From Candidatus Saccharimonadota bacterium (lineage in GTDB: Bacteria > Patescibacteriota > Saccharimonadia > Saccharimonadales > UBA4665): a DNA stretch of 64,000 nt. Every line of letters starts with the position of its first letter. Position 1 is the stretch's first letter. The notes beneath the pieces were generated by a model. The model did no database searches, was not told the DNA's origin, and saw nothing but the letters and a program-made list of their open reading frames with translations. Below, one piece after another: positions 1 through 64,000 of this stretch. Where the stretch lies: contig PLTT01000007.1 in NCBI GenBank assembly GCA_003164595.1, positions 124,001-188,000 of the forward strand, in the 5' to 3' direction. The translations under genes were made by a program, and so were the position numbers.

Positions 1-380
1 TGCCTAATACCAATGACTACCTTGTTGCCGCTTAACCAAGATTTAATAAATTCCGGCAAAAGTTCTACGGGGTGTTGGCCGTCGCCGTCGATCATCATAA
101 TAGCATCACCACTAGCGTAGAAGATTCCTGCGCTCAGGGCATTCTCTTTACCAAAGTTTCTGGTTAACGAAATGTAGCGGATATGGTTATCGCTAGCACT
201 TAACTTATGAAGTATTTCACTTGTCGAGTCGCTACTACCATCATCGCAGTAAATTATTTCATAACTACCTAGTGCTTCATTTAAGACACTTGTTATAGAT
301 TTATTAAACTGTTCCAGACCCGCTGCTTCGTTAAAAAGAGGGACCACAACAGATATTTTTTTAGTAGTTAACTCGGCCAT
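1..380 (-). CDS. Glycosyltransferase family 2, C-terminus cut off by window edge
   Basis: The reading frame starts at the ATG complementary to 378-380 and runs off the left edge, so only about 126 N-terminal residues are visible. They begin MAELTTKKISVVVPLFNEAA and continue with YCDDGSSD and MMIDGDGQHP, the nucleotide-sugar binding region and the D-x-D metal site of the GT-A fold in the dolichyl-phosphate-mannose-synthase-like GT2 group. Known role of the group: transfer of a sugar from a nucleotide sugar to a polyprenyl phosphate or another membrane acceptor. The acceptor here is unknown. It is divergent from dnaA, with origin sequence between them. Whether C-terminal membrane spans follow cannot be seen. 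Confidence 0.85.
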   Translation of the reverse strand, partial: MAELTTKKISVVVPLFNEAAGLEQFNKSITSVLNEALGSYEIIYCDDGSSDSTSEILHKLSASDNHIRYISLTRNFGKENALSAGIFYASGDAIMMIDGDGQHPVELLPEFIKSWLSGNKVVIGIR

Positions 381-480
381 AAATTTGTTAGTTATCATTA
401 TACAGATATCACACTCATCAATACACAACATAATTGCCTGGTCAAGGTCGCTTGTGCCAAAACGTTAAATTCACAATATT

Positions 481-673
481 TGCTCCATTGATTACTAATA
501 GTTGTCCACGATTTACTAACTTTTCTCCACAGAAAAAACAGATTGGGTGGTTTGGTGTGTATAACTTTACCCTGTTCGCCACCAAAAATAGATTTTTTGA
601 ATAATAAATGGTTATTTGCTTGTGGAAAAGTCCAGTCGTTCTGTATAGTAGTGAGTACGAATGGAGCGAGGGA
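481..673. promoter_or_regulatory. dnaA upstream region with DnaA-box-like sites
   Basis: This gene-free stretch before dnaA carries several 9-mers close to the DnaA box TTATCCACA: TTGTCCACG at 502-510, TTCTCCACA at 523-531, and TTTTCCACA on the minus strand at 621-629. It is AT-rich. Such sites fit autoregulation of dnaA and/or one half of a bipartite origin. The remaining 100 bases towards the glycosyltransferase show nothing recognisable. Confidence 0.6.
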
Positions 674-2047
674 ATGAATGACACCGATCTGTGGCAGACT
701 GTACTAGGGGAAATAGAATTATCCACCTCTAGAGCCAGTTTTCTGACTTGGTTTAAAAATACTATTCTACTTAGCCGTGATAGCAAGCTCCTTATTATTG
801 GTGTCCCGAATGTCTTTATTAAACAGCAACTTGAGACCAAGTTTAATGAACTAATTAATGAGACCCTTAAGAAAAACGGTATCAGGCCTGAGCGAATCGA
901 ATACAAGATACACGCCGCTCCAGTTAAGCCCTATGTTAATGAACCTGGTGAATCAGAGGCATTGTTTAGTGCTCCTGGTGAATCAGTAGCTGAAAACCAA
1001 ACTCAGCGAAATATCCTAGCCCACACCTATAGACAAGGTTTGAACGAACGTTATACCTTTGATAATTTCGTAGTTGGTTCTGGCAATGAGCTGGCTTACG
1101 CAGCCTGCCAAGCAGTGGCTGCCCAGATTGGCACTAAATACAACCCCCTGTTTTTGTACGGTGGGGTTGGAATAGGTAAAACTCACCTTATCCAAGCCGT
1201 GGGCAATGCGGTACTGGCTCGAGACAAAAAAGCCCGAGTGGTTTATATTTCAAGTGAGCAGTTCCTACAAGAATTTGTTGATGCCCTAAGGTTCAAGAAG
1301 AATACGGATTTCGCCGGCTATTATAGAAGTACTGACGTACTGATAGTTGATGATATTCAATTTATCGCCAATGGAGTAAAGGTTCAAGAAGAGTTTTTCC
1401 ATACCTTCAACGCCCTACACCAAGCCGGTAAACAAATAATAATTAGCAGCGATAAACCACCTAAGGATATTCCAGGGTTGGAAGAGCGGTTGCGCTCACG
1501 CTTTGTTTGGGGAATGACCATCGATATGCAAAACCCTGACTTTGAGACTCGCTGTGCTATTTTGCAGAGCAAAGCGGCCGAACATGATGTTGATTTACAA
1601 CCAGATGTCACAGAGTACCTATCTAATAACGTACAGACCAACATACGTGAGCTAGAAGGAGCATTAAACCAACTCTTAGCCTTCTGTGAGATGCGCGAGA
1701 TTGAACCGTCTGTAGAGATCGCTAGTGGACTGCTTGGATCTATAAAGACTAGACCTAAGCATCTGAGTGCCCGACAAGTAATAGAGCGAACCGCTAGACA
1801 CTACCAAATACCCTACAGCGATATAGTCGGCCCAAAAAGAGATAAAGACATTGTAGTCCCTCGCCAAGTAGCTATGTATATACTGCGCAGCGAACTCCAT
1901 ATGAGCTTCCCTAAAATTGCCCGCGAACTTGGCCGTAAAGACCACACAACGGCCATACATTCAGTTGAAAAAATTGAGAGAGAATCAGCTCTAGATACTG
2001 ATATTCGTACAGCAATTAGTAGTATAAAGGAGCGTCTTTATGCGTAA
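674..2047 (+). CDS. dnaA: Chromosomal replication initiator DnaA
   Basis: DnaA binds DnaA boxes at the origin as an ATP-driven helical oligomer, opens the duplex and recruits the replicative helicase. The product is 457 residues from ATG 674, chosen over the upstream ATG at 608 because the family begins close to MNDTDLWQ and a GA-rich stretch precedes it. It has an N-terminal domain I, a short linker, and an AAA+ domain with Walker A GGVGIGKTH and Walker B VLIVDDIQF. Domain IV carries the helix-turn-helix signature GRKDHTTAIHSVEKI that reads the box. The order dnaA-dnaN-recF is the classical bacterial origin arrangement. Identification is secure; only the exact start is open. Confidence 0.98.
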   Translation: MNDTDLWQTVLGEIELSTSRASFLTWFKNTILLSRDSKLLIIGVPNVFIKQQLETKFNELINETLKKNGIRPERIEYKIHAAPVKPYVNEPGESEALFSAPGESVAENQTQRNILAHTYRQGLNERYTFDNFVVGSGNELAYAACQAVAAQIGTKYNPLFLYGGVGIGKTHLIQAVGNAVLARDKKARVVYISSEQFLQEFVDALRFKKNTDFAGYYRSTDVLIVDDIQFIANGVKVQEEFFHTFNALHQAGKQIIISSDKPPKDIPGLEERLRSRFVWGMTIDMQNPDFETRCAILQSKAAEHDVDLQPDVTEYLSNNVQTNIRELEGALNQLLAFCEMREIEPSVEIASGLLGSIKTRPKHLSARQVIERTARHYQIPYSDIVGPKRDKDIVVPRQVAMYILRSELHMSFPKIARELGRKDHTTAIHSVEKIERESALDTDIRTAISSIKERLYA

Positions 2048-2324
2048 AGTGCTTGGGGATAGAACGCTTTTTCCTGTGGACAAGGTTGTTACGAGTAGTG
2101 GTACAACTGCCCGACTTACACACAGCCTAATTAAATTGGTTTTAGGTGTATGGTTACAAGTCGCTGGTTATGACCTTTTTGTGCGCTGTTTATGGACTAC
2201 TACTTCCACAGCCGTGGCCAGCTATTTAACTTCGCTTAAGTGCTACTTATACCCATTATCCACAGTCCCTATAGTTATAACAACGAATTTTAATAAGTTA
2301 ATTATGGTTAGGAGCTAAGTAAAA
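2048..2324. other. Probable replication origin (oriC), dnaA-dnaN intergenic region
   Basis: The 277-base gap between dnaA and dnaN contains a perfect DnaA box TTATCCACA at 2256-2264 and a TTGTCCACA box on the minus strand at 2075-2083, with weaker look-alikes between (for example around 2202-2210). An AT-rich stretch follows at about 2265-2310, suitable as an unwinding element. Origins lie here in many bacteria. An open frame crosses this region but resembles nothing and is treated as chance. Strand-switch (GC-skew) analysis of the whole chromosome would confirm the origin. Confidence 0.75.
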
Positions 2325-3416
2325 ATGAAATTACAAGTAACCCAGGAAAATCTAAATAAAGCATTAATGAATGTTGCCCGCGTTGCAAGTAGCCGCGGTA
2401 CCCTACCAATACTTGGGAATATTCTACTTAAAACATCTAGCAACCGTTTAAGTATCGCTGCTACTAACCTAGATATCGCTATTACGCATTTCATAGGCAG
2501 TAAAGTTGCAAAAGAAGGATCAATAACTGTTCCAGCTAGACTAATGCAAGATTTCGTGGGTAGTCTACCTAGCGGTGTTATCGACCTAGAGCTTGAAGCC
2601 AATAAACTACACATTACCACCCCACAGTACCAATCAGTCATTAACGGCATACCAGCCGACGAGTTTCCAGTAATGCCAGCTATTGTTGGTGGTGATACAT
2701 GGAAGATTTCAGCCGGCGTTATGCGACGAGCCTTACAGCAAGTTATATTTGCAGCTAGTAACGACGATGCTAGGCCGGTATTAACAGGAGTATTTATTCA
2801 CAATATTGAAGGAAACTTATACATGGTAGCCACCGATAGTTACCGACTGGCTGAGCGTAAACTAGTTAAAAGTTCAACCACTCCTAAACTACTAATTCCA
2901 GCTTCAGCCCTAGGTGATTTACTAAGAATCTTGGGTGACTTTGAAGGAGACATTAATATAACCAACGATGGCCAGCAAATACTGTTCCGAGTAGACGATG
3001 TCGAATTGGTCGCTCGTTTAATTGAAGGAAACTACCCGTCCTACAGACAACTTATACCAGATAAATTCTCAACTATCGCTACCATCAAAAGAGAAGAGTT
3101 GCTAAACATTACCAAGGTTTCAAGTTTGTTTGCTAAGGAAAGCGCTGGAAGTATTACGATCAAAATAAGCGAAGAAGACCAAACGGTTAGCATCCACTCT
3201 ATTGCTTCACAAATTGGCGAAAACACAGCATCTACCAGTGGAAAAATAAAAGGTGGGGGTAGTATTACCCTCAACTCTCGCTACCTACTTGATGGCCTAA
3301 ACGCCCTAAAAGGCGAAGAAGTAACTTTTTGTTTTAACGGTAAACTCGAACCCTCACTATTAAAAGATCCCAGCACTAGTGACTACATTCACATTATCAT
3401 GCCACTTAAGAGTTAG
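2325..3416 (+). CDS. dnaN: DNA polymerase III beta subunit (sliding clamp)
   Basis: DnaN forms the ring-shaped dimer that tethers DNA polymerase III and other enzymes to DNA. The 363-residue product has the normal length and three-domain repeat layout: RGTLPILGNILL in domain 1, a central ATDSYRLAERK motif, and the C-terminal ending YIHIIMPLKS close to the family's usual (M)P(M)R(L) tail that forms the partner-binding pocket. ATG 2325 follows AGGAG at 2310-2314. It lies downstream of the putative origin and upstream of recF, as in the ancestral order. Confidence 0.97.
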   Translation: MKLQVTQENLNKALMNVARVASSRGTLPILGNILLKTSSNRLSIAATNLDIAITHFIGSKVAKEGSITVPARLMQDFVGSLPSGVIDLELEANKLHITTPQYQSVINGIPADEFPVMPAIVGGDTWKISAGVMRRALQQVIFAASNDDARPVLTGVFIHNIEGNLYMVATDSYRLAERKLVKSSTTPKLLIPASALGDLLRILGDFEGDINITNDGQQILFRVDDVELVARLIEGNYPSYRQLIPDKFSTIATIKREELLNITKVSSLFAKESAGSITIKISEEDQTVSIHSIASQIGENTASTSGKIKGGGSITLNSRYLLDGLNALKGEEVTFCFNGKLEPSLLKDPSTSDYIHIIMPLKS

Positions 3417-3468
3417 AATATATTTAATGACAAAAGTTTTAGTAAAAATAAATAACTAAAGAATCAAT

Positions 3469-4518
3469 ATGATCACAGAAATCACACTCAAACATTTTCG
3501 TTCCTACAAAAACAGTACCTTCAAATTCAGCCCGGGGGTAAATATAATCGTCGGCCCAAACGCTAGCGGTAAAACCAACCTACTAGAGGCAATACTAGTT
3601 GCCTGTGAAGGAAAATCTTACCGGGCCGGCGACAAGGAATTAATAGCCTTCAAACAAGAGATCGCTAGAATTGAACTTCTTACAGACAGCAACGACATAC
3701 GGATCGTCTATCTGGAAAGTTCTGTCAATAAGAAGAAATCATACAAAATAAACAATGAATTATTCACTCGGCTTAGTCTGCAAAAAAGACTACCGATAGT
3801 ACTATTTGAACCAAATAATCTAAGTATGCTTAGTGGACCAGCTGATCTTCGAAGACAATTCCTCGATGACTTACTGGAGAAGACCAAATCTGGCTATGGA
3901 AGCTTAAGACGATCTTATCGGCGTACCTTAGCGCAGAGAAACAACCTACTTAAACGAGATAATCTTCCAAAAGATCAGTTATTTGCATGGGATATTCGGT
4001 TATGTGATTTGGGTGAGCAGGTTGCTAAATACAGAAATAGCCTAGCCCATGATATTAACGAACTAATCGAGGGTGTATACGAGAATCTGTCGGGAACTAA
4101 AGCAAAGATTGAGTTTAGTTATATACCCACAGTACCAATAGAGGGCTATGGGACTGCTCTGCTGCACAAACTAGAAGAACACGTAAAAGAAGACCGTGAA
4201 AGAGGATTTACGGCTTACGGGCCTCATAGAGAGGATATAGCCATATCAATAAACAGCCACCCCCTGCAGATGTCCGCTTCCCGTGGAGAAGTTCGATCAA
4301 TGGTATTAGCTTGCAAAATAATTGAAGCGATTATTACAGAGGAAACACTAGGCGTAACCCCGGTATTGCTATTAGATGATGTTTTTAGTGAACTGGACAG
4401 TAAAAGGCGCAAACAGCTAACGAAATTTTTGCAATCATATCAATCATTTATAACTACGACAGACGCTGATGTGCTGACGAAGAAAATCAATATTAACTCA
4501 AGAATAATTCTAATTTAG
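3469..4518 (+). CDS. recF: Recombination mediator RecF
   Basis: RecF is an SMC/ABC-like ATPase that loads RecA at single-strand gaps with RecO and RecR. The product is 349 residues, normal length. Visible features are the N-terminal ITLKHFRSYKN, Walker A GPNASGKTNLLEA, an ABC signature region near ASRGEVRSMVLACK, and Walker B LLLDDVFSELDSKRR. It follows dnaN by 52 bases. Its last bases overlap by 4 nt, tail to tail, the end of the T4SS operon on the other strand. No clear ribosome-binding site precedes the ATG. Confidence 0.96.
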   Translation: MITEITLKHFRSYKNSTFKFSPGVNIIVGPNASGKTNLLEAILVACEGKSYRAGDKELIAFKQEIARIELLTDSNDIRIVYLESSVNKKKSYKINNELFTRLSLQKRLPIVLFEPNNLSMLSGPADLRRQFLDDLLEKTKSGYGSLRRSYRRTLAQRNNLLKRDNLPKDQLFAWDIRLCDLGEQVAKYRNSLAHDINELIEGVYENLSGTKAKIEFSYIPTVPIEGYGTALLHKLEEHVKEDRERGFTAYGPHREDIAISINSHPLQMSASRGEVRSMVLACKIIEAIITEETLGVTPVLLLDDVFSELDSKRRKQLTKFLQSYQSFITTTDADVLTKKININSRIILI

Positions 4519-5126
4519 GGCAAAGCGTTAATGTACTCAATAGTCATTTTAGAAGGATCGTAGCCCATCGATCGAATCCATGCCAACGCATCTTGCTGGG
4601 CTTGTTGGCTCTGAGCGGTAATGTAAATTACTGGTATTGGCGAAGAACTACCGGACTTACTGCCATAGTTGATTTGATATTCGAAGTCTGGCCCAGTAAA
4701 TGGTAGCAGCTTAATTAACGGCACTGCCTGTACGGCTTCCTGAGAAGCGACCGTACTTTCATTACTCGATATTCCCTCAGCAATTTTTTCATCTGATGGA
4801 TGGTTGTAATACCAATTAGCAGTACTTGGAGAATTTGAAACCAAGACGACTCCAACTAACTTAGTTTGACCCTTGACCACATTTATTGTTGCTGTGTAGG
4901 AGGAAAATCCCGACATAGTCACGGTAATTTTATATTTACCGGGCTTTGTTTTAATAATACCCGCCCCACGACCCTGACCATTAATTAAAATCTTGCTTTT
5001 AGCTGGCGCTACAAGGAGATTAATCTTTGCCGTATAGGCACTTTCGTGAATACTGTAGAATATCATCACCACGAAAACTAACAATAAAACAACAAGCCAA
5101 GGTAATAGTTTCTTATTCCACAGCAT
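4515..5126 (-). CDS. PEGA-domain membrane-anchored protein at the end of the T4SS operon
   Basis: 203 residues. One hydrophobic segment at about residues 8-27 acts as signal anchor. It is followed by a roughly 65-residue beta-rich PEGA-like domain (ILINGQGRGAG, KPGKYKITVTMSGF, VVKGQTKLVGVVL) and a C-terminal extracellular region of unknown fold. PEGA domains are known on bacterial surface proteins, often with peptidoglycan-binding or S-layer-linked partners. Here the gene begins 1 base after the peptidoglycan enzyme stops, so it is probably co-translated with it and may anchor or regulate it outside the membrane. Function is inferred from context only. Confidence 0.75.
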   Translation of the reverse strand: MLWNKKLLPWLVVLLLVFVVMIFYSIHESAYTAKINLLVAPAKSKILINGQGRGAGIIKTKPGKYKITVTMSGFSSYTATINVVKGQTKLVGVVLVSNSPSTANWYYNHPSDEKIAEGISSNESTVASQEAVQAVPLIKLLPFTGPDFEYQINYGSKSGSSSPIPVIYITAQSQQAQQDALAWIRSMGYDPSKMTIEYINALP

Positions 5127-5127
5127 A

Positions 5128-7272
5128 TTATTGGATTAACCTTGCTATCAAATACGAGCCTCTATTCAGCGGGTCAGTTAACTGCGTGAATTCAAGAGTG
5201 CCTGATTGACTATCACTATAGGGTTGACTGTATGAAGCCTGTGCTTCGCTATAGCCCCCAGCCTGGGGCCCTACATAGATAAAAGTGTGACCACCTGCCC
5301 CCCCGCCACCCTGACCAACATTGATTGTGCCATCGGCGTTTTGGGTAGTGCCAGAATTAATGATTAAGATATCTCCGGGCTGTAATTGTGCTGTGGAAGT
5401 AGCCGGATAGATAACTTTATATAGATTCGGATGAGATATTACATACTCCGCCTGATTAACGGTGTATCCTTGGGGGTAATTAGGGTCAGCGCCACTAGCT
5501 CTCATAACCGTAGCCACGAACACGCCACAGTCTCCCCCTGTTCCATCAGTTGTCGTATATTCAAGGGGATTATATTGCTTCATTGCTGCAACATAAGCCG
5601 GAGTTGGGGATGAGGCTGAAGGTCTGGCGGTCGTTGGTGAAGAGAATGTTGTTGGCCACGCTAAACTAAGTGCTGTTTGAACAATACTTCCCCCGCCACA
5701 GCTTGTCTGAGGAGAAAGTGTAGAGAATAGTTTAGTAAACACACCTTGCAGTAGTTGTTCGCCGGCAACTTGACTAATACTTCCAGACGTAACCATTGCA
5801 ACCCCTACTCCCGTGCTAGCTGGTTGCCCGGTAGGTACGACCTGAGCTGCTTGATTGACAACCCAGTTATTAGACGGAGGTTCTTGTTTCCAGCCAGCTT
5901 TACTGTATATAGTTGCAGGCAATTTAGCGGAAAGAATTCCCCATGTGTCGGTTGATGATATGTTTGATAGAAGGTTTTGAGCATAACTAAGTTGTGAAGC
6001 CGGGATTAGGCTATTAATCATTGCGAAAAAACGGGCTTGGTCGTTGGCGGTGACCAGGCTCTGACCTAGAACATAAACTGGGTCAGAGGTGTCTAAGCTA
6101 AAATTGGTCATCCCGGCATCTGAAGCAACTTTATTAATGGCTGCTGCACCGACTTGTTTATAGGTAGCATTGGCCGCTGTATTATCGCTTTGCTCGATCA
6201 TAGCAGTAAGTTGAGTGTCTTCTGCCCCCGTTGGTGTTTGTGAGCCGTCCTGGTTGAGGTAAGCTACCAGAAGCATCGCTTTTGTTATCGATGCACCATA
6301 AACAGTCATATCACCATTATAGCTATTAATAATTTTTCCGGATGAATCAGAGACCGAAAGCCCAACCTGAATACCTGTTGCAGCTTGAGCGGCTGCTTCA
6401 GCGTCAGTAAAATCTATTAGAGACTGAGTTGTAGTAGGGGCAGAACTGCCAGCCGAGGTACAACTACAAGCAGCACTCGATGGCGTGCTGCCGGCACTAG
6501 GATTTGCCGCCGCATCAGAGCCACTCGTTGTTAAATCAACCAATTCATTTATCCAAGAATCTACATTATCAGTGTACTGAACTTGGTTTTGTACTGCACC
6601 CGGGGCTGTCGGTGATGGGCCATCATAGGCTTCCATTAGTGCCAACAAACTTTGGCTATCAATCTGAGAGGCGAACCGATTCCTAAGATACGTTGCCTGA
6701 TCGCCTCCCCCTACAGCGCCAATGTTTTGTTGGGCATTTGGGTCAATACTTGCCGCAACAGCAGATTCGGTAGGTGTTGCTGTCCATTGATACCACGTAT
6801 TAGCACCCTGAAAAGTTGGTTGCCCGACCGCAGCTTCTCTACCAAACGAATTACCTGCATTAACAACATTGTAATCAGTAGAACTAGACAAAACAGACTC
6901 TTCACGAGCTATCGAAACTATTAGAAACGGGCTGATATTCGAATTCTTACCATCAGCCACGATATTTGCCCCAAGACCGGCAAGCTCGCTAGTTTTACCC
7001 GTCTGCTGATCTTGTTGAGTGATCCAGGTATTAATAGCATTAGTCATAGAAGCAGGATTTAAGTTAGGAAAAGCTGCTCCACTAGGGGACCCACTACCTG
7101 CGGTAATCGCAGCCGCCTGACTACTGCCACATGCAGATGCCTGTGTTGAGTTATAATATTCTGTATCGTTATCGATTCTTTGCTGATCAGTGCTACTAAG
7201 AGCAAAAACCCCGCGCCCAGAAAGGAAAATAAAAAGTATAGCCAAAACTAGGATGAATGTTCTTCGTATCAT
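5128..7272 (-). CDS. Secreted three-domain peptidoglycan enzyme (glucosaminidase-like + serine beta-lactamase/DD-peptidase fold + NlpC/P60-like)
   Basis: 714 residues with a signal peptide (about 1-25). Residues 75-245 resemble lysozyme/glucosaminidase domains: SPFLIVSIAREES has the family's glutamate (E124 or E125). Residues 285-515 carry the class A beta-lactamase/DD-peptidase triad: S328-I-T-K331, S362-D-N364 and K458-A-G460 (usually K-[TS]-G). Residues 555-714 look like an NlpC/P60 or CHAP amidase with Cys582 (GGDCGVFV) and His662 (GHTFIYVG). Low-complexity Ser/Ala/Pro linkers separate the domains. The start overlaps the upstream 905-residue gene by 4 nt. By inference it opens or remodels host or own cell wall for the T4SS-like machine. 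The one odd residue is Ala in the KAG motif. Confidence 0.8.
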   Translation of the reverse strand: MIRRTFILVLAILFIFLSGRGVFALSSTDQQRIDNDTEYYNSTQASACGSSQAAAITAGSGSPSGAAFPNLNPASMTNAINTWITQQDQQTGKTSELAGLGANIVADGKNSNISPFLIVSIAREESVLSSSTDYNVVNAGNSFGREAAVGQPTFQGANTWYQWTATPTESAVAASIDPNAQQNIGAVGGGDQATYLRNRFASQIDSQSLLALMEAYDGPSPTAPGAVQNQVQYTDNVDSWINELVDLTTSGSDAAANPSAGSTPSSAACSCTSAGSSAPTTTQSLIDFTDAEAAAQAATGIQVGLSVSDSSGKIINSYNGDMTVYGASITKAMLLVAYLNQDGSQTPTGAEDTQLTAMIEQSDNTAANATYKQVGAAAINKVASDAGMTNFSLDTSDPVYVLGQSLVTANDQARFFAMINSLIPASQLSYAQNLLSNISSTDTWGILSAKLPATIYSKAGWKQEPPSNNWVVNQAAQVVPTGQPASTGVGVAMVTSGSISQVAGEQLLQGVFTKLFSTLSPQTSCGGGSIVQTALSLAWPTTFSSPTTARPSASSPTPAYVAAMKQYNPLEYTTTDGTGGDCGVFVATVMRASGADPNYPQGYTVNQAEYVISHPNLYKVIYPATSTAQLQPGDILIINSGTTQNADGTINVGQGGGGAGGHTFIYVGPQAGGYSEAQASYSQPYSDSQSGTLEFTQLTDPLNRGSYLIARLIQ

Positions 7273-9986
7273 TGGTTTGTGGTTAGGCTCATATAATCTT
7301 TCATAACATGTACATCAAGTATATATTGTCTGAAATGCCCGATATCATCACTAATTTGCGGCGTGACTACTGCATTACAGCCGCTGTGATATATACCTGA
7401 ACTATCCGTCCACCCATTATAATATTTACTGCCCGGAGGCGCATTCATTGCCGTGCAATAAATATCCAAAATAGTACTATCAAGTGCAGAGGCTTCGTCT
7501 GCCAAATCAGCCGGTTGGTTTGCAGTATAATCATAATCCCCAATGGAACCACAATTACTATCAATAACACCGCCATTGCCTGATAATGTATTCTCCTGTA
7601 AATCTGCGTAATTATCTAAATAACAATGCAACAAATCATTAGCTATTAAATTGCTACCGTCAATTTCGTCACCACTAGTATTAACGATGTCGGTATTAGG
7701 GTTCCCAAGGGCCGCAATGCGCTGGACAGAGATATTGTTAAAAGATACATTTGTAAATAAATACTGCTCGTTTTGTATAGGGTCATATTTATCTACTTCA
7801 CCGTCAGTGAATGCATACTGCGTTACACCATATACCACTCCGGGAGTAGCGGGAGTCGTCGAGGCAAAAACCCTAGGTTCAAACACGGTTGATAAGTTGT
7901 GAATCAGCGTCGCTGGTATGCTTGTCAAATAATTAGTTGCGCTATTTATCGTTGCGGCAATGCCAATTGGCATGTGCGTTATAAGTCGAGACGCCAAAGA
8001 ATCAGTATTACTGAGTGCCAGAGTCCGATCTACCAGTGACAGGTGAGACTCAGCTATGTTTTGTTGTTGCGTCGCTTCATTGGCAACTTGACCTGCCGTG
8101 CTGTTAGGAACCGGATTTGCTCCGATAGACCGCGCATAGTTGCCGGAAGCTAGATTAAGCCCAGCGTCGGAATTATTTAGCCACTGCACAGAATTTTCCA
8201 AGCCATCAAGTCCCAGCGGCGTAAAATACTTAAGAATATCTGGGATTATAACGTGCGAAAGAGTGTATTGGAATCCAATAATTGCACTGGTTTGAATCAG
8301 CTCAGTGGCGCCAAGGGATAAGCCACCAACTAGAAGTCCCATCCCATTAAGTAATGTTCCGGCTATAGATCCAACCGGGCTATTTTCAACATCACAAGCT
8401 ATTGGTGCTACACCAGTGTCCTTTAGCCCGCTATTTACATCACTAACTATTGCCGAGCCAGCACTCGCAGTTGGCAGAGATGAGTTATCTATTGGTACGC
8501 CGCCCGAACCACCACTGGCACTTTGGTATGCGGCTGATGAGCTAAATGGTAGAGTATCTTGTGAGGGCGTAACCACATGAGTTACTGGGTTTGTAGTCGG
8601 CGTAGCCGATGAATTGCCGTTAAGTAGTCCCATGACTTTACTAACAACACCTCCAGTTAGGCCGCCTGATTTTAGCTCATCGGCCAGACTTATTAATAAT
8701 GTTCCATGTCTAATTAGTAATGTCTCAATCTTTGGAACCCTAGATTTTGAAGCGTTAGTCGATAGTTTATCTACGCTACAAACATCTTGAACAGCAGTGT
8801 TTGCCAGTAGAGGTGTACCAAGATTTGCCGTTTCCGATGAAATATCACTCTCTACTTGAGATGTGGTCATTCCGGCTTGTTCGTCCTTATTAGCCTCGGT
8901 TAGTATCTGTTCAGTTTCACTCGTAGCTGGTTGTGCGGCAGTAACATCTGATTTTAGTGTATCTGAAGAATTACTTGCCACTTGTTCGCTGTCGGAAGTA
9001 TCGGCGGCCTGAACAAGTTCCGTCTCAGTCGCTCCATCTTCGATTTCTCCTACAACAGACTTATTATTATCAAGAGGATCGGGCGTGGTACTTGGGTTAA
9101 AGTTTGAGCCAGACTCTTCGGTGATAGTTGGGACAAATGCTTCAACTTGGCCGACATTCCACTCCTGTAAACCTGACTCTACTGAGTCAGCGGCATCGCT
9201 GTTAGTTGCTATTTTGTCGGTGATATCTTCTCCTTCGCTATTCTTCAAAGCCAGGGTACCGTTACTAGAAGTTGTCTCTGTAATACCGGCATTCGCCAAA
9301 TCCGCTACGACGGCCGGTTCAGTGATTGGAAAGTCTTCCATGTCAGTGGATAATGTTTCATCTGGCGCATTAGCGGCTGGAACGGTGTTCTCGTCAGCGT
9401 CCTCCGCCGGGTTATCCGGATCAGTACCTTTTCCGCAGGTTTTGGCTTTCATGCAGACGATCCTTTGCATAATTTTTGATGCCGCTTTTTGTTCAAAATG
9501 TTTCTCAACTTTAAATTCATATTTTACTAGAGTTTTTTCGATAGTTATCAGTTCGTGACTAACTAAAAAGCCAGCTCCAAAAATTGCTAAAAAAACAAAT
9601 ATACCTATAATCCCGCCTCCAGCTGCAGTTCCTTTCTTATGTGCCACGAAAAAGCCCGCCAAGCGTTTTCCGACTGCCCTGGCCATAGACACCTCTCCAC
9701 CGGCCCCCGCCTTTATTCCCTGGGTTAAGGCTGATCTTGCCGAAGACGATTTGTTGTAAAAACCATCTCCAGACTCAGCTTTGCTCAGGGAATCGGCAGA
9801 GGTTTGCTGATCTAAGCCTGGGATGTCATTTGACTGAGACCCTTCACTTAATGAGTCATCTTTTCCGACAGCACTTTCCTGGCTTTTCAGCCCTGACCCC
9901 GATAATGGATTACTATAACCACGGTTGTCATAAACAGTGGACTTATCATCTGGCTTGTATAGAGGAGTTTGTTTTGTCTCGGCCAT
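7269..9986 (-). CDS. Large single-pass surface protein of the T4SS locus, unknown function
   Basis: 905 residues, no recognised family. Residues 1-125 are polar, Ser/Gly-rich and probably cytoplasmic. A strong membrane span lies at about 126-146 (IIGIFVFLAIFGAGFLV). A basic, cysteine-containing segment follows (MQRIVCMKAKTCGKG), then an acidic Thr/Ser/Glu-rich low-complexity stretch at about 185-400, then a more ordered C-terminal 450 residues with scattered cysteines. It sits between virB4 and the cell-wall enzyme and shares a 4-nt overlap with the latter, so it is probably a structural or surface part of the same apparatus. TAAAAT lies 7 nt before the ATG, so an internal leaderless promoter is possible. 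Confidence 0.7.
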   Translation of the reverse strand: MAETKQTPLYKPDDKSTVYDNRGYSNPLSGSGLKSQESAVGKDDSLSEGSQSNDIPGLDQQTSADSLSKAESGDGFYNKSSSARSALTQGIKAGAGGEVSMARAVGKRLAGFFVAHKKGTAAGGGIIGIFVFLAIFGAGFLVSHELITIEKTLVKYEFKVEKHFEQKAASKIMQRIVCMKAKTCGKGTDPDNPAEDADENTVPAANAPDETLSTDMEDFPITEPAVVADLANAGITETTSSNGTLALKNSEGEDITDKIATNSDAADSVESGLQEWNVGQVEAFVPTITEESGSNFNPSTTPDPLDNNKSVVGEIEDGATETELVQAADTSDSEQVASNSSDTLKSDVTAAQPATSETEQILTEANKDEQAGMTTSQVESDISSETANLGTPLLANTAVQDVCSVDKLSTNASKSRVPKIETLLIRHGTLLISLADELKSGGLTGGVVSKVMGLLNGNSSATPTTNPVTHVVTPSQDTLPFSSSAAYQSASGGSGGVPIDNSSLPTASAGSAIVSDVNSGLKDTGVAPIACDVENSPVGSIAGTLLNGMGLLVGGLSLGATELIQTSAIIGFQYTLSHVIIPDILKYFTPLGLDGLENSVQWLNNSDAGLNLASGNYARSIGANPVPNSTAGQVANEATQQQNIAESHLSLVDRTLALSNTDSLASRLITHMPIGIAATINSATNYLTSIPATLIHNLSTVFEPRVFASTTPATPGVVYGVTQYAFTDGEVDKYDPIQNEQYLFTNVSFNNISVQRIAALGNPNTDIVNTSGDEIDGSNLIANDLLHCYLDNYADLQENTLSGNGGVIDSNCGSIGDYDYTANQPADLADEASALDSTILDIYCTAMNAPPGSKYYNGWTDSSGIYHSGCNAVVTPQISDDIGHFRQYILDVHVMKDYMSLTTNQ

Positions 9987-9999
9987 ATGCGCTATTTTA

Positions 10000-11898
10000 C
10001 TAAGTTACGTTGGTCTGATTACTTGGGTTAGGGGCAGGCGAATTGATTGGACTACCGTTAGCTTGAATTGGTTTTGGATTGGTCGTGATCAAGCTCGTCT
10101 CTGTTGGGCTTGCGACGACCTGTATGTGTACATGGTTTGAGCCAGCGAAGAATAGACCCTGCCCGACAGGAAACTCCATTAGGCGTTTTTTCTCTTCGGC
10201 AGTTAGCTTGAATACCTGCGCAAGGCCATCAACAGCCGTCGGTGATTGTTTCAGTAAAAATTGCATAGATGCGTTAGCGACAATTGCTCTGCCCATTCGT
10301 GACCCAATAAAATCTTCTACATCCTGGCTGATCGTGGTAATTCCTAGGTTGTATTTTCTAGCCCTTTTTGCAAGCGAGAAGAGGAAATTAGCACTGTCTT
10401 CGTATTCCATTAATTGCCATGCTTCATCAACGACTAATATTCTGCGTTTTTGATCAGCTTTAGTTTTGTTCCAAATATAGTTTAGGACAATATACATTGC
10501 TACGGGACGTAGCTCATCCTCCAGGTCGCGGATATTAAAAACCACTGTGGTATTGTTGATGTCGATATTGGATTGTTGGCTGAATATCCCAGCAAATGTT
10601 CCGCTTGTATATTTACGGAGACGCTGGGCTAATTGAGGCCCGCTTCCTCCCATATGCAGGAGAGTCTCATATAAATCGGCCATATCTGGAACTGGGGAGG
10701 CGTGAGTCAAGGGATCGTTAGTTATGCCCGCCTTTGCATAGGTTTCAATTAAAGCCGTATCAAGATCAGACTCTTCGGTTGGACTAAGTGCCGGCATTAA
10801 AGTTGAAGACCCGCCAATAAGTTGTGCCTGTGCCCCACCCATCATGAGCCTTAGGAGGCCATGTAAAACTATCAGGTTGGATCGGAGGGCATCCTCGCCC
10901 TCATCAACGTCTATGACTTTCGGCAGATCAAAGGGATTTATGCGAGTATTTGAATTTAAACTTAACCTAATATAGCTCCCGCCGACAGCTTCACATAGTC
11001 TTTCGTATTCATTCTCCGGATCAATTATAAAAATTTCAGTTCCTAGCATTAAACTGCGAAGTGCTTCAAGTTTAACCAAAAAGCTTTTTCCAGCACCCGA
11101 TTTTGCGAAAACAACTGAGTTACCATTCTCTAAGCTAAACCTATCGAAAATTACTAGCCCTGAATTATGCATATTAATGCCATACAGAATGCCTTTATCA
11201 TCAGTTAGGTCAGAGCTTGTAAATGGAAAGCTTGTACTCAGGGCGCCGGTACTTATATTTCGCCGAATTTGTAGTTGATCTACGAATTGGGGCAGAGTAC
11301 TGTTTAGGCCTTGCTCTTGTTGCGAACTAGCTGGTTTAGAATAAATGAGCTCTTGCCCAAGTAACGATTCGATTTTGTGTGACACGAACTCGAGCTCTTC
11401 CATAGATGACGCATAGACTGTGAAGTACATGCCGAACCTAAAGAAACGCTCCTCGCCGACCTGTAGCTTGTCTCTCATCTCCTCGGCATCCTGAACGGCC
11501 GCCTCTTTGCCTGGATCGCGGACCTTGCCTTTTTCTTGCTCAAGCTGGATACCGGCCTCTAGTTGTGTAACTTTTTTACGTAGATTGTCCAGAACTACCT
11601 GAGAGTCAATTGGATAAATGTAAAACGATAGGTCAACTACCTCATCAATATTGATAAGTGGGCTTAACCAGCCGGTGTATATTTGTCTAGGATAGCCATA
11701 AACATAGTACGTCCGGGCTATACGCGTGCCTATCCGAAAGAAAGAGTAATTGAACTCTATTGAACTTGGTGCAATAAAATCTCTGAGCGCCGTTATGCCT
11801 TTACTAAACGCTTCTGATACTTCTTGCTGTTCGGCAATTTGCTGAGCCTGCGCAGACGGTACTTCGGTTGAGGACTGTTTCTTTTTTCCAAAGATCAT
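10000..11898 (-). CDS. virB4: VirB4-family T4SS ATPase
   Basis: VirB4/TraC ATPases power assembly and substrate passage of type IV secretion systems at the inner face of the membrane. 632 residues: an N-terminal domain (about 35-245) with a charged helical insertion, then the RecA-like motor with Walker A AKSGAGKSF (265-273), IIDPENEYERL (about 291-301) and Walker B RRILVVDEAW (485-494), followed by a Gln/Thr-rich motif. ATG overlaps the stop of the TraC-like gene by 4 nt, with AGAGG upstream. A disordered, Pro/Asn-rich tail ends the protein. The closest alternative is a conjugative-element TraC ATPase, which is the same superfamily. Confidence 0.93.
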   Translation of the reverse strand: MIFGKKKQSSTEVPSAQAQQIAEQQEVSEAFSKGITALRDFIAPSSIEFNYSFFRIGTRIARTYYVYGYPRQIYTGWLSPLINIDEVVDLSFYIYPIDSQVVLDNLRKKVTQLEAGIQLEQEKGKVRDPGKEAAVQDAEEMRDKLQVGEERFFRFGMYFTVYASSMEELEFVSHKIESLLGQELIYSKPASSQQEQGLNSTLPQFVDQLQIRRNISTGALSTSFPFTSSDLTDDKGILYGINMHNSGLVIFDRFSLENGNSVVFAKSGAGKSFLVKLEALRSLMLGTEIFIIDPENEYERLCEAVGGSYIRLSLNSNTRINPFDLPKVIDVDEGEDALRSNLIVLHGLLRLMMGGAQAQLIGGSSTLMPALSPTEESDLDTALIETYAKAGITNDPLTHASPVPDMADLYETLLHMGGSGPQLAQRLRKYTSGTFAGIFSQQSNIDINNTTVVFNIRDLEDELRPVAMYIVLNYIWNKTKADQKRRILVVDEAWQLMEYEDSANFLFSLAKRARKYNLGITTISQDVEDFIGSRMGRAIVANASMQFLLKQSPTAVDGLAQVFKLTAEEKKRLMEFPVGQGLFFAGSNHVHIQVVASPTETSLITTNPKPIQANGSPINSPAPNPSNQTNVT

Positions 11899-12722
11899 GA
11901 AATACCTCTCTGATTACTGGCTACTCCGTTGGGTGCAGGACTTTTTGTTATTACATCGGCTGAGACATTATGAAAATCTGGTAGGTGCTGTCTGGTGGCG
12001 GTATCGGGGTTATAACTGTCATAGTAAAGCTCGATCAACTCCTGGGTATCTAGCGGGAGACCTTGTACCCCACACTGCAGTAGTCCTGACATTGCCGCTT
12101 GAACCCTGTTCCTAAGTTCAGTTTTTGCTTTTTGTAAGGCCGTATCGTCAATGACAACTCTTTCGGTTTTTTTACTAAATAATTTACCAACACCTGTGAA
12201 AAAACTTTTACTCTGAGAGAGCGCACCTTCGAGCGTGTCCGTTAAGAAAAAAGGAATAACTACGTACATATTTTTATCCATTATGTTGGCTTGTTCGCCT
12301 ATGACTTCGATGTAATTTATATAGTCTTCCATTAACATCGATAACAACATGTTCTCTTCACTTTGTCTGAGTTTATCCAAGCCTTCGATATAGGGTTTCA
12401 AATCAATTCTTTGTGACCTAACAAATATTTGAATGGGAAAATACAGTGAATTCAAAAACCCTTGGTAGCTATATTCTATCGCCTCTTGTTCTTCTTGGCT
12501 CATAAGATCAAAATTAATCGATTTGACCATAACAACAGATCTAAAACTACCGTCGTTCATAATAACTACACCATCTCGAATTTCTGCAATTTCGAGACTG
12601 TTCTGGGTGGAGTTGGTGTTGGGCAGTGATTTTTTTGGCGGGACGCTTGGAGCCTGCGAAACGAAATTATGAGTTCCAGCTACTTCATTTACCAATTGAT
12701 TGTTTTGAGCCTTGGGATCCAT
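11895..12722 (-). CDS. TraC-like T4SS accessory protein
   Basis: 275 residues. After a disordered N-terminus (1-45) comes a domain starting EIRDGVVIMNDGSFRSVVMV and containing FPIQIFVRSQRIDLKPY, which resembles the N-terminal, non-ATPase domain of TraC/VirB4 proteins. No P-loop is present. The gene directly precedes and overlaps virB4 by 4 nt, so the two products are likely made together and may form one functional unit with the VirB4 motor. A TATAAG box lies 6 nt before ATG 12722, so an internal leaderless promoter is possible. The role is inferred from similarity in pattern and from position. Confidence 0.75.
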   Translation of the reverse strand: MDPKAQNNQLVNEVAGTHNFVSQAPSVPPKKSLPNTNSTQNSLEIAEIRDGVVIMNDGSFRSVVMVKSINFDLMSQEEQEAIEYSYQGFLNSLYFPIQIFVRSQRIDLKPYIEGLDKLRQSEENMLLSMLMEDYINYIEVIGEQANIMDKNMYVVIPFFLTDTLEGALSQSKSFFTGVGKLFSKKTERVVIDDTALQKAKTELRNRVQAAMSGLLQCGVQGLPLDTQELIELYYDSYNPDTATRQHLPDFHNVSADVITKSPAPNGVASNQRGIS

Positions 12723-12768
12723 TGCTGACTTATACCACCATTTTTCGGTTAGCTAAAAAAATATTGAT

Positions 12769-13785
12769 TTAGCGTAAATTTATAACAACTTCGTTGCCTG
12801 AAGTTGGGTTTTGCTTTAGGTTAACTCTCCTAGCGAGCGTAGCGATGTTTAAATCGTTATTACTCGCCAAGTTAAGTATATCAGCATAAGGGGAATACGC
12901 GATAGTTGGCGCAGCTACTTTCTGAGGTACTGGGTTGGACGGCGTAACCTGGGTGACCGCTTGCGTAGTACTAGCATTGGTAGTTCTTACTTGGGATATG
13001 GCTGGGGCAACATTGGAGCGGAAGCCGTTTGCCGGATTCAAAAACCAATTAGTAGTTGAGTTATCTTTGGTCTCTGGCGTGACAAACGTGTGCTCGGGTT
13101 TGATATTTTCGATTGGAGCTGGCGATTGGCTCTGGGCGTTTAGGCTCTCTATGAGGTTTTTCTTGCGTATATCTGCTGAACTGGCGATAATTTTGTCAAA
13201 ATTGTGGGCAATTAACGAGCTGTTATCGTCTAGTATATCCTCGGCATCACTAGTATCTGTTGGGGTAATTACTATCGGCATTTTTTCTATGTCTATTAAT
13301 CGGTCAGCGGTTCCTGTATTAGACCGAAAATTTGGAATTATGGTAGCTGGGTTGTCTAGATTCTTGATCGCCCAACCCCTTGTATCAATGGTCTTTGCAA
13401 GCGTCTTAAGGCGACTTTGAATTTCAACTTGCGACAAACCCTTAGTGTAATCAGTGACTACTTGTTTTGGGGCTGTGATTTCAACAACTTCCTTAGTGCC
13501 ACTTTGATCCCATTTTCTTTGCCTAGGTTTTAATATAAAACGGATTTTTGCCAAAGCCCAGACTTCAGTTGGTTGGTTAAGCTTCCATGGGAAGGCGAAG
13601 AAACCCGACATAAGGGCTATTGGAATAAAGATGACGGCAAGAAAACCGGCACCCTTTATCATGACAATATATGTTAAGTAAAGACATAGGGCCATAACAC
13701 CTGCATAAATAAACTGCCTAAGTGTCAGCGGGCCTATAAGCTTGTCTTCGGCTTCAACGTCTTGGATTACTTTATATGTTGCCAT
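12769..13785 (-). CDS. PrgI-family T4SS membrane protein with long cytoplasmic tail
   Basis: 338 residues. The first 110 match the PrgI pattern (VirB3-like membrane subunit of Gram-positive T4SSs): MATYKVIQDVEAEDKLIGPL, two adjacent membrane spans at about 24-44 and 47-67, then FPWKLNQPTEVWALAKIRFI. The remaining 220 residues are polar, Thr/Asn/Pro-rich and look disordered apart from a charged helix near 118-145. PrgI/VirB3 proteins sit beside VirB4 and VirB6 in the inner membrane, which is the order here. The long tail is unusual compared with a minimal PrgI of about 110-120 residues. Confidence 0.85.
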   Translation of the reverse strand: MATYKVIQDVEAEDKLIGPLTLRQFIYAGVMALCLYLTYIVMIKGAGFLAVIFIPIALMSGFFAFPWKLNQPTEVWALAKIRFILKPRQRKWDQSGTKEVVEITAPKQVVTDYTKGLSQVEIQSRLKTLAKTIDTRGWAIKNLDNPATIIPNFRSNTGTADRLIDIEKMPIVITPTDTSDAEDILDDNSSLIAHNFDKIIASSADIRKKNLIESLNAQSQSPAPIENIKPEHTFVTPETKDNSTTNWFLNPANGFRSNVAPAISQVRTTNASTTQAVTQVTPSNPVPQKVAAPTIAYSPYADILNLASNNDLNIATLARRVNLKQNPTSGNEVVINLR

Positions 13786-13795
13786 TGTTTAAACC

Positions 13796-16669
13796 TTAAG
13801 TAACGTCAGGCCCCGTGGTCATTACGGGTTCAATATGATCCATATCGGGACGTGAAATAAGTTGATTATTTGTTCTTTCCGGTATAGAGGTAAGTTTCTT
13901 TTCCATCGTATCAGGGTTAGCGACACCGATATTAAACCTTCTGGTTCCAACTGCACTCTCGATGATAGCCTGTGAAGCCGGCGAAGCTCCACCAGCCACA
14001 ATCTGATCTTCTCCGCCCTCCCCCTTAATTGTTTCGGTGTAACCCGGAGTTCGCATTCTTTGGGAGGCACCGTCAAGGACTTCATAGGTCATAGCTAAGT
14101 TGCGACGATCTACTGGCGTATCCGTGCCATCGATTATTTTTTGCTCCAATTGTTTTTGTTTCGTGTTCATCGTCATCCAATCTGGAGCTGAAACAGAACT
14201 TAGTTTATAAGACTCGCCGCCAGTATGCATTTGCTTGAGGCCGCCAAAGTATGCGCTATCACCGCCTGGACTATTGTCTGCGGCATGGGTAGTCGTAACG
14301 CTTCCGTCCTCATTAAGTTTCGGAATCTCTTGGCGCAGAAACACATTCCTACCTTTATAGGGGATAGTTGCCCCAAGGTAATTGCCTGCTATCTGACTCT
14401 GATCCCATTTATTAGCTTCAGCATTTCTATTGAATGCAAATTGAAAAGCTTCAAGGTCGCCGTCCGTTTGGGATTTAAGTACGGCATAGTTAAGTGATTG
14501 AGTGATGTCATGCTGGGAGCCTCCGTAGAGACTTTTGCCCTTGGAATACATCTCTCTATTGATTTTCTTTCCCTTCGAGTTGTAGTATTCGCTGTGACCG
14601 CTACTATTATAACTCTTATCCAGTCTTTGTTGGCCGGCCTTAACCTCATAACCACCGCCCGCATAGAGTAAATCATCGTTCCCGTAATTGGCAAGAACTT
14701 CACGCCGTTTAGCGGCCGCTTCATTGTATCCAGCTATTCGAGCATCATAATTTCCAAATAGATCAGCCACTCTCGTTACGGCCCGCTGTCTTCTGTCTTT
14801 GGCAGTATTACCAAGAGCTTTTCGGCCAGGCTCTACAAATTTCCCCTGGTATTGAGTTGCCCGTTCCAGAATTTGTCTTCTCGATCTATTACGCAGACTG
14901 TTTGGATCGTTTGGATTGCCTTTAATTGCTTCAGTCAACTTCTTCCCGGTACCATTAACAGCTCCGTAGACGCCGCCGAGAATTCCTCCAGCAATCTTGA
15001 AGGCAAATGGGATCATGAATAGTGGAACAAATAAAGCAATCACGGCAAGTATCTGAGTAATTGGATCACTACCACCAGTTGCGCTTATTGTTATTGCCAG
15101 TGCAGTTGATAACGCAAAGAACGCTTCTATTATCGGGAAAATCAATAAGGTTTTAAATAATAGGCTCCACCATTTTTTAAAATATTGCTCAGTATTTGGT
15201 AAGCAATACAGCGCAAAAGCGATCGGAGCAGAAAGCACTAATAGGATGATCAGAGCTTGCCTGAGCAGGATAGTCAATATTACCCCAATAATGGCAACAA
15301 ACGCCGGTAGAACTATAAATAACAACAAGAATGGGAGTACAGAAGCGCCTAGCACGCCACCAACGGCCCAAATTGAGCCCGCTACACCCACCCCACCTAG
15401 CAATCCTGACAGATCACTGAACTTTATAGTATCTGCTCCAGCGGCAGCAAAAGGCTGGTTTATGAGATAGGTTATTCCGCTCCCTATGACGTTACTTACG
15501 TCGATCAATGCTGCAACGATATAAATAGATAAGTTAATCAAAATAGCTGCTATTAGGATTCTAGGTAACATCTTTTTTAGGGTGTAAGCATCAACAACGC
15601 CACCACCCATTATTTCTCCAAACACCAAGAATAGCAGTGCGATGACTAAAATAATATTGCCGTATAACCTAAAGGCTGACCAAATTGCATAGGAATGTGC
15701 CGGGTCACAACTCGAACCGTTTGGGTTAGTCTGACAAGCCGCAGTGGGTGAACTAGTAACAATTGGCGTAACCTGTAATTCGTGCTTTATGATGTGCGTA
15801 TTAATGGCTGATATACCATCAACCATACCGTTTATAAGAGGACAGAAAATCCAACTCAGAACAAATCCAGATTCGTCACAACTTGGCGCGGATTGGCCGG
15901 TGGGTGCGGCTATTAATAGATCAGCTGGAGCTTTGTATCCTGCGGGTAGCGGTAGCACCAGACCAGTATTTCCTAGAACCGTCACACAAGTACCACCATC
16001 TACTAGACCAAGGGTTAGCGAACCAGCTGTGCTGGGATTATTAACTGAGCATGATTGAACGGTCCATGTCTTCTGTGCTGCTGAGCTAGTATTACATGCA
16101 GGGCCACTAGTTATGTTGGTACCGGATGGACAACCGACAAAGTTGTAGCTGTTAAGGGCTACGTTTGGTGCGCTATTCTCATCTGATGCGTCAAAATTAG
16201 CGCTGTATGGTACTACCCCGCTCGCCGAAATAGTCAATTTTCCGTTTTGGTCACCGGGCGTTATATAATCCGACCCGCAGGGAGCTAGAGTAGTGGCAGT
16301 ATTGTTTCCGCAGTCATAAGTACCTAGATGATTACCGCTACCAACATCAATAATTGCCAAATTAATCGCGCTAGGGATCTGGTCGACCTGATTTCCAGAA
16401 CTATCAAGAATAAAGTAATTATTTCCGACTACTTGAATAGTGTCACCAGAGAAAGCATTCGGCCCTGGAGATGTATTTCCACCCAGAGTGGATATCTGTA
16501 CGTCTACTTCTACGATTGCGGTATCGTTTACATCTACGCCGGCGCTAGTGACATATATTTTGGGTGTAGTCGCAGCAGAAACATGGCCTACGGATAAACC
16601 AGCCATTACCGAAATTAGCAAAACAACGCCGCTAGCACCAAAAAATAATTTTGTTTTTAGATGTTTCAT
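13796..16669 (-). CDS. VirB6/TrbL-like polytopic T4SS channel protein
   Basis: 957 residues and first gene of the minus-strand operon. A signal peptide (about 1-32) is followed by a 280-residue extracellular, beta-rich domain with paired cysteines. A block of several membrane spans lies at about 335-600 (for example IILVIALLFLVFGEI, VLPFLLLFIVLPAFVAIIGV). A hydrophilic, basic 350-residue C-terminal tail is probably cytoplasmic. VirB6/TrbL proteins form the inner-membrane core of the channel. AAAGGAG precedes ATG 16669 very closely. The large extracellular N-terminal domain is not typical of classical VirB6 and may contact the pilins encoded divergently. Confidence 0.8.
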   Translation of the reverse strand: MKHLKTKLFFGASGVVLLISVMAGLSVGHVSAATTPKIYVTSAGVDVNDTAIVEVDVQISTLGGNTSPGPNAFSGDTIQVVGNNYFILDSSGNQVDQIPSAINLAIIDVGSGNHLGTYDCGNNTATTLAPCGSDYITPGDQNGKLTISASGVVPYSANFDASDENSAPNVALNSYNFVGCPSGTNITSGPACNTSSAAQKTWTVQSCSVNNPSTAGSLTLGLVDGGTCVTVLGNTGLVLPLPAGYKAPADLLIAAPTGQSAPSCDESGFVLSWIFCPLINGMVDGISAINTHIIKHELQVTPIVTSSPTAACQTNPNGSSCDPAHSYAIWSAFRLYGNIILVIALLFLVFGEIMGGGVVDAYTLKKMLPRILIAAILINLSIYIVAALIDVSNVIGSGITYLINQPFAAAGADTIKFSDLSGLLGGVGVAGSIWAVGGVLGASVLPFLLLFIVLPAFVAIIGVILTILLRQALIILLVLSAPIAFALYCLPNTEQYFKKWWSLLFKTLLIFPIIEAFFALSTALAITISATGGSDPITQILAVIALFVPLFMIPFAFKIAGGILGGVYGAVNGTGKKLTEAIKGNPNDPNSLRNRSRRQILERATQYQGKFVEPGRKALGNTAKDRRQRAVTRVADLFGNYDARIAGYNEAAAKRREVLANYGNDDLLYAGGGYEVKAGQQRLDKSYNSSGHSEYYNSKGKKINREMYSKGKSLYGGSQHDITQSLNYAVLKSQTDGDLEAFQFAFNRNAEANKWDQSQIAGNYLGATIPYKGRNVFLRQEIPKLNEDGSVTTTHAADNSPGGDSAYFGGLKQMHTGGESYKLSSVSAPDWMTMNTKQKQLEQKIIDGTDTPVDRRNLAMTYEVLDGASQRMRTPGYTETIKGEGGEDQIVAGGASPASQAIIESAVGTRRFNIGVANPDTMEKKLTSIPERTNNQLISRPDMDHIEPVMTTGPDVT

Positions 16670-16735
16670 CTCCTTTGTTTATAGCATAAAGATAAGCATT
16701 TTCACATAGTTTTCTGCCTATCACGTTACGCTAAC

Positions 16736-16764
16736 TTGCCTGTTAGTTTACTAGGAGCTATAGT
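16736..16764 (+). promoter_or_regulatory. Sigma-70-type promoter of the pilin array
   Basis: TTGCCT at 16736-16741, 17 bases, then TATAGT at 16759-16764. Transcription would begin about 16771, 3-4 nt before ATG 16775, giving an almost leaderless mRNA. This rules out the in-frame TTG at 16736 as the pilin start, because that TTG is the -35 box. Confidence 0.65.
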
Positions 16765-16774
16765 TGATAGCGTA

Positions 16775-17212
16775 ATGAAAATCAAAAAACACAAATATTT
16801 GAGATTATTGATTCTGCCTGGGTTCTTATTCATTCTATTGCTTGCCCCAACATCTATAGCGGCGGCCACGTCGCCTTGCTTAGCAAACCCTATTCCGCCT
16901 GGGACTTATTGTTGCGGTGATTCGTCGAATGGTGGCCCAGTTCAAACTAGCATTGACCTTGGCTGTAAGGTTAAAGGTAACCCAATTCTGGATATGTCCT
17001 TTGCGGTCATAAGACTTCTTAGCGACGGGGTTGGCATAGCAGTAGTTCTCTCCGTTGTTGTTGCTGGGGTTCAATTTACTGCGGCTAGGAATGACCCTCA
17101 GAATGTCGCTAGTGCCACCAACAGGATAAGAGCTTCCTTAATAGCTCTCCTAATCTTTATTTTTGCTTATGCTATATTGAACTATATAATACCAGGAGTC
17201 TTTTTTAGCTGA
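16775..17212 (+). CDS. T4SS pilin-like protein 1 (VirB2-like)
   Basis: 145 residues. N-terminal signal (about 5-31, ending SIAAATSP), a cysteine-rich segment with a CC pair, then two hydrophobic helices (VGIAVVLSVVVAGVQF and SLIALLIFIFAYAILNY) separated by the short charged loop TAARNDPQNVASATNRIRA. This is the layout of the small VirB2/TrbC-like T4SS pilins. It is the most divergent member of the six-gene array, lacking the GG-x-R-F motif of the later ones. The start at 16775 is chosen because of the promoter just upstream. Its TGA overlaps the next ATG by one base, suggesting coupled translation. Confidence 0.8.
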   Translation: MKIKKHKYLRLLILPGFLFILLLAPTSIAAATSPCLANPIPPGTYCCGDSSNGGPVQTSIDLGCKVKGNPILDMSFAVIRLLSDGVGIAVVLSVVVAGVQFTAARNDPQNVASATNRIRASLIALLIFIFAYAILNYIIPGVFFS

Positions 17213-17577
17213 TGAATAAAATATCTCTACCACTATTGTCGGTTATGCATAACTCTCATCTAGCTACTAGCTTCCTGGGTTTGCCGACGTGGTATGAGTT
17301 CTTGCCTACAAACGGCGATGGTACGCCGGAGTTTCAACATTTAACCGACATTTATCTGGTAATAGCCGCGATTATCGACATTCTGCTAAGGATAGGGGCT
17401 ATAGTTGCAATAATTATGGTAATTTATGGCGGAATTGAGTTTATTACCAGCCAAGGAAATCCAGACAAAGCTGCCTCCGCCAGGACTATAATTCTCAACG
17501 CCATAATCGGACTAGTAATAGCCGTAACGGCAGCCACAATAATTACCTTTATAGCCGGGAGATTCACGTCACAATGA
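17212..17577 (+). CDS. T4SS pilin-like protein 2
   Basis: 121 residues. Two C-terminal hydrophobic helices (IGAIVAIIMVIYGGIEFI and IILNAIIGLVIAVTAATIITFI) flank the loop TSQGNPDKAASART, the pilin hallmark repeated through this array. The N-terminus (residues 1-40) lacks a convincing cleavable signal peptide, unlike its neighbours, so it may enter the membrane by its helices alone. Start and stop overlap both neighbours (1 nt and 4 nt), so it belongs to one translationally coupled unit. Confidence 0.8.
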   Translation: MNKISLPLLSVMHNSHLATSFLGLPTWYEFLPTNGDGTPEFQHLTDIYLVIAAIIDILLRIGAIVAIIMVIYGGIEFITSQGNPDKAASARTIILNAIIGLVIAVTAATIITFIAGRFTSQ

Positions 17578-17897
17578 GCCCATTTTTCCACTCGCTGGTA
17601 ATTTTCGCAACTGGAGCACAAGTGCAGTGTAGTCCTGGAAATATTTGTGGATCTACTGACTTGCCTATCGTCCAAGCTTCAGGGTCTAATATAACAACTA
17701 TTTTTCAACTACTATTTGGATTCATCGGAGCTTTAGCGGTTCTAATAATTGTAATTGCTGGTTTAAGATTCATTCTTGCAAACGGTGACCCCCAAACTAT
17801 ATCTCAAGCCAGAAATACCATTATTTACGCAGCAGTAGGTCTGATTATAGCAGTTAGCGCTGAAGCAATAATAACGTTTGTTCTGGGCCATGTTTAG
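17574..17897 (+). CDS. T4SS pilin-like protein 3
   Basis: 107 residues, the shortest of the array. A weak N-terminal hydrophobic stretch with two cysteines is followed by helix 1 (LFGFIGALAVLIIVIAGLRFI), the loop LANGDPQTISQARN, and helix 2 (IIYAAVGLIIAVSAEAIITFVL). Its start overlaps pilin 2 by 4 nt (ATGA) and its end overlaps pilin 4 by 8 nt. By family knowledge these subunits are extracted from the membrane into a pilus or channel; whether this copy is structural or a minor subunit is unknown. Confidence 0.8.
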   Translation: MSPFFHSLVIFATGAQVQCSPGNICGSTDLPIVQASGSNITTIFQLLFGFIGALAVLIIVIAGLRFILANGDPQTISQARNTIIYAAVGLIIAVSAEAIITFVLGHV

Positions 17898-18297
17898 TAT
17901 TAACAAACATTTTAAATTATTAATTATGATAGTTAGTTTCTTGCTTGCGTCTTCAATATATTTGCCGAGCGTTCACGCAGTTAGCATTTTAACCAAAAGC
18001 TGCACTAGTCAGGATACTAATTCGTCTGTTTGCCAGGACGGCAATGGCGCACCAAGCGCCACCAACCCAATATTCGGGCCAAGCGGCATCCTAACAGAAG
18101 TTATCCAGATAATTGCCTATATCGTCGGGATAGCCTCAATTATTATTATAATAATAAGCGGTCTCAGAATGGTATTGTCCGGGGGTGATCCTAATAATGT
18201 TAGCTCAGCAAGAAACTCTATACTATATGCTTTAATTGGTGTCGCAATAGCACTGTCCGCTCAAGGAATAGTTGTTTTTGTATTACAAAAGGTATAA
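17890..18297 (+). CDS. T4SS pilin-like protein 4
   Basis: 135 residues from ATG 17890, preferred over a TTG at 17878 because the ATG gives a clean signal peptide (about 1-28, ending PSVHAVS). Two cysteines in the short extracellular part are followed by helix 1 (IAYIVGIASIIIIIISGLRMV), the loop LSGGDPNNVSSARN, and helix 2 (ILYALIGVAIALSAQGIVVFVL). The alternation of helix, GD(P)-x-N loop and helix is nearly the same as in pilins 3, 5 and 6, showing recent common ancestry. Confidence 0.82.
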   Translation: MFSINKHFKLLIMIVSFLLASSIYLPSVHAVSILTKSCTSQDTNSSVCQDGNGAPSATNPIFGPSGILTEVIQIIAYIVGIASIIIIIISGLRMVLSGGDPNNVSSARNSILYALIGVAIALSAQGIVVFVLQKV

Positions 18298-18306
18298 AAA
18301 GTATAT

Positions 18307-18705
18307 ATGAAATTACCACGAACCATAACTACAATCATGATAATACTGGTTTTAGCTATTTCCGTATTTAACATTGCGGGACAACAACATGCTGAAGCGT
18401 TATTTAGCGGCGCAACAGATCAAGCATGCAGTGGCGTTAACTTATCTGATGGCAATACTACATGCGCAGACTCAACAAGCTCAGTCACGTCAATAGTACA
18501 GACAGTAGTAACTATCATTAGTTGGATAGTTGGCATAGCCTCAATAATAATGATAATTTTTGGTGGTTTTCGTTTTGTTACGTCAGGTGGCGACGCAAAT
18601 GCTACGGCGAGTGCCCGAAATACAATCATTTATGCCGTGATTGGGTTGGCGGTAGCGGCTATAGCCGAAGTGCTGGTACGCTTTGTGATATTTAATGTAG
18701 GTTAG
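18307..18705 (+). CDS. T4SS pilin-like protein 5
   Basis: 132 residues. Signal peptide (about 1-33, ending HAEALFS), a cysteine pair in the linker, helix 1 (ISWIVGIASIIMIIFGGFRFV), loop TSGGDANATASARN, and helix 2 (IIYAVIGLAVAAIAEVLVRFVI). It starts 9 bases after pilin 4 and is probably on the same transcript. Closest in sequence to pilin 6 (shared GGFR(F/Y)VTSGG). Confidence 0.82.
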   Translation: MKLPRTITTIMIILVLAISVFNIAGQQHAEALFSGATDQACSGVNLSDGNTTCADSTSSVTSIVQTVVTIISWIVGIASIIMIIFGGFRFVTSGGDANATASARNTIIYAVIGLAVAAIAEVLVRFVIFNVG

Positions 18706-18763
18706 GTGTCGCTTGGCTGAGACTAGCAGCGTTACCATTGAGCAGATTTGGAGGTGATTAATA

Positions 18764-18805
18764 TTGACTAAAATAAAACACCTACCCTTTATTATGCTAT
18801 TGTAA
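18764..18805 (+). other. 13-codon open frame resembling a truncated pilin signal peptide
   Basis: After a good GGAGG at about 18750-18754, a TTG at 18764 opens the short peptide MTKIKHLPFIMLL and stops at 18803. The peptide looks like the first third of the signal peptides of pilins 5 and 6 (basic start, then hydrophobic). It may be the stub of a seventh pilin lost by deletion, a leader peptide, or chance. Confidence 0.3.
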
Positions 18806-18859
18806 TATGAGTAATTGTTATGCTATAAATACAAAAGAATATAATGAAAGGTGATATAA

Positions 18860-19309
18860 ATGATTAGTAAAATAAAAATGTTTATAGTGGTTCTCTCGGC
18901 TTTTAGTTTAATTGCGATACCAGCAGCCGCGTCGGCGTCGAATATTATAGGCAGCGCTCTGAATTGTGGCACAGACCTTCAGGCCACGGGCACTGTGTGT
19001 GCCTCGGCTACTTCTAGCAATAGTACTAGTGCTGTATCCACCTTGATCAACGAGGTAATAACCATATTTTCATGGGTCGTGGGTAGCATATCTATCATCA
19101 TGATAATCTACGGCGGTTTCCGCTATGTTACCAGTGGCGGTAATGATCAAAGCGTATCTGGAGCTAAAAACACAATTGTATATGCCTTGATTGGGCTTGT
19201 AATTGTGGCTCTAGCGCAAGTGATAGTACATTATGTTCTAGCCAAAGCAACAACCGTAGTTACTAATCCCGCGGGTGGCACTATCTACGTGTCACATCTT
19301 TTTAGATAG
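18860..19309 (+). CDS. T4SS pilin-like protein 6
   Basis: 149 residues, last of the array and separated from it by 154 bases with its own promoter-like TATAAT just upstream and AAAGGTG before ATG 18860. Signal peptide (about 1-27, ending AAASASN), two cysteines, helix 1 (IFSWVVGSISIIMIIYGGFRYV), loop TSGGNDQSVSGAKN, and helix 2 (IVYALIGLVIVALAQVIVHYVL), plus a 20-residue tail after helix 2 that the others lack. Separate transcription and the tail suggest a distinct role, for example a major or tip pilin. It is followed by a terminator. Confidence 0.82.
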   Translation: MISKIKMFIVVLSAFSLIAIPAAASASNIIGSALNCGTDLQATGTVCASATSSNSTSAVSTLINEVITIFSWVVGSISIIMIIYGGFRYVTSGGNDQSVSGAKNTIVYALIGLVIVALAQVIVHYVLAKATTVVTNPAGGTIYVSHLFR

Positions 19310-19327
19310 TATAAGTTTCGTAATCAC

Positions 19328-19361
19328 AAAAAAGCCCGCTCGTTTGAGCAGGCTTTTTTTG
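19328..19361. terminator. Bidirectional rho-independent terminator
   Basis: A GC-rich stem (GCCCGCTC paired with GAGCAGGC, one mismatch) with loop GTTT is flanked by A-run and T-run, so it can end both the pilin transcript (+) and the hsp20 transcript (-). It lies between the two convergent genes. Confidence 0.85.
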
Positions 19362-19386
19362 TATGTGTCCGTTAGAAGAATATAAT

Positions 19387-19854
19387 CTATTGAATCTGTA
19401 TTTTCTTAACAGTGTCTTGCTTAAGCTTAGTAAAGCTAATTGTAAGTACGCCATCTTTCAAAACAGCTTCAATATCCTCTTCCTTTACGGGAATTGGTAG
19501 GGCTATGCTACGAGAGAACTCACCCCAATAACATTCTTGTACAAAGTAGTTCTCTACGTCATCCTCGTTGGCTAATAGAGTACCTTTAATACTTAAAGTA
19601 TTATCAGAGATACTAACATCGAGTTCGCTTCGATTAACGCCAGCGGTTCGAGCCTTAACTACTAGTCGTTCCTTAGTTTCATAGACGTCTACTGCTAGCT
19701 GTCCAGGAACAGCCTCGTCTTCATCCCACTCGTCTTGTGCGGCGGCCGGTTGTGTTGGATCATCGGACACAGTCATATCATCATCACCTAAGAAGGCTGC
19801 TGTTAACTCGTCCTCTTCCATCAACAGGTCGTCATTGCGATTACGTCGCGCCAT
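19387..19854 (-). CDS. Small heat-shock protein Hsp20 (alpha-crystallin family)
   Basis: Hsp20 proteins hold unfolding proteins in an ATP-independent manner for later refolding by DnaK or GroEL. 155 residues: a very acidic N-terminal arm (1-50), then the alpha-crystallin domain (about 52-140) with ELDVSISDNTLSIKG, and the conserved closing GVLTISF preceding the final IQIQ (the I-x-I anchor). GGAGG lies before ATG 19854. The promoter 19912-19940 drives it; no CIRCE is visible here, unlike at groES. Confidence 0.93.
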   Translation of the reverse strand: MARRNRNDDLLMEEDELTAAFLGDDDMTVSDDPTQPAAAQDEWDEDEAVPGQLAVDVYETKERLVVKARTAGVNRSELDVSISDNTLSIKGTLLANEDDVENYFVQECYWGEFSRSIALPIPVKEEDIEAVLKDGVLTISFTKLKQDTVKKIQIQ

Positions 19855-19911
19855 TGTTACCCTCCACGTTGAATTAATAGTTATAAAACTTGCGTTTTTG
19901 TCTTGCTAGAA

Positions 19912-19940
19912 GTATAACTTAGCCCTTTAAGGATATGCAA
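19912..19940 (-). promoter_or_regulatory. Sigma-70 promoter of hsp20
   Basis: On the minus strand TTGCAT (19935-19940), a 17-base spacer, then TTATAC (19912-19917). The mRNA would have a leader of about 50 nt, in contrast to the many leaderless genes in this window, and the gene has a proper ribosome-binding site. Confidence 0.65.
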
Positions 19941-20070
19941 CTCTAATCTGGATTATTTACAACACAATAAACACAACAGTTTACATTAATTCATAATTTA
20001 GTTAGGTATATACGGGGTCGGGGGCAATTTTTCTATCAGAAGAGTTTATGGGTTATAATCAAGTCAACGC

Positions 20071-20160
20071 GGAGAGGTGACCGAGTGGTTGAAGGTAACG
20101 GTCTTGAAAACCGTCGTACCGGAAACGGTACCGTGGGTTCGAATCCCTCCCTCTCCGCCA
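20071..20160 (+). tRNA. tRNA-Ser(UGA)
   Basis: Class II tRNA of 90 nt including encoded CCA. Acceptor GGAGAGG pairs with CCTCTCC (20150-20156), discriminator G, anticodon loop CTTGAAA with anticodon TGA, a long variable arm (TACCGGAAACGGTA), and T-loop TTCGAAT. TATAAT at 20054-20059 is a likely -10 box. Confidence 0.96.
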
Positions 20161-20165
20161 GATAG

Positions 20166-20180
20166 ATTGTGGAACTTTTT
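20166..20180 (+). repeat. Short direct repeat, copy 1
   Basis: ATTGTGGAACTTTT follows tRNA-Ser(UGA) and recurs at 20308-20321, 142 bases on. A near copy (ATTATGGAACTTTT) follows tRNA-Ser(CGA) on the minus strand at about 34875-34888. The repeat may mark an integration or recombination junction. Confidence 0.6.
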
Positions 20181-20307
20181 TATAAGGTCAAAGAACATAA
20201 CAGAGGTAGCCAGCACTTGATATGTGCTCCAATTTTGCCTCAAAAGCCAGTTTTTAGTTGATACCACCTAGGTATGGAACTGCGTGAATACACCTTAAAT
20301 CTCCAAA

Positions 20308-20321
20308 ATTGTGGAACTTTT
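20308..20321 (+). repeat. Short direct repeat, copy 2
   Basis: Exact 14-base match to the copy after tRNA-Ser(UGA). It lies 10 bases before the tRNA 3'-end remnant, so the repeat and remnant together look like the scar of an integrated element. The 120 bases between the copies hold no recognisable gene. Confidence 0.6.
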
Positions 20322-20331
20322 ATGTATTTTT

Positions 20332-20356
20332 GGTTCGAATCCCACATGGCGAGCCA
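20332..20356 (+). pseudogene. tRNA 3'-end remnant (possible attachment site)
   Basis: The sequence GGTTCGAATCCCAC followed by ATGGCGA, G and CCA has the form of a T-loop, 3' T-stem, 3' acceptor strand, discriminator and CCA. The 5' part needed to complete a tRNA is absent; upstream is AT-rich sequence. A hairpin with T-run follows, as after a real tRNA gene. Tyrosine recombinases commonly target tRNA 3' ends and leave such fragments, but no integrase gene is present. Confidence 0.6.
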
Positions 20357-20374
20357 ATATGCTTATGTTTAAAT

Positions 20375-20396
20375 GACTTCTTCGAAAGTCTTTTTT
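20375..20396 (+). terminator. Rho-independent terminator after the tRNA remnant
   Basis: GACTT and AAGTC form a short stem (20375-20390) followed directly by TTTTTT. It probably served the original tRNA gene whose 3' end remains just upstream. Confidence 0.6.
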
Positions 20397-20403
20397 GTTT
20401 GAT

Positions 20404-21042
20404 ATGCTACATACTATGAAAAATGATCAGCCAAAAGACTTAACTAGCTACATAGAGAGCATACGCGATTGGTACCATACCGCACTTACTAGTTTTACTT
20501 TGTATCAGCAGCTCAGGATCAAAATGTCTCCAAGGCACGTAGGTCAAGAAAGCGCACGACACAATGTGCATACTTGGAATGCTTACAAAGGAGTCTTCAC
20601 GGTGGCTCTCAATAACGCAAGGTATACGTCGATAATGAGCCTTGCAGTTTTGTTTATAGAAGGTAAAGACAAGAAGGGTCGTCCGTCTATGTCGTTGAGC
20701 AACCTGCTCAAGGAGGTAAGTGAAAACTACAATATAGATCAGGCTGAGCTTGAGTTAATAAAGAATAAGTTGAGTAGTAATAAAACAATTGAAACACTTA
20801 AGGTTCTTCGTAATCAATATCTAGCTCACGCAGACAAAAATCCTGATGTAATCGAGATCAGTGACTCTATGCTAGAAGATCTCATTGCTTTGACGAAGCA
20901 TATCGTGGCATTTGCAGAAAGATACATACTTCACTACGACATTGACGACGATCAATATAGACACAACACGACGTCCAGCAGTAATCTTGAAAATGATGTC
21001 TCAATGGACCTTGATAAATTATTTGCAAAGCTACAGTCATAA
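20404..21042 (+). CDS. HEPN-domain protein, AbiU2-like
   Basis: 212 residues from ATG 20404 (an ATG at 20416 is also possible; no ribosome-binding site precedes either). It is all-helical, with the motif LRNQYLAHAD at about residue 135, matching the R-x4-6-H motif of HEPN nucleases and closely the form seen in AbiU2-type HEPN proteins. HEPN domains are often RNases in abortive infection and toxin-antitoxin systems. The family call rests on the motif and the helical pattern. It sits directly downstream of the tRNA remnant at the left edge of the island. A non-catalytic HEPN role cannot be excluded. Confidence 0.65.
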   Translation: MLHTMKNDQPKDLTSYIESIRDWYHTALTSFTLYQQLRIKMSPRHVGQESARHNVHTWNAYKGVFTVALNNARYTSIMSLAVLFIEGKDKKGRPSMSLSNLLKEVSENYNIDQAELELIKNKLSSNKTIETLKVLRNQYLAHADKNPDVIEISDSMLEDLIALTKHIVAFAERYILHYDIDDDQYRHNTTSSSNLENDVSMDLDKLFAKLQS

Positions 21043-21121
21043 CTGAATCTTGCTTTATTACGCTTATAACTCCTTTATCGTAAGGAGCCAAACTTACTCA
21101 GAACCTTCCAAATTAGCGAAC

Positions 21122-22003
21122 CTACGCCATATTACTACAATCTGGACAATCATCCACGACCTCCTGCCAGTAATCACCATCTTCACCATGTTTAATATGA
21201 TTACGACCAATAACAGTCAAAAAGCCCATATTAGCAAGTTCAAGAAGGCTTACATTTTCATGACCAGTAAGGTTTGGCGGAAGTTTTGCAGTGAAAATAG
21301 ACCATAATGACGAGACAAACGTCGTGTATTTTGGCACGTCTTTAGTAGGCGCATAACCTGAGGATACGATCCCACAGATTAGGCTATCCTTTAGGACGGG
21401 GCATCCACTCATGCCGCCGTCTGCTTCTATGTCCGTCTGAAAGCACGGATACTTTAATAAACCCGCGCCCTCGTACTTTATATCCTCTACTACCCCCTCA
21501 TGACTAAAATAATTAACGAGGTGTTGATGTCCGTTCTCTGTTTTTTTAGTTTGGGTTTTAGGGTATCCAATCGCTAACAGCTTACCACCAACCTTTGGTG
21601 GATGAAGGTCGAACCGAATTAGTGGTAATACATCCTTGTCTATCAGTTCTTTAGCTACATCGTTAAAGGTACCATGATCAATAAGGATAGCAACGTCGTA
21701 ACCGACCATCGACACGATCTCATCTGCATGCCATTCCGCAAGTCGGCCATCCTTCAGGGTCTGCCATATCTTAACCTTAAAATCTCCAGCATCTTCAGGC
21801 TCCGTAGTACTGACATCAACTCCTTTATTACCCGTACTACGATCATGCCAATCTTGAACCACGTGTGTTGCTGTCAGAAACATTCCTGGCATTATCATTG
21901 TTGCGCTACCAATTACACGTTCATCGCCGTCAAATATATCAGCTACAGGGCAACTAATGACGGGGTTCATGCTCTGAAAATACTCATATACGACGTGCTC
22001 CAT
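21122..22003 (-). CDS. Trypsin-like serine protease, probably cytoplasmic
   Basis: 293 residues. The chymotrypsin-fold triad is visible: His in FLTATHVVQ (about 46), Asp in GYDVAIL (about 105), and Ser in DGGMSGCPV (about 198). There is no signal peptide or membrane span, so it is likely to act inside the cell, unlike most DegP-type relatives, and no PDZ domain is present. The C-terminal 70 residues contain a CPDC pair at the very end. TATAAT lies 6 nt before the ATG (leaderless). In an island with HEPN and KAP proteins an intracellular protease could be a signal-activated effector; this is inference. Confidence 0.75.
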   Translation of the reverse strand: MEHVVYEYFQSMNPVISCPVADIFDGDERVIGSATMIMPGMFLTATHVVQDWHDRSTGNKGVDVSTTEPEDAGDFKVKIWQTLKDGRLAEWHADEIVSMVGYDVAILIDHGTFNDVAKELIDKDVLPLIRFDLHPPKVGGKLLAIGYPKTQTKKTENGHQHLVNYFSHEGVVEDIKYEGAGLLKYPCFQTDIEADGGMSGCPVLKDSLICGIVSSGYAPTKDVPKYTTFVSSLWSIFTAKLPPNLTGHENVSLLELANMGFLTVIGRNHIKHGEDGDYWQEVVDDCPDCSNMA

Positions 22004-22123
22004 ATTAGAATTATAGAACTATTTATAACGTTATCTATCGTGGGGAACCAATCAATACTAAAGCTGTTCCTTTAATACAGTACCCTCGTAAATAATATTT
22101 CAAATATGTGGTAAGATTTTTTT

Positions 22124-22372
22124 ATGGGGGTTAGCTATTCATACGATGATTTCACCACCAAAGGACACGGTGTTATTGAGGGTATAATGGGCAATAATCA
22201 CACTAAATATACTGGTAAGAAAAAGAGTACAAAGCAAAAATCAAAAAAGTCTTCCAAGTCTAAACACACAGCAGCGAATCACAAAGAAAAAGTCAACGAA
22301 GCATATAAAAATTTGATGCAAATTAACCGTAATGCTGTGCATTCTCACAATAAGGACTATAAGGATAGCTAG
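22124..22372 (+). CDS. Small lysine-rich protein, unknown
   Basis: 82 residues, no family recognised. The middle (about 30-55) is very basic (KKKSTKQKSKKSSKSK), suggesting nucleic-acid binding, and the rest is polar. TAAGAT stands exactly 6 nt before ATG 22124, the spacing seen at other leaderless genes here, which is the main support for it being real. Confidence 0.5.
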   Translation: MGVSYSYDDFTTKGHGVIEGIMGNNHTKYTGKKKSTKQKSKKSSKSKHTAANHKEKVNEAYKNLMQINRNAVHSHNKDYKDS

Positions 22373-22415
22373 GCCGTCCTTTTCGTACTATTCGGGTGTT
22401 TGATACACTACTCGT

Positions 22416-22631
22416 ATGGCGATAAAGAATTATACGATCTATCAACCCGCCGATGCTTCCGTGCACAACATTGAGGAGCTTATTAAACATGCCCTTAAAG
22501 CAATTGTTAATAAAGCTGGAGATAACCCAATAGAGCTCAATAGGTTTGATTTGGAGCACCCTTCTGGCGATAAAGGTCTATACGGTATTGCCTATGGCTT
22601 AGTATCTCCAGAATTGCTCGCTCTTCGCTAA
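22416..22631 (+). CDS. Small hypothetical protein (71 residues)
   Basis: No family recognised. One amphipathic helix (about 17-34) precedes a short Gly-rich C-terminal part. An extended -10 box TGATACACT ends 6 nt before ATG 22416, fitting a leaderless start. Its last 95 bases overlap, tail to tail, the membrane-protein gene on the minus strand, so one of the two frames could be false; both have separate support. Confidence 0.4.
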   Translation: MAIKNYTIYQPADASVHNIEELIKHALKAIVNKAGDNPIELNRFDLEHPSGDKGLYGIAYGLVSPELLALR

Positions 22632-22818
22632 TTCCTGAATTTTTAATAAAAGCCTCAGAAATACTTGAGCTGTTCTCAAGAGCTGCTGCCTCATTTTTGT
22701 ATTTTCCATAGAGCATCGTGAGCAATGGTTTTACGAGTACATAGTTAATTAAGTTGTAAATAACAAATACAACTAGTAATACTAGCACCGTGATCTCAGC
22801 GTTTGGATGGTGATTCAT
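22537..22818 (-). CDS. Small membrane protein coupled to the KAP NTPase
   Basis: 93 residues. One hydrophobic segment at about 9-35 (ITVLVLLVVFVIYNLINYVLV) is followed by a charged, helical cytoplasmic tail. ATG overlaps the stop of the KAP gene by 4 nt, a strong sign of co-translation. Many KAP NTPases have membrane spans inserted in their P-loop domain; the neighbour has none obvious, so this separate protein may supply its membrane anchor (inference). Confidence 0.6.
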   Translation of the reverse strand: MNHHPNAEITVLVLLVVFVIYNLINYVLVKPLLTMLYGKYKNEAAALENSSSISEAFIKNSGISEERAILEILSHRQYRIDLYRQKGAPNQTY

Positions 22819-24413
22819 AAATCCCCTTTCTCAATCCTTATTAATGCTTCAAAGGTGTCTGCGCATTCCACGAATAGTTCGAGTCGTTTGTGCTCATTCG
22901 AGGGGTTATCGTTAGAAAGAATTTGTGGCAGTCGCTCTGAAATGGCAGACGCAAAACCTTTTAACAAGCGTAAGTCGTTAAGCTGAGTTAAAGAATGGTC
23001 GTTAGTCATTTCGTTGCGGTTCCTGTCCGTCATAAACTTTTTTACAATAGACCAACGGGACTCCGGCTCTTGAGTTCCAAGGATTTCTCTAGGTTGATGT
23101 TCATCTTTGTCAAGACTAGCAAATAGTTGTCGAATGTCGCTTATGTTACCTGTGAACTGATACTTTTCAACTTTTGTCGTTTCGTCAGGACTAGGTACTA
23201 TCAATGTTGACCAATAAGATGCAGGCATAATCTCTCTGAATATTGCATTTGTTTCCCATGGCCGCAGATCACCGCGGGGTCTTAAAGTTAATAAAGCCAT
23301 TCCATCTGTAGTATTATCCAGCGGAACAATTTCGTTATTTGAGACAGCCCATATTTTGTGAGTACCACTCTGATTTGGGGTACGCCAAGAAGTACTAAAG
23401 AAACCCCTAATGCCATCATAGACTGGTCCAAGCTTACTATCACCCGCAGAGTTTAATAATGTCCAAAATAATCCTGTAGTTGAACGTGTTAATTCTTCTG
23501 AACTGGAATCAATACGCTCAGTCGCGAGGTCGCGTATGTTTTGAATTATTTGCCTTAATACCAGGAAGTAATAGGCTTCAGATATAGCCAACTTCTGTGC
23601 ATCGTTTAATTTCTCTTGGATGATATTCTGAACCATGAGATGTAAAATGTTCTCAACATCACGGAGATTTCTAGTAAGGTGAATTCTGTGATCGAATACT
23701 TTTCTAGCATATGAATAGGGGTTTGGGACTTCGCCCGACTCAAGAATATCCCCCATAGTTCTGATATCCCCAACAGCTATTACGATGACATTTTTTAACT
23801 GTTTGAGAACTTCAACCAATCTTAAGAGCGTAATTAGCTCGGTTGGACTTAATCTATCAACATCATCTAGAACGACGATCACTTTACGGGGGGATAGGGC
23901 TGCAAGGTTGTTATTTAGTGCGGACTGCTCGGACAACAATTCATCACTACTGACTGATTTATCAAACTGAATTTGTCTTGAATGATTTGCGCTAAGAGAA
24001 AAGAAGCCGAAGTTAAGACCTGCTCCCAGCGAAACAGTTACATTCTTTGATAACCGCTTGAGGTCTTTAAGTTTTATCCCAAAATTCTTGTGTAGTGATT
24101 TATAAAGATGCCCAAAAAAGCTATTAATGTATTCGTCAAAGTTACCATAAAACATGCTGCGGGCGTTTATTACCAGATTTCCAGGTTTAAGCTTGTCTAC
24201 AAGAATATTTGCGTAAGATGTTTTCCCGATACCCCACGAACCCGATATGTTTAGTGTTAATCCATCACTACTTTTGTCCTTTTTTATGTCATCGTATAAG
24301 GCAACTATTACGCTATATGCAGAATCACTGGCAGGATCGATTCCAACCTCTTTGCATAGTTTAAGAAATGATTTCTCGCCCTTTAGTGGTCTTTCCCGAG
24401 TGATTGCGTACAA
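22815..24413 (-). CDS. KAP-family P-loop NTPase
   Basis: 532 residues. Walker A GSWGIGKTS (58-66) and Walker B KVIVVLDDVDRL (177-188), followed by ELITLLRLVEVLKQLKNVIVI, give the STAND-related KAP pattern. A moderately hydrophobic Gly-rich segment lies near 128-140. The C-terminal 300 residues are unlike anything I recognise and may be a sensor. The start is a TTG with GAGG upstream. KAP NTPases are membrane-associated and several are implicated in phage defence; that role here is inferred from the neighbours (HEPN, protease, nuclease-like). Confidence 0.85.
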   Translation of the reverse strand: MYAITRERPLKGEKSFLKLCKEVGIDPASDSAYSVIVALYDDIKKDKSSDGLTLNISGSWGIGKTSYANILVDKLKPGNLVINARSMFYGNFDEYINSFFGHLYKSLHKNFGIKLKDLKRLSKNVTVSLGAGLNFGFFSLSANHSRQIQFDKSVSSDELLSEQSALNNNLAALSPRKVIVVLDDVDRLSPTELITLLRLVEVLKQLKNVIVIAVGDIRTMGDILESGEVPNPYSYARKVFDHRIHLTRNLRDVENILHLMVQNIIQEKLNDAQKLAISEAYYFLVLRQIIQNIRDLATERIDSSSEELTRSTTGLFWTLLNSAGDSKLGPVYDGIRGFFSTSWRTPNQSGTHKIWAVSNNEIVPLDNTTDGMALLTLRPRGDLRPWETNAIFREIMPASYWSTLIVPSPDETTKVEKYQFTGNISDIRQLFASLDKDEHQPREILGTQEPESRWSIVKKFMTDRNRNEMTNDHSLTQLNDLRLLKGFASAISERLPQILSNDNPSNEHKRLELFVECADTFEALIRIEKGDL

Positions 24414-24506
24414 ATTTCCTCAGCATTCTCCCACCTCTCATCTAAAAATAGTATCTCATATTAGAGAGATAACTCGCAACAGATACTCCGCGAGCTATAA
24501 TAACCT

Positions 24507-25364
24507 ATGATGAGAAGACTACTTTCAAATATTCGCATATTGTTTATCGTCTGGGGTGTCGTAGCTATACTTTTATTGATAGTCATAATATTTATCTTAC
24601 GACCCTCGTTACATATCTTAATCCCCGACCAAGCGCTCAGAGAACAAGCAATAGCTGCACTCATTGGTTCTATATTCGGGGCGTTGCTTGGTTCGGCTGC
24701 GACCACGGCAGGTATAGTAGTCACGGATCACCTAAGAGATAAACGCACTCGTGACCATGAACGTAGAGTTAAGCACTATAACTCAATAGTAAGATTGCAG
24801 CGTCAAATGAACGTGATAAGGGCTTCTCTGGAAGACAATACAGTCGCCCTTAAATCAATAATTGAAGCAAATAATATTGGATTACCAACTTTTCAAAGAC
24901 CAATCCAGATACTGACAGATGAAGCTCCCTTTGAAAGCTTATACGATATTAAACTAATTAATATGTTAAATGATCTCTACTACGACTTACGTAGAGTAAA
25001 TCTTGACTCTACTAATTTAACTCGTGCACAGGATACGCTAGCCGAACATCTATTTACGAACAAAATAACAAGTGCCAGCTATAAATTAGAAGTTGGAATA
25101 TTTAATCCACATGTTGTTCAACTTCGTCAGCATATACTCTATATGCTCGACCATACTGTTCTTGATATTTGTGCATATGTACGAATCTGTGCTGATAATG
25201 ACGCTTCGGATGAAATGAAAGACAGACAAGCTAGGATGCTAAAGGGTAGAAAGAAAATTACAAATGCCCAGATTAGAAAAACTCGTGAAATTATATCTAA
25301 AGAGTTAGAACAGTCGGAGATAGAGGGACTAACACGGCAAGAAGAAGAATCGACTTACAAATAG
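24507..25364 (+). CDS. Two-span membrane protein with helical cytoplasmic domain, unknown
   Basis: 285 residues. Membrane spans at about 9-31 and 48-70 (AALIGSIFGALLGSAATTAGIVV) are followed by a 210-residue charged helical region that probably lies in the cytoplasm. No catalytic motif was found. TATAAT at 24496-24501 lies 5 nt before ATG 24507 (leaderless). Divergent from the KAP gene with only 93 bases between them. A membrane-effector role is conceivable but not shown. Confidence 0.65.
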   Translation: MMRRLLSNIRILFIVWGVVAILLLIVIIFILRPSLHILIPDQALREQAIAALIGSIFGALLGSAATTAGIVVTDHLRDKRTRDHERRVKHYNSIVRLQRQMNVIRASLEDNTVALKSIIEANNIGLPTFQRPIQILTDEAPFESLYDIKLINMLNDLYYDLRRVNLDSTNLTRAQDTLAEHLFTNKITSASYKLEVGIFNPHVVQLRQHILYMLDHTVLDICAYVRICADNDASDEMKDRQARMLKGRKKITNAQIRKTREIISKELEQSEIEGLTRQEEESTYK

Positions 25365-25371
25365 CTTTCTA

Positions 25372-25713
25372 CTAACTAGCCTCTGCAAACATCTTCTTTG
25401 CGCAAGCCTTGTGTACAGTTAATAATCCTCTATCAGGGTAGGTATCCCACTTCGTATAGAGCGGATGCACATCTCCTTGCATGACTTCAACTTGGATTAG
25501 ATCTAGTTCTTTCTTGTCAGTATCGACAAACTTTCCGCATATTGCACAAATCTGATGATTATCGACCCAGTGATAATGCTGACCCCATTCCAAAACATCT
25601 GCCTTTATTTTATCCGTGATTGGAAAATTAGAATCTTCCGAGTGTAAATCGATTCTAGCGGGTTTTTCACAAAGCTTACAATAAAACTCCGTACTATAGA
25701 TAATTTGATCCAT
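25372..25713 (-). CDS. Small zinc-finger-like protein, unknown
   Basis: 113 residues from ATG 25713, which follows AAGGA; an ATG at 25731 behind a TATAAT is the alternative. Two C-x-x-C pairs (CKLC, CAIC) and a later H-x-x-C (HKAC) plus an HYHW segment suggest one or two zinc sites, reminiscent of treble-clef or HNH-like folds. No nuclease motif is convincing. Its upstream region overlaps the promoter of the next gene on the plus strand. Confidence 0.55.
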   Translation of the reverse strand: MDQIIYSTEFYCKLCEKPARIDLHSEDSNFPITDKIKADVLEWGQHYHWVDNHQICAICGKFVDTDKKELDLIQVEVMQGDVHPLYTKWDTYPDRGLLTVHKACAKKMFAEAS

Positions 25714-25750
25714 ATATGTCCTTTTAAACATATATAATTATACTCGCTAT

Positions 25751-26947
25751 ATGAGTTACACTCATCTGAAAGACCGGCAATACTACGAAGATGTCTACGA
25801 TCGCCACACCGTAGAAGATGCTAGGCGTGGTATGGTTTATTACGATGATTTTTATTTAAAATTTGAAAAAAAGCTACCTAAGGATGACAAAATTGACCGT
25901 CCCGGTAATGCAATTCTACTGAACGTGTTTTATATGCAGACAGTTGGTGATGACTTACTGTATCGTTACGAAAACCGTGACCAGAAAATCAGTGAATGGA
26001 TAACTAGAGACGAAGAAAAGGATGAGCAAATTGCCAGTGCTAGATTATCTGAAGAACCACATTGTAAACACTGCGGTAAACAAGGTTTACGGATTATAGA
26101 TAAGTCTCTTACGCACCGTAATGAAGATGCTAACTATGATGATCCAGAAGAAGTAATGTTTATGCTGAGCTGTCCGCACTGCAAAAAGAATAGTGCCTTC
26201 TGGGAAGATGGCACACCTTGGAAGCTAAAACCGACACTCTGCCCAAAGTGTAAAGCTGAAATGACTCATACAACAACTGAAACTAAGACTGCCATGACTT
26301 TTACCTATACTTGTCCGTCCTGCAAACACAGCTATAAAGATAAGATTGATATTAAAGACAAAAAAGAGAAGCCAGACCCCAATTACGATGAAGATCGTGC
26401 TCATTTTTGCCTTCAGGATAAAGAGTTTCGCGACAAGCTCTTTGAAATAAGGCGTGGACTCCTAGAAATGGCTGCACTTGGCAAAGAATTCAAAGAAAAA
26501 GAGGATAACAAACATATTTATGACGCGATGAAAGAAGTTAAGAAGCCAAAGATCGCTGAACTTACGCCATTACTGGCCCCGTCTTTAGAAAAAGCTGGCT
26601 ACATTGAATTTAGCTTAGATAAACCAGAAATGGGACGTGATGTATTCATTGGTTTTAGCTGTTTAGACAGTAAATCTGGGCGTGAAGACTATGACAGTAG
26701 AAAAACTCTCAAGAAGCTAGTAGACAAAGCTCTAATCGATACTAACTGGCGATTAATGAGCGATGGTATCAACTATCGCCTAGGTTATTTGAATGGAAAA
26801 ATTAGAGCTTATGAGCGAGAGGAAGATATAAAGAATCTGGTTATGAAGACTAGAAAATTGAAACCTAAAGATAATAGTATCGACACTGATAAATCCAGAA
26901 ATGCATACTCGATCAAAGGTAAAAACGGTGAAGATATTTTGCTCTAA
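25751..26947 (+). CDS. Multi-zinc-ribbon protein, unknown
   Basis: 398 residues. Four C-x-x-C pairs (HCKHCGKQG, CPHCKKNSAF, CPKCKAEM, CPSCKHSY) at about 98-205 form two probable zinc ribbons. An acidic N-terminus precedes them, and a highly charged Lys/Glu-rich helical C-terminal half follows (200-398). No catalytic domain was recognised; nucleic-acid binding is plausible. TATACT ends exactly 6 nt before ATG 25751. The nuclease-like gene follows after 14 bases, but has its own -10 box. Confidence 0.6.
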   Translation: MSYTHLKDRQYYEDVYDRHTVEDARRGMVYYDDFYLKFEKKLPKDDKIDRPGNAILLNVFYMQTVGDDLLYRYENRDQKISEWITRDEEKDEQIASARLSEEPHCKHCGKQGLRIIDKSLTHRNEDANYDDPEEVMFMLSCPHCKKNSAFWEDGTPWKLKPTLCPKCKAEMTHTTTETKTAMTFTYTCPSCKHSYKDKIDIKDKKEKPDPNYDEDRAHFCLQDKEFRDKLFEIRRGLLEMAALGKEFKEKEDNKHIYDAMKEVKKPKIAELTPLLAPSLEKAGYIEFSLDKPEMGRDVFIGFSCLDSKSGREDYDSRKTLKKLVDKALIDTNWRLMSDGINYRLGYLNGKIRAYEREEDIKNLVMKTRKLKPKDNSIDTDKSRNAYSIKGKNGEDILL

Positions 26948-26961
26948 GCTATAATAAAGCC

Positions 26962-27432
26962 ATGACTGACAACGATCTAGCATCAGATAAACTGTCCTCT
27001 GTCCTTTCTGGTGTAGCTGGTGAATATTATGTTGCAGCAGAACTGACAGCAAAAGGCTATATCGCCTCTATCACACTAAGGAACACCAGGGGTGTAGATA
27101 TACTGTGTTCCAATTCAGATGCTACAAAATCAGTAGCCATCCAAGTTAAAACAAATCGTAGGTCAGCTCGAGAGTGGATACTAAACCAGAAATCCGAAAA
27201 TTACTTCGCTGATAACTTATTCTATGTATTTGTTAATTTACACGAGGGAGTTCGATCACCCGAATATTTTATTGTGCCGAGTGAAATTGTTGCTAGGTAT
27301 GCAAAAGAGACTCACGAGATCTGGCGAACAACCCCTGGTCGACAAGGGCAAGCACATAATGCAACAACTATGCGTAAATTTAGCGATACCGAAGAAAAAT
27401 ATCTAAATAAGTGGGATTTGCTCAATTTATAA
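26962..27432 (+). CDS. PD-(D/E)XK-like nuclease domain protein
   Basis: 156 residues. The pattern GVAGEYYVAAEL, then RGVDILCSN and VAIQVKT, matches the E...D...(E/Q)-x-K core of small PD-(D/E)XK endonuclease-like proteins of the intron-associated/DUF4365-like type. The Gln in QVK replaces the usual Glu, seen in some active members. TATAAT (26950-26955) lies 6 nt before the ATG. As the last gene of the island it could be a DNA-cutting effector or a relic of a mobile element. Confidence 0.6.
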   Translation: MTDNDLASDKLSSVLSGVAGEYYVAAELTAKGYIASITLRNTRGVDILCSNSDATKSVAIQVKTNRRSAREWILNQKSENYFADNLFYVFVNLHEGVRSPEYFIVPSEIVARYAKETHEIWRTTPGRQGQAHNATTMRKFSDTEEKYLNKWDLLNL

Positions 27433-27448
27433 GCAACTTATCGACTAG

Positions 27449-27520
27449 TGTCTCATTTGTCTCACTTTTCAGATATAATACTCCCAGAATGAGACAAAAC
27501 AGCTAAAAATGTGTCTCATT
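27449..27520. repeat. Cluster of TGTCTCAT repeats around a TATAAT box
   Basis: TGTCTCATT at 27449-27457, TGTCTCAC at 27458-27465, the inverted AATGAGACA at 27488-27496 and TGTCTCATT again at 27512-27520 surround TATAAT at 27474-27479. The last two can pair as a hairpin. No sizeable open frame follows before the tRNA at 27640; between them is a second potential hairpin (GGTCTA with TAGACC, about 27539-27569). It may be an operator, an attachment region or a small RNA. Confidence 0.5.
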
Positions 27521-27639
27521 TCTACTGGAACATGGTAAGGTCTAAGACTGGGTGTAAAGTTCTAGACCCGAGTGTCCCGCCAGTTTTATTCGCTTAATAG
27601 GTGTCAATACATCTATCATATAGTAAGATAATCAGGTCT

Positions 27640-27732
27640 GGAGAGGTACCCAAGCGGTTGAAGGGGACGGTTTGCTAAATCGTTAGTGGGGCGCAAGTTC
27701 CAGCGAGGGTTCGAATCCCTCCCTCTCCGCCA
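27640..27732 (+). tRNA. tRNA-Ser(GCU)
   Basis: 93-nt class II tRNA with encoded CCA. Acceptor GGAGAGG pairs with CCTCTCC (27722-27728), anticodon loop TTGCTAA with anticodon GCT, long variable arm, T-loop TTCGAAT. It marks the right edge of the accessory island. Confidence 0.96.
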
Positions 27733-27744
27733 GACATCAAATAG

Positions 27745-27821
27745 GCGCGTGTAGCTCAGCTGGATAGAGCGTCGGCTTGCGGAGCCGAAGGTCGTAGGTT
27801 CGAATCCTGTCACGCGCACCA
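27745..27821 (+). tRNA. tRNA-Arg(GCG)
   Basis: 77 nt with encoded CCA. Acceptor GCGCGTG pairs with CACGCGC. The anticodon arm TCGGC-TTGCGGA-GCCGA gives anticodon GCG, not the ACG (inosine-modified) form usual in bacteria. Only 12 bases separate it from tRNA-Ser(GCU), so the two are probably co-transcribed. Confidence 0.95.
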
Positions 27822-27832
27822 ATATAACCAGA

Positions 27833-27861
27833 TTGACAATTCAACAACCTTATGCTAATAT
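27833..27861 (+). promoter_or_regulatory. Consensus promoter giving a leaderless mRNA
   Basis: TTGACA (27833-27838), a 17-base spacer and TAATAT (27856-27861). Transcription would begin at or next to ATG 27868, six bases after the -10 box. Confidence 0.7.
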
Positions 27862-27867
27862 TAAGTT

Positions 27868-28119
27868 ATGTCAAATGAAATTTTTGCAGACGGCATTAAT
27901 AATCTACTACCGCAAATAGAAAACCAACAAAAAATAGTAGCCCCAAAAGATATAAACGATGGCGAGTTGACCCCAGGCGCTGTTGCGATACCAACTGGAT
28001 TGGAATCACAAGTCAGCTTAAATGAAGTAACAACTACCGAGGAAGTCCGCAGAGGCAATTTTATTACTAGAAGGTTATCGCAAATACGAAATGGGTATGA
28101 GGGCTTAACTAAGAATTAA
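27868..28119 (+). CDS. Hypothetical protein, probably the front part of a gene broken by an in-frame stop
   Basis: 83 residues, no family recognised. It is hydrophilic, ends RRLSQIRNGYEGLTKN and stops at TAA 28117-28119. The same frame stays open after the stop for another 58 codons (next entry), which suggests one original protein of about 141 residues. The start is well supported by the consensus promoter just upstream. Confidence 0.6.
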   Translation: MSNEIFADGINNLLPQIENQQKIVAPKDINDGELTPGAVAIPTGLESQVSLNEVTTTEEVRRGNFITRRLSQIRNGYEGLTKN

Positions 28120-28125
28120 AAAACC

Positions 28126-28293
28126 GTGCTACAACTTGGTGCAATGGCTCTATCTACAGTCATAGCGCCATCTATAGGTATATTAGACGGCCATAACGTT
28201 CACTCATCTGAGACATTTCTTCAGGCAGAAGGGCTTACTGCTTGGGGGGCATTGTATGCAGCCGGCTATTATAAATTACGTCACCTTCGTTAA
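28126..28293 (+). pseudogene. Back part of the interrupted gene, or a separate small membrane protein
   Basis: In frame with the preceding gene and separated from it by a single stop codon and two codons. A GTG at 28126 could start a 55-residue peptide, with a hydrophobic stretch (LGAMALSTVIAPSIGIL) and a basic end (YYKLRHLR). No ribosome-binding site precedes the GTG. It is most simply the C-terminal part of a gene split by a nonsense change or sequencing error. The next 120 bases to the maf gene hold only its promoter. Confidence 0.45.
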
Positions 28294-28414
28294 GAAACTA
28301 AGATAAATCGAGCGTTATTAAGGTTCTGACTTTGTCGATAATGCCGTAGCATAAAACTGGATAGTCGAGTGATATACCAATACTCCCTGGTTGATAATTT
28401 GCTAAGATAACATT

Positions 28415-28999
28415 GTGAAAAGTCTAATATTAGCCTCCGGTTCTACGGGTCGCAGAGAAATCCTTAAGGGTGCCAACTACCCTTTTACGGTAGATGTAAG
28501 TAGCTATGAAGAAGATATGGGGCTAGACATGGCGCCCAAAGATCTAGCAATTTTCTTGTCTAGGGGTAAGGCATATGACGTCGCCAAGCGGCATAAGAAC
28601 TCGGTAATTTTAGCAGCTGATAGTTTTGGCGTTTTCGAAGGCCATCTACTCGGCAAACCCCATACAGTTGAACGGGCTCGGGAAATGCTTACAATGTTAA
28701 GCGGACAATGCCACTCGTTTATAACAGGCTTTACTATCCTTGATTCGGACTCCGGGAAGAGCTATGCTGCTGCGGTCGAAACAAAAGTATATTTTAAAAA
28801 ACTTACATCCGAAAAGATCGCTGATTATCTGTCCAAGGAAGATGTCCTTGATAAAGCTGGTGCCTATACCATTCAAGGCCTTGGCAAAAACTTTATCGAA
28901 AAAATTGTTGGAGATTATAACAATGTCTGCGGCTTACCGCTAGATAATGTAATTCAAGCGATCGCTGATTTTGGAATTGATCTCAAAGTTAAACAATAA
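28415..28999 (+). CDS. maf: Maf-family nucleotide pyrophosphatase
   Basis: Maf proteins hydrolyse non-canonical or ordinary nucleoside triphosphates to monophosphates, keeping modified bases out of nucleic acids. 194 residues with the family motifs LASGSTGRREIL at the start, AADSF, LGKP, and DKAGAYTIQGLGKNFIEKI...GDYNNVCGLPL near the end. The start codon is GTG, six bases after TAAGAT (28403-28408), so again leaderless. Substrate choice (dTTP/UTP versus modified bases) cannot be read from the sequence. Confidence 0.93.
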   Translation: MKSLILASGSTGRREILKGANYPFTVDVSSYEEDMGLDMAPKDLAIFLSRGKAYDVAKRHKNSVILAADSFGVFEGHLLGKPHTVERAREMLTMLSGQCHSFITGFTILDSDSGKSYAAAVETKVYFKKLTSEKIADYLSKEDVLDKAGAYTIQGLGKNFIEKIVGDYNNVCGLPLDNVIQAIADFGIDLKVKQ

Positions 29000-29024
29000 A
29001 GAACGGATGAAGCTCGTTAGAGAT

Positions 29025-29873
29025 TCAAATATTTAATAAATATGTCCCTAAGTCGTGAGGCGTATCCACAGTGATAATCTTCTCTGGTTGTGACAAATAC
29101 GAGAGTATCGTAGAACGCTCCTCGTTTTGGCCTACGAGTATGGCAATCCCGGAATCAACATCGAGCATTTCAACGTCGTTGATAGCATTACCGGCAATCA
29201 GTAGATTATCATTTTTTACTTTTAACCTTTTAGCTAGATACTCAACGGCCAGACCCTTGTTAGTATTGTTTTTGACAAATTCCATGTTGCTGTCTTGAAA
29301 AATAACGTTTGTATCTGTACGCGTAAAGGCAAGTTTTAAATTCTCAACTTTGACATAATCTTTAAGCCTGAGCGTTACATTTGTAAGGCGCTGCAGCAGT
29401 AGTAATTCTTCCAGCTCGCCAATAGAACACGTAAATACATCAGCATAGTGCCCTCTCTTGACCGTTTCTGACTGAAGATCTTTCTCGTCGACACACCAAA
29501 CTTGCACCTTTCGTGAAACATCAATCGGGTTGAACCAAGCTAATTTAAAAAGTTCTATGTTGGCTCTGGTAAAATCAACGACGTGATCTATTTCCCGCTC
29601 AGAGAAAAATTCACCAAATATTACCTTGCCTTGTCGGTTGACGATTTTGGTACCATGCTCAATTATAATTAAGGCTTCAGGTGAAATAATAGTTTCAAAT
29701 AGGTCTCCCAATAATTCTTTAAGACGTATATATCCCCTGCCTGTTGAGACCGTAGTGATATATCCTCTACGGTGAAGATGTTGGAAGCCTTTGACAATGC
29801 TCGGAGGTATAACCCCCTCATGCGCTATCGTTCCATCGATATCAAATATGGCTAACTTTGGCTGTTGTGACAT
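29025..29873 (-). CDS. HAD-superfamily hydrolase (Cof-like)
   Basis: 282 residues. Motif I FDIDGTIA with both aspartates, motif II VSTGR, and motif IV GNAINDVEML (usual form GDxxND, here GN at the first position). The layout with a large cap between motifs II and III fits Cof-type phosphatases of sugar phosphates or cofactors; substrate unknown. It converges with maf and diverges from uppS. Confidence 0.85.
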   Translation of the reverse strand: MSQQPKLAIFDIDGTIAHEGVIPPSIVKGFQHLHRRGYITTVSTGRGYIRLKELLGDLFETIISPEALIIIEHGTKIVNRQGKVIFGEFFSEREIDHVVDFTRANIELFKLAWFNPIDVSRKVQVWCVDEKDLQSETVKRGHYADVFTCSIGELEELLLLQRLTNVTLRLKDYVKVENLKLAFTRTDTNVIFQDSNMEFVKNNTNKGLAVEYLAKRLKVKNDNLLIAGNAINDVEMLDVDSGIAILVGQNEERSTILSYLSQPEKIITVDTPHDLGTYLLNI

Positions 29874-29940
29874 GGACTAATAATACATTAATTACATATT
29901 TAGGTCTGTTATTGCATTTTGGTGTTAAAATTATATAGCA

Positions 29941-30669
29941 ATGCCAGATAAATCATTATCCAAAGACATCCAGGCAGATCTTTTAAGTAATATGCCAAAC
30001 CATCTAGGCCTAATCATGGATGGTAATCGACGCTGGGCTAAGGAAAAAGGGCTGAGACCATTCGAGGGACACAGGCGTGGCTACTTAAGATTAAAGAAAA
30101 TCGCTCTTGCTGCATTTGATAGAAATGTTCACTATGTATCGGCCTTCGTCTTCTCAACTGAGAATTGGAATCGTAGCGAAGAAGAAGTTGCCTACCTCAT
30201 GGATCTACTATATTGGGTTTCAACAGTCGAATTGAATAAATTAGACAAGCGAAACATTAAGATAGTTTTTGTTGGTACCGAAAAAGGTTTGAGTAAAAAA
30301 ATCCTTGACGCAATAAAATCTGGTGAAGAAAAAACCGCCCACAACACTGGTGGTACTCTAGTATTATGTCTCAATTATGGTGGCCAACAAGAGTTGAGCG
30401 ATGCCTTTGCCAATCTTATTCGAAAAGGCACGAACCCCGAAGATGTCACGCCAGAGCTAATCAATCAGAACCTCTATGACCCATCACTGCCCCCTCTAGA
30501 CCTAATCATACGAACATCTGGCGAGCAGCGCTTGAGTGGCTTTATGCTTTGGTCTGCAGCTTATGCAGAACTTAAGTTTGTATTAAAATACTGGCCAGCT
30601 TTCACTGTTACAGACCTAGAAGAGGCTCTTCTAGATTATGCTGGTCGTCAGCGCAGGTTCGGTTCCTGA
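29941..30669 (+). CDS. uppS: Isoprenyl (undecaprenyl) diphosphate synthase
   Basis: UppS condenses isopentenyl units onto farnesyl diphosphate to give the C55 lipid carrier of peptidoglycan and glycan assembly. 242 residues with LGLIMDGNRRWAKEKGL (catalytic Asp), GHRRGYL, FSTENWNRS, and LDLIIRTSGEQRLSGFMLW near the end. The usual S-N-F in the last motif is S-G-F. Together with the MurE-like ligase and GT2 gene it shows that cell-wall precursor steps are retained. TTATAT lies 4 nt before the ATG. Confidence 0.95.
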   Translation: MPDKSLSKDIQADLLSNMPNHLGLIMDGNRRWAKEKGLRPFEGHRRGYLRLKKIALAAFDRNVHYVSAFVFSTENWNRSEEEVAYLMDLLYWVSTVELNKLDKRNIKIVFVGTEKGLSKKILDAIKSGEEKTAHNTGGTLVLCLNYGGQQELSDAFANLIRKGTNPEDVTPELINQNLYDPSLPPLDLIIRTSGEQRLSGFMLWSAAYAELKFVLKYWPAFTVTDLEEALLDYAGRQRRFGS

Positions 30670-30710
30670 GCTCACGGGACTGATAAGTCTTCTAATTTTA
30701 GTATCCCGAT

Positions 30711-30739
30711 TTGCACCTTATAACCTTAAGCACTATGCT
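30711..30739 (+). promoter_or_regulatory. Promoter of the NRAMP-like transporter
   Basis: TTGCAC (30711-30716), 17 bases, TATGCT (30734-30739). It predicts a leader of about 17 nt without a Shine-Dalgarno sequence before ATG 30763. Confidence 0.55.
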
Positions 30740-30762
30740 AATAGCTAGAGCATTGTTAAAAA

Positions 30763-32136
30763 ATGAAAAAAAACTTATTAGAAAAGACCATTGAAGCCCC
30801 AGCACAGGCTCTCGACCGCAGCGTTGAGCGTAGTAAGAAGCTTGTCTCAAAGGTGCCTATGGGTGGCGGTAATCCACTCCAAAGAGCTAAGAACTACTGG
30901 TATTTACTCGGGCCTGGCCTGACGACAGGAGCTTCCGATGATGACCCATCTGGCATTGCTACATATTCACAGGCTGGTGCACAATATGGCTTTGGTCTAT
31001 TATGGCTGGCCGCATTTACCTTTCCCTTAATGGCTGTCGTACAAGAAATGTGTGCTCGTATAGGTCTGGTTACTGGCCGCGGTTTAGCCGGCAATATTCG
31101 GACTCACTTCAGTAGAAAAATTCTATATACCAGCGCAGCATTTCTGTTTGCGGCGAATACCTTCAATATTGGGGCTGACATAGGGGCCATGGCAAATGCT
31201 ATACAGCTTCTTTGGCCAAAGTTTAATTTTAGTCTATTGGTGGTTGGATTTACCATATTTATTCTACTGCTGCAGATATTTACACCTTATGTTCGCTACG
31301 CTCGTTATCTCAAATGGCTGGCATTGGTACTATTTGCATATATCATATCGGCAATACTAGCTCACCCAGATTGGCATACAGTTATCAAGCACGCAGTTCT
31401 GCCACATATAACGTTCAGCAAGGACCAGCTTCTGCTTGTCTGTGCCGTTTTGGGCACAACCATAACACCGTATCTGTTTTTCTGGCAAACTTCTCAAGAG
31501 ATCGAAGAGGAGATTGCAATTGGTCAAACCACGGTTAAACAAAGAATGGGCAGTGATAAAGTTCAAATGAAAAAAATGCGCATTGATGTCTGGTCGGGGA
31601 TGTTTTTAAGTAATGTTGTGATGTTTTTCATCGTGGCAGCCTGCGCAAGTGTTCTTTTTGCTCACGGAATAACCAATATCAACACTGCAGCCCAAGCTGC
31701 TCAAGCTCTTCGCCCATTTGCCGGTAATGCAAGTTACTGGCTTTTCGCTATCGGTATTCTGGGCATGGGCCTACTAGCTATACCTGTTTTAGCTGGCTCC
31801 AGTGCCTATGCAATTAGTGAGAGTATGGGCGGCAAAAGACAAGGCTTAAGCAACAAATTGAAGCAGGCTTATAGTTTTTACGGGGTAATTATTATTTCAA
31901 TGTTTGTTGGCCTGGGCTTAAATTTCATAGGCCTAAACCCGATTAAGGCACTTATTTACTCGGCAGTACTCAATGGAATAGTAGCCCCAATAATACTAGT
32001 GTTAATTTTGCTCCTAGCGAGCAACAAGCATGTTATGGGGGAGTGGAAGAACGGGAAACTATCAACTACGCTTGGTTGGTTACTAACTGTGATAATGGGT
32101 ATTTCGGGGCTAGCAGCTATCTACGCACTGTTTTAG
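30763..32136 (+). CDS. NRAMP-related divalent metal transporter
   Basis: 457 residues with about 11 membrane spans. The first span carries GASDDDPSGIATYSQAG and the sixth TTITPYLFFWQTSQE. Classical Mn/Fe NRAMP transporters have D-P-G-N and M-P-H at these places, so the metal site differs here (D-P-S-G and T-P-Y) and the methionine that selects transition metals is absent. Such variants are known in NRAMP-related carriers that move other divalent ions, including magnesium; the substrate here is inferred, not shown. It abuts the convergent membrane-protein gene with no gap. Confidence 0.88.
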   Translation: MKKNLLEKTIEAPAQALDRSVERSKKLVSKVPMGGGNPLQRAKNYWYLLGPGLTTGASDDDPSGIATYSQAGAQYGFGLLWLAAFTFPLMAVVQEMCARIGLVTGRGLAGNIRTHFSRKILYTSAAFLFAANTFNIGADIGAMANAIQLLWPKFNFSLLVVGFTIFILLLQIFTPYVRYARYLKWLALVLFAYIISAILAHPDWHTVIKHAVLPHITFSKDQLLLVCAVLGTTITPYLFFWQTSQEIEEEIAIGQTTVKQRMGSDKVQMKKMRIDVWSGMFLSNVVMFFIVAACASVLFAHGITNINTAAQAAQALRPFAGNASYWLFAIGILGMGLLAIPVLAGSSAYAISESMGGKRQGLSNKLKQAYSFYGVIIISMFVGLGLNFIGLNPIKALIYSAVLNGIVAPIILVLILLLASNKHVMGEWKNGKLSTTLGWLLTVIMGISGLAAIYALF

Positions 32137-32736
32137 CTAGAACCTAACTCTTTGCATCAACCGTTCAATGATGTCCTGCTGGTAAGAATCTTGAGGTATT
32201 CTCTCCGTCAAAGCTTTAATAACCTTCCCTTCACTGCTGGGGTCTAAGTAGATTGATAGCCTGGGCATAAACCGCTTGAGAGGCAATAACACAATGTTTG
32301 GTAAAGCACTATCCTCTATTACCGCGAAAGATTTAAAAGTATCATAGCCGAATAGCTTTGTTTGAATGGTCACGCCGGATCTGTCTATTTTGTAGTTGAG
32401 TAGACGGGGTTTCCGGGCTGCGTAGAAGCCAAATATTCCCCCCGCAAGAACAATTACGGCCGTAGACATTTTGTCATGCGTTAAAATATAGGTAACGGCA
32501 GCGATTGCTAGAGTTATCAAGGCTAGTATTACATACCAACCTACATCTTTCTTATGAGCTATAAATTCCGAAGCCGACCAACTAATATCAAGAAGAGAGT
32601 CATCCTTTATATTCGAGGATGATTCTGGTTGAGTCCCGGAGGAGTATTTCCAGCTACCTTCTTGTTCACTTTTGTCGTCAGCTGAGGTTGCCCGTTTCCC
32701 TGTTGGTTTTTCTGTTTCTTCTCTGTCATCCTTCAT
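32137..32736 (-). CDS. Conserved-looking membrane protein, unknown
   Basis: 199 residues. A polar N-terminus (1-60) precedes two membrane spans at about 66-84 and 90-107, then a beta-rich cytoplasmic domain (YKIDRSGVTIQTKLFGYDTFKSF), which has the look of a bacterial PH-like domain of membrane-bound YdbS/YcxB-type proteins. No catalytic motif. No function assigned. Confidence 0.65.
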   Translation of the reverse strand: MKDDREETEKPTGKRATSADDKSEQEGSWKYSSGTQPESSSNIKDDSLLDISWSASEFIAHKKDVGWYVILALITLAIAAVTYILTHDKMSTAVIVLAGGIFGFYAARKPRLLNYKIDRSGVTIQTKLFGYDTFKSFAVIEDSALPNIVLLPLKRFMPRLSIYLDPSSEGKVIKALTERIPQDSYQQDIIERLMQRVRF

Positions 32737-32817
32737 GTTGACATTGTAACACCGTCCTTAAGCTTATAACAAAAATGTAGCTTACTAATTAATGTTTATA
32801 AGCTATAGTTGGGTATA

Positions 32818-34047
32818 GTGACGCAAAAAATAATAACAACACTAAAGAGTAAGCCCTACAGATATATCTTTATCTTTTTAGTTCCGATATTTTTAGTATT
32901 CTTCATAATAATTTTTAGTATAATCGCCGGCGGTAGTCAGCAATTCTCCGATTTAGCACAAGCATTTATTCACGGACATCTAAACTTTCTGGCGCCAATT
33001 GGTGGGAAAGGCCAAGACCCAGTGTTGTATCACGGCCGAATCTATTGGGACGAGGGGCCGTTTCCGGCAATATTACTTATGCCTTTCGTTTGGTTCTTGA
33101 ATCTGTTCCACCATTTTTTCTACCAGGGATATCTACAATGGGTACTGGTAGTTGGAACATTGTTTTTTATATACAAGCTAGCTAGAATCTTGGCCTTTTC
33201 ACAGGAAGATAGTCTTTTCCTTTCGCTGGCTTTTGCTCTCGGCAGTGTTTTTTTTGGGGTGTCAGTCGTATCAAGCAGCTGGTTCTTCGCGCAAGTTTTA
33301 ACCACGTTTCTTATTTTTTGGAGCCTGTACGAGTTTTATGCACATAAGCGTTGGTGGTTGATTGGAATTATATGTGGCCTCATTTTTCTAACTCGAGCAA
33401 CCGCTGCGCCAATAATTGTTTTTTTTGGCCTAGAACTAATCAGTCACAAGTCCATATTAATGACTAAAATTAAAAAGTTAACAGTTCTATTCTTCCCTGT
33501 TGTGCTGGCTGTCATAATTCAGGGCCTATATAATTTTATACGCTTCCATAATCCATTTAATGGTGGCTATGAATACCAGCTTATCAGTAGTGATTCGGCG
33601 GAAGCCCGCTCTATGGGCATATTCAGCATTAAGCACCTACCAACAAATCTTTATAGCTTGCTCTTCAGGGCACCTATCCCAGTCTTAAAAGACAATACAT
33701 CCTGGTCACTAAAGTTCCCCTATATAGAGAATAATATTTATGGGATGAGTATCTTTTTGAATTCTCCATACCTGCTGTCTATTTTTACGAATAAGTGGTC
33801 GAAATTCGACAGGCAGTCCAGGAACTTAACAGTAGCTATACTGATCATTGCCTTGCTCGTGCTTTGTTACTACGGTATTGGCGTACAAGAATTTGGCTAT
33901 CGCTATGCGCTGGACTTTCTGCCAGAAACCTTTCTACTATTCATGATCATGTATCGCAAGAACCATGACAAAATTACTTTTGGAATGAAATCGTTGATCA
34001 TAGGCTCCGCAATACTTAACTTCTATTTGCTTTTGTCATTTGTTTGA
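32818..34047 (+). CDS. Polytopic membrane protein, GT-C glycosyltransferase-like
   Basis: 409 residues from GTG 32818; TATAGT lies 8 nt upstream, and a TTG at 32809 overlaps that box so is less likely. About ten membrane spans. An early extracellular loop contains HGRIYWDEGPFPAILLMPF, in the position where lipid-linked GT-C enzymes carry their acidic catalytic residues, and LTRATAAPIIVFF is a typical loop of that group. Presumed activity: transfer of sugar from a polyprenyl-phosphate carrier outside the membrane. Assignment to a specific family is not possible by eye. Confidence 0.6.
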   Translation: MTQKIITTLKSKPYRYIFIFLVPIFLVFFIIIFSIIAGGSQQFSDLAQAFIHGHLNFLAPIGGKGQDPVLYHGRIYWDEGPFPAILLMPFVWFLNLFHHFFYQGYLQWVLVVGTLFFIYKLARILAFSQEDSLFLSLAFALGSVFFGVSVVSSSWFFAQVLTTFLIFWSLYEFYAHKRWWLIGIICGLIFLTRATAAPIIVFFGLELISHKSILMTKIKKLTVLFFPVVLAVIIQGLYNFIRFHNPFNGGYEYQLISSDSAEARSMGIFSIKHLPTNLYSLLFRAPIPVLKDNTSWSLKFPYIENNIYGMSIFLNSPYLLSIFTNKWSKFDRQSRNLTVAILIIALLVLCYYGIGVQEFGYRYALDFLPETFLLFMIMYRKNHDKITFGMKSLIIGSAILNFYLLLSFV

Positions 34048-34070
34048 GGCAATAATAAAGAACGAAATTG

Positions 34071-34095
34071 AGATAGTGTCCAATGAACACTATCT
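34071..34095. terminator. Perfect 9-bp hairpin
   Basis: AGATAGTGT and ACACTATCT with a 7-base loop, 24 bases after the stop of the GT-C-like gene. The following sequence is A/T-rich but not a clean T-run, so termination is probable rather than certain. The remaining 170 bases up to 34268 show nothing recognisable. Confidence 0.5.
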
Positions 34096-34267
34096 ATTAA
34101 AACTTTAAAGCTCATTTAGCGAGAAGAATGAGACTCGAACCGCACTAATATACTGTTATCGTTTTTTCGAGTCGCTTCACACTAGCTTACAATTAACGGA
34201 TATCAAAGTGATTACTTTGCCGAACCTTAGCCGAAGAAATCTGGAATAATTTCAGTCTGTATAATTC

Positions 34268-34768
34268 CTATTTACCCGACTCGCCACCGACTGAATAGCC
34301 AACACCAATCTCGTTCTCGTCAACTAATATCCCCTTTTTATCCAGATGCGCTTCTTCTAGTGACATACTTACGTCGGTGATTGGTTCTTTAACTATTGCC
34401 ATGTCGCCTGCAACATCCGCAGGTCTCTTTTGGTCAAAATTAGGACCATACTCTTGTGTATAGGCAAAATAAGTTTGACCTTTTGACTCAAAGACAATCG
34501 GTTGACCTGTTGCCGCTCCTGTTGCCCCGGCGATTTCGATAGCATGGGCTGCTACTTTAGCCTGTCCTCCATTTTCAAGATTAGCCACTACTCCAGTCAG
34601 TGCTTTAAGCGTTGTTGCTTCTGCACTTATTGCTGGTTTATGCGAAGCAGCAGAACTCGCGCTGGCTTCAGTAGCGCCTATACCAGTGGCTGCGATCGCT
34701 AAGGCCGATGCAGCTGCTAGTGCTTTAACAGCCTTTTTGTAGTTTGTGATTTTATTTGGGTTCTTCAT
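34268..34768 (-). CDS. Secreted protein of unknown function
   Basis: 166 residues. Signal peptide at about 1-38 (basic start, AAASALAIAATGIGATEASA). The mature part is Ala-rich and polar with no cysteines and no family I recognise; it includes a possible small beta unit (PIVFESKGQTYFAYTQEYG). A near-consensus promoter drives it, so it may be abundant. Confidence 0.65.
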   Translation of the reverse strand: MKNPNKITNYKKAVKALAAASALAIAATGIGATEASASSAASHKPAISAEATTLKALTGVVANLENGGQAKVAAHAIEIAGATGAATGQPIVFESKGQTYFAYTQEYGPNFDQKRPADVAGDMAIVKEPITDVSMSLEEAHLDKKGILVDENEIGVGYSVGGESGK

Positions 34769-34777
34769 AGTACTTAT

Positions 34778-34806
34778 AATATAGCACGGATTCGATAATT
34801 TGTCAA
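34778..34806 (-). promoter_or_regulatory. Strong promoter of the secreted-protein gene
   Basis: Minus strand: TTGACA (34801-34806), 17-base spacer, TATATT (34778-34783), nine bases before the ATG. It predicts a leader of about 2-3 nt. Confidence 0.7.
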
Positions 34807-34826
34807 CTTGGCGACGAGACCAAAAC

Positions 34827-34842
34827 AGGTTTTAACAAACCT
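34827..34842 (-). terminator. Weak hairpin terminator after tRNA-Ser(CGA)
   Basis: On the minus strand AGGTTT-GTTA-AAACCT followed by GTTTTG. It lies about 50 bases after the tRNA; a second small stem GGCC-AAA-GGCC precedes it. Confidence 0.45.
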
Positions 34843-34894
34843 TTTCTGCCTCTTTCACGGCCTTTGGCCTCTTGAAAAAGTTCCATAATCTATC

Positions 34895-34984
<90 letters not shown>

Positions 34985-35150
34985 TTATCTGTTATTGTAC
35001 CAAACTCTTCTACTAAGACCCTAGGACAAATAATCCAAATAAACTACTGCATGCACTTTACGAATGACTAATAACTTCGTACTATGTTCAGTATGGTATC
35101 CGATAACAAACAACTATGCTTTGAAAAAGTCATAAAGGGAAAAAAGTAAT

Positions 35151-35324
35151 ATGGCTGATTGGTTAATTTCGGCAATGTTCGCCATAGGAGTTGGTACTTG
35201 GGTGTATGTAAAGATCTCTAAGAGAAGTAATAATCCATCGTCAAGTTATACTACTGCTTTTTTTGTAGGTGCGATCGCGTTCATAGTCTTATTTACATTT
35301 CTTAAATACATCCTACACGCGTAG
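35151..35324 (+). CDS. Small two-span membrane protein
   Basis: 57 residues. Two hydrophobic segments (LISAMFAIGVGTWVYV at about 5-20 and AFFVGAIAFIVLFTFLKYIL at about 36-55) flank a polar Ser/Asn loop. AAGGGA precedes the ATG at a reasonable distance. No family recognised; small size makes the call moderate. Confidence 0.5.
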   Translation: MADWLISAMFAIGVGTWVYVKISKRSNNPSSSYTTAFFVGAIAFIVLFTFLKYILHA

Positions 35325-35379
35325 CCATTTAATCCTAATACTCCTTTGAATTTTTAGTTTTTGACAGTATTATAAGGCT

Positions 35380-36294
35380 ATGGATGAAAAAGGGTTGGGG
35401 AAGCGCCTGCAAGATGCAAGGCGTGCTGCGGGGCTGACACAACAAAGCTTGTGTCAGAAGTCAGGGTTAAGTTATTCAACTCTGGCAAAAATTGAAAGAG
35501 GGGCTATCAAAGCACCCTCAATCTTTACTATTGAAAGGATAGCTACTGTCTTAGATATCTCTCTAGATCAGCTAATTGGTAGCACGAAAAATTCAGGTGG
35601 CCCAGCAAAACAACGACACACCTCGAAGAGTGGTATACGTTTCGTGTATTTCGATATTAATGGCTGCTTGGTGCGATTTTATCAGAGAGCATTTACGGAA
35701 ATTGCCCATGATTCCGGACAACCGACTGATGCCGTCGAGACAGTATTTTGGCACTATAATGATCAAATTTGCCGCGGGCTTATTGGTATGGATGAGTTCA
35801 ACCAGCTTTTAGCAGAAAAATTGCACTTCCCTACTCTGCGCTGGCAAGATTACTATTTAAGCACAGTAGAGTCTATGCCTGGCATGGATGAGATCGTTAA
35901 GTGGGTAGCTTCACTCTATGGGGTCGGCCTGTTATCAAATATTATGCCCGGACTTATCAATTCCCTGCTCGAAAAGCAATTTATTCCCAAGGTTGCCTAC
36001 GATTCCATCATTGACTCGTCTGAAGTTCAAGCAATCAAGCCTGAGGTGAAAATTTATGAAGCAGCGACTGGGCGCGCCCAATGTGACCCTAGTGAAATCT
36101 TATTAATCGACGACTCCAGAACCAACCTTATGGCCGCTGATATGCTTGGCTGGAAGGTTCTTTGGTTTGATGGCTACCGACCCGATGAATCTATCGCTAG
36201 GATTCGAGAAGTGCTTGAATTAGAAGACCGAGATTTGGTTCCCAACAAACTTCAAACTACTCAACTGCCGAAAATTTTTGAGAATCTTTCTTGA
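35380..36294 (+). CDS. HTH (Xre-type) - HAD hydrolase fusion protein
   Basis: 304 residues. Residues 7-62 are a Cro/Xre helix-turn-helix (GLTQQSLCQKSGLSYSTLAKIERG). Residues 86-280 are a HAD domain with YFDINGCLV, LLSN, KPEVKIYE and LIDDSRTN. In motif I the second aspartate is Asn (D92-I-N94), so ordinary phosphatase chemistry is doubtful; the domain may sense a small phosphorylated ligand and control DNA binding (inference). TATTAT ends 6 nt before ATG 35380. The 3' end overlaps the end of valS by 38 bases, tail to tail. Confidence 0.85.
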   Translation: MDEKGLGKRLQDARRAAGLTQQSLCQKSGLSYSTLAKIERGAIKAPSIFTIERIATVLDISLDQLIGSTKNSGGPAKQRHTSKSGIRFVYFDINGCLVRFYQRAFTEIAHDSGQPTDAVETVFWHYNDQICRGLIGMDEFNQLLAEKLHFPTLRWQDYYLSTVESMPGMDEIVKWVASLYGVGLLSNIMPGLINSLLEKQFIPKVAYDSIIDSSEVQAIKPEVKIYEAATGRAQCDPSEILLIDDSRTNLMAADMLGWKVLWFDGYRPDESIARIREVLELEDRDLVPNKLQTTQLPKIFENLS

Positions 36295-38821
36295 TAGTTT
36301 CCAGTATTTCTTTAGCAGACTCAAGCTGCTGCCTTGTTTCCTTAACAATCTTTCTAGGTGCCCTTTCGGTGTACTCAGGGTTGTTCAATCTTTTTTCTAA
36401 ACCGGCTATTACTGCTATTTGAGAAATTCTTTTGCTCTCAAGAGTCTTCCTATAGTCCTTTAAGGCGTTGTCATCTATGTCCAGCCAAGCAGCTTTAACG
36501 GTCTGAGTTAGCTTAAAACCACTATCGGTCAGAACTTCCTCGGATACAGTTTTAACTTTACTTAGCTTTGCGATCAATTCGATGCTGGCTGAAAAATCTT
36601 CAGCAAGAACGTGCAATTTAATGTCAGATGTTTTCAGGCTACCGGCTATAAAGCGTGTTTCAGTAACGATCGATTTAACTTGGTCAAATTCAGCGGCTAG
36701 TTTTTCGTCATAAGAGAGCATGCTTGGCCAGGCTTGTTCAATTAGAAGCGTCTCCTTGTCTATGAACAAGGTCTGCCAAATAGTCTCAGTTACAAAGGGT
36801 GCGAATGGATGCAATATTATCAGAGTCGCCTCAAAAACTTGCAGTAAGACAGCGTCATCAGTCTGGTACTTGGAGGCTTCAATGTACCAATCTGCTAGGT
36901 CATCCCAGACGAAGTGATAAAGTTCATCGTAGGCCTCAGGGAACCTGTAGTTTGCCAAATGCTCTGATACGCTAGTGGTAATACGTTGTAAATTGGACAA
37001 TATCCAGTGATCAGCAATAGTATTTGGCTTGGCGGTTGTATGGTCTAGGCGTTTATCGTCAACCTTATTCTCGATGTAACGGGCAATATTCCAGAGTTTG
37101 TTGCAGAAGTTTCTTCCTGCAACAATCTTGGCTGGCGCGTATGCCGAGCTGTCACCAGGACTTCGTCCAGCTATTATTCCTAATCTTAGAGCATCTGTAC
37201 CGAATTCTTTGATCGTATCCTCGAGCGGTATAACATTGCCAAGACTTTTACTCATCTTGCGTCCATCTGCGCTGCGAACCATGCCATGTAGGTAAACCGT
37301 CTCAAAGGGCACCTTACCTGTAACATATAGACCTAGACAAATCATTCTGGCTACCCACTGATATAGGATGTCTACGCCTGTTTCCATTAGGCTATTTGGA
37401 TAAAATTCATAGAAATCACTACTGTCCGGATAGCCCAATGTTATGAATGGCCACTGACCAGAGCTAAACCACGTATCAAAGACATCAGGATCGCGTCTGT
37501 AAGTCTTGCCATCTATTGTTAATGTTTCGTTTTGGACTTGGGTATCGTATATCCAGTCATCGGGGTTGTCGATATTCTGAAAGGCTGGAATAGGTATTCC
37601 CCAAGCAATTTGCCGACTAATGTTCCAGTCTTTTAAGTTTTTAAGATAAAGAATCAATTGGTCTTTCTTGTTCGCCGGGAAGAAAGTAATTTTGTCCTTC
37701 TCTAGGTTAGCGATTGCCCTCTCAGCCAAGGGCTTCATATCTACAAACCATTGATCTTTAAGTAGAGGCTCGATGATAGTTCCGCACTTATAACAGTGTC
37801 CAACTGAATGTTTCAGCGGCTCAACTTTGACTATAAAGCCTTCCTTTTCAAGCTGCTTAACTATCTTTAATCTGGCATCATGAACTGATAATTCTCGGTA
37901 AGCCTCAGGTAAGTTATCGGACATTCTACCTTCGAAGTTTATTACCGTAATACTAGGCAGGCTATGTCTTAAACCGACTTCATAGTCATTAGGGTCATGG
38001 GCGGGTGTAATTTTGACTGCCCCTGTCCCGAATTCCCGGTCGACGAAAGAGTCAGAAATGATCGGTACTTGCCTATTTGTGACAGGTAAAGTAACGGTTT
38101 TACCAACGAATTTAATATATCTCTTATCGTCAGGGTGTACTGCAACGGCAGTATCGCCTAGCATGGTCTCTGGACGAGTAGTTGCAACAACCAGTTCCCC
38201 GCTCCCATCTGTTAGTGGATATCGAATGTAATATAAGGCCCCCTGCTCTTCTTTGTACTCAACTTCAATGTCAGCAAAACCTGTGCCATGAAATGTGCAA
38301 TAGTTTATTAGTCTTTCACCTCTGTAAATTAGCCCATCTTGCCACATTTGTTTGAAGGTCGAATAGGCTGTTTTGATGACAGGTGCATCTAAAGTAAAAC
38401 AAAAGTGCTCCCAGTCACAACTGATGCCAAGCTTACGCAGTTGCTGCTCAAAACCGCTTTTGTTAGTTTGTACGAAATCCCATATTTGTGAATACAGTTC
38501 TTCTCTTGAAAAATCAAAACGGCTCTTCCCTTCTTTGGCCAGTTGCTTCTCATAAACAACCTGTGTTTCAAATCCAGCATGATCAGCGCCGGGTACATAG
38601 AGAGTCCGATCGCCGATTAAGCGGTGGTATCGAACGGCTATATCTTGAAGAACGTAAGTTAACGAATGCCCGGCATGTAATGATGCATTGGCGTTTGGTG
38701 GAGGCATAATAACTGAAAACGGTTGCCCCTTCCCTTTTGGGGCAAAGGCGCCAGATTTTTCCCAAAGAGCATAGATATCCTCTTCATAGCGTTCTGGCTC
38801 ATATATTTTGGATAATTTCAT
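36257..38821 (-). CDS. valS: Valyl-tRNA synthetase
   Basis: Charges tRNA-Val. 854 residues: class I signature PPPNANASLHAGHS (HIGH = HAGH), editing domain with TTRPETMLGDTAVAV, KMSKSLGN in the second signature, anticodon-binding domain, and a C-terminal coiled coil (about 785-850) typical of ValRS. The zinc-like motif CTFHGTGFADIEVEY keeps the position of the family's CxxCxT..SD motif but with His for one Cys. TATGCT with an upstream TG (extended -10) lies 7 nt before the ATG. Confidence 0.97.
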   Translation of the reverse strand: MKLSKIYEPERYEEDIYALWEKSGAFAPKGKGQPFSVIMPPPNANASLHAGHSLTYVLQDIAVRYHRLIGDRTLYVPGADHAGFETQVVYEKQLAKEGKSRFDFSREELYSQIWDFVQTNKSGFEQQLRKLGISCDWEHFCFTLDAPVIKTAYSTFKQMWQDGLIYRGERLINYCTFHGTGFADIEVEYKEEQGALYYIRYPLTDGSGELVVATTRPETMLGDTAVAVHPDDKRYIKFVGKTVTLPVTNRQVPIISDSFVDREFGTGAVKITPAHDPNDYEVGLRHSLPSITVINFEGRMSDNLPEAYRELSVHDARLKIVKQLEKEGFIVKVEPLKHSVGHCYKCGTIIEPLLKDQWFVDMKPLAERAIANLEKDKITFFPANKKDQLILYLKNLKDWNISRQIAWGIPIPAFQNIDNPDDWIYDTQVQNETLTIDGKTYRRDPDVFDTWFSSGQWPFITLGYPDSSDFYEFYPNSLMETGVDILYQWVARMICLGLYVTGKVPFETVYLHGMVRSADGRKMSKSLGNVIPLEDTIKEFGTDALRLGIIAGRSPGDSSAYAPAKIVAGRNFCNKLWNIARYIENKVDDKRLDHTTAKPNTIADHWILSNLQRITTSVSEHLANYRFPEAYDELYHFVWDDLADWYIEASKYQTDDAVLLQVFEATLIILHPFAPFVTETIWQTLFIDKETLLIEQAWPSMLSYDEKLAAEFDQVKSIVTETRFIAGSLKTSDIKLHVLAEDFSASIELIAKLSKVKTVSEEVLTDSGFKLTQTVKAAWLDIDDNALKDYRKTLESKRISQIAVIAGLEKRLNNPEYTERAPRKIVKETRQQLESAKEILETIKKDSQKFSAVE

Positions 38822-38893
38822 CTGTTACAGCATAACACTGTCAACTAATATTTACTATGATCAAGACTTCACGTGAACCCTATGGTTGACGAA

Positions 38894-39955
38894 TTACATG
38901 GATAAATTCGGTTGGGTATGCAAGCTATAAGGATCGGCAATTTCCTTCTTGGCAGTAGCTTCGAAGTAACCTAGTGCCCCCACCATTGCTCCGTTATCGG
39001 TGCACAGCCTGGGATCGGTGTAAGATATGTCAATCGCTAATCTGTCGGTTAATTGTCGACGTAACTCCAGATTAGATGCTACACCTCCGGCGATCACTAT
39101 AGACTTTGGGCTAAAGGCTTCAAATGCAAGAATTGTCTTATCGACCACGGTTTCAATGGCAATTCGTTGGAAGCTAGCTGCAATATTAGCTTTCTGAGGC
39201 CCTGAGAGCCTCTCTGCTACGTTTTTAGATGGAAAGTTGAAGTCTTGCCCGATTTGTTTCTGTGCCTCCCGTAAAACGGCTGTTTTCAAGCCGCTAAAAC
39301 TAAAATCATATTTATTCGTCATCTTGGCCTTTGGAAACAGATACGCTTTCGAATCCCCTTCTTGGGCTAGTTTGGCGATATTCGGCCCGCCAGGATAACC
39401 TAATCCAAGTATCTTGGCTACTTTGTCAAAAGCTTCACCGATAGCATCGTCTCTTGTCCTGCCTAATATTTGGTAGTCCCCATGATCTTTAAATAATACG
39501 AGTTGAGTATGGCCACCGCTGACTATTAATGCCAAGAGTGGGAACAGGGGTCGTCTTTCACGTAAAACATAACCATCAAGATTTGTTTTGGTTATAAAAT
39601 TTGCATACACATGTGCTTCTACATGATTCACGCTATAGAGGGGCTTTTTTTTGATTATAGCCAGGGTACAAGCAGTCATCACTCCTACCAATAGCGATCC
39701 GGACAAGCCGGCTCCGTAGGTGACAGAAATAGCATCTATGTCTGACCAGTTGCATTCGGCATCTGACAGGGCAGCTTCAATAGCCGGTATGATCGCTTCT
39801 ATGTGACTCCTGGCGGCTATTTCAGGTATAACTCCCCCGTATTTTGCGTGAAGATTCATGCTACTAGCAACAACATTGCTTAGCATATTTGTCCCATCTT
39901 CTATTACCGCAACTGCGGTTTCGTCGCAACTTGACTCGATTCCTAGTATCCTCAT
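38894..39955 (-). CDS. tsaD: tRNA N6-threonylcarbamoyladenosine synthase TsaD
   Basis: TsaD transfers the threonylcarbamoyl group to A37 of ANN-decoding tRNAs together with TsaB and TsaE. 353 residues of the ASKHA ATPase fold: GIESSCDETAVAV, metal-binding VNHVEAHVYAN (H-x3-H), VSGGHTQLVLF, and a C-terminal TDNGAMVGALGYF. TATTCT lies 7 nt before the ATG. TsaB and TsaE are not in the window. Confidence 0.97.
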   Translation of the reverse strand: MRILGIESSCDETAVAVIEDGTNMLSNVVASSMNLHAKYGGVIPEIAARSHIEAIIPAIEAALSDAECNWSDIDAISVTYGAGLSGSLLVGVMTACTLAIIKKKPLYSVNHVEAHVYANFITKTNLDGYVLRERRPLFPLLALIVSGGHTQLVLFKDHGDYQILGRTRDDAIGEAFDKVAKILGLGYPGGPNIAKLAQEGDSKAYLFPKAKMTNKYDFSFSGLKTAVLREAQKQIGQDFNFPSKNVAERLSGPQKANIAASFQRIAIETVVDKTILAFEAFSPKSIVIAGGVASNLELRRQLTDRLAIDISYTDPRLCTDNGAMVGALGYFEATAKKEIADPYSLHTQPNLSM

Positions 39956-40075
39956 TATTTTAAGAATATCACAGGAGTTTATGAACCTAACACTTGGCGA
40001 TCAAATAATAGGCAATTTGACATATCGTACAACTAATGCTAATATATCTGAAGATATATAAAATAAAAAATAAAT

Positions 40076-41020
40076 ATGCCTTCAAATGAATCACCAGCTC
40101 AACCTGACAAATATCCACAAGATCAAATCGAATGGTTGACTGACCTGAGTCAGGAGTCTACGCCCGAAGAGCAAAGGTACGTACAGTGGGTAGGGGAGGA
40201 TCCTTCAATAGAGACTGCATTGGACATGGCTAGATATCTACAGAGCCGTGAGCCGGGGATTGACGCTGATAATGGTTGGCGTGCATTGGACCAAGCTCTT
40301 TACGACGCCTACACCTATCAGAATGACCTAGAGATATCTAATCCAGATTCATCATATTCGCGACAGGATCAAACTGGAGAATTGAGACGAGCAACTCCTG
40401 GTGAGCATGTATCACGAACAGATAAAGCGCTTGATAATAATAACGTATTTCCAATCAGGGATGATATTGTTATCCAAGAATTTCAACCAGGAATTGATAT
40501 GGATGAAAATGATGAGCGTGCTAGGTACCCATTGAGGTCTCCGGGCCGTGGTCCCGAGAGAGTGAATAGCAGAGAACGTGTTGTTATAAAATATAGCCCA
40601 CAGCCTTCAAGGGGGTCGGTTGAATTGAAGAACAGGCTATCACATTTAGATTCTCAAAGGGCAAGATATGTGAGTGCATTGGCATCGCGTCGAGGGTTGT
40701 TCGGTAGGACTAAATCAGAGACCAGGGATGTCAAAGCAAGACTAGCTTATGCATCAGCGCTAGGACGAGCAGGTGAATCAGCACAACGAGAATTACTAGA
40801 ACAAGGCTATAGTTATGATGAGATCCGGGCATTTGCTGAAGCGGGCAACCAGCTCGAAAGATCACGCGTGAATTCAGGGATAAATAATGTCCTTCGAGAA
40901 AAAAGAGATTATCGTAAGATGAGAATTAATGGGTTATTAGGGCGCGACAAACCTAAACTCCTTAAGATAAAACCCGCTAAAGCCCCCGTGTCCATAAAGA
41001 TAAGACGTCGAACGAGATAA
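40076..41020 (+). CDS. Highly charged hypothetical protein
   Basis: 314 residues, no family recognised. Acidic N-terminal part (1-100), a mixed linker, then a strongly basic second half with a helical Arg-rich region (about 185-270) and a very basic end (KIKPAKAPVSIKIRRRTR). There is no signal peptide or membrane span. Nucleic-acid binding, or being a secreted substrate with a basic tail as in many T4SS effectors, are both possible; neither is shown. Confidence 0.6.
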   Translation: MPSNESPAQPDKYPQDQIEWLTDLSQESTPEEQRYVQWVGEDPSIETALDMARYLQSREPGIDADNGWRALDQALYDAYTYQNDLEISNPDSSYSRQDQTGELRRATPGEHVSRTDKALDNNNVFPIRDDIVIQEFQPGIDMDENDERARYPLRSPGRGPERVNSRERVVIKYSPQPSRGSVELKNRLSHLDSQRARYVSALASRRGLFGRTKSETRDVKARLAYASALGRAGESAQRELLEQGYSYDEIRAFAEAGNQLERSRVNSGINNVLREKRDYRKMRINGLLGRDKPKLLKIKPAKAPVSIKIRRRTR

Positions 41021-41109
41021 ACCATTCAAATATTTATATATTTTTTGTATCCATAGAAGTTGGTAAATTTGCGTCCTATCATCTCACATAACCAGGTATA
41101 CTTGTAAAC

Positions 41110-42420
41110 ATGAACACAAGATCAATAGTCAAGAAGGCGATTCCCAGTAATCTGTTTAAAGATATTGAACCTTATGGACACCTAGCTGAAGCTATTTTGT
41201 ATAACACCGCGAATGGTTTTCCGGGTCGTGGTCTAAAAGTGATCGGTGTTACCGGTACTAATGGAAAAACTTCCACAGCATTTATGATTCACAAGATGCT
41301 GCATGAGGCAGGCTATAAAGTAGGACTTATGACCACGGTTGCTTATGGAGTAGGGGACAATCTTAAGCCGCAAATTCATCATATGACCAGTGTTCCGATG
41401 CCGGAGTTAATGAAACGCTTGAAATGGATGAAGCAACAAAAAATTGAATGGCTAGTTTTGGAAACAACATCACATGCCCTCGCCCAAAACAGGGTTTGGG
41501 GCGTACCGTATTCTGTTGCGGTTATGACTAATATCACCCATGAACATCTGGATTACCATCGGACTTTTGAGCGATATCGAGATGCTAAGCGGAAGCTTTT
41601 CCGGTTAGCAGACAAGAACCATAAAGGACTAAGGGCAGGGGTAATTAATGCCGATGACCCAAGTTCCGAGCTGTTTGCGGGGGATATTTCATACCCCGTA
41701 ACTTATGGGATTAACAAGGGTGATATTCGTGCAAAAAATATTCAATTATTACCCGATAGCCTAAATTATGAAGTAAAACTCGGCGAAGAATTACTTCACA
41801 TAAAGTGCAACCTTCCAGGTAGTTTTAACGTATATAACTCTCTAGCTGCAGTTTGTGTTGGTAAGACATTGGGCCTCACCGGCCTCCAAATAGAAAAGGG
41901 AATTGCCGCACTGGAAAGTGTTGAGGGAAGGATGACAAGAATTAATGAGGGACAGGACTTTAGCGTAATCGTTGATTATGCTCACACTCCAGATAGTTTC
42001 GAAAAACTGTTCCGAGATTTGCGACCGGTTATCAAGGGCAAGATGATAGTCATGTTCGGCTCGCCCGGACGTCGTGATGAAGAGAAAAGGGCAGTGCAGG
42101 GCGAGTTAGCTGGTAAGTATGCCGATGAGGTAATAATAACCGAAGAGGATGACCGCGACATTGATGGACAAATGATCCTCGAACAGATAGCAGGCGGTGC
42201 CCAGAAGGCCGGTAAGGTACTCGGTAAAGATCTTTTTCTAGTCCACGATCGAACAGAAGCAATTGCCTTTTCAATTAACAGAGCAAAGAGCTCTAATGAT
42301 ACCGTTTTATTACTTGGTAAAGGACATGAAAAAACTATAGAACGAGCTAATGGTGAAAACCCTTGGGATGAAATTGGTACCGCTCATCAATCACTAAAAG
42401 AACACCTAAAACAATCCTAG
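41110..42420 (+). CDS. murE: MurE-like Mur ligase
   Basis: Adds the third amino acid to UDP-MurNAc-L-Ala-D-Glu in peptidoglycan synthesis. 436 residues: ATP-binding GVTGTNGKTST at about 46-56, TTSHALAQNR, ITHEHLDYH, and C-terminal DYAHTPDSFE and GHEKTIE. The D-N-P-R motif that selects meso-diaminopimelate is replaced by EEDDRDID, so another amino acid (for example lysine or ornithine) is likely. The N-terminal domain is shorter than in E. coli MurE. TATACT lies 7 nt before the ATG. Its end overlaps the amidinotransferase-family gene by 4 nt. Confidence 0.88.
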   Translation: MNTRSIVKKAIPSNLFKDIEPYGHLAEAILYNTANGFPGRGLKVIGVTGTNGKTSTAFMIHKMLHEAGYKVGLMTTVAYGVGDNLKPQIHHMTSVPMPELMKRLKWMKQQKIEWLVLETTSHALAQNRVWGVPYSVAVMTNITHEHLDYHRTFERYRDAKRKLFRLADKNHKGLRAGVINADDPSSELFAGDISYPVTYGINKGDIRAKNIQLLPDSLNYEVKLGEELLHIKCNLPGSFNVYNSLAAVCVGKTLGLTGLQIEKGIAALESVEGRMTRINEGQDFSVIVDYAHTPDSFEKLFRDLRPVIKGKMIVMFGSPGRRDEEKRAVQGELAGKYADEVIITEEDDRDIDGQMILEQIAGGAQKAGKVLGKDLFLVHDRTEAIAFSINRAKSSNDTVLLLGKGHEKTIERANGENPWDEIGTAHQSLKEHLKQS

Positions 42421-43277
42421 GCGTTATCTAGAGTTAGCGTGGTGCAGCGAATAAAGCCACCGCCTTTGCTTAGTTCCACTATATTGGGGGTGATTGTCAT
42501 TAGCCCCTTGTCGTTGATAGCCTTTTGCAGTAGTGGGGCATGACTGCTCATAACTACTGTTTGACCAGTGGAGATCAGATTGCAGCCAAAACCTTTTGTC
42601 GCTTCATCAATACTAACTTCAATTTTATCTAGACCCAGATTACGTATTTTCTCCTGACTTTCCGGCATAAATGCCTCTGGACACCAGGCAATCAGATTAT
42701 CGGTGAGGACAGCTATGGCGAGGTCGATATCATAGAAAAAACTATCAGACCAACCAGTGACTGTGTTAATAACTTCTTTGCCTTCAGAGTCAGTTTTTGG
42801 AATGGTCTGGAGCCCAATGACTTCGTAACCTAGAGTGTCGGAAATAAAGCTGTGCATTCGAGAATCGGTTCTGTAATTACTGCCACAAAAAAGTATGTTG
42901 CCGCAGGGCAGGGCATCGCCCTGTCCACTAAATCGGTATGGAGACTTAATGATGGTGAAACCGAGTTTATCCAATACAGAATAGGCATAGGGCTCCTCTA
43001 ATTGGCGGATATTTGGAAGTGAAGATGTAATTACCTTATTTCCCCGACAGAGTCCCCAGTTCGCCGTATAAACGCCGTCCTGACAGTTTGCCGGTGGCTC
43101 GACACTGATAACTTCAATTCCAGCTGATTCAAAAAAACTTTTTAACCTGTCGTGTTCCTCGCATGCCACAGTCACATCAACCGCCACACTAGAATCCATA
43201 TAAGCATTAATGGCGTAGGTATCAGCAAAAAATTTTGCCCCAGACACTAAGACCTTGCTGTTTATTTTGTCGGACAT
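42417..43277 (-). CDS. Amidinotransferase / dimethylargininase-family enzyme
   Basis: 286 residues with the guanidino-group-modifying enzyme pattern: DGVYTANWG, FSGQGDALP, FFYDIDLAIAV, GFGCNLIS, and the terminal GGGFIRCTT with the catalytic Cys. The His expected in the middle may be in RMHSFI or elsewhere. Known activities of the superfamily are hydrolysis of arginine or methylarginine, or amidino transfer; a specific substrate cannot be read. TATACT lies 8 nt before the ATG. Upstream on the same strand is the double-hairpin region. Confidence 0.8.
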   Translation of the reverse strand: MSDKINSKVLVSGAKFFADTYAINAYMDSSVAVDVTVACEEHDRLKSFFESAGIEVISVEPPANCQDGVYTANWGLCRGNKVITSSLPNIRQLEEPYAYSVLDKLGFTIIKSPYRFSGQGDALPCGNILFCGSNYRTDSRMHSFISDTLGYEVIGLQTIPKTDSEGKEVINTVTGWSDSFFYDIDLAIAVLTDNLIAWCPEAFMPESQEKIRNLGLDKIEVSIDEATKGFGCNLISTGQTVVMSSHAPLLQKAINDKGLMTITPNIVELSKGGGFIRCTTLTLDNA

Positions 43278-43336
43278 TAATTTTTAGTATATATAAATAT
43301 TACAATCTTGATAAATCATATTTAATAAAAGAAAAT

Positions 43337-43466
43337 CCGGGTTTGGTGCTGTATGGGCGGAGGCGGATGTGCCTTCAACGCTTGGGAGCAGTCATAAGAC
43401 TATTTACCAAACCCGGCATTCCGACAGTGCAGTCACGCATAAATAAATTTGCTGACTGCACTGTCG
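43337..43466. ncRNA. Possible structured RNA: two long hairpins
   Basis: CCGGGTTTGGT (43337-43347) pairs perfectly with 43406-43416 around a 58-base interior that can itself fold (AGTC/GACT near 43390-43402). Five bases on, a 14-bp perfect stem (43422-43435 with 43453-43466) has a 17-base loop. Read on the minus strand, the structure ends in CCCGG followed by a T-rich run like a terminator. No open frame covers it. It resembles no RNA family that I can name; SRP RNA and T-box were considered and lack their conserved motifs. Confidence 0.45.
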
Positions 43467-43478
43467 AACACCTGTTTA

Positions 43479-43937
43479 CTACTTAGAGAAAATCAATTGT
43501 GGGCGCCTAATTCGACGAGATCTTGAAGCTTTTGGAGCTCTTGTAACTCGGTGATTGGGCCGACCCTTAATAGTTGCAGAATCAATACGAGCTAAAACTA
43601 GCTTAACTACTTCGTCAATAGACGCATCGGTGCGCATTTGAGTCGTTCTTGGGTTTTTTGATTTCCAAATCGGCAAATTTTTGCGCGTAATTGTTACGAA
43701 AACAAGACTACCTCTACTGTCATACTCGAACATTTCGCTGTTCTTATTGGTCTTGACGAATAGTGGAATTCCTCCTTTTACGCATACCGCATTGATTTGC
43801 TTGGCTACTTTCGACAAACGACGTCGCGTTCCATGAAAATCAAATACTAGTCTGTATCCAGAATCACTTGGTTCATAACCTGAATACCTGATACTTTCGT
43901 CGCCCTGCAATATTTTAACTTGAGTCAATAATGACAC
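43479..43937 (-). CDS. Basic hypothetical protein
   Basis: 152 residues from GTG 43937 with GAGGAAG upstream. An N-terminal beta-rich part (residues 1-85) precedes an Arg-rich C-terminus (RVTRAPKASRSRRIRRPQ). No family recognised. The basic tail suggests RNA or DNA contact. It lies head-to-head with groES and could compete for the same intergenic region. Confidence 0.55.
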   Translation of the reverse strand: MSLLTQVKILQGDESIRYSGYEPSDSGYRLVFDFHGTRRRLSKVAKQINAVCVKGGIPLFVKTNKNSEMFEYDSRGSLVFVTITRKNLPIWKSKNPRTTQMRTDASIDEVVKLVLARIDSATIKGRPNHRVTRAPKASRSRRIRRPQLIFSK

Positions 43938-44042
43938 AATACTTCCTCTCTATAGTGGATAGGATGCAAAGATTATAGCAAAACGCCCAAACATTGACAA
44001 TAGTCATAAAACATTGTCACGAACTGTATTCTCTGATTGCTA

Positions 44043-44072
44043 TTGACACCTCTAAGCTAATTTAGCTATGAT
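44043..44072 (+). promoter_or_regulatory. Sigma-70 promoter of groES-groEL
   Basis: TTGACA (44043-44048), 18-base spacer, TATGAT (44067-44072). Transcription would start about 44079, just before the CIRCE element. Confidence 0.8.
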
Positions 44073-44084
44073 TAACGTAGATAG

Positions 44085-44111
44085 TTAGCACTCTATAGCT
44101 TAAAGTGCTAA
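44085..44111. promoter_or_regulatory. CIRCE operator (HrcA binding site)
   Basis: TTAGCACTC, nine bases, then AAGTGCTAA: the inverted repeat TTAGCACTC-N9-GAGTGCTAA with one change (A for G at the first base of the right arm). It overlaps the expected start of the groES mRNA, so HrcA would block transcription; hrcA itself is outside the window. Confidence 0.92.
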
Positions 44112-44144
44112 CCCAATTAATTCTAACGAAGCGGAGGTTTAACA

Positions 44145-44411
44145 ATGAGCGTTCCCATTCAACCATTATCAGATTATGTAGTCTGTCAGTCCGAAGCAGC
44201 CCAATCAAAAACTGCCAGTGGTCTATATCTGCCAGACAATGCCCAAGAGAAGCCTAAGACTGCCAAAGTTTTGGCTATCGGTAAGAATGTTAAGCAAATT
44301 AAGGTCGGGGATAAAATCCTGTATAAGAGTTACAGTACTACCGATGTTAAGTTAGATAGTGAAGAATATATTTTGGTTAAAGAAGAAGACATCTTAGCAA
44401 CTGTTAAATAA
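44145..44411 (+). CDS. groES: Co-chaperonin GroES
   Basis: Lid of the GroEL folding chamber. 88 residues with IQPLSDYVVCQ at the start, a mobile loop AAQSKTASGLYLPDNAQEKP, and the closing VKLDSEEYILVKEEDILATV. GGAGG precedes the ATG. It is under CIRCE control and is followed after 19 bases by groEL. Confidence 0.96.
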   Translation: MSVPIQPLSDYVVCQSEAAQSKTASGLYLPDNAQEKPKTAKVLAIGKNVKQIKVGDKILYKSYSTTDVKLDSEEYILVKEEDILATVK

Positions 44412-44430
44412 CTAGGAGGAATGTAGATTT

Positions 44431-46077
44431 ATGGCAAAAAAAGTATTTTACAATGACGATGCTCGACGACGTGTTTTGGCTGGTGCTGAAATATTGTATA
44501 ACGCCGTTAAAACAACCATGGGACCAAAAGGCCGAAACGTTGTTATCAGCAAATCTTATGGCGCACCAACCGTTACTCATGACGGCGTAACCGTCGCTAA
44601 AGGGGTAGAACTGGCTGACGTTGACGATGAGACTTTGGGTTATAAAGTTGGAGCCGAGCTAATAAAGCAGGCGGCCAGCAAAATGAATGATGTTGCCGGG
44701 GACGGCACTACAACAGTGACCGTTTTAACCTACCACATCCTTAATGAGGCTAATAAACTTATCGCAGCCGGACATGACCCAATGCTTTTACGCAAAGGTC
44801 TCGAATCAGCAGCCCAGGATGTCATATCCAAACTCTCTGGTGTTAGTGAAGATATTTTGGGTAAGAAAAATCGTGTGGCTGAAGTGGCAACAATTTCTGC
44901 CGGTGATCCAGTAATCGGAAGTCTTATCGCTGATGTTATCGATAAAGTAGGTAAAGACGGCGTAGTGACAGTTGAAGAGGGACAAGGCTTGGCTTTGGAG
45001 AGCGAAGTTGTTGAGGGTTTTACCTTTGACCGAGGTTTTGTAAGCGCCTACATGGTGACTGATACCTCTAGAATGGAAGCAGTCTATGATAAACCAGCAG
45101 TTGTTATAACTGATAAGAAAATCTCGAGCATCCAAGAGTTCTTACCGCTTCTCGAGAAGTTGGCCCAATCTGGCAAAAAAGATTTGGTACTCATAGCCGA
45201 GGATGTTGAAGGCGAAGCACTTGGTACGCTTATCCTTAATCGTTTAAAGGGAGTATTTAATACGGTAGCCATCAAGGCTCCAGCCTTTGGTGACCGACGT
45301 AGTGATATCTTAAACGACATTGCTATTTTAACTGGCGCGCAGGTAATTAGTGAGGACCGTGGCATGACATTCGAAAACGTTGGCATCGACGTAGTCGGGT
45401 CTGCGCGTAAAGTTATTGTGACAAAAGATGAGACGACAATTATAGAAGGTGCTGGCTCGGTAGCTGAAATTCGAGCGCGCATTAATCAGATTAGTACACA
45501 GTCTGATGCTGCAACAAGTGAGTACGACAAGGAGAATCTTGAGAAACGACGTGCTGCCCTAGAAGGTAAAGTAGCTGTTATTAAAGTTGGCGGAGCTACC
45601 GAAACTGAGATCGAAGAGAAAAAGTTCCGCGTCGATGACGCAGTTGCGGCGGTTAAGGCAGCACTTGGAGAAGGAATTGTTCCTGGTGGTGGAGTAACGC
45701 TCATAAACCTGGCCAGCGGCGTGTCTGTAGCTGATAGTGACCTGTCTGTATCCGCAGGTAAGGCGCTATTACTAAAAGCCCTTGAACAACCCTTTAGAAT
45801 ATTACTGGAAAATTCTGGCCTAAACCCAGATGAATGGCTACCTCAAGTTAAAAAAGCCAAGGCTGGACAAGGATTGAATGTTAACACTCCCGAAAAACTT
45901 GTGGATTTGAAAGCTGCGGGAATCGTTGACCCAACACGGGTGACTAAAGAAGCTATCTTAAATGCTGTATCAATTGCTGGCACCAGCATGACAATGGGTG
46001 CCTTGGTTGTAGATGTTCCAGAGAAAGTCTCAGCTAGCTCAGCTGCACCCGACATGGGCGGCATGGGTATGATGTAG
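44431..46077 (+). CDS. groEL: Chaperonin GroEL
   Basis: ATP-driven folding chamber of 14 subunits. 548 residues, normal length: TMGPKGRNVVI, DVAGDGTTTVTVLTY (ATP site), AALGEGIVPGGGVTLI, and the Gly-Met-rich tail (GGMGMM). AGGAGG precedes the ATG. In operon with groES. Confidence 0.98.
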   Translation: MAKKVFYNDDARRRVLAGAEILYNAVKTTMGPKGRNVVISKSYGAPTVTHDGVTVAKGVELADVDDETLGYKVGAELIKQAASKMNDVAGDGTTTVTVLTYHILNEANKLIAAGHDPMLLRKGLESAAQDVISKLSGVSEDILGKKNRVAEVATISAGDPVIGSLIADVIDKVGKDGVVTVEEGQGLALESEVVEGFTFDRGFVSAYMVTDTSRMEAVYDKPAVVITDKKISSIQEFLPLLEKLAQSGKKDLVLIAEDVEGEALGTLILNRLKGVFNTVAIKAPAFGDRRSDILNDIAILTGAQVISEDRGMTFENVGIDVVGSARKVIVTKDETTIIEGAGSVAEIRARINQISTQSDAATSEYDKENLEKRRAALEGKVAVIKVGGATETEIEEKKFRVDDAVAAVKAALGEGIVPGGGVTLINLASGVSVADSDLSVSAGKALLLKALEQPFRILLENSGLNPDEWLPQVKKAKAGQGLNVNTPEKLVDLKAAGIVDPTRVTKEAILNAVSIAGTSMTMGALVVDVPEKVSASSAAPDMGGMGMM

Positions 46078-46105
46078 AGACGTACAGTCTTCTAAACTTG
46101 AATAC

Positions 46106-46603
46106 TTAGTTTTCGTTTACCTGAGGTTTTTGGACAGTAAAGTAATTAATCTCGTTGATTATATCGAGTAAGGCCTTCGCTCGTTCAGAGTCATCCTTTA
46201 TCTTTCCTGCGGTCTCATAGGCTTCTTTGATCAGTTTAAGATTATCCGAAGCCTGAATCACCATCAGAAGGGTTTGAAACTTTTCTTCTGGTTCTTGGTC
46301 GAGCTTGCCAACCAGCGGTAATAAGTTTTGCAGTGCAGTTTGTTTAATATTCTGCAGCTCGTCGTCAGTCGGGGGGACTGTATTGTTAGCGGTTGTGGTC
46401 ACTGGTTCGGGGGACTTAGTAGTAGGTGTAATTTGGTTCGAAGGACTATAGGCAATAGCATCATGTGCTGGATTGCTGACAAAACTACTATCAAATGGCG
46501 TTGCTGACGTAGGGTAGGCGGAGCCATTTACTGCATTCACAGGAGTACTATCTGTTTGATCAGTTGCTGTGTTTGTTAATCCATTATCATTATTGTCGTA
46601 CAT
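46106..46603 (-). CDS. Hypothetical protein with disordered front and helical C-terminus
   Basis: 165 residues from ATG 46603, which follows a G-rich GGGGGG ribosome-binding site; an upstream ATG at 46630 is less likely. Residues 1-85 are Asn/Thr/Pro-rich and disordered. Residues 86-160 form a helical domain (DDELQNIKQTALQNLLPLVG, FQTLLMVIQASDNLKLIKEA). No membrane span, no catalytic motif, no function assigned. Convergent with groEL. Confidence 0.6.
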   Translation of the reverse strand: MYDNNDNGLTNTATDQTDSTPVNAVNGSAYPTSATPFDSSFVSNPAHDAIAYSPSNQITPTTKSPEPVTTTANNTVPPTDDELQNIKQTALQNLLPLVGKLDQEPEEKFQTLLMVIQASDNLKLIKEAYETAGKIKDDSERAKALLDIINEINYFTVQKPQVNEN

Positions 46604-46733
46604 TATTTGCCCCCCAATTACATTAACCAAAGATTACGAGTATTAACATTATCTGATTAACGCTCTACAATAGATATCATAACAAAGATTTAATCTAAGC
46701 AATAGCTTTTTAGGGAAGGGAATTGGTAGATAA

Positions 46734-47765
46734 ATGCTAGATGACTTGAAACTAATTCACGAGAGAGACTCTCAGGATGCACTTGGCGTAGCCCAAAAGG
46801 AGCCCGAACAATTAGGTCACGACTACGGTGATAGTTCGACAAATTGGCCTGATAAGCAATTCACAAATATAGTTTTTGCGGGAATGGGTGGCTCCGGTCT
46901 AGCCGGTTTGATTGCTAGTTCCTGGCCTGGGTTTAGCGTTCCGTTTGAGCTTGTTCGAGAATATTCAGTACCAAACTATGTTTCTGATAAGACGCTGTTT
47001 ATAGCATCGAGCTACTCTGGCAATACCGAGGAAACTCTCAGTGCCGTAGCCGAGGCTAGGACTAAAAATGCTTACATTGTTGTTATAGCAAGTGGAGGAA
47101 AACTAGCAGACCTAGCCCGTGAACAAGGTTATCCACTAATGCTATTACCCGGTGGTTTACAGCCTCGTTATGCTGTTTTTTACAATCTGAAGGCTGTCCT
47201 GACGGCTACTGACAAACTTGGAGTAACCTCTGGAAAAGCTGCCGAGATTGCTCAGTACCAGCAATTCTTGAGCACGGCTACGGAGAGTTGGTTAGCTACA
47301 GTACCCACAGTGAAGAATCTGGCTAAACAAATAGCCCAGGAATGCGCAGGCAAATCGGTAGTGATTTATTCAGGGCCAAAGTTGTTCCCAGCAGCCTATA
47401 AGTGGAAAATTAGTTTTAATGAAAATGCTAAACAAGTGGCCTGGTGTAATCAATTCCCCGAGTTTAATCACAACGAGTTTTTGGGTTGGACCAAACAACC
47501 AATTAACAAACCATATACCGTGATTGACATCAGGAGTAGTTTGGATCACCCCCAAATTAAGAAGCGTTTTGTTGTAACTTCTAAATTACTTTCCGGTCTT
47601 AGACCTGAGCCGATTGTAGTAGAAGCCGTTGGCGAAAACTTGGTAGAGCAATTGCTTTGGAGTATTGCCTTAGGAGATTTTGTAAGTATTTACACGGCAC
47701 TTTTGAGTGGTCTTAATCCAACGCCTGTTGAACTAATCGAAAAATTAAAAATTGAATTACAATAA
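46734..47765 (+). CDS. Bifunctional phosphoglucose/phosphomannose isomerase-like SIS protein
   Basis: 343 residues with two SIS domains: FAGMGGSGLAGLIA, ASSYSGNTEETLSAV and a later ENAKQVAWCNQFPEFNHNE typical of the archaeal/actinobacterial PGI/PMI family, with the Glu and His used in catalysis. It interconverts fructose-6-phosphate with glucose- or mannose-6-phosphate, which would connect central sugar metabolism to glycan precursors. The ATG has only a distant AAGGGA. Confidence 0.88.
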   Translation: MLDDLKLIHERDSQDALGVAQKEPEQLGHDYGDSSTNWPDKQFTNIVFAGMGGSGLAGLIASSWPGFSVPFELVREYSVPNYVSDKTLFIASSYSGNTEETLSAVAEARTKNAYIVVIASGGKLADLAREQGYPLMLLPGGLQPRYAVFYNLKAVLTATDKLGVTSGKAAEIAQYQQFLSTATESWLATVPTVKNLAKQIAQECAGKSVVIYSGPKLFPAAYKWKISFNENAKQVAWCNQFPEFNHNEFLGWTKQPINKPYTVIDIRSSLDHPQIKKRFVVTSKLLSGLRPEPIVVEAVGENLVEQLLWSIALGDFVSIYTALLSGLNPTPVELIEKLKIELQ

Positions 47766-47866
47766 TAATTATTGATAAACGGCTCATTAGAAGTGAGTGA
47801 TTAACCCTGCAGGTTATTTGCAGCTCAATATGAGAATATTAACGGGTAAGAATAAGGCGTTGCATA

Positions 47867-48529
47867 ATGAAAATATTAGTTGTCGAAGACGAACAGAAGA
47901 TAGCCCATAGCCTAGAAAAAGGTTTAACAGCCGAAGGCTATATTGTTGATTTGGCCGAAGAAGGTGATACAGCTGAGCGTCTTGTCAAAGACGGCAACTA
48001 TGATTTGGTTATTCTGGACTGGATGATACCGGGCAAATATGATGGACCGGCATTAATTGCCATATGGCGGGAACGTGGCGAACAGGTTCCAATTTTGATG
48101 CTAACAGCTCGTACAACAATAGGTGACAGGGTGCAGGGCCTCGATATAGGAGCCGACGACTATCTATCTAAACCTTTTAGCTACGATGAGTTGCTTGCTA
48201 GAATCAGGGCTTTACTACGACGACCAAAGGCCCACAGCGGTAACATCTTGACTACCGATAAACTTGAGTTAAACACCATATCCAAAGAAATTATTTATAA
48301 CAAAAAGCCTGTGAGCTTAACCGCCAAGGAATTTCAATTACTCGAATATCTACTGCGGCATAAAGGTGAAGTCTTGAGCAAGGAACAATTATTGGATCAC
48401 GTCTGGACAGATGAAGCTCGCGTCCAACACAATACCGTTGAGACTTTCGTGGCAAATTTACGTAAGAAAATCGGACCCGGAGAAGCCGTTATTAAAACAG
48501 TCCGGGGTTATGGCTACAAGGTTAGTTAA
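47867..48529 (+). CDS. Two-component response regulator, OmpR/PhoB type
   Basis: 220 residues. Receiver domain (1-118) with VVEDEQ, phospho-acceptor Asp in LVILDWMIPG, and LSKPF. Winged-helix DNA-binding domain (125-220) ending VIKTVRGYGYKV. Six bases separate it from the sensor kinase gene, so the two form one operon. The signal and the regulon are unknown. Confidence 0.95.
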   Translation: MKILVVEDEQKIAHSLEKGLTAEGYIVDLAEEGDTAERLVKDGNYDLVILDWMIPGKYDGPALIAIWRERGEQVPILMLTARTTIGDRVQGLDIGADDYLSKPFSYDELLARIRALLRRPKAHSGNILTTDKLELNTISKEIIYNKKPVSLTAKEFQLLEYLLRHKGEVLSKEQLLDHVWTDEARVQHNTVETFVANLRKKIGPGEAVIKTVRGYGYKVS

Positions 48530-48535
48530 ATATTT

Positions 48536-49651
48536 ATGGATAAATTTCAGGAGAAGATGCAAGGCTATTATCACTCTATTTTCGATAGAGATCCTGATGA
48601 AAGTGACCCGGAATCGGCGCATTGGTCAGAGGGAATCTTCCATTCCGCAAGACTTAAGCTAACTGGGTTTTATTTACTCATTTTGATTATTTTTAGTTTG
48701 GTATTGACGCTCAGTTTGAGGAGTCTGGCGGGACGTACTTTTGACCGTGCTGGTCAAAGCGATAGCGGAGTAGTTAGGCAACTCATTAACAACTATTATT
48801 CGGTGCCAGTACAACCAAATTTCTTTAATGATTATCAAGACAGACAATCTGCAGACGTGCGCCGCGAGCTTAACGAGGATGTCATTATCATCAACCTGAT
48901 TGCTCTGGTTGTTGGCGGCATACTCAGCTACTGGTACGCCGGGAAAGCCCTAGGACCAATAGAAAAGGCGCACGATGCCCAGGCCCGTTTTGCAGCCGAT
49001 GCCAGTCACGAGTTAAGGACTCCACTAGCAGCGCTAAGACTGGAAAATGAAGTTTTCCTTCATCAAAAAAACTCCTCATTAGAGGAATCGAGAGATCTGA
49101 TAAAAAGCAATCTAGAGGAAGCTCAACGTCTTGAGAACCTGGCTGATAATCTATTGGCACTAACCCAATATAATAATGTTCATCTAAGCCTTCAGCCTGT
49201 CAGACTCTTGAGCCTAGTTCAACATGCGTCTGAGAACACATCAAAACTTGCAAAAGAAAAGCACATTGTTTTGTCTACAGACATTCCAAAGAGAGCAACA
49301 GTCGTTGGGCACGAGGAAAGCCTCATGCAACTGATCACGATAATCGTCGATAATGCTATTAAATATAGCCCTAAGGACACAACTATACATATTCACGCAG
49401 TTAAAGACGGCGATAACTACCACCTTAGTATTCGTGACGAAGGGCCTGGTATTAGTCAGGAAGATTTGCCATTTATTTTTGATCGCCTTTACCGTGGCGA
49501 CAAATCAAGAAGTGCTAAAGTCGCCGGCTATGGATTAGGGCTATCACTCGCGCAGGAAATTGCCCACGCCAATAAAGCTAGCGTCGTCGTTCGTAATTAT
49601 CCTCAGGGCGGGGCACAGTTTGTCGTTACTCTAGTAGCTAACAAAGTTTAA
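48536..49651 (+). CDS. Sensor histidine kinase
   Basis: 371 residues. Two membrane spans (about 44-64 and 121-141) enclose a short (about 55-residue) extracellular loop. There is no clear HAMP domain; ADASHELRTPLAALR carries the phospho-His, followed by NAIKYSP (N box), RDEGPGI (G1), FDRLYRGD (F) and GYGLGLSLA (G2). Partner of the preceding response regulator. Confidence 0.95.
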   Translation: MDKFQEKMQGYYHSIFDRDPDESDPESAHWSEGIFHSARLKLTGFYLLILIIFSLVLTLSLRSLAGRTFDRAGQSDSGVVRQLINNYYSVPVQPNFFNDYQDRQSADVRRELNEDVIIINLIALVVGGILSYWYAGKALGPIEKAHDAQARFAADASHELRTPLAALRLENEVFLHQKNSSLEESRDLIKSNLEEAQRLENLADNLLALTQYNNVHLSLQPVRLLSLVQHASENTSKLAKEKHIVLSTDIPKRATVVGHEESLMQLITIIVDNAIKYSPKDTTIHIHAVKDGDNYHLSIRDEGPGISQEDLPFIFDRLYRGDKSRSAKVAGYGLGLSLAQEIAHANKASVVVRNYPQGGAQFVVTLVANKV

Positions 49652-49678
49652 AGAGATCGTTGTTGCTATACTACTTAT

Positions 49679-50368
49679 ATGTACCTCACTAGGTTATTTA
49701 GACGTAATTCCACATTGTCAGTGTTGGTTTTCTCCAGCTTAGTTAGTCTAGCGATATTTTTAGTTCACGCCGTTGCAACCCACAGTATGCTTTATTGGTA
49801 TCTTGATTGGAACTTGTTGCTAGCGTGGTTGCCACTGCTTTTTGTTGTTTTCCTACGGAAATCACTAAGACATTATCCTTGGCTAAGTTGGCGACCAATG
49901 CTTTGGACGGTTCTGTGGTTGGCGTTCCTTCCCAATAGCTTTTATATAGTTAGTGATTTGCTCCATCTCCAGAATGATACTAGTGCCAATATTTTATATG
50001 ACACCGTTATGATGGTTTCGTTTATGTTGAATGGATTATTTCTGGGATACATTAGCCTATACCAGGTTCACGTGGAGCTAAGAAAACGACTGAGCGTCGC
50101 CTGGGTTAATGGCCTAGTTAGCTTGTCGCTGCTTGTTTGTAGCTTTGCAATTTATCTGGGCAGAGATTTGCGCTGGAGTAGCTGGGATCTGATTGTTAAT
50201 CCCGAAGGCATACTTTTTGACATATCAAACCAATTCATTGATCCTAGAAATCACCTCCAAGCTTTTACTACCACGTTAATGTTTTTTGTTTTACTGGGTA
50301 CTTTTTACATCCTGATTTGGCACTTAGTCAGCAGTCTACGCTCAAACAAGCAAATGTCGGATAACTAA
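49679..50368 (+). CDS. DUF1361-family membrane protein
   Basis: 229 residues with about six membrane spans. YLDWNLLLAWLPLLFVV and LWLAFLPNSFYIVSDLLHL are the hallmark stretches of the DUF1361 family, whose function is not known. TATACT ends 6 nt before the ATG, so it has its own leaderless promoter despite following the kinase by 27 bases. Confidence 0.85.
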   Translation: MYLTRLFRRNSTLSVLVFSSLVSLAIFLVHAVATHSMLYWYLDWNLLLAWLPLLFVVFLRKSLRHYPWLSWRPMLWTVLWLAFLPNSFYIVSDLLHLQNDTSANILYDTVMMVSFMLNGLFLGYISLYQVHVELRKRLSVAWVNGLVSLSLLVCSFAIYLGRDLRWSSWDLIVNPEGILFDISNQFIDPRNHLQAFTTTLMFFVLLGTFYILIWHLVSSLRSNKQMSDN

Positions 50369-50425
50369 TACAAACTGAACGTTAATGTTCACGGCTCCAA
50401 TCTAACTGATATACTTGAATGAGTC

Positions 50426-52102
50426 ATGGATCAACTAATATCATCCGCAATCAGCCGCAGCATTCAAGATTTATTTGCAGTTGAGATGACGGTAGAACTA
50501 AGTCGACCTGAAGAACAATTCGGTGATTTCTCGACAAATATAGCCATGCGCCTTTCTGGTAAGCTGGGCAAACCCCCGTTCGAGATTGCAGAAACACTGG
50601 TCAATAAACTACAAGAAGAAATGAAAGATATAGCTAGCGTTTCGGCTATTAAGCCAGGATTTATCAATTTTATTCTGAAGGATTCGGCCTTGCTTGATTC
50701 TTTGGAGAACCAGCCGCACAAAACCCTACTCGGAAAAGTTATTGTCGTTGAATACTCTGATCCAAATCCTTTTAAAGTCCTGCATGCCGGACATCTATAC
50801 ACTTCAGTTGTTGGCGATGCCATCGCTAACCTACTGGAGCAAAATGGGGCTAGTGTACACCGGGTAAATTTTGGTGGCGATGTTGGTATGCACGTAGCCA
50901 AAACTCTATGGGCTATGCAAAAAGAACTCAATGAAGAGCTACCCCAAAAATATGCTGATTTACAGATCGAGAAACGCGCTGATTGGATGGCTAAGTGCTA
51001 TGTCGAGGGGAGCCAACAATTCGAAGAAAACTCTGACATAAAGAACGAAATAGTGTCGATTAACAAAAAAGTCTACGAGATCCAAGAGACAAAAGATCAC
51101 GCCTCGCATTTAGCACAGCTTTACTGGCTGACGAGAGGGTGGAGTTACGAATATTTTAACCAATTCTATGATTTAATTGGTAGCAAATTCGAAAAATTTT
51201 ATGCTGAGAGTGAAGTTGAAGAGCTTGGGCTGTCTACGGTTCGAGAGCAGCTGTCTAAAGGGGTCTATGAAGAGAGCGACGGGGCAGTTGTCTTTAGGGG
51301 AGAAAAATTCGGTCTCCATACTAGAGTATTCATTAATTCAGATGGCCTCCCAACATATGAAGCAAAAGATGTCGGTTTAATTATTCGAAAATTTGAAGAT
51401 TATCATTTTGATAAGTCGATTATTATTACGGCCAATGAACAAGAACAGTATATGGCTGTTGTTCAAAAAAGCATTGAACAATTTGCTCCAGATTTGGTCA
51501 AAGCCACAACCCACCTTACCCATGGACTGGTTAAACTTGCTGGGGGCGTTAAGATGAGTAGCCGAAAGGGTAATTTCTTGCGCGCAGTCGATGTCCTCGA
51601 CAGCGCATCTGAAGCTAACAAGCAGCTGACAGGTAAAGACAATAAGGATTCGGTACTTGGTGCAGTAAAGTATGCATTTTTGAAGACCCGTATGGGTGGT
51701 GACATTATCTATGATCCATTAGAGTCTGTAAGTGTTGAGGGAAATAGCGGGCCATATTTACAATATGCTTATGCTAGGGCTAGGAGCATTCTGGCCAAAG
51801 TAGAAGTTGCGGCTGATTCGAATACGATAGTTGAGGCCAAATTAAACGCTGACGAGCGTTCGTTACTTAGGAAGATAACTGAATACGCTGATGTGATTGA
51901 TAAGGCAACTCTGGAACTTATGCCACACCATCTTTGTACGTATCTTTATGAGCTAGCGCAAAACTTCAATAGATTTTATGAGCACAATCGTGTTGTTGGT
52001 GACGAACGTCAATCTTTTAGGATTATGTTAGTGGAGAAATATTCCATAGCCCTAAAACAAGGTCTTGATTTGCTGGGAATACCCGCACCAGAGCATATAT
52101 AG
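50426..52102 (+). CDS. argS: Arginyl-tRNA synthetase
   Basis: Charges tRNA-Arg. 558 residues: N-terminal Arg-RS-specific domain (about 1-90), class I signature with DPNPFKVLHAGHLYTS (HAGH at about 120), later KMSSRKGN in place of KMSKS, and a C-terminal anticodon-binding helical domain (FNRFYEHNRVVG). One tRNA-Arg in the window has anticodon GCG. TATACT lies ten bases before the ATG. Confidence 0.97.
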   Translation: MDQLISSAISRSIQDLFAVEMTVELSRPEEQFGDFSTNIAMRLSGKLGKPPFEIAETLVNKLQEEMKDIASVSAIKPGFINFILKDSALLDSLENQPHKTLLGKVIVVEYSDPNPFKVLHAGHLYTSVVGDAIANLLEQNGASVHRVNFGGDVGMHVAKTLWAMQKELNEELPQKYADLQIEKRADWMAKCYVEGSQQFEENSDIKNEIVSINKKVYEIQETKDHASHLAQLYWLTRGWSYEYFNQFYDLIGSKFEKFYAESEVEELGLSTVREQLSKGVYEESDGAVVFRGEKFGLHTRVFINSDGLPTYEAKDVGLIIRKFEDYHFDKSIIITANEQEQYMAVVQKSIEQFAPDLVKATTHLTHGLVKLAGGVKMSSRKGNFLRAVDVLDSASEANKQLTGKDNKDSVLGAVKYAFLKTRMGGDIIYDPLESVSVEGNSGPYLQYAYARARSILAKVEVAADSNTIVEAKLNADERSLLRKITEYADVIDKATLELMPHHLCTYLYELAQNFNRFYEHNRVVGDERQSFRIMLVEKYSIALKQGLDLLGIPAPEHI

Positions 52103-52159
52103 ATATAAGCATAAGTTATTTTCGTTTCGTTAAAATTTACGTATACTAAAGCTCTGACT

Positions 52160-52606
52160 ATGCCAACAAGACGAAAGCGTAAAGTTAATACTGGAGAGGT
52201 TCGAGTTAACCGAACTGTGGGCTCGCAGTATAATACCCCTCGGGGTTCTGGCCTTGACATGCTTAAAGTACCCAGACCATTCCAGGGATTCGTCAATTTC
52301 GTTAGAGAACAGGGTGTTGTTGGCATAGGTGTCGGTTTCGTTATTGGTAGTTCGGCGGCGGTTCTTATCAAATCAATCGTGACGAATTTGTTGAATCCAC
52401 TGATTGGGGTTGTAATGGGTGGCACGAATCTTAGTAATAAAGTTATTTGTTTAAATAGCAATCTCGGCGTATGCAAGAACACTTTGAATTACGGGCAGGT
52501 AATTAGTGATATTATTTCCTTCCTACTTATTCTTGTTGTTGTCTATTTTGTTATTAAAGGGCTTCGACTTGAAAAACTAGACAAACCAAAACCAGAGAAA
52601 AAATGA
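52160..52606 (+). CDS. mscL: Large-conductance mechanosensitive channel MscL
   Basis: MscL opens under membrane tension to release solutes in hypo-osmotic shock. 148 residues: a basic N-terminal extension (1-40) is longer than usual, then GFVNFVREQGVVGIGVGFVIG as the first pore helix, a loop with two cysteines (ICLNSNLGVCKN), and the second helix ISFLLILVVVYFVIKGL with a charged tail. The stop overlaps the start of msrB by 4 nt. Confidence 0.88.
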   Translation: MPTRRKRKVNTGEVRVNRTVGSQYNTPRGSGLDMLKVPRPFQGFVNFVREQGVVGIGVGFVIGSSAAVLIKSIVTNLLNPLIGVVMGGTNLSNKVICLNSNLGVCKNTLNYGQVISDIISFLLILVVVYFVIKGLRLEKLDKPKPEKK

Positions 52607-53001
52607 ATTTATCAGACGATGAACTAAAGACTAAGTTAACGCCCGAAGAGTACAAGATTATAAGAGAAGGCGGTACGGAAGTACCTTTTAGTGGCAAATA
52701 TCTTAATCATAATGACGATGGTACCTATGTTTGTACTGTTTGCGGTGCCAAATTATTCAGTAGTAAAACGAAGTATGACTCCCATACGCCCGGCCTGATT
52801 GGCTGGCCAAGTTTTTCTGATGTTATGGACAGTAGTGCTATTGAATTACGTGACGATGATAGTCTAGGTATGCGCAGAGTTGAGGTGCTATGCAAGAATT
52901 GTGGTAGTCATTTGGGGCACTTGTTTGACGACGCCGAAGTGCCTGGCGGCAAGCATTACTGCATAAACTCAACTTGTCTGGATTTTAAAAAGAGGGCTTA
53001 G
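52603..53001 (+). CDS. msrB: Peptide-methionine (R)-S-oxide reductase MsrB
   Basis: Repairs oxidised methionine (R form) in proteins. 132 residues: zinc pairs CTVC and CKNC, GWPSFSD, and catalytic Cys in HYCINST. The second Cys (STCLDF) three residues later may act as resolving residue. Translationally coupled to mscL by an ATGA overlap. Confidence 0.95.
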   Translation: MNLSDDELKTKLTPEEYKIIREGGTEVPFSGKYLNHNDDGTYVCTVCGAKLFSSKTKYDSHTPGLIGWPSFSDVMDSSAIELRDDDSLGMRRVEVLCKNCGSHLGHLFDDAEVPGGKHYCINSTCLDFKKRA

Positions 53002-53002
53002 T

Positions 53003-53326
53003 CTACACCGACTGTTCAGAGTATTTGTCACCCCAGTTAGCCATTTGTCTGAGAATAGGCAATAGATCGCTACCCTTTGCGGTAAGGGTGTATTCAACTC
53101 TTGGAGGAACCTCGGCATAACTTTTCTTGGTAATAACTTCATACTCTTCAAGATCATCTAGACGTTGGCTCAGCGTACGAGGGTTGATATGACTAACGGA
53201 ATTTTCTAGTTCACAAAATCTTTTTGGCCCACTAGATAGATCCCTGACTATAAGGGCAGTCCACTTATTTCCGATAATTTTTGATGCTGAGGCGATACAG
53301 CCAGTTTTTGGTTCAATGGGTTTCAT
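53003..53326 (-). CDS. HxlR-family transcriptional regulator
   Basis: 107 residues, one winged-helix domain: a single Cys near the N-terminus (GCIASA), KWTALIVRDLSSGPKRFCELE, and TLSQRLDDLEEYEVI. Members with the N-terminal Cys sense electrophiles or disulfide stress. It is divergent from an FMN reductase, with palindromic sites between, so it most likely represses both. Confidence 0.9.
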   Translation of the reverse strand: MKPIEPKTGCIASASKIIGNKWTALIVRDLSSGPKRFCELENSVSHINPRTLSQRLDDLEEYEVITKKSYAEVPPRVEYTLTAKGSDLLPILRQMANWGDKYSEQSV

Positions 53327-53340
53327 AAATGATAATTTAA

Positions 53341-53386
53341 TACTTTACAATGTATAGTAATGCCTATATAATAGATATTACTATAC
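53341..53386. promoter_or_regulatory. HxlR operator and FMN-reductase promoter
   Basis: TACTTTACA-A-TGTATAGTA (53341-53359) is a near palindrome, and GTATAGTAAT (53352-53361) recurs inverted as ATTACTATAC (53377-53386). The promoter TTTACA (53344-53349), 17 bases, TATAAT (53367-53372) lies inside these sites, so binding would block transcription of the reductase. Confidence 0.7.
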
Positions 53387-53411
53387 AAAGTATATCATAA
53401 AAGGAGTAATA

Positions 53412-54005
53412 ATGAAGATTCAAATAATAATTGGAAGTACACGACCTGGTCGCGTTAGTGACCGCGTTGGTAAATGGGTAGAGAAAGCAGCCGCCGAGAA
53501 CAAATTAGAGGGATTCGAAATTGTGGACTTGTCAGATTACGACTTACCATTATTCGATGAAGCGATATCTCCTAAATATAATCCAAATCGCACACCTAAC
53601 GATAACGCCAAAAAATGGTTGGATAAATTATCGGAAGCAGACGCATATGTATTCGTTACACCTGAATACAATCACTCAATATCTGGCGCCCTAAAGAACG
53701 CTCTAGACTATATTGATTACCAATTAACTCGTAAACCTGCAGCAGTTGTGTCCCACGGCAGCGTTGGAGGTGCGCGAGCAGCTGAGCACCTTAAGGCAAT
53801 TCTTTTAGAGGTCGGCACTGTGGTTATACCTCCGGCTGTAGCATTTGTAGGTATGCTAGCTATGAACCCAACAATTGAAGAGAACGGTGATATTCAACAA
53901 GATGTTAAGGACCAACCTTATGGCCCACAGACAGCGCTTGTTAACGCACTGAATGAACTTGTTTGGTATGCTGAGGCTCTAAAAACAGCTCGCTCTAAGA
54001 ACTAG
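53412..54005 (+). CDS. NADPH-dependent FMN reductase
   Basis: 197 residues of the flavodoxin-like fold: IIGSTRPGRVSDRVGKWV (phosphate-binding loop), TPEYNHSISGALKNALDY (flavin contact) and GSVGGARAAEHL. The group reduces quinones, azo dyes or flavins with NAD(P)H. AAGGAG precedes the ATG properly. Paired with the redox-responsive HxlR regulator, it is probably a quinone/electrophile defence enzyme. Confidence 0.92.
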   Translation: MKIQIIIGSTRPGRVSDRVGKWVEKAAAENKLEGFEIVDLSDYDLPLFDEAISPKYNPNRTPNDNAKKWLDKLSEADAYVFVTPEYNHSISGALKNALDYIDYQLTRKPAAVVSHGSVGGARAAEHLKAILLEVGTVVIPPAVAFVGMLAMNPTIEENGDIQQDVKDQPYGPQTALVNALNELVWYAEALKTARSKN

Positions 54006-54077
54006 TTTCCATAACTAAACATCAAGCAGTATAATTGCCATTAATGTATAGACACACCACAAGTAAGAAAATTGACT

Positions 54078-54635
54078 ATGTCCGGTAGTAGCCTCTTACC
54101 GCAAAAACTTTTTTGGGTTGATCTCGAGATGACAGGTTTGGACCCCAACAAAGACTGCATATTAGAGGTTGCTGCTGAGATCACAGATTTCAATTTAAAG
54201 ACTCTGGATAGCTATGAAGCGCGCATCAAACAGCCCAAAGAACTTGTTGCGGAGCGAATGCAGAAAAATAGTTGGTGGCAGGATTATCCCGAAAACCGGG
54301 ATGATTTTCTATCAAAAACGAACGACGGGAAAACGATTACCGTTGTCGAGGACGAACTGTTAAGTTTATTAAAAACACATTTTGGTTCGCAGCCAGCCAT
54401 TTTGGCAGGCAACTCGATACATAATGACCGTTTGTTTGTGAAAGAATACTGGCCGTCTCTCGATCTGGCTCTTCACTACAGAATGCTCGACGTTACTACG
54501 ATAAAAATATTGTTCCAAGGTAAATTTAATATTGATTACCAAAAGCCAAATGGTCATCGAGCCTTTGACGATATCCAAGCTTCGATTGCCGAGCTGCAGT
54601 ATTATTTGGACTGGTTTAAGAATAACCAAGGCTAA
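54078..54635 (+). CDS. orn: Oligoribonuclease
   Basis: DEDDh 3'-5' exonuclease that clears 2- to 5-nt RNAs. 185 residues from ATG 54078 (a TTG lies at 54072): WVDLEMTGLD, ILEVAAEITD, GNSIHNDRLF and HRAFDDIQASIAEL contain the DEDDh residues. Complete family length. Followed after 5 bases by a YjbR-like gene. Confidence 0.95.
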   Translation: MSGSSLLPQKLFWVDLEMTGLDPNKDCILEVAAEITDFNLKTLDSYEARIKQPKELVAERMQKNSWWQDYPENRDDFLSKTNDGKTITVVEDELLSLLKTHFGSQPAILAGNSIHNDRLFVKEYWPSLDLALHYRMLDVTTIKILFQGKFNIDYQKPNGHRAFDDIQASIAELQYYLDWFKNNQG

Positions 54636-54640
54636 TTATA

Positions 54641-54964
54641 TTGTTAGACCAAAAAACAATTGAGAAATATATTAATAGCCTTGGAGTGGTTAGTAAGGAA
54701 GAGATTTCAGATGAGGGCATTATTCTATTCAAAACGGACGACAAGTTAGTCGGCGTGATTGAACTTGGCAGTCCCCTAAGACTAAGTCTGAGGTGTGATC
54801 CCGAGCTGGCAATTTTACTTCGCGAGAAATACGAGACTATTATGCCCGGTCATAAATTAAATCATAAATTCTGGAATACAATCGTATTGACTGGGCAGAT
54901 TGACTGGCCTGAGATCCAGGGTTTTATCAGGCTGTCATACGATTTGGCGCATGATCAACTATAA
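54641..54964 (+). CDS. MmcQ/YjbR-family protein
   Basis: 107 residues from a TTG start (no ATG is available upstream of the conserved part). LVGVIELGSPLRLSLRCDPELAILLREKY and GHKLNHKFWNTIVL are typical of the YjbR-like (CyaY-like fold) family, whose function is uncertain though it has been linked with DNA binding. Probably co-transcribed with orn. Ends convergently, overlapping the next gene by 6 bases. Confidence 0.75.
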   Translation: MLDQKTIEKYINSLGVVSKEEISDEGIILFKTDDKLVGVIELGSPLRLSLRCDPELAILLREKYETIMPGHKLNHKFWNTIVLTGQIDWPEIQGFIRLSYDLAHDQL

Positions 54965-55582
54965 TTCGGCGCTTGCTTGATTAGAATTCTTCAGAAGTAG
55001 GTTAGCCGATACATACAGGTTGCTTAACAAAACTTTCTCGCCGGTCGGATCACTAGAAACGTAGGCCTGCTTTATAGAAGCGATATAGCTCGTTAGTTGT
55101 GATTGGGTTAGCTGAACGTAGAGACTGTCAAAGTTATTGGCGGACGCTGCGGACAGTTGCGCCGTCAGAGTAGCGGCCTGACTGGTTTTTAGAGAGGCCG
55201 AAGTTATTTTCACGCCAGCAGACTCAATATATTGAATTAGTTGAAGTTGCTCTGACGTCAGAGCAAGGTTGATATTCGAATCCAGATTTTTTGTAGCTTG
55301 TTGGCTGGCGGTAGCTTCAGCTGAGGTGGCTAGCGTAATAAGTGTGTTTTGTTGCTCGGCAATTGTGATCAGGCTTTGTGTATTTGTTTTACTGCTGAAT
55401 AGCGAAGATATAATCACTATCAGAATTATCAGAACAAGGCCTCCGCCCAAAATGACCAAAAGTTTCTTCCTAAAAGACGTTTGATTACTAAACAAACTCG
55501 ACCGTCGCTGCTTCTGGGACCCGTTGACGATAAAAGAGTATGGATTCTCAGCTGGTAAATTATCAGCATTTGATACAGACAT
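54959..55582 (-). CDS. Single-pass membrane protein, unknown
   Basis: 207 residues from ATG 55582, which lies 7 nt after TAGAAT; an ATG at 55588 is too close to that box. One membrane span at about 43-64 (LLVILGGGLVLIILIVIISSL), then an extracellular Ser/Ala/Gln-rich helical region without cysteines. No family recognised. Confidence 0.65.
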   Translation of the reverse strand: MSVSNADNLPAENPYSFIVNGSQKQRRSSLFSNQTSFRKKLLVILGGGLVLIILIVIISSLFSSKTNTQSLITIAEQQNTLITLATSAEATASQQATKNLDSNINLALTSEQLQLIQYIESAGVKITSASLKTSQAATLTAQLSAASANNFDSLYVQLTQSQLTSYIASIKQAYVSSDPTGEKVLLSNLYVSANLLLKNSNQASAEL

Positions 55583-55674
55583 AAGCATTATTCTAGGGTA
55601 AAGCAGCCAAATATAAAAGTATATAAAACAATCATTTCTTTTACTTTCAACAACTTAGTTTATAAACTATCTAT

Positions 55675-57426
55675 ATGGATGCCGTTGAGGAAATCAAGAA
55701 TCGCTTGGCGATAGAGGATGTCGTCGCAGAATACGTGACGCTTAAACGAACTGGGCGCAACTGGAAAGGCCTAAGTCCATTTAACTCTGAGAAAACGCCA
55801 AGTTTTGTTGTTAGTCCCGAGAAGCAAATCTGGCACGACTTTAGTAGTGGTAGGGGCGGTAATGTATTTAGTTTTGTTATGGAAATGGAAGGAATTGATT
55901 TTAGGGCTGCCCTGGAATTACTGGCACGTAAGGCGGGGGTAGATCTTGACCAATATAACAAGGGAAGCCACAAATCAAACGCCAAACAAAAGGAACGTTT
56001 ATATGAAGCATCAGCATTAGCCGCTAAGTTTTATCAAACCCAGTTTAGCAGGAACAAAGAAGCTCTTAGTTACATACTTCGCCAAAGGAATTTTACTAAA
56101 GAAACTGCACTTAAATGGCAGATTGGCTACTCGCCAAATACAGGACACGCCTTACTTGATTTCCTAAGGTCTAAAAATTTTACCGAAACAGAAATGGAAC
56201 AAGCCGGTTTAATAAGCCACCGATATAATAACTTAGTAGATATGTTTCGCGGTCGAATTATGATTCCTCTGGCCGATAGCCAGGGTAGGCTTATTGGTTT
56301 TACGGCCCGAGCCTTGAACGACAGCCCAAATGCGCCTAAGTACATCAATACCCCGCAAACACTTCTATATGATAAGTCTCGTCATATATTTGGGTTGCAT
56401 TTAGCCAAAGCGGCAATTCATAAACATAAGTATGCGGTCTTAGTTGAAGGTAATCTTGATGTTATTGCCAGCAACCAAGTTGGGGTGGAACAGGTAGTCG
56501 CTACCGCCGGAACAGCTTTGACGGAATATCAGCTTAAGGCGCTGAGTCGTTTAACTGCTGACATACGACTGTGTTTTGATGCAGACGCTGCCGGAATAAA
56601 TGCCACAGAGAGAGCCATACCTATTGCCAGTAAGGTTGGCGTTACTCTAGGAATTATTACTATTACAACCGGTAAAGATCCTGATGAGTTAATTGCCAAA
56701 AATCCAGACCAGTGGCAGATTGCTATAGGTAAATCACAATATGCTCTGGATTGGCTGATAGAACACTATAAAAATGAGCTTGATATTACTAGTGCCGTTG
56801 GAAAAAGGAAATTCAGTGACATTATTTTGACCGTCGTACAGAGACTATCTGACAGAGTCGAACAAGACCACTACATACAAGAGGTTGCTAATATATTGGG
56901 CGTTACTCGGGAAGCACTAATAAGTAAACTTAGTGATAAAAATAATTCTGCTAAAACAATTTTGCGCCATATCCAACCACAAGAACCTGAAAAGGTTGAT
57001 GAAGAAAGTACGAAATCACAGGACCACTTCTTGGCGTTAATGCTGAACCAACCGAAACTCAGAGATTTTATTGTTCCCATAACCGAGGGTATGCTTTTAA
57101 CGCTTCCGGCACAACAACTATTACAGTTTTTACATGAAAATCCAGATTTTGTCGGGGACGCTAATAGCTCTCTTGCCTTGGAATCTGTCAGCGATTATGT
57201 TAAAATATTATCACTACAGTATGAGGAACTTTATCAAGAACAAGATTTACTTGAACTTAGATATGAAGCATCTAGGCTACAATCCTATCTGATAGAGCAA
57301 TATGTTAAGACACAAAAAAAGCAATTATCTATGCAACTAAAAACAGCCGGATCAGCAGATAGTAATACATTACTAGCCCGCGCCCGACAACTCGATTTAT
57401 TACTTAAACAAGTTAAGGAGTCATAA
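55675..57426 (+). CDS. dnaG: DNA primase DnaG with degenerate zinc-binding domain
   Basis: Makes RNA primers for replication. 583 residues. The N-terminal zinc-binding domain keeps the backbone [20 protein letters not shown], but all four zinc ligands (C-H-C-C) are changed to S34, N37, D55 and S58. The catalytic core has EGNLDVI and [13 protein letters not shown] (Toprim). The C-terminal helicase-interaction region is present. TAAACT ends 6 nt before the ATG. Head of the dnaG-rpoD block. Confidence 0.95.
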
Positions 57427-57430
57427 CGAA

Positions 57431-58549
57431 ATGGTCAAGAAATCTAATGTTCCCGATGAAAAGAAATTAGCCGAGCTTGAAGAAGCTAAGGCTAAATTAT
57501 TGGTCAAAGCCAAAAAAGATAAAAAGATTACCCAACAGGAAATACTTGAAGCCATAACTGATGACAATGTCGAATTACTAGATTCGCTTTATACCGAACT
57601 AGCTGAGCTAAACATTGAAATAGTTGCTCCCGAACCAGGTGCCGTGCCGTTTGATGACGAGTGGGCAATCGAGGACGAAGAAGAAGTTAATTTAACCGAC
57701 CAAAATTATTTGGACGATATTGCTGACGACTCGGTACGTCTTTATCTTAGGGAAATCGGCAAAATCCCGCTACTGTCTGCTGAGGAAGAATTAACTTTAG
57801 CCAAACAGGTTGTTGCTGGTGATAAAGGCGCCAAAGATAAAATGGCTGAGGCCAATATGCGTCTTGTAGTATCAATCGCCAAACGATATGTTGGACGCGG
57901 GCTAGATCTATTGGATTTGATTCAAGAAGGCAATACCGGATTGCTGCGTGCTGTTGAAAAATTTGACCCCGACAAAGGCTTTAAATTTAGTACCTATGCT
58001 ACCTGGTGGATTAGACAAGCTATCACACGAGCAATCGCTGATCAAGCTCGAACAATTCGTATTCCTGTGCATATGGTCGAAACAATCAACAAATTACTAC
58101 GTACTCAGCGACGCTTAACTCAGGAGCTGAACCGTGAACCTACGAACGAAGAAATCGCTAAGGCTATGGAGATCGATGTTGATAAAGTTGAGCACATAAT
58201 GAAGATTAAGCAGGACATATCTAGTCTCGATGCCTCTATTCGCGACGATGAAGAAGAGTCTGTTCTGGCTGACTTTATTGAAGACGAAGATACCATGACA
58301 CCTGAGGAATCTGCCACAGGACAACTACTCAAAGAACACGTCAAAGAAATGCTTGGAGCTTTGACCGAACGTGAACAAAAAATATTGAAGCTTAGATTTG
58401 GTCTTGAAGATGGTAAGCAACACACACTAGAGGAAGTCGGACAAGAATTTACCGTTACCCGCGAACGCATCCGCCAGATTGAAGCAAAAGCTCTAGCCAA
58501 ACTACGCAAACATAAAGATGCTCGTAAAATTTACGACTATATAAAATAG
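57431..58549 (+). CDS. rpoD: Primary sigma factor RpoD (SigA)
   Basis: Housekeeping sigma factor. 372 residues: an acidic N-terminal part (region 1.1-like, about 1-90), region 1.2-2 with [13 protein letters not shown] and [13 protein letters not shown] (region 2.3/2.4, -10 recognition), region 3, and region 4.2 [20 protein letters not shown] (-35 recognition). It follows dnaG by 4 bases, the order of the classical macromolecular-synthesis operon. Confidence 0.97.
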
Positions 58550-58555
58550 TATCCA

Positions 58556-59137
58556 ATGAATTTGATCGGTATAGCTGGTACGAATGGTTCTGGAAAAGAT
58601 ACGCTTGGTCAGATATTGGCAAATGAATACGGCTATAAGTTTGTATCTGTTAGCGACATGTTACGGGATGAACTGCATCAACGTGGCCAGCCTACTTCGA
58701 GGGAATACGCTCGAGAATTGAGTGCTGAGTGGCGACGAGAACATGGCCTCGGTGTCGTCATTGATAGAGCCCTAGACTTATTTAATAAACAGCCTGGTCA
58801 GTATAAGGGACTGGCTATAGCGAGCTTACGTAACCCAGGTGAGGCAGATCGTATCCACGAACTAGGTGGCAGGGTAGCCTGGGTAGATGCTCTCCCGAAG
58901 GTTCGTTTTGACCGTATTCAGGCTAACAAGGCAACGAGAGGCGAACACCGTGCGGCAGATGATGATATATCTTTTGAAAAATTTATGTCTGACGAGGCGG
59001 CGGAGATGTACTCTACTGGCGACGCAGCTACTCTTGACGTTAACGCGGTAAAAACTAAAGCCGATATTTTCATCGATAATAATAATGATAATGTTCAAGT
59101 TTTTGCATCGATAATTAAAAGTAGCTTGGGTTTGTAG
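58556..59137 (+). CDS. P-loop kinase, nucleotide-kinase-like
   Basis: 193 residues with P-loop GIAGTNGSGKDTLG at the start, a DMLRDEL segment and SLRNPGEADRI, as in dephospho-CoA kinase or (d)NMP kinase relatives. Missing residues make the exact substrate unclear. It follows rpoD by 6 bases and is probably co-transcribed with dnaG-rpoD. Confidence 0.7.
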   Translation: MNLIGIAGTNGSGKDTLGQILANEYGYKFVSVSDMLRDELHQRGQPTSREYARELSAEWRREHGLGVVIDRALDLFNKQPGQYKGLAIASLRNPGEADRIHELGGRVAWVDALPKVRFDRIQANKATRGEHRAADDDISFEKFMSDEAAEMYSTGDAATLDVNAVKTKADIFIDNNNDNVQVFASIIKSSLGL

Positions 59138-59192
59138 ACTTTTTAAGCCCATGAGACTGGCCAACTATAAGAACTAGCCTATACTAAAAGAC

Positions 59193-61853
59193 ATGAGCGA
59201 CCCTGTAAATCCTAAAAAGTTGGTAATAATAGACGGAAAATCTGTTTTTTACAGAGGCTATTATGCGATGCCTAATCTAAGCACAAAGGATGGCACGCCA
59301 ACGGGAGGTGTTTATGGGTTTGCGATTATGGCCTTAGAGGTTATTAAGCGGCTTAACCCAGATTATGTAGCTATCGCCTGGGATAAACCGAAAACAAATA
59401 TTCGAAAGAGACTGGAGATGTATCCTCAGTATAAGGCCGGGCGAAAACCACCACCGGCTGATTTCTATGAACAAATTCCGATTCTTCATGAGCTATTAGA
59501 TGCTTTCGGTTGGCCGCTATATGAATTAGATGACTATGAAGCCGACGACATAATGGGTACGTTGGCTGTCCAAGCTGAGCAAAAGGGCATAGAAACCATT
59601 CTTATTACTAGTGATTTAGATGTCCTGCAACTTGTCACTCCGCTTACCAAAATTTATATATTAAAAACCGGTTTGTCTAACATCGAGCTATATAGTCCTG
59701 AGAGCTTTAGAGCGAAGTATCATCTTAACGTTGATCAATTTATTGATTTGAAAGCTCTTAAAGGAGATTCTTCTGATAATATCCCAGGTGTTCCTGGAAT
59801 TGGCGAGAAGACGGCCATTGATTTACTAACTAACTTCAAAACTCTTGATGGAGTCTATGATAATCTTGGGTTAATAAAGGATTCTACTCGCAAGAAACTC
59901 GAGGCCGGTAAAGACCTGGCTTACCTGAGTAAAAAAATTGGCATGATATGGTTGGATGCGCCAATCAAACTTAACCTAAAAGAAGTCGATGGTAGTCATA
60001 TCAAACCAGCTAATGTGTTGGCAATTCTTGAAAAGCTAGAATTCCGCAACCTCGCGCGGCAGTTACCCGAAGTCATGAAGGTTGAGATTAATAAACATAC
60101 TCCAGGTTTTTCACTAGAGCTCAAAACAGGCAAGAGTGTTGTTATTGACAGCGATGATCAATTAGCTAGCCTGACATTAACCAAGTCATCACAACTATTT
60201 GCATACTCTCGAGTTGCGGACAAACATAGTTTTAAGCCCCAGCTATTAATATTAAGTTCAGGCGTAAAAACCACTTATTGTTTGGACCTTACGAAACTCA
60301 CTAAAGACAAGGTGCGTCTTTTTCTAGAAAATGGCGAATACCAATTAATCGGTTATGACGTTAAAGCCACTTTGAAGTTGCTACTTGGCGTTGGATGCAT
60401 AAAACTACCAGAGGTAAAACATGATATTCTCCTCGGAGCATTTTTGTTAAATTCACTCAGGAGAGAGAAGACGCTAACCGAACTAGCCCAAACCGAGCTT
60501 GGTTATGACAGTTCGTCGCTGGATAATCTTGATACAGCTGAACTGATCTCAAGAGCACCTGAAATAATAGCGGTTATTAGTCGGCTTTATGAAAAACAGG
60601 CTAAGGAAATCAAGTTGATAGACAAACTATCATCTGTAGCTGAAACTATCGATTGGCCAATTATCCCCGTACTCGCTCGCATGGAGTACCAGGGTATATT
60701 GCTAAACGCTAAATATCTCCATAACTTCCACGACCAAATCAAGGACTCGATTTCGGATTTGGAACAACAAGTTTATGGTTATGCTAATAGGGAGTTTAAT
60801 ATTTCTAGCCCATCTCAATTGGCTGAAACATTATTTGGTGAACAGTATTTAGCTCTATCACCGGCAGGTATTAAAAAAGGCAAAACTGGCTATTCAACGG
60901 CTGCAGCAGAGCTTGATAAATTACGCGGTTCGCATCCTATTATTAATCTGATTTCCCAGTACCGCGAACTTACAAAATTAAATAACACATACGTAGAAGC
61001 ACTACCCCGACAAATTGATGATAATTCACGAGTTCACACAACTTTTAATTTAACCGTTGCCCAAACTGGTCGATTAAGTTCGACCGACCCAAACTTGCAG
61101 AATATACCTGTTAGGACGGACTTGGGCAAACGAATTCGAACAAGTTTTGAAGCCGCTAAAGGAGACTGCCTGATCAGCGCTGACTACAGCCAGTTCGAAC
61201 TCCGCATTGCCGCATTCCTGTCGAATGATCTGGACTTAATAGAACAGTTTAATAGGGGCGTAGACGTTCATGCCATGACTGCAGCCCAAATGTATAATTG
61301 CGCGCCAGAGGACGTCACAAAAACAATGCGCCGTGAGGCCAAGGTTGTTAATTTTGGGGTTATGTACGGTGTTAGTGCGCATGGTCTTGTTGCCCAAACC
61401 GACATGACTTATGAGCAGGCGCAGCAATTTATTAACAGATATTTTGAAGTTAGACCAAAACTGAAGCTATTTATAGAATCTGTACGAGAAAAAGCCACTA
61501 AGGAAGGCTATGTAGAGACATTATTCGGGAGACGTCGACCCACTCCAGACGTAACCTCGAGCAATTACGTCGTCAGGGAAGCAGCTATGAGGGCAGCTGT
61601 TAATATGCCATTCCAAGGCACGGCTGCCGACATTATTAAACTGGCAATGATCCAAGTTGATAAAAGGTTGCGCGCTGATTATCCTACAGCAAAGATACTC
61701 CTGCAAATCCATGACTCATTGATTGTCGAATGTTCTAAGGCCGATGGTCAAGAGGTGGCCAAGCTTCTCAAGTCCATTATGGAGCATACCTATGAACTAC
61801 CGATTAAACTGACAGTTGACGTAACTACTGGGGACAATTGGGGAGAGCTCTAG
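59193..61853 (+). CDS. polA: DNA polymerase I, proofreading-deficient type
   Basis: Replaces primers and fills repair gaps. 886 residues: 5'-nuclease domain (1-290) with YEADDIMG, TSDLDVLQL and GDSSDNIPGVPGIGEKTA; a central exonuclease-fold domain (about 310-480) without the D-x-E and other acidic motifs, so it should not proofread; polymerase domain with motif A SADYSQFELR (D about 664), motif B RREAKVVNFGVMYG (about 713) and motif C IHDSLIVE (about 840). TATACT lies 7 nt before the ATG. Confidence 0.97.
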   Translation: MSDPVNPKKLVIIDGKSVFYRGYYAMPNLSTKDGTPTGGVYGFAIMALEVIKRLNPDYVAIAWDKPKTNIRKRLEMYPQYKAGRKPPPADFYEQIPILHELLDAFGWPLYELDDYEADDIMGTLAVQAEQKGIETILITSDLDVLQLVTPLTKIYILKTGLSNIELYSPESFRAKYHLNVDQFIDLKALKGDSSDNIPGVPGIGEKTAIDLLTNFKTLDGVYDNLGLIKDSTRKKLEAGKDLAYLSKKIGMIWLDAPIKLNLKEVDGSHIKPANVLAILEKLEFRNLARQLPEVMKVEINKHTPGFSLELKTGKSVVIDSDDQLASLTLTKSSQLFAYSRVADKHSFKPQLLILSSGVKTTYCLDLTKLTKDKVRLFLENGEYQLIGYDVKATLKLLLGVGCIKLPEVKHDILLGAFLLNSLRREKTLTELAQTELGYDSSSLDNLDTAELISRAPEIIAVISRLYEKQAKEIKLIDKLSSVAETIDWPIIPVLARMEYQGILLNAKYLHNFHDQIKDSISDLEQQVYGYANREFNISSPSQLAETLFGEQYLALSPAGIKKGKTGYSTAAAELDKLRGSHPIINLISQYRELTKLNNTYVEALPRQIDDNSRVHTTFNLTVAQTGRLSSTDPNLQNIPVRTDLGKRIRTSFEAAKGDCLISADYSQFELRIAAFLSNDLDLIEQFNRGVDVHAMTAAQMYNCAPEDVTKTMRREAKVVNFGVMYGVSAHGLVAQTDMTYEQAQQFINRYFEVRPKLKLFIESVREKATKEGYVETLFGRRRPTPDVTSSNYVVREAAMRAAVNMPFQGTAADIIKLAMIQVDKRLRADYPTAKILLQIHDSLIVECSKADGQEVAKLLKSIMEHTYELPIKLTVDVTTGDNWGEL

Positions 61854-61856
61854 GAC

Positions 61857-62432
61857 ATGATTAAAGCTGTTATATTTGATTGTTTTGGAGTCCTAACTCA
61901 CGGTGGTTGGAAAGATTTTTGGACGGCATTACCAAGTGAGGAATTACGCTCAAAAGCTAAAGATTTGCATAGATCCTATGACGTAGGCAGTCTAAACAGA
62001 ACGGATTTTACAGATCAATTATCGGGACTTACGCACACACCTTTGGCTGAAGTGCAGGCAATATTCTACGCAGTTAATCCTGTCAAAAACGTACAACTCC
62101 TGCATTATATAAAAAGCTTAAAACCCAACTATAAAATAGGTCTTTTGAGCAACGTTGGAACGTCATGGATCGAAGATCAATTGCTGTCCTCGGATGAGCT
62201 GGCATTGTTCGATAATATGATCTTCTCGTACAGAGTTGCTATGGCTAAGCCCGACCCCAGAATATATCTTCTAGCTGCTAGAGGCTTAGAGGTTGAACCA
62301 AATGAATGTGTCTTTATTGATGACATAGCAGAATATTGTGATGCTGCTAGGGGAGTTGGAATGAAAGCGATAGTCTATGACTCATTCTTTGATTTTAGGG
62401 ATAATCTGAGTAGAATACTTTCGGCTAATTAA
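61857..62432 (+). CDS. HAD-superfamily hydrolase
   Basis: 191 residues, class IA-like: IFDCFGVLT (motif I with Phe in place of the second Asp), GLLSNVG, AKPDPRIYLLA and FIDDIAEY. It is similar in motif layout to the HAD half of the HTH-HAD fusion at 35380. It starts 3 bases after polA and is probably co-transcribed. Substrate unknown. Confidence 0.85.
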   Translation: MIKAVIFDCFGVLTHGGWKDFWTALPSEELRSKAKDLHRSYDVGSLNRTDFTDQLSGLTHTPLAEVQAIFYAVNPVKNVQLLHYIKSLKPNYKIGLLSNVGTSWIEDQLLSSDELALFDNMIFSYRVAMAKPDPRIYLLAARGLEVEPNECVFIDDIAEYCDAARGVGMKAIVYDSFFDFRDNLSRILSAN

Positions 62433-62881
62433 TCTTTTCGGGATAAATAGTTGCTAATCTTGTGCCGATTTACAACTCGGCCACCCTTCGCTCGGTAAAG
62501 TCGCAGTGCCAGGATTATTACAAACAGAGCTAGTAGAACGTCTATAAGGCTGGTAATGAGGCTGAGAGCGTTTGAGAAGTTATGAGCGTCTAGCAGTTCA
62601 ACGACAAATATCCCCGCCTCCACAGCCATTAATAGCAGTGCCAAACCACGATTGCGACGTTTCTGAACAAAATATCCGAGTATCCACACACAACCAAAAG
62701 CTATAACGATAACTATCGAAAGGGTAATTGAACTTATGCTGTTGCTTACGCAGTCATATGATCTTCCAGTGCAAGTACTGATTATCGAACCGAGATTAAT
62801 TAGGAAATATAGCACAGACATAGCAATAAACTGGATAAATGTAACAATACTTGTCTCATATTTAAACTTAGGCATTTTCAT
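62429..62881 (-). CDS. Four-span membrane protein, unknown
   Basis: 150 residues with about four membrane spans (near 12-34, 46-69, 80-98, 106-127) and a basic end. No family recognised. Two ATGs (62881 and 62875) are possible starts. Its 3' end overlaps the HAD gene by 4 bases, tail to tail. Confidence 0.65.
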   Translation of the reverse strand: MKMPKFKYETSIVTFIQFIAMSVLYFLINLGSIISTCTGRSYDCVSNSISSITLSIVIVIAFGCVWILGYFVQKRRNRGLALLLMAVEAGIFVVELLDAHNFSNALSLITSLIDVLLALFVIILALRLYRAKGGRVVNRHKISNYLSRKD

Positions 62882-62974
62882 AATAGCTGTTAGTTATTAT
62901 ATATAAACAAACCCAACAAGAACATAACAAGAATACTTGCAAAATACGAAGTAATGTGGTAATATAATGTTGTT

Positions 62975-63532
62975 ATGCGATACTTTTTGGGATTTTTGAT
63001 TGCCATAGGTCTTTTAGCATTAGTCATTATTCTGGTCGTGAAGGGGTTGAGTGGAAATAATTCTACAGCCATCCAAACTAAACCACTATCTAGCTATGCC
63101 AATACCGATGCTGTTGCCGGCCTAGTGATAGACGGCCCGATTGTTGCTGACCAAAATTACCAGCAAGTACAGATTTATATTAGCCAAACATACTCACAAA
63201 TCAATATTATTAATGGTTATCAGGGGGCTATTGTGAATACTCAGACCTTTGAAAATAACCCCAGCGCCTACTCGGCGTTTTTAAGTGCTTTGCAGGAATT
63301 TGGTTTTGGAGAAATCACGGCTAATTTTAAATATAAAACTCCAGCAGGTTTTTGTTCATTTGGAGATAGTTATTCCTATTCATTAGTAAATGGCGGCAAC
63401 AATATAATTAATAGTTGGGCCACATCGTGTGGTGGTGAAGGGAACTTCAAGGGTATTGTAAGTAACGTTAATCAACTCTTTATATCCCAAATACCAACTT
63501 ATCAAAAGATAACTGCTAATACATCCTTGTAG
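62975..63532 (+). CDS. Membrane-anchored extracellular protein, unknown
   Basis: 185 residues. One membrane span at about 4-24 followed by an extracellular domain rich in Tyr, Asn, Gln and Ser with two cysteines that may pair (GFCSFGD and TSCGGEG). No family recognised. TATAAT (62963-62968) ends 6 nt before the ATG. Confidence 0.65.
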   Translation: MRYFLGFLIAIGLLALVIILVVKGLSGNNSTAIQTKPLSSYANTDAVAGLVIDGPIVADQNYQQVQIYISQTYSQINIINGYQGAIVNTQTFENNPSAYSAFLSALQEFGFGEITANFKYKTPAGFCSFGDSYSYSLVNGGNNIINSWATSCGGEGNFKGIVSNVNQLFISQIPTYQKITANTSL

Positions 63533-63597
63533 TTATTGTCTGTACCCAAAATCTATCTGGATTTTGTAAATAACCATTAGAATGGTTTAATTATCTC

Positions 63598-64000
63598 ATG
63601 CCAAAAGAACCCCATACGCAGGTCAAAACGCACAAGGTTCGAACATTCTTTTCAGCTTTAGCGGCAATAATTGGGGTATATCTGATTCTCTCCAGTGTTT
63701 TTGTTATTTGGTTAAATCAAACCCTAACCAACAATAATGAATACGTTAAGACGGTAGCACCTCTCATTACTAAACCGGCTATTCAACAATATATCGCACA
63801 GGAGGTAACAACTGCCATACTGAAAAACTCGCCAACCCAAAACCTGGCTGGTGCAATTTTATCTGCGACTAACCAGCAGGCTAGTCTGAATTCCAATCAG
63901 CTTGATAACTTATTAGCGCCAATTATTCAGAATGATGTAGTTAAGATCATCCAGTCGACCTCTTTCATTAGTTTATGGCGGGATACTAACCAAACTGCCC
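63598..64000 (+). CDS. Membrane-anchored protein, C-terminus cut off by window edge
   Basis: About 134 visible residues from ATG 63598. One membrane span at about 20-40 (ALAAIIGVYLILSSVFVIWL), then a polar extracellular helical region (NEYVKTVAPLITKPAIQQYI). No family recognised from this fragment. TTAATT stands about 5 nt before the ATG. Confidence 0.6.
   Translation, partial: MPKEPHTQVKTHKVRTFFSALAAIIGVYLILSSVFVIWLNQTLTNNNEYVKTVAPLITKPAIQQYIAQEVTTAILKNSPTQNLAGAILSATNQQASLNSNQLDNLLAPIIQNDVVKIIQSTSFISLWRDTNQTA

Follow-up and report, generated by a model that had tools for sequence, protein, structure and literature searches.

Why would a T4SS operon of a Saccharibacterium encode three different peptidoglycan-active folds in a single exported chain? 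We analysed a gene of this kind in a 64,000-nucleotide stretch of DNA (the window) from a genome of 868 kb in 18 contigs (~95% complete). The gene (5128..7272, minus strand, 714 aa) is the sole ORF of its interval, and its ATG overlaps the stop codon of the upstream gene. Along the minus strand, a VirB6/TrbL-like protein (13796..16669; PF04610, E=0.0033, short of the curated cut-off) is followed by a PrgI-family (VirB3-like) protein (12769..13785; PF12666, E=5.8e-11), a 275-aa conserved T4SS-cluster protein identified by synteny (11895..12722), a VirB4/TraG-type ATPase (10000..11898; PF19044, E=2.8e-27), a 905-aa protein with no Pfam match, whose place after VirB4 and before the wall enzyme is conserved (7269..9986), the wall enzyme itself and a 203-aa PEGA-domain protein (4515..5126; PF08308). 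VirB4 was matched at E<=1e-150 in 85/99 genomes. Many loci have a related PEGA-domain gene beside the wall enzyme, and others have different single-pass proteins there. Beyond it lie dnaA-dnaN-recF, on the opposite strand to the T4SS operon.

The chain consists of a signal peptide, a GH73-like glucosaminidase (module 1), a class A beta-lactamase fold resembling PBP-A (module 2) and an NlpC/P60 peptidase (module 3). The signal peptide (residues 1-25, 7198..7272, VFA/LSS), without a lipobox, was recognised by inspection from its hydrophobic core and AxA-like site. Beta-lactamase2 (PF13354) was the single significant Pfam match of the target itself. SLT and Phage_lysozyme2, both found in many proteins at the same operon position (the slot, described below), gave no Pfam match in the target. 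Pfam, PDB profiles, homologue matches, Foldseek and synteny together bear out the first-pass annotation of this DNA, which had proposed three peptidoglycan-active domains in one exported T4SS-linked chain. With VirB4, PrgI and VirB6-like neighbours, a signal peptide and wall-active modules, the protein has the location and composition of a VirB1/PrgK-like hydrolase. Module 2 was assigned from sequence profiles. Because segments were misaligned when all modules were combined in one alignment, modules 1 and 3 were each modelled on their own.

Module 1 (~residues 60-250, 6523..7095) has no Pfam match of its own. The homologues L040, L047, L087, L251 and L252 matched the glucosaminidase family PF01832 over the same region, mostly under the curated cut-off. 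The putative catalytic residue E125 was found to be invariant among 12 homologues, and E125-S126 and an N-x-F-G-R motif were kept in all twelve. The AlphaFold model was of moderate quality (pLDDT 73.5), and in Foldseek searches 11 of its 13 best matches were GH73 autolysins or endolysins, with weak E-values, none significant singly. We call module 1 GH73-like because homologues match PF01832 over this region and the best Foldseek matches are mostly GH73.

Module 3 (~residues 528-712, 5137..5691) was modelled with confidence (pLDDT 90.7). C582 and H662 are invariant in 25 homologues, and a PDB profile search returned MepS/Spr (E=5.5e-5). The top Foldseek matches were mostly papain-like, with NlpC/P60 leading and none below E=0.05; they included NlpC/P60 enzymes of the MAP1204, RipA and RipD type and also the T6SS amidase Tae4. 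The profile and the model place a Cys at a helix start and a His on a strand of a papain-like fold, the arrangement that defines NlpC/P60 (C40) peptidases. PF00877 gave no match in the target at E<=1 and none in the family search of its own genome; homologues match it weakly. Module 3 thus has the fold and the Cys/His pair in common with the MepS/Spr and RipA-type endopeptidases but is divergent, with no Pfam NLPC_P60 match of the target and with other flanking modules. Structure prediction by domain, as the first-pass annotation had advised, points for modules 1 and 3 to the families that it had named, with weak Foldseek E-values. An NlpC-like domain related to module 3 was also seen in an open frame reported as 24,285 aa (L264, G482:C2:392307-392729), possibly a giant protein; it comes from a different family of this class.

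Module 2 (~residues 286-515, 5728..6417) matched PF13354 with E=2.7e-13. The motifs singled out initially, SITK (S328-K331), SDN (S362-N364) and KAG (K458-G460), as well as C582 and H662 of module 3, are all present and conserved in the homologue alignments: S328, K331, S362 and G460 are invariant over 20 homologues and K458 is almost invariant. The SxxK and SDN motifs of class A are present, and in the third motif, K[TS]G, Ala replaces Thr/Ser. The omega-loop general base Glu166 (with Asn170) is not conserved, being Asp in the slot group and the loop being shortened in others. When a profile of the 20 homologues was searched against the PDB, PBP-A (Tll2115, 2j7v) was matched with E=3.9e-44 and the best beta-lactamase entry with 2.5e-30. 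Without the general-base Glu, module 2 is therefore probably not a beta-lactamase. Its fold, the missing Glu166 and the best PDB match suggest that it is probably of the PBP-A-like DD-peptidase type, with the activity predicted from sequence. PBP-A of Thermosynechococcus elongatus, likewise of class A fold and lacking the general-base Glu, acts as both a DD-carboxypeptidase and a DD-endopeptidase and prefers D-iGln-amidated muropeptides (PMC11189452). It is known as a separate cyanobacterial enzyme, whereas the target has the fold as one module flanked by two wall enzymes.

The PF13354 match and the presence of SxxK, SDN and KxG would also fit a beta-lactamase or penicillin sensor serving the symbiont as protection or warning, its fusion to wall enzymes being incidental. 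We regard this as quite unlikely, given the closer structural relationship to a DD-peptidase and the loss of the class A omega-loop Glu; the target also has no transmembrane signalling part, as a sensor would require. The earlier suggestion that the protein might sense wall fragments likewise finds no support, its nearest characterised relative being a DD-carboxy/endopeptidase (PMC11189452).

The beta-lactamase (BL) fold is common in the order (274/393 genomes), and most of the matches examined further were separate proteins; the target's genome holds this one copy only. It recurs in the slot proteins of G044, G080 and G159 (GDSL-BL-lysozyme-NlpC) and in L231 (BL...M23), as well as in a 1240-aa gene preceding the slot of G134. 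A penicillin-recognising fold at this place is thus unusual, as first claimed, but not unique. The G134 gene (L249:3466-7185, plus strand) follows VirB4, in the position of the 905-aa protein, and ends C-terminally with the beta-lactamase fold and an M23 domain; wall enzymes can therefore also be joined to that T4SS protein.

We searched other Patescibacteria for the same three-domain order. GH73-PBP-A-NlpC was found only in the target among 99 relatives, 393 genomes of the order and 380 of the phylum, which are overlapping samples covered by sequence search, from which divergent copies may escape. Relatives match single modules, at differing positions in differing proteins. The nearest relatives found for the three modules fall in different genera: that of the GH73 module in G012, where it is placed after an amidase, that of the PBP-A-like module in G044, where it is the first module, and that of the NlpC module in G007. 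In named genomes, the short patterns of the full-length target retrieved no relatives. A phage origin of modules 1 and 3 was also considered; pattern-based scans of viral contigs gave no relatives of either.

Synteny was read at ~87 loci, many of them from metagenome assemblies. In most intact Saccharibacteria loci an exported protein of 300-1200 aa is found between the ~800-1400-aa post-VirB4 gene and PEGA/recF, and in most of them this slot is occupied by a multidomain wall enzyme. The 74 slot proteins carry wall-active families almost exclusively: phage-tail lysozyme (34), GDSL (13), NlpC/P60 (13), M23 (10), C39 (10), SLT (10), CHAP (9), GH73 (6), Amidase_3 (5), GH3 (4), VanY (4), Amidase_2 (3) and Beta-lactamase2 (3). 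Hand coding distinguished 47 domain strings among 71 slot proteins, an upper estimate because unassigned segments were pooled as 'X' and related NlpC-like types were split. The same domain string was shared by VirB4 nearest neighbours in 7/68 cases. Even congeners differ, with lysozyme-CHAP, BL-X-NlpC and lysozyme-NlpC in g9 (L079, L035 and L067) and lysozyme-NlpC and lysozyme-M23 in g26 (L074 and L078). The largest slot protein, L044, has the string lysozyme-GDSL-GH3-amidase-NlpC, and L119 holds an atypical protein in the slot. The slot gene is not universal at this place, because four genomes do not have it: at L085 (G027), L088 (G021), L095 (G049) and L106 (G057) VirB4 abuts recF, and the 905-aa-type gene and the PEGA gene are likewise missing there. 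From sequence comparison, and unnoticed in the first-pass annotation, the target is one among a series of shuffled architectures that occupy a conserved slot, as if the tool had been rebuilt repeatedly, possibly to fit different host cell walls.

Two features are held in common by these shuffled proteins. Directly after the signal peptide they share an N-terminal motif, which in the target covers residues 26-48 (7129..7197; consensus ALSxxQlqaLdngipYYDp...C) and ends with C48. Profiles built from half sets recovered 24-31 of 37 held-out slot proteins and 0/816 other ORFs. Profiles of the mature part, without the signal peptide and at a looser threshold, recovered 20-30/37 and 0/681, respectively. 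The motif was also found in 13/18 slot proteins of an independent set. A search of the target's own genome returned only the target, using a weak 30-aa query.

The second feature is the placing of cysteines in the S/G-rich linkers, with one before the first module, CC, CxC or CxxxC pairs in internal linkers and usually one before the last module. In the target, C48 is followed by the pair C269-x-C271 in linker 1 (6418..6522) and by a single C525 in linker 2 (5692..5727). Among internal gaps between Pfam-defined modules, exactly two paired Cys were found in 15/21 and none in 6/21, and never an odd number. Last gaps mostly hold one Cys or another odd number. Cys pairs in last gaps occur almost entirely in proteins whose true last module has no Pfam match; L047 departs from the last-gap pattern. 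Slot proteins contain 29 CC/CxC pairs, where 7.7 were expected and none of 2000 shuffles gave more than 17; 604 control ORFs contain two. An independent set showed Cys pairs in four multi-module proteins (L173, L208, L210 and L231). With one partial exception, standalone proteins with the beta-lactamase fold have no Cys close to the ends of the domain. L089 (C412) and L096 (C438) have no final module and end on the Cys itself, as if cut at a cassette boundary. VKOR is encoded in 23/31 genomes and a DsbA-like protein in 30/31, the target's included in both cases. Because of this Cys pattern, the modules look like disulfide-closed cassettes. The simplest reading would be that a disulfide closes every module other than the last, a bracket sometimes enclosing two domains. 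This Cys pattern appears to be a structural regularity that has not been described for multi-module wall enzymes.

Our preferred reading, held with moderate confidence, is that the target is a murein hydrolase of the Saccharibacteria T4SS, similar in kind to PrgK, TraG and VirB1 but built of exchangeable cassettes, and that it opens the wall toward the host. The protein would be exported by Sec and oxidised, each module but the last being closed by a disulfide of its flanking Cys; the sequence pattern suggests that C48-C269 would close the glucosaminidase and C271-C525 the PBP-A-like module. It would be held near the T4SS, perhaps via the conserved N-terminal motif. Module 1 would then cleave glycan, module 2 would remove D-Ala or open D-Ala-mDAP cross-links, and module 3 would cleave stem peptides. 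This agrees with the early proposal that the protein could cut glycan and peptide, for which the three folds with their conserved catalytic residues give it the capacity in principle. Jointly, the three modules would open the wall locally and let the T4SS through to the actinobacterial host. The wall acted on is probably that of the host, and differences among host walls would be the reason for repeated rebuilding of the slot. We infer that every module is active and that module turnover is adaptive. In S. epibionticum, epibiotic growth requires the T4SS cluster (PMC10633639); peptidase and lysozyme homologues encoded immediately downstream of its virB4 have also been cited as essential (PMC12102498). 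Beyond this, we tentatively suggest a dedicated system in which C-module-C cassettes are swapped behind a constant T4SS-targeting N-terminus, the combination setting which host walls can be penetrated and hence the host range; we consider this possible, at less than even likelihood.

A VirB1-type enzyme might instead act on the symbiont's own sacculus only, clearing it for T4SS assembly, with module diversity being neutral drift or tracking the chemistry of that sacculus. VirB1-like proteins are established in such a role (PMC12102498), and the Sec signal and operon position are compatible with it. Yet architectures differ within one genus (g9, g26) and between VirB4 nearest neighbours, and own-wall chemistry would need to change equally fast; GDSL, GH3, VanY and PlyCA-like modules would also seem to exceed the needs of local assembly. 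We therefore regard this restriction to the own wall as rather unlikely, if a serious alternative. Slightly less probable in our view is that the glycosidase alone cuts and most modules are catalytically weak parts that bind the wall or regulate the protein itself. PrgK offers the precedent, its LytM and CHAP modules being inactive and inhibitory (PMC11323569), and since two of the three PrgK modules are inactive regulators there, some target modules may be inactive on walls too (PMC11323569). Against this, the key catalytic residues of all three target modules are conserved among homologues, unlike the degenerate PrgK LytM. Such conservation alone does not decide activity, because the PrgK CHAP is inactive despite the presence of its Cys and His.

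Peptidoglycan-cutting effectors of other secretion systems suggest a further possibility, a lytic effector injected into host cells by the T4SS. The T4SS operon and the presence of Tae4 among the Foldseek matches would fit, but the Sec signal leads us to rank this reading low. No adjoining immunity gene was recognised, and host killing would be ill-suited to an obligate epibiont. Injection thus appears highly improbable, and opening of the host wall by an exported, T4SS-associated hydrolase remains our preferred reading.

Multidomain T4SS wall enzymes are already known. A close parallel is PrgK of pCF10, a VirB1-like protein of the DELTA family (LytM-muramidase-CHAP). It too is a wall enzyme encoded in the T4SS operon of a Gram-positive-type system, and its single chain carries three extracellular modules. 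Similarity to phage tail lysozymes, here the commonest slot module, has been reported for its muramidase (PMC11323569). Unlike the target, PrgK is anchored by a transmembrane segment and has a cytoplasmic domain; it has neither a GH73 nor a PBP-A-like module, and its LytM site is degenerate. C766 is reported as its sole extracellular Cys (PMC11323569), so that it has no Cys-bracketed cassettes, in contrast to the slot proteins. The initial view that T4SSs usually carry one or two wall hydrolases needs qualifying in the light of the three-domain PrgK (LytM-SLT/muramidase-CHAP; PMC11323569) and of slot relatives with 2 to 5 domains. The lytic transglycosylase-CHAP proteins VirB1, TraG (pIP501) and CD419 share with the target their operon position and presumed job, but the target has GH73 and NlpC/P60 in place of SLT and CHAP, plus the PBP-A-like module. 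Module shuffling behind a conserved end is common to the slot proteins and to phage endolysins and polymorphic toxins; the slot proteins differ in their chromosomal T4SS slot and in having no recognised immunity gene. In the literature searched (mostly open-access, without preprints), we saw neither the shuffled slot nor the N-terminal motif common to its proteins nor the Cys pattern described.

A recent survey remarked that, outside Paceibacteria, VirB1 homologues are mostly unlinked to virB4, and that their job might fall to other glycosidases (PMC12102498). In the Saccharibacteria sampled here, by comparison, the position is usually filled, and by many enzyme families. These results bear on how Saccharibacteria breach the thick walls of the actinobacteria that host them and on what underlies their narrow host range. 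A conserved position with changing sets of wall enzymes offers a concrete candidate for both and a testable code, in which domain composition may be compared with host wall chemistry.
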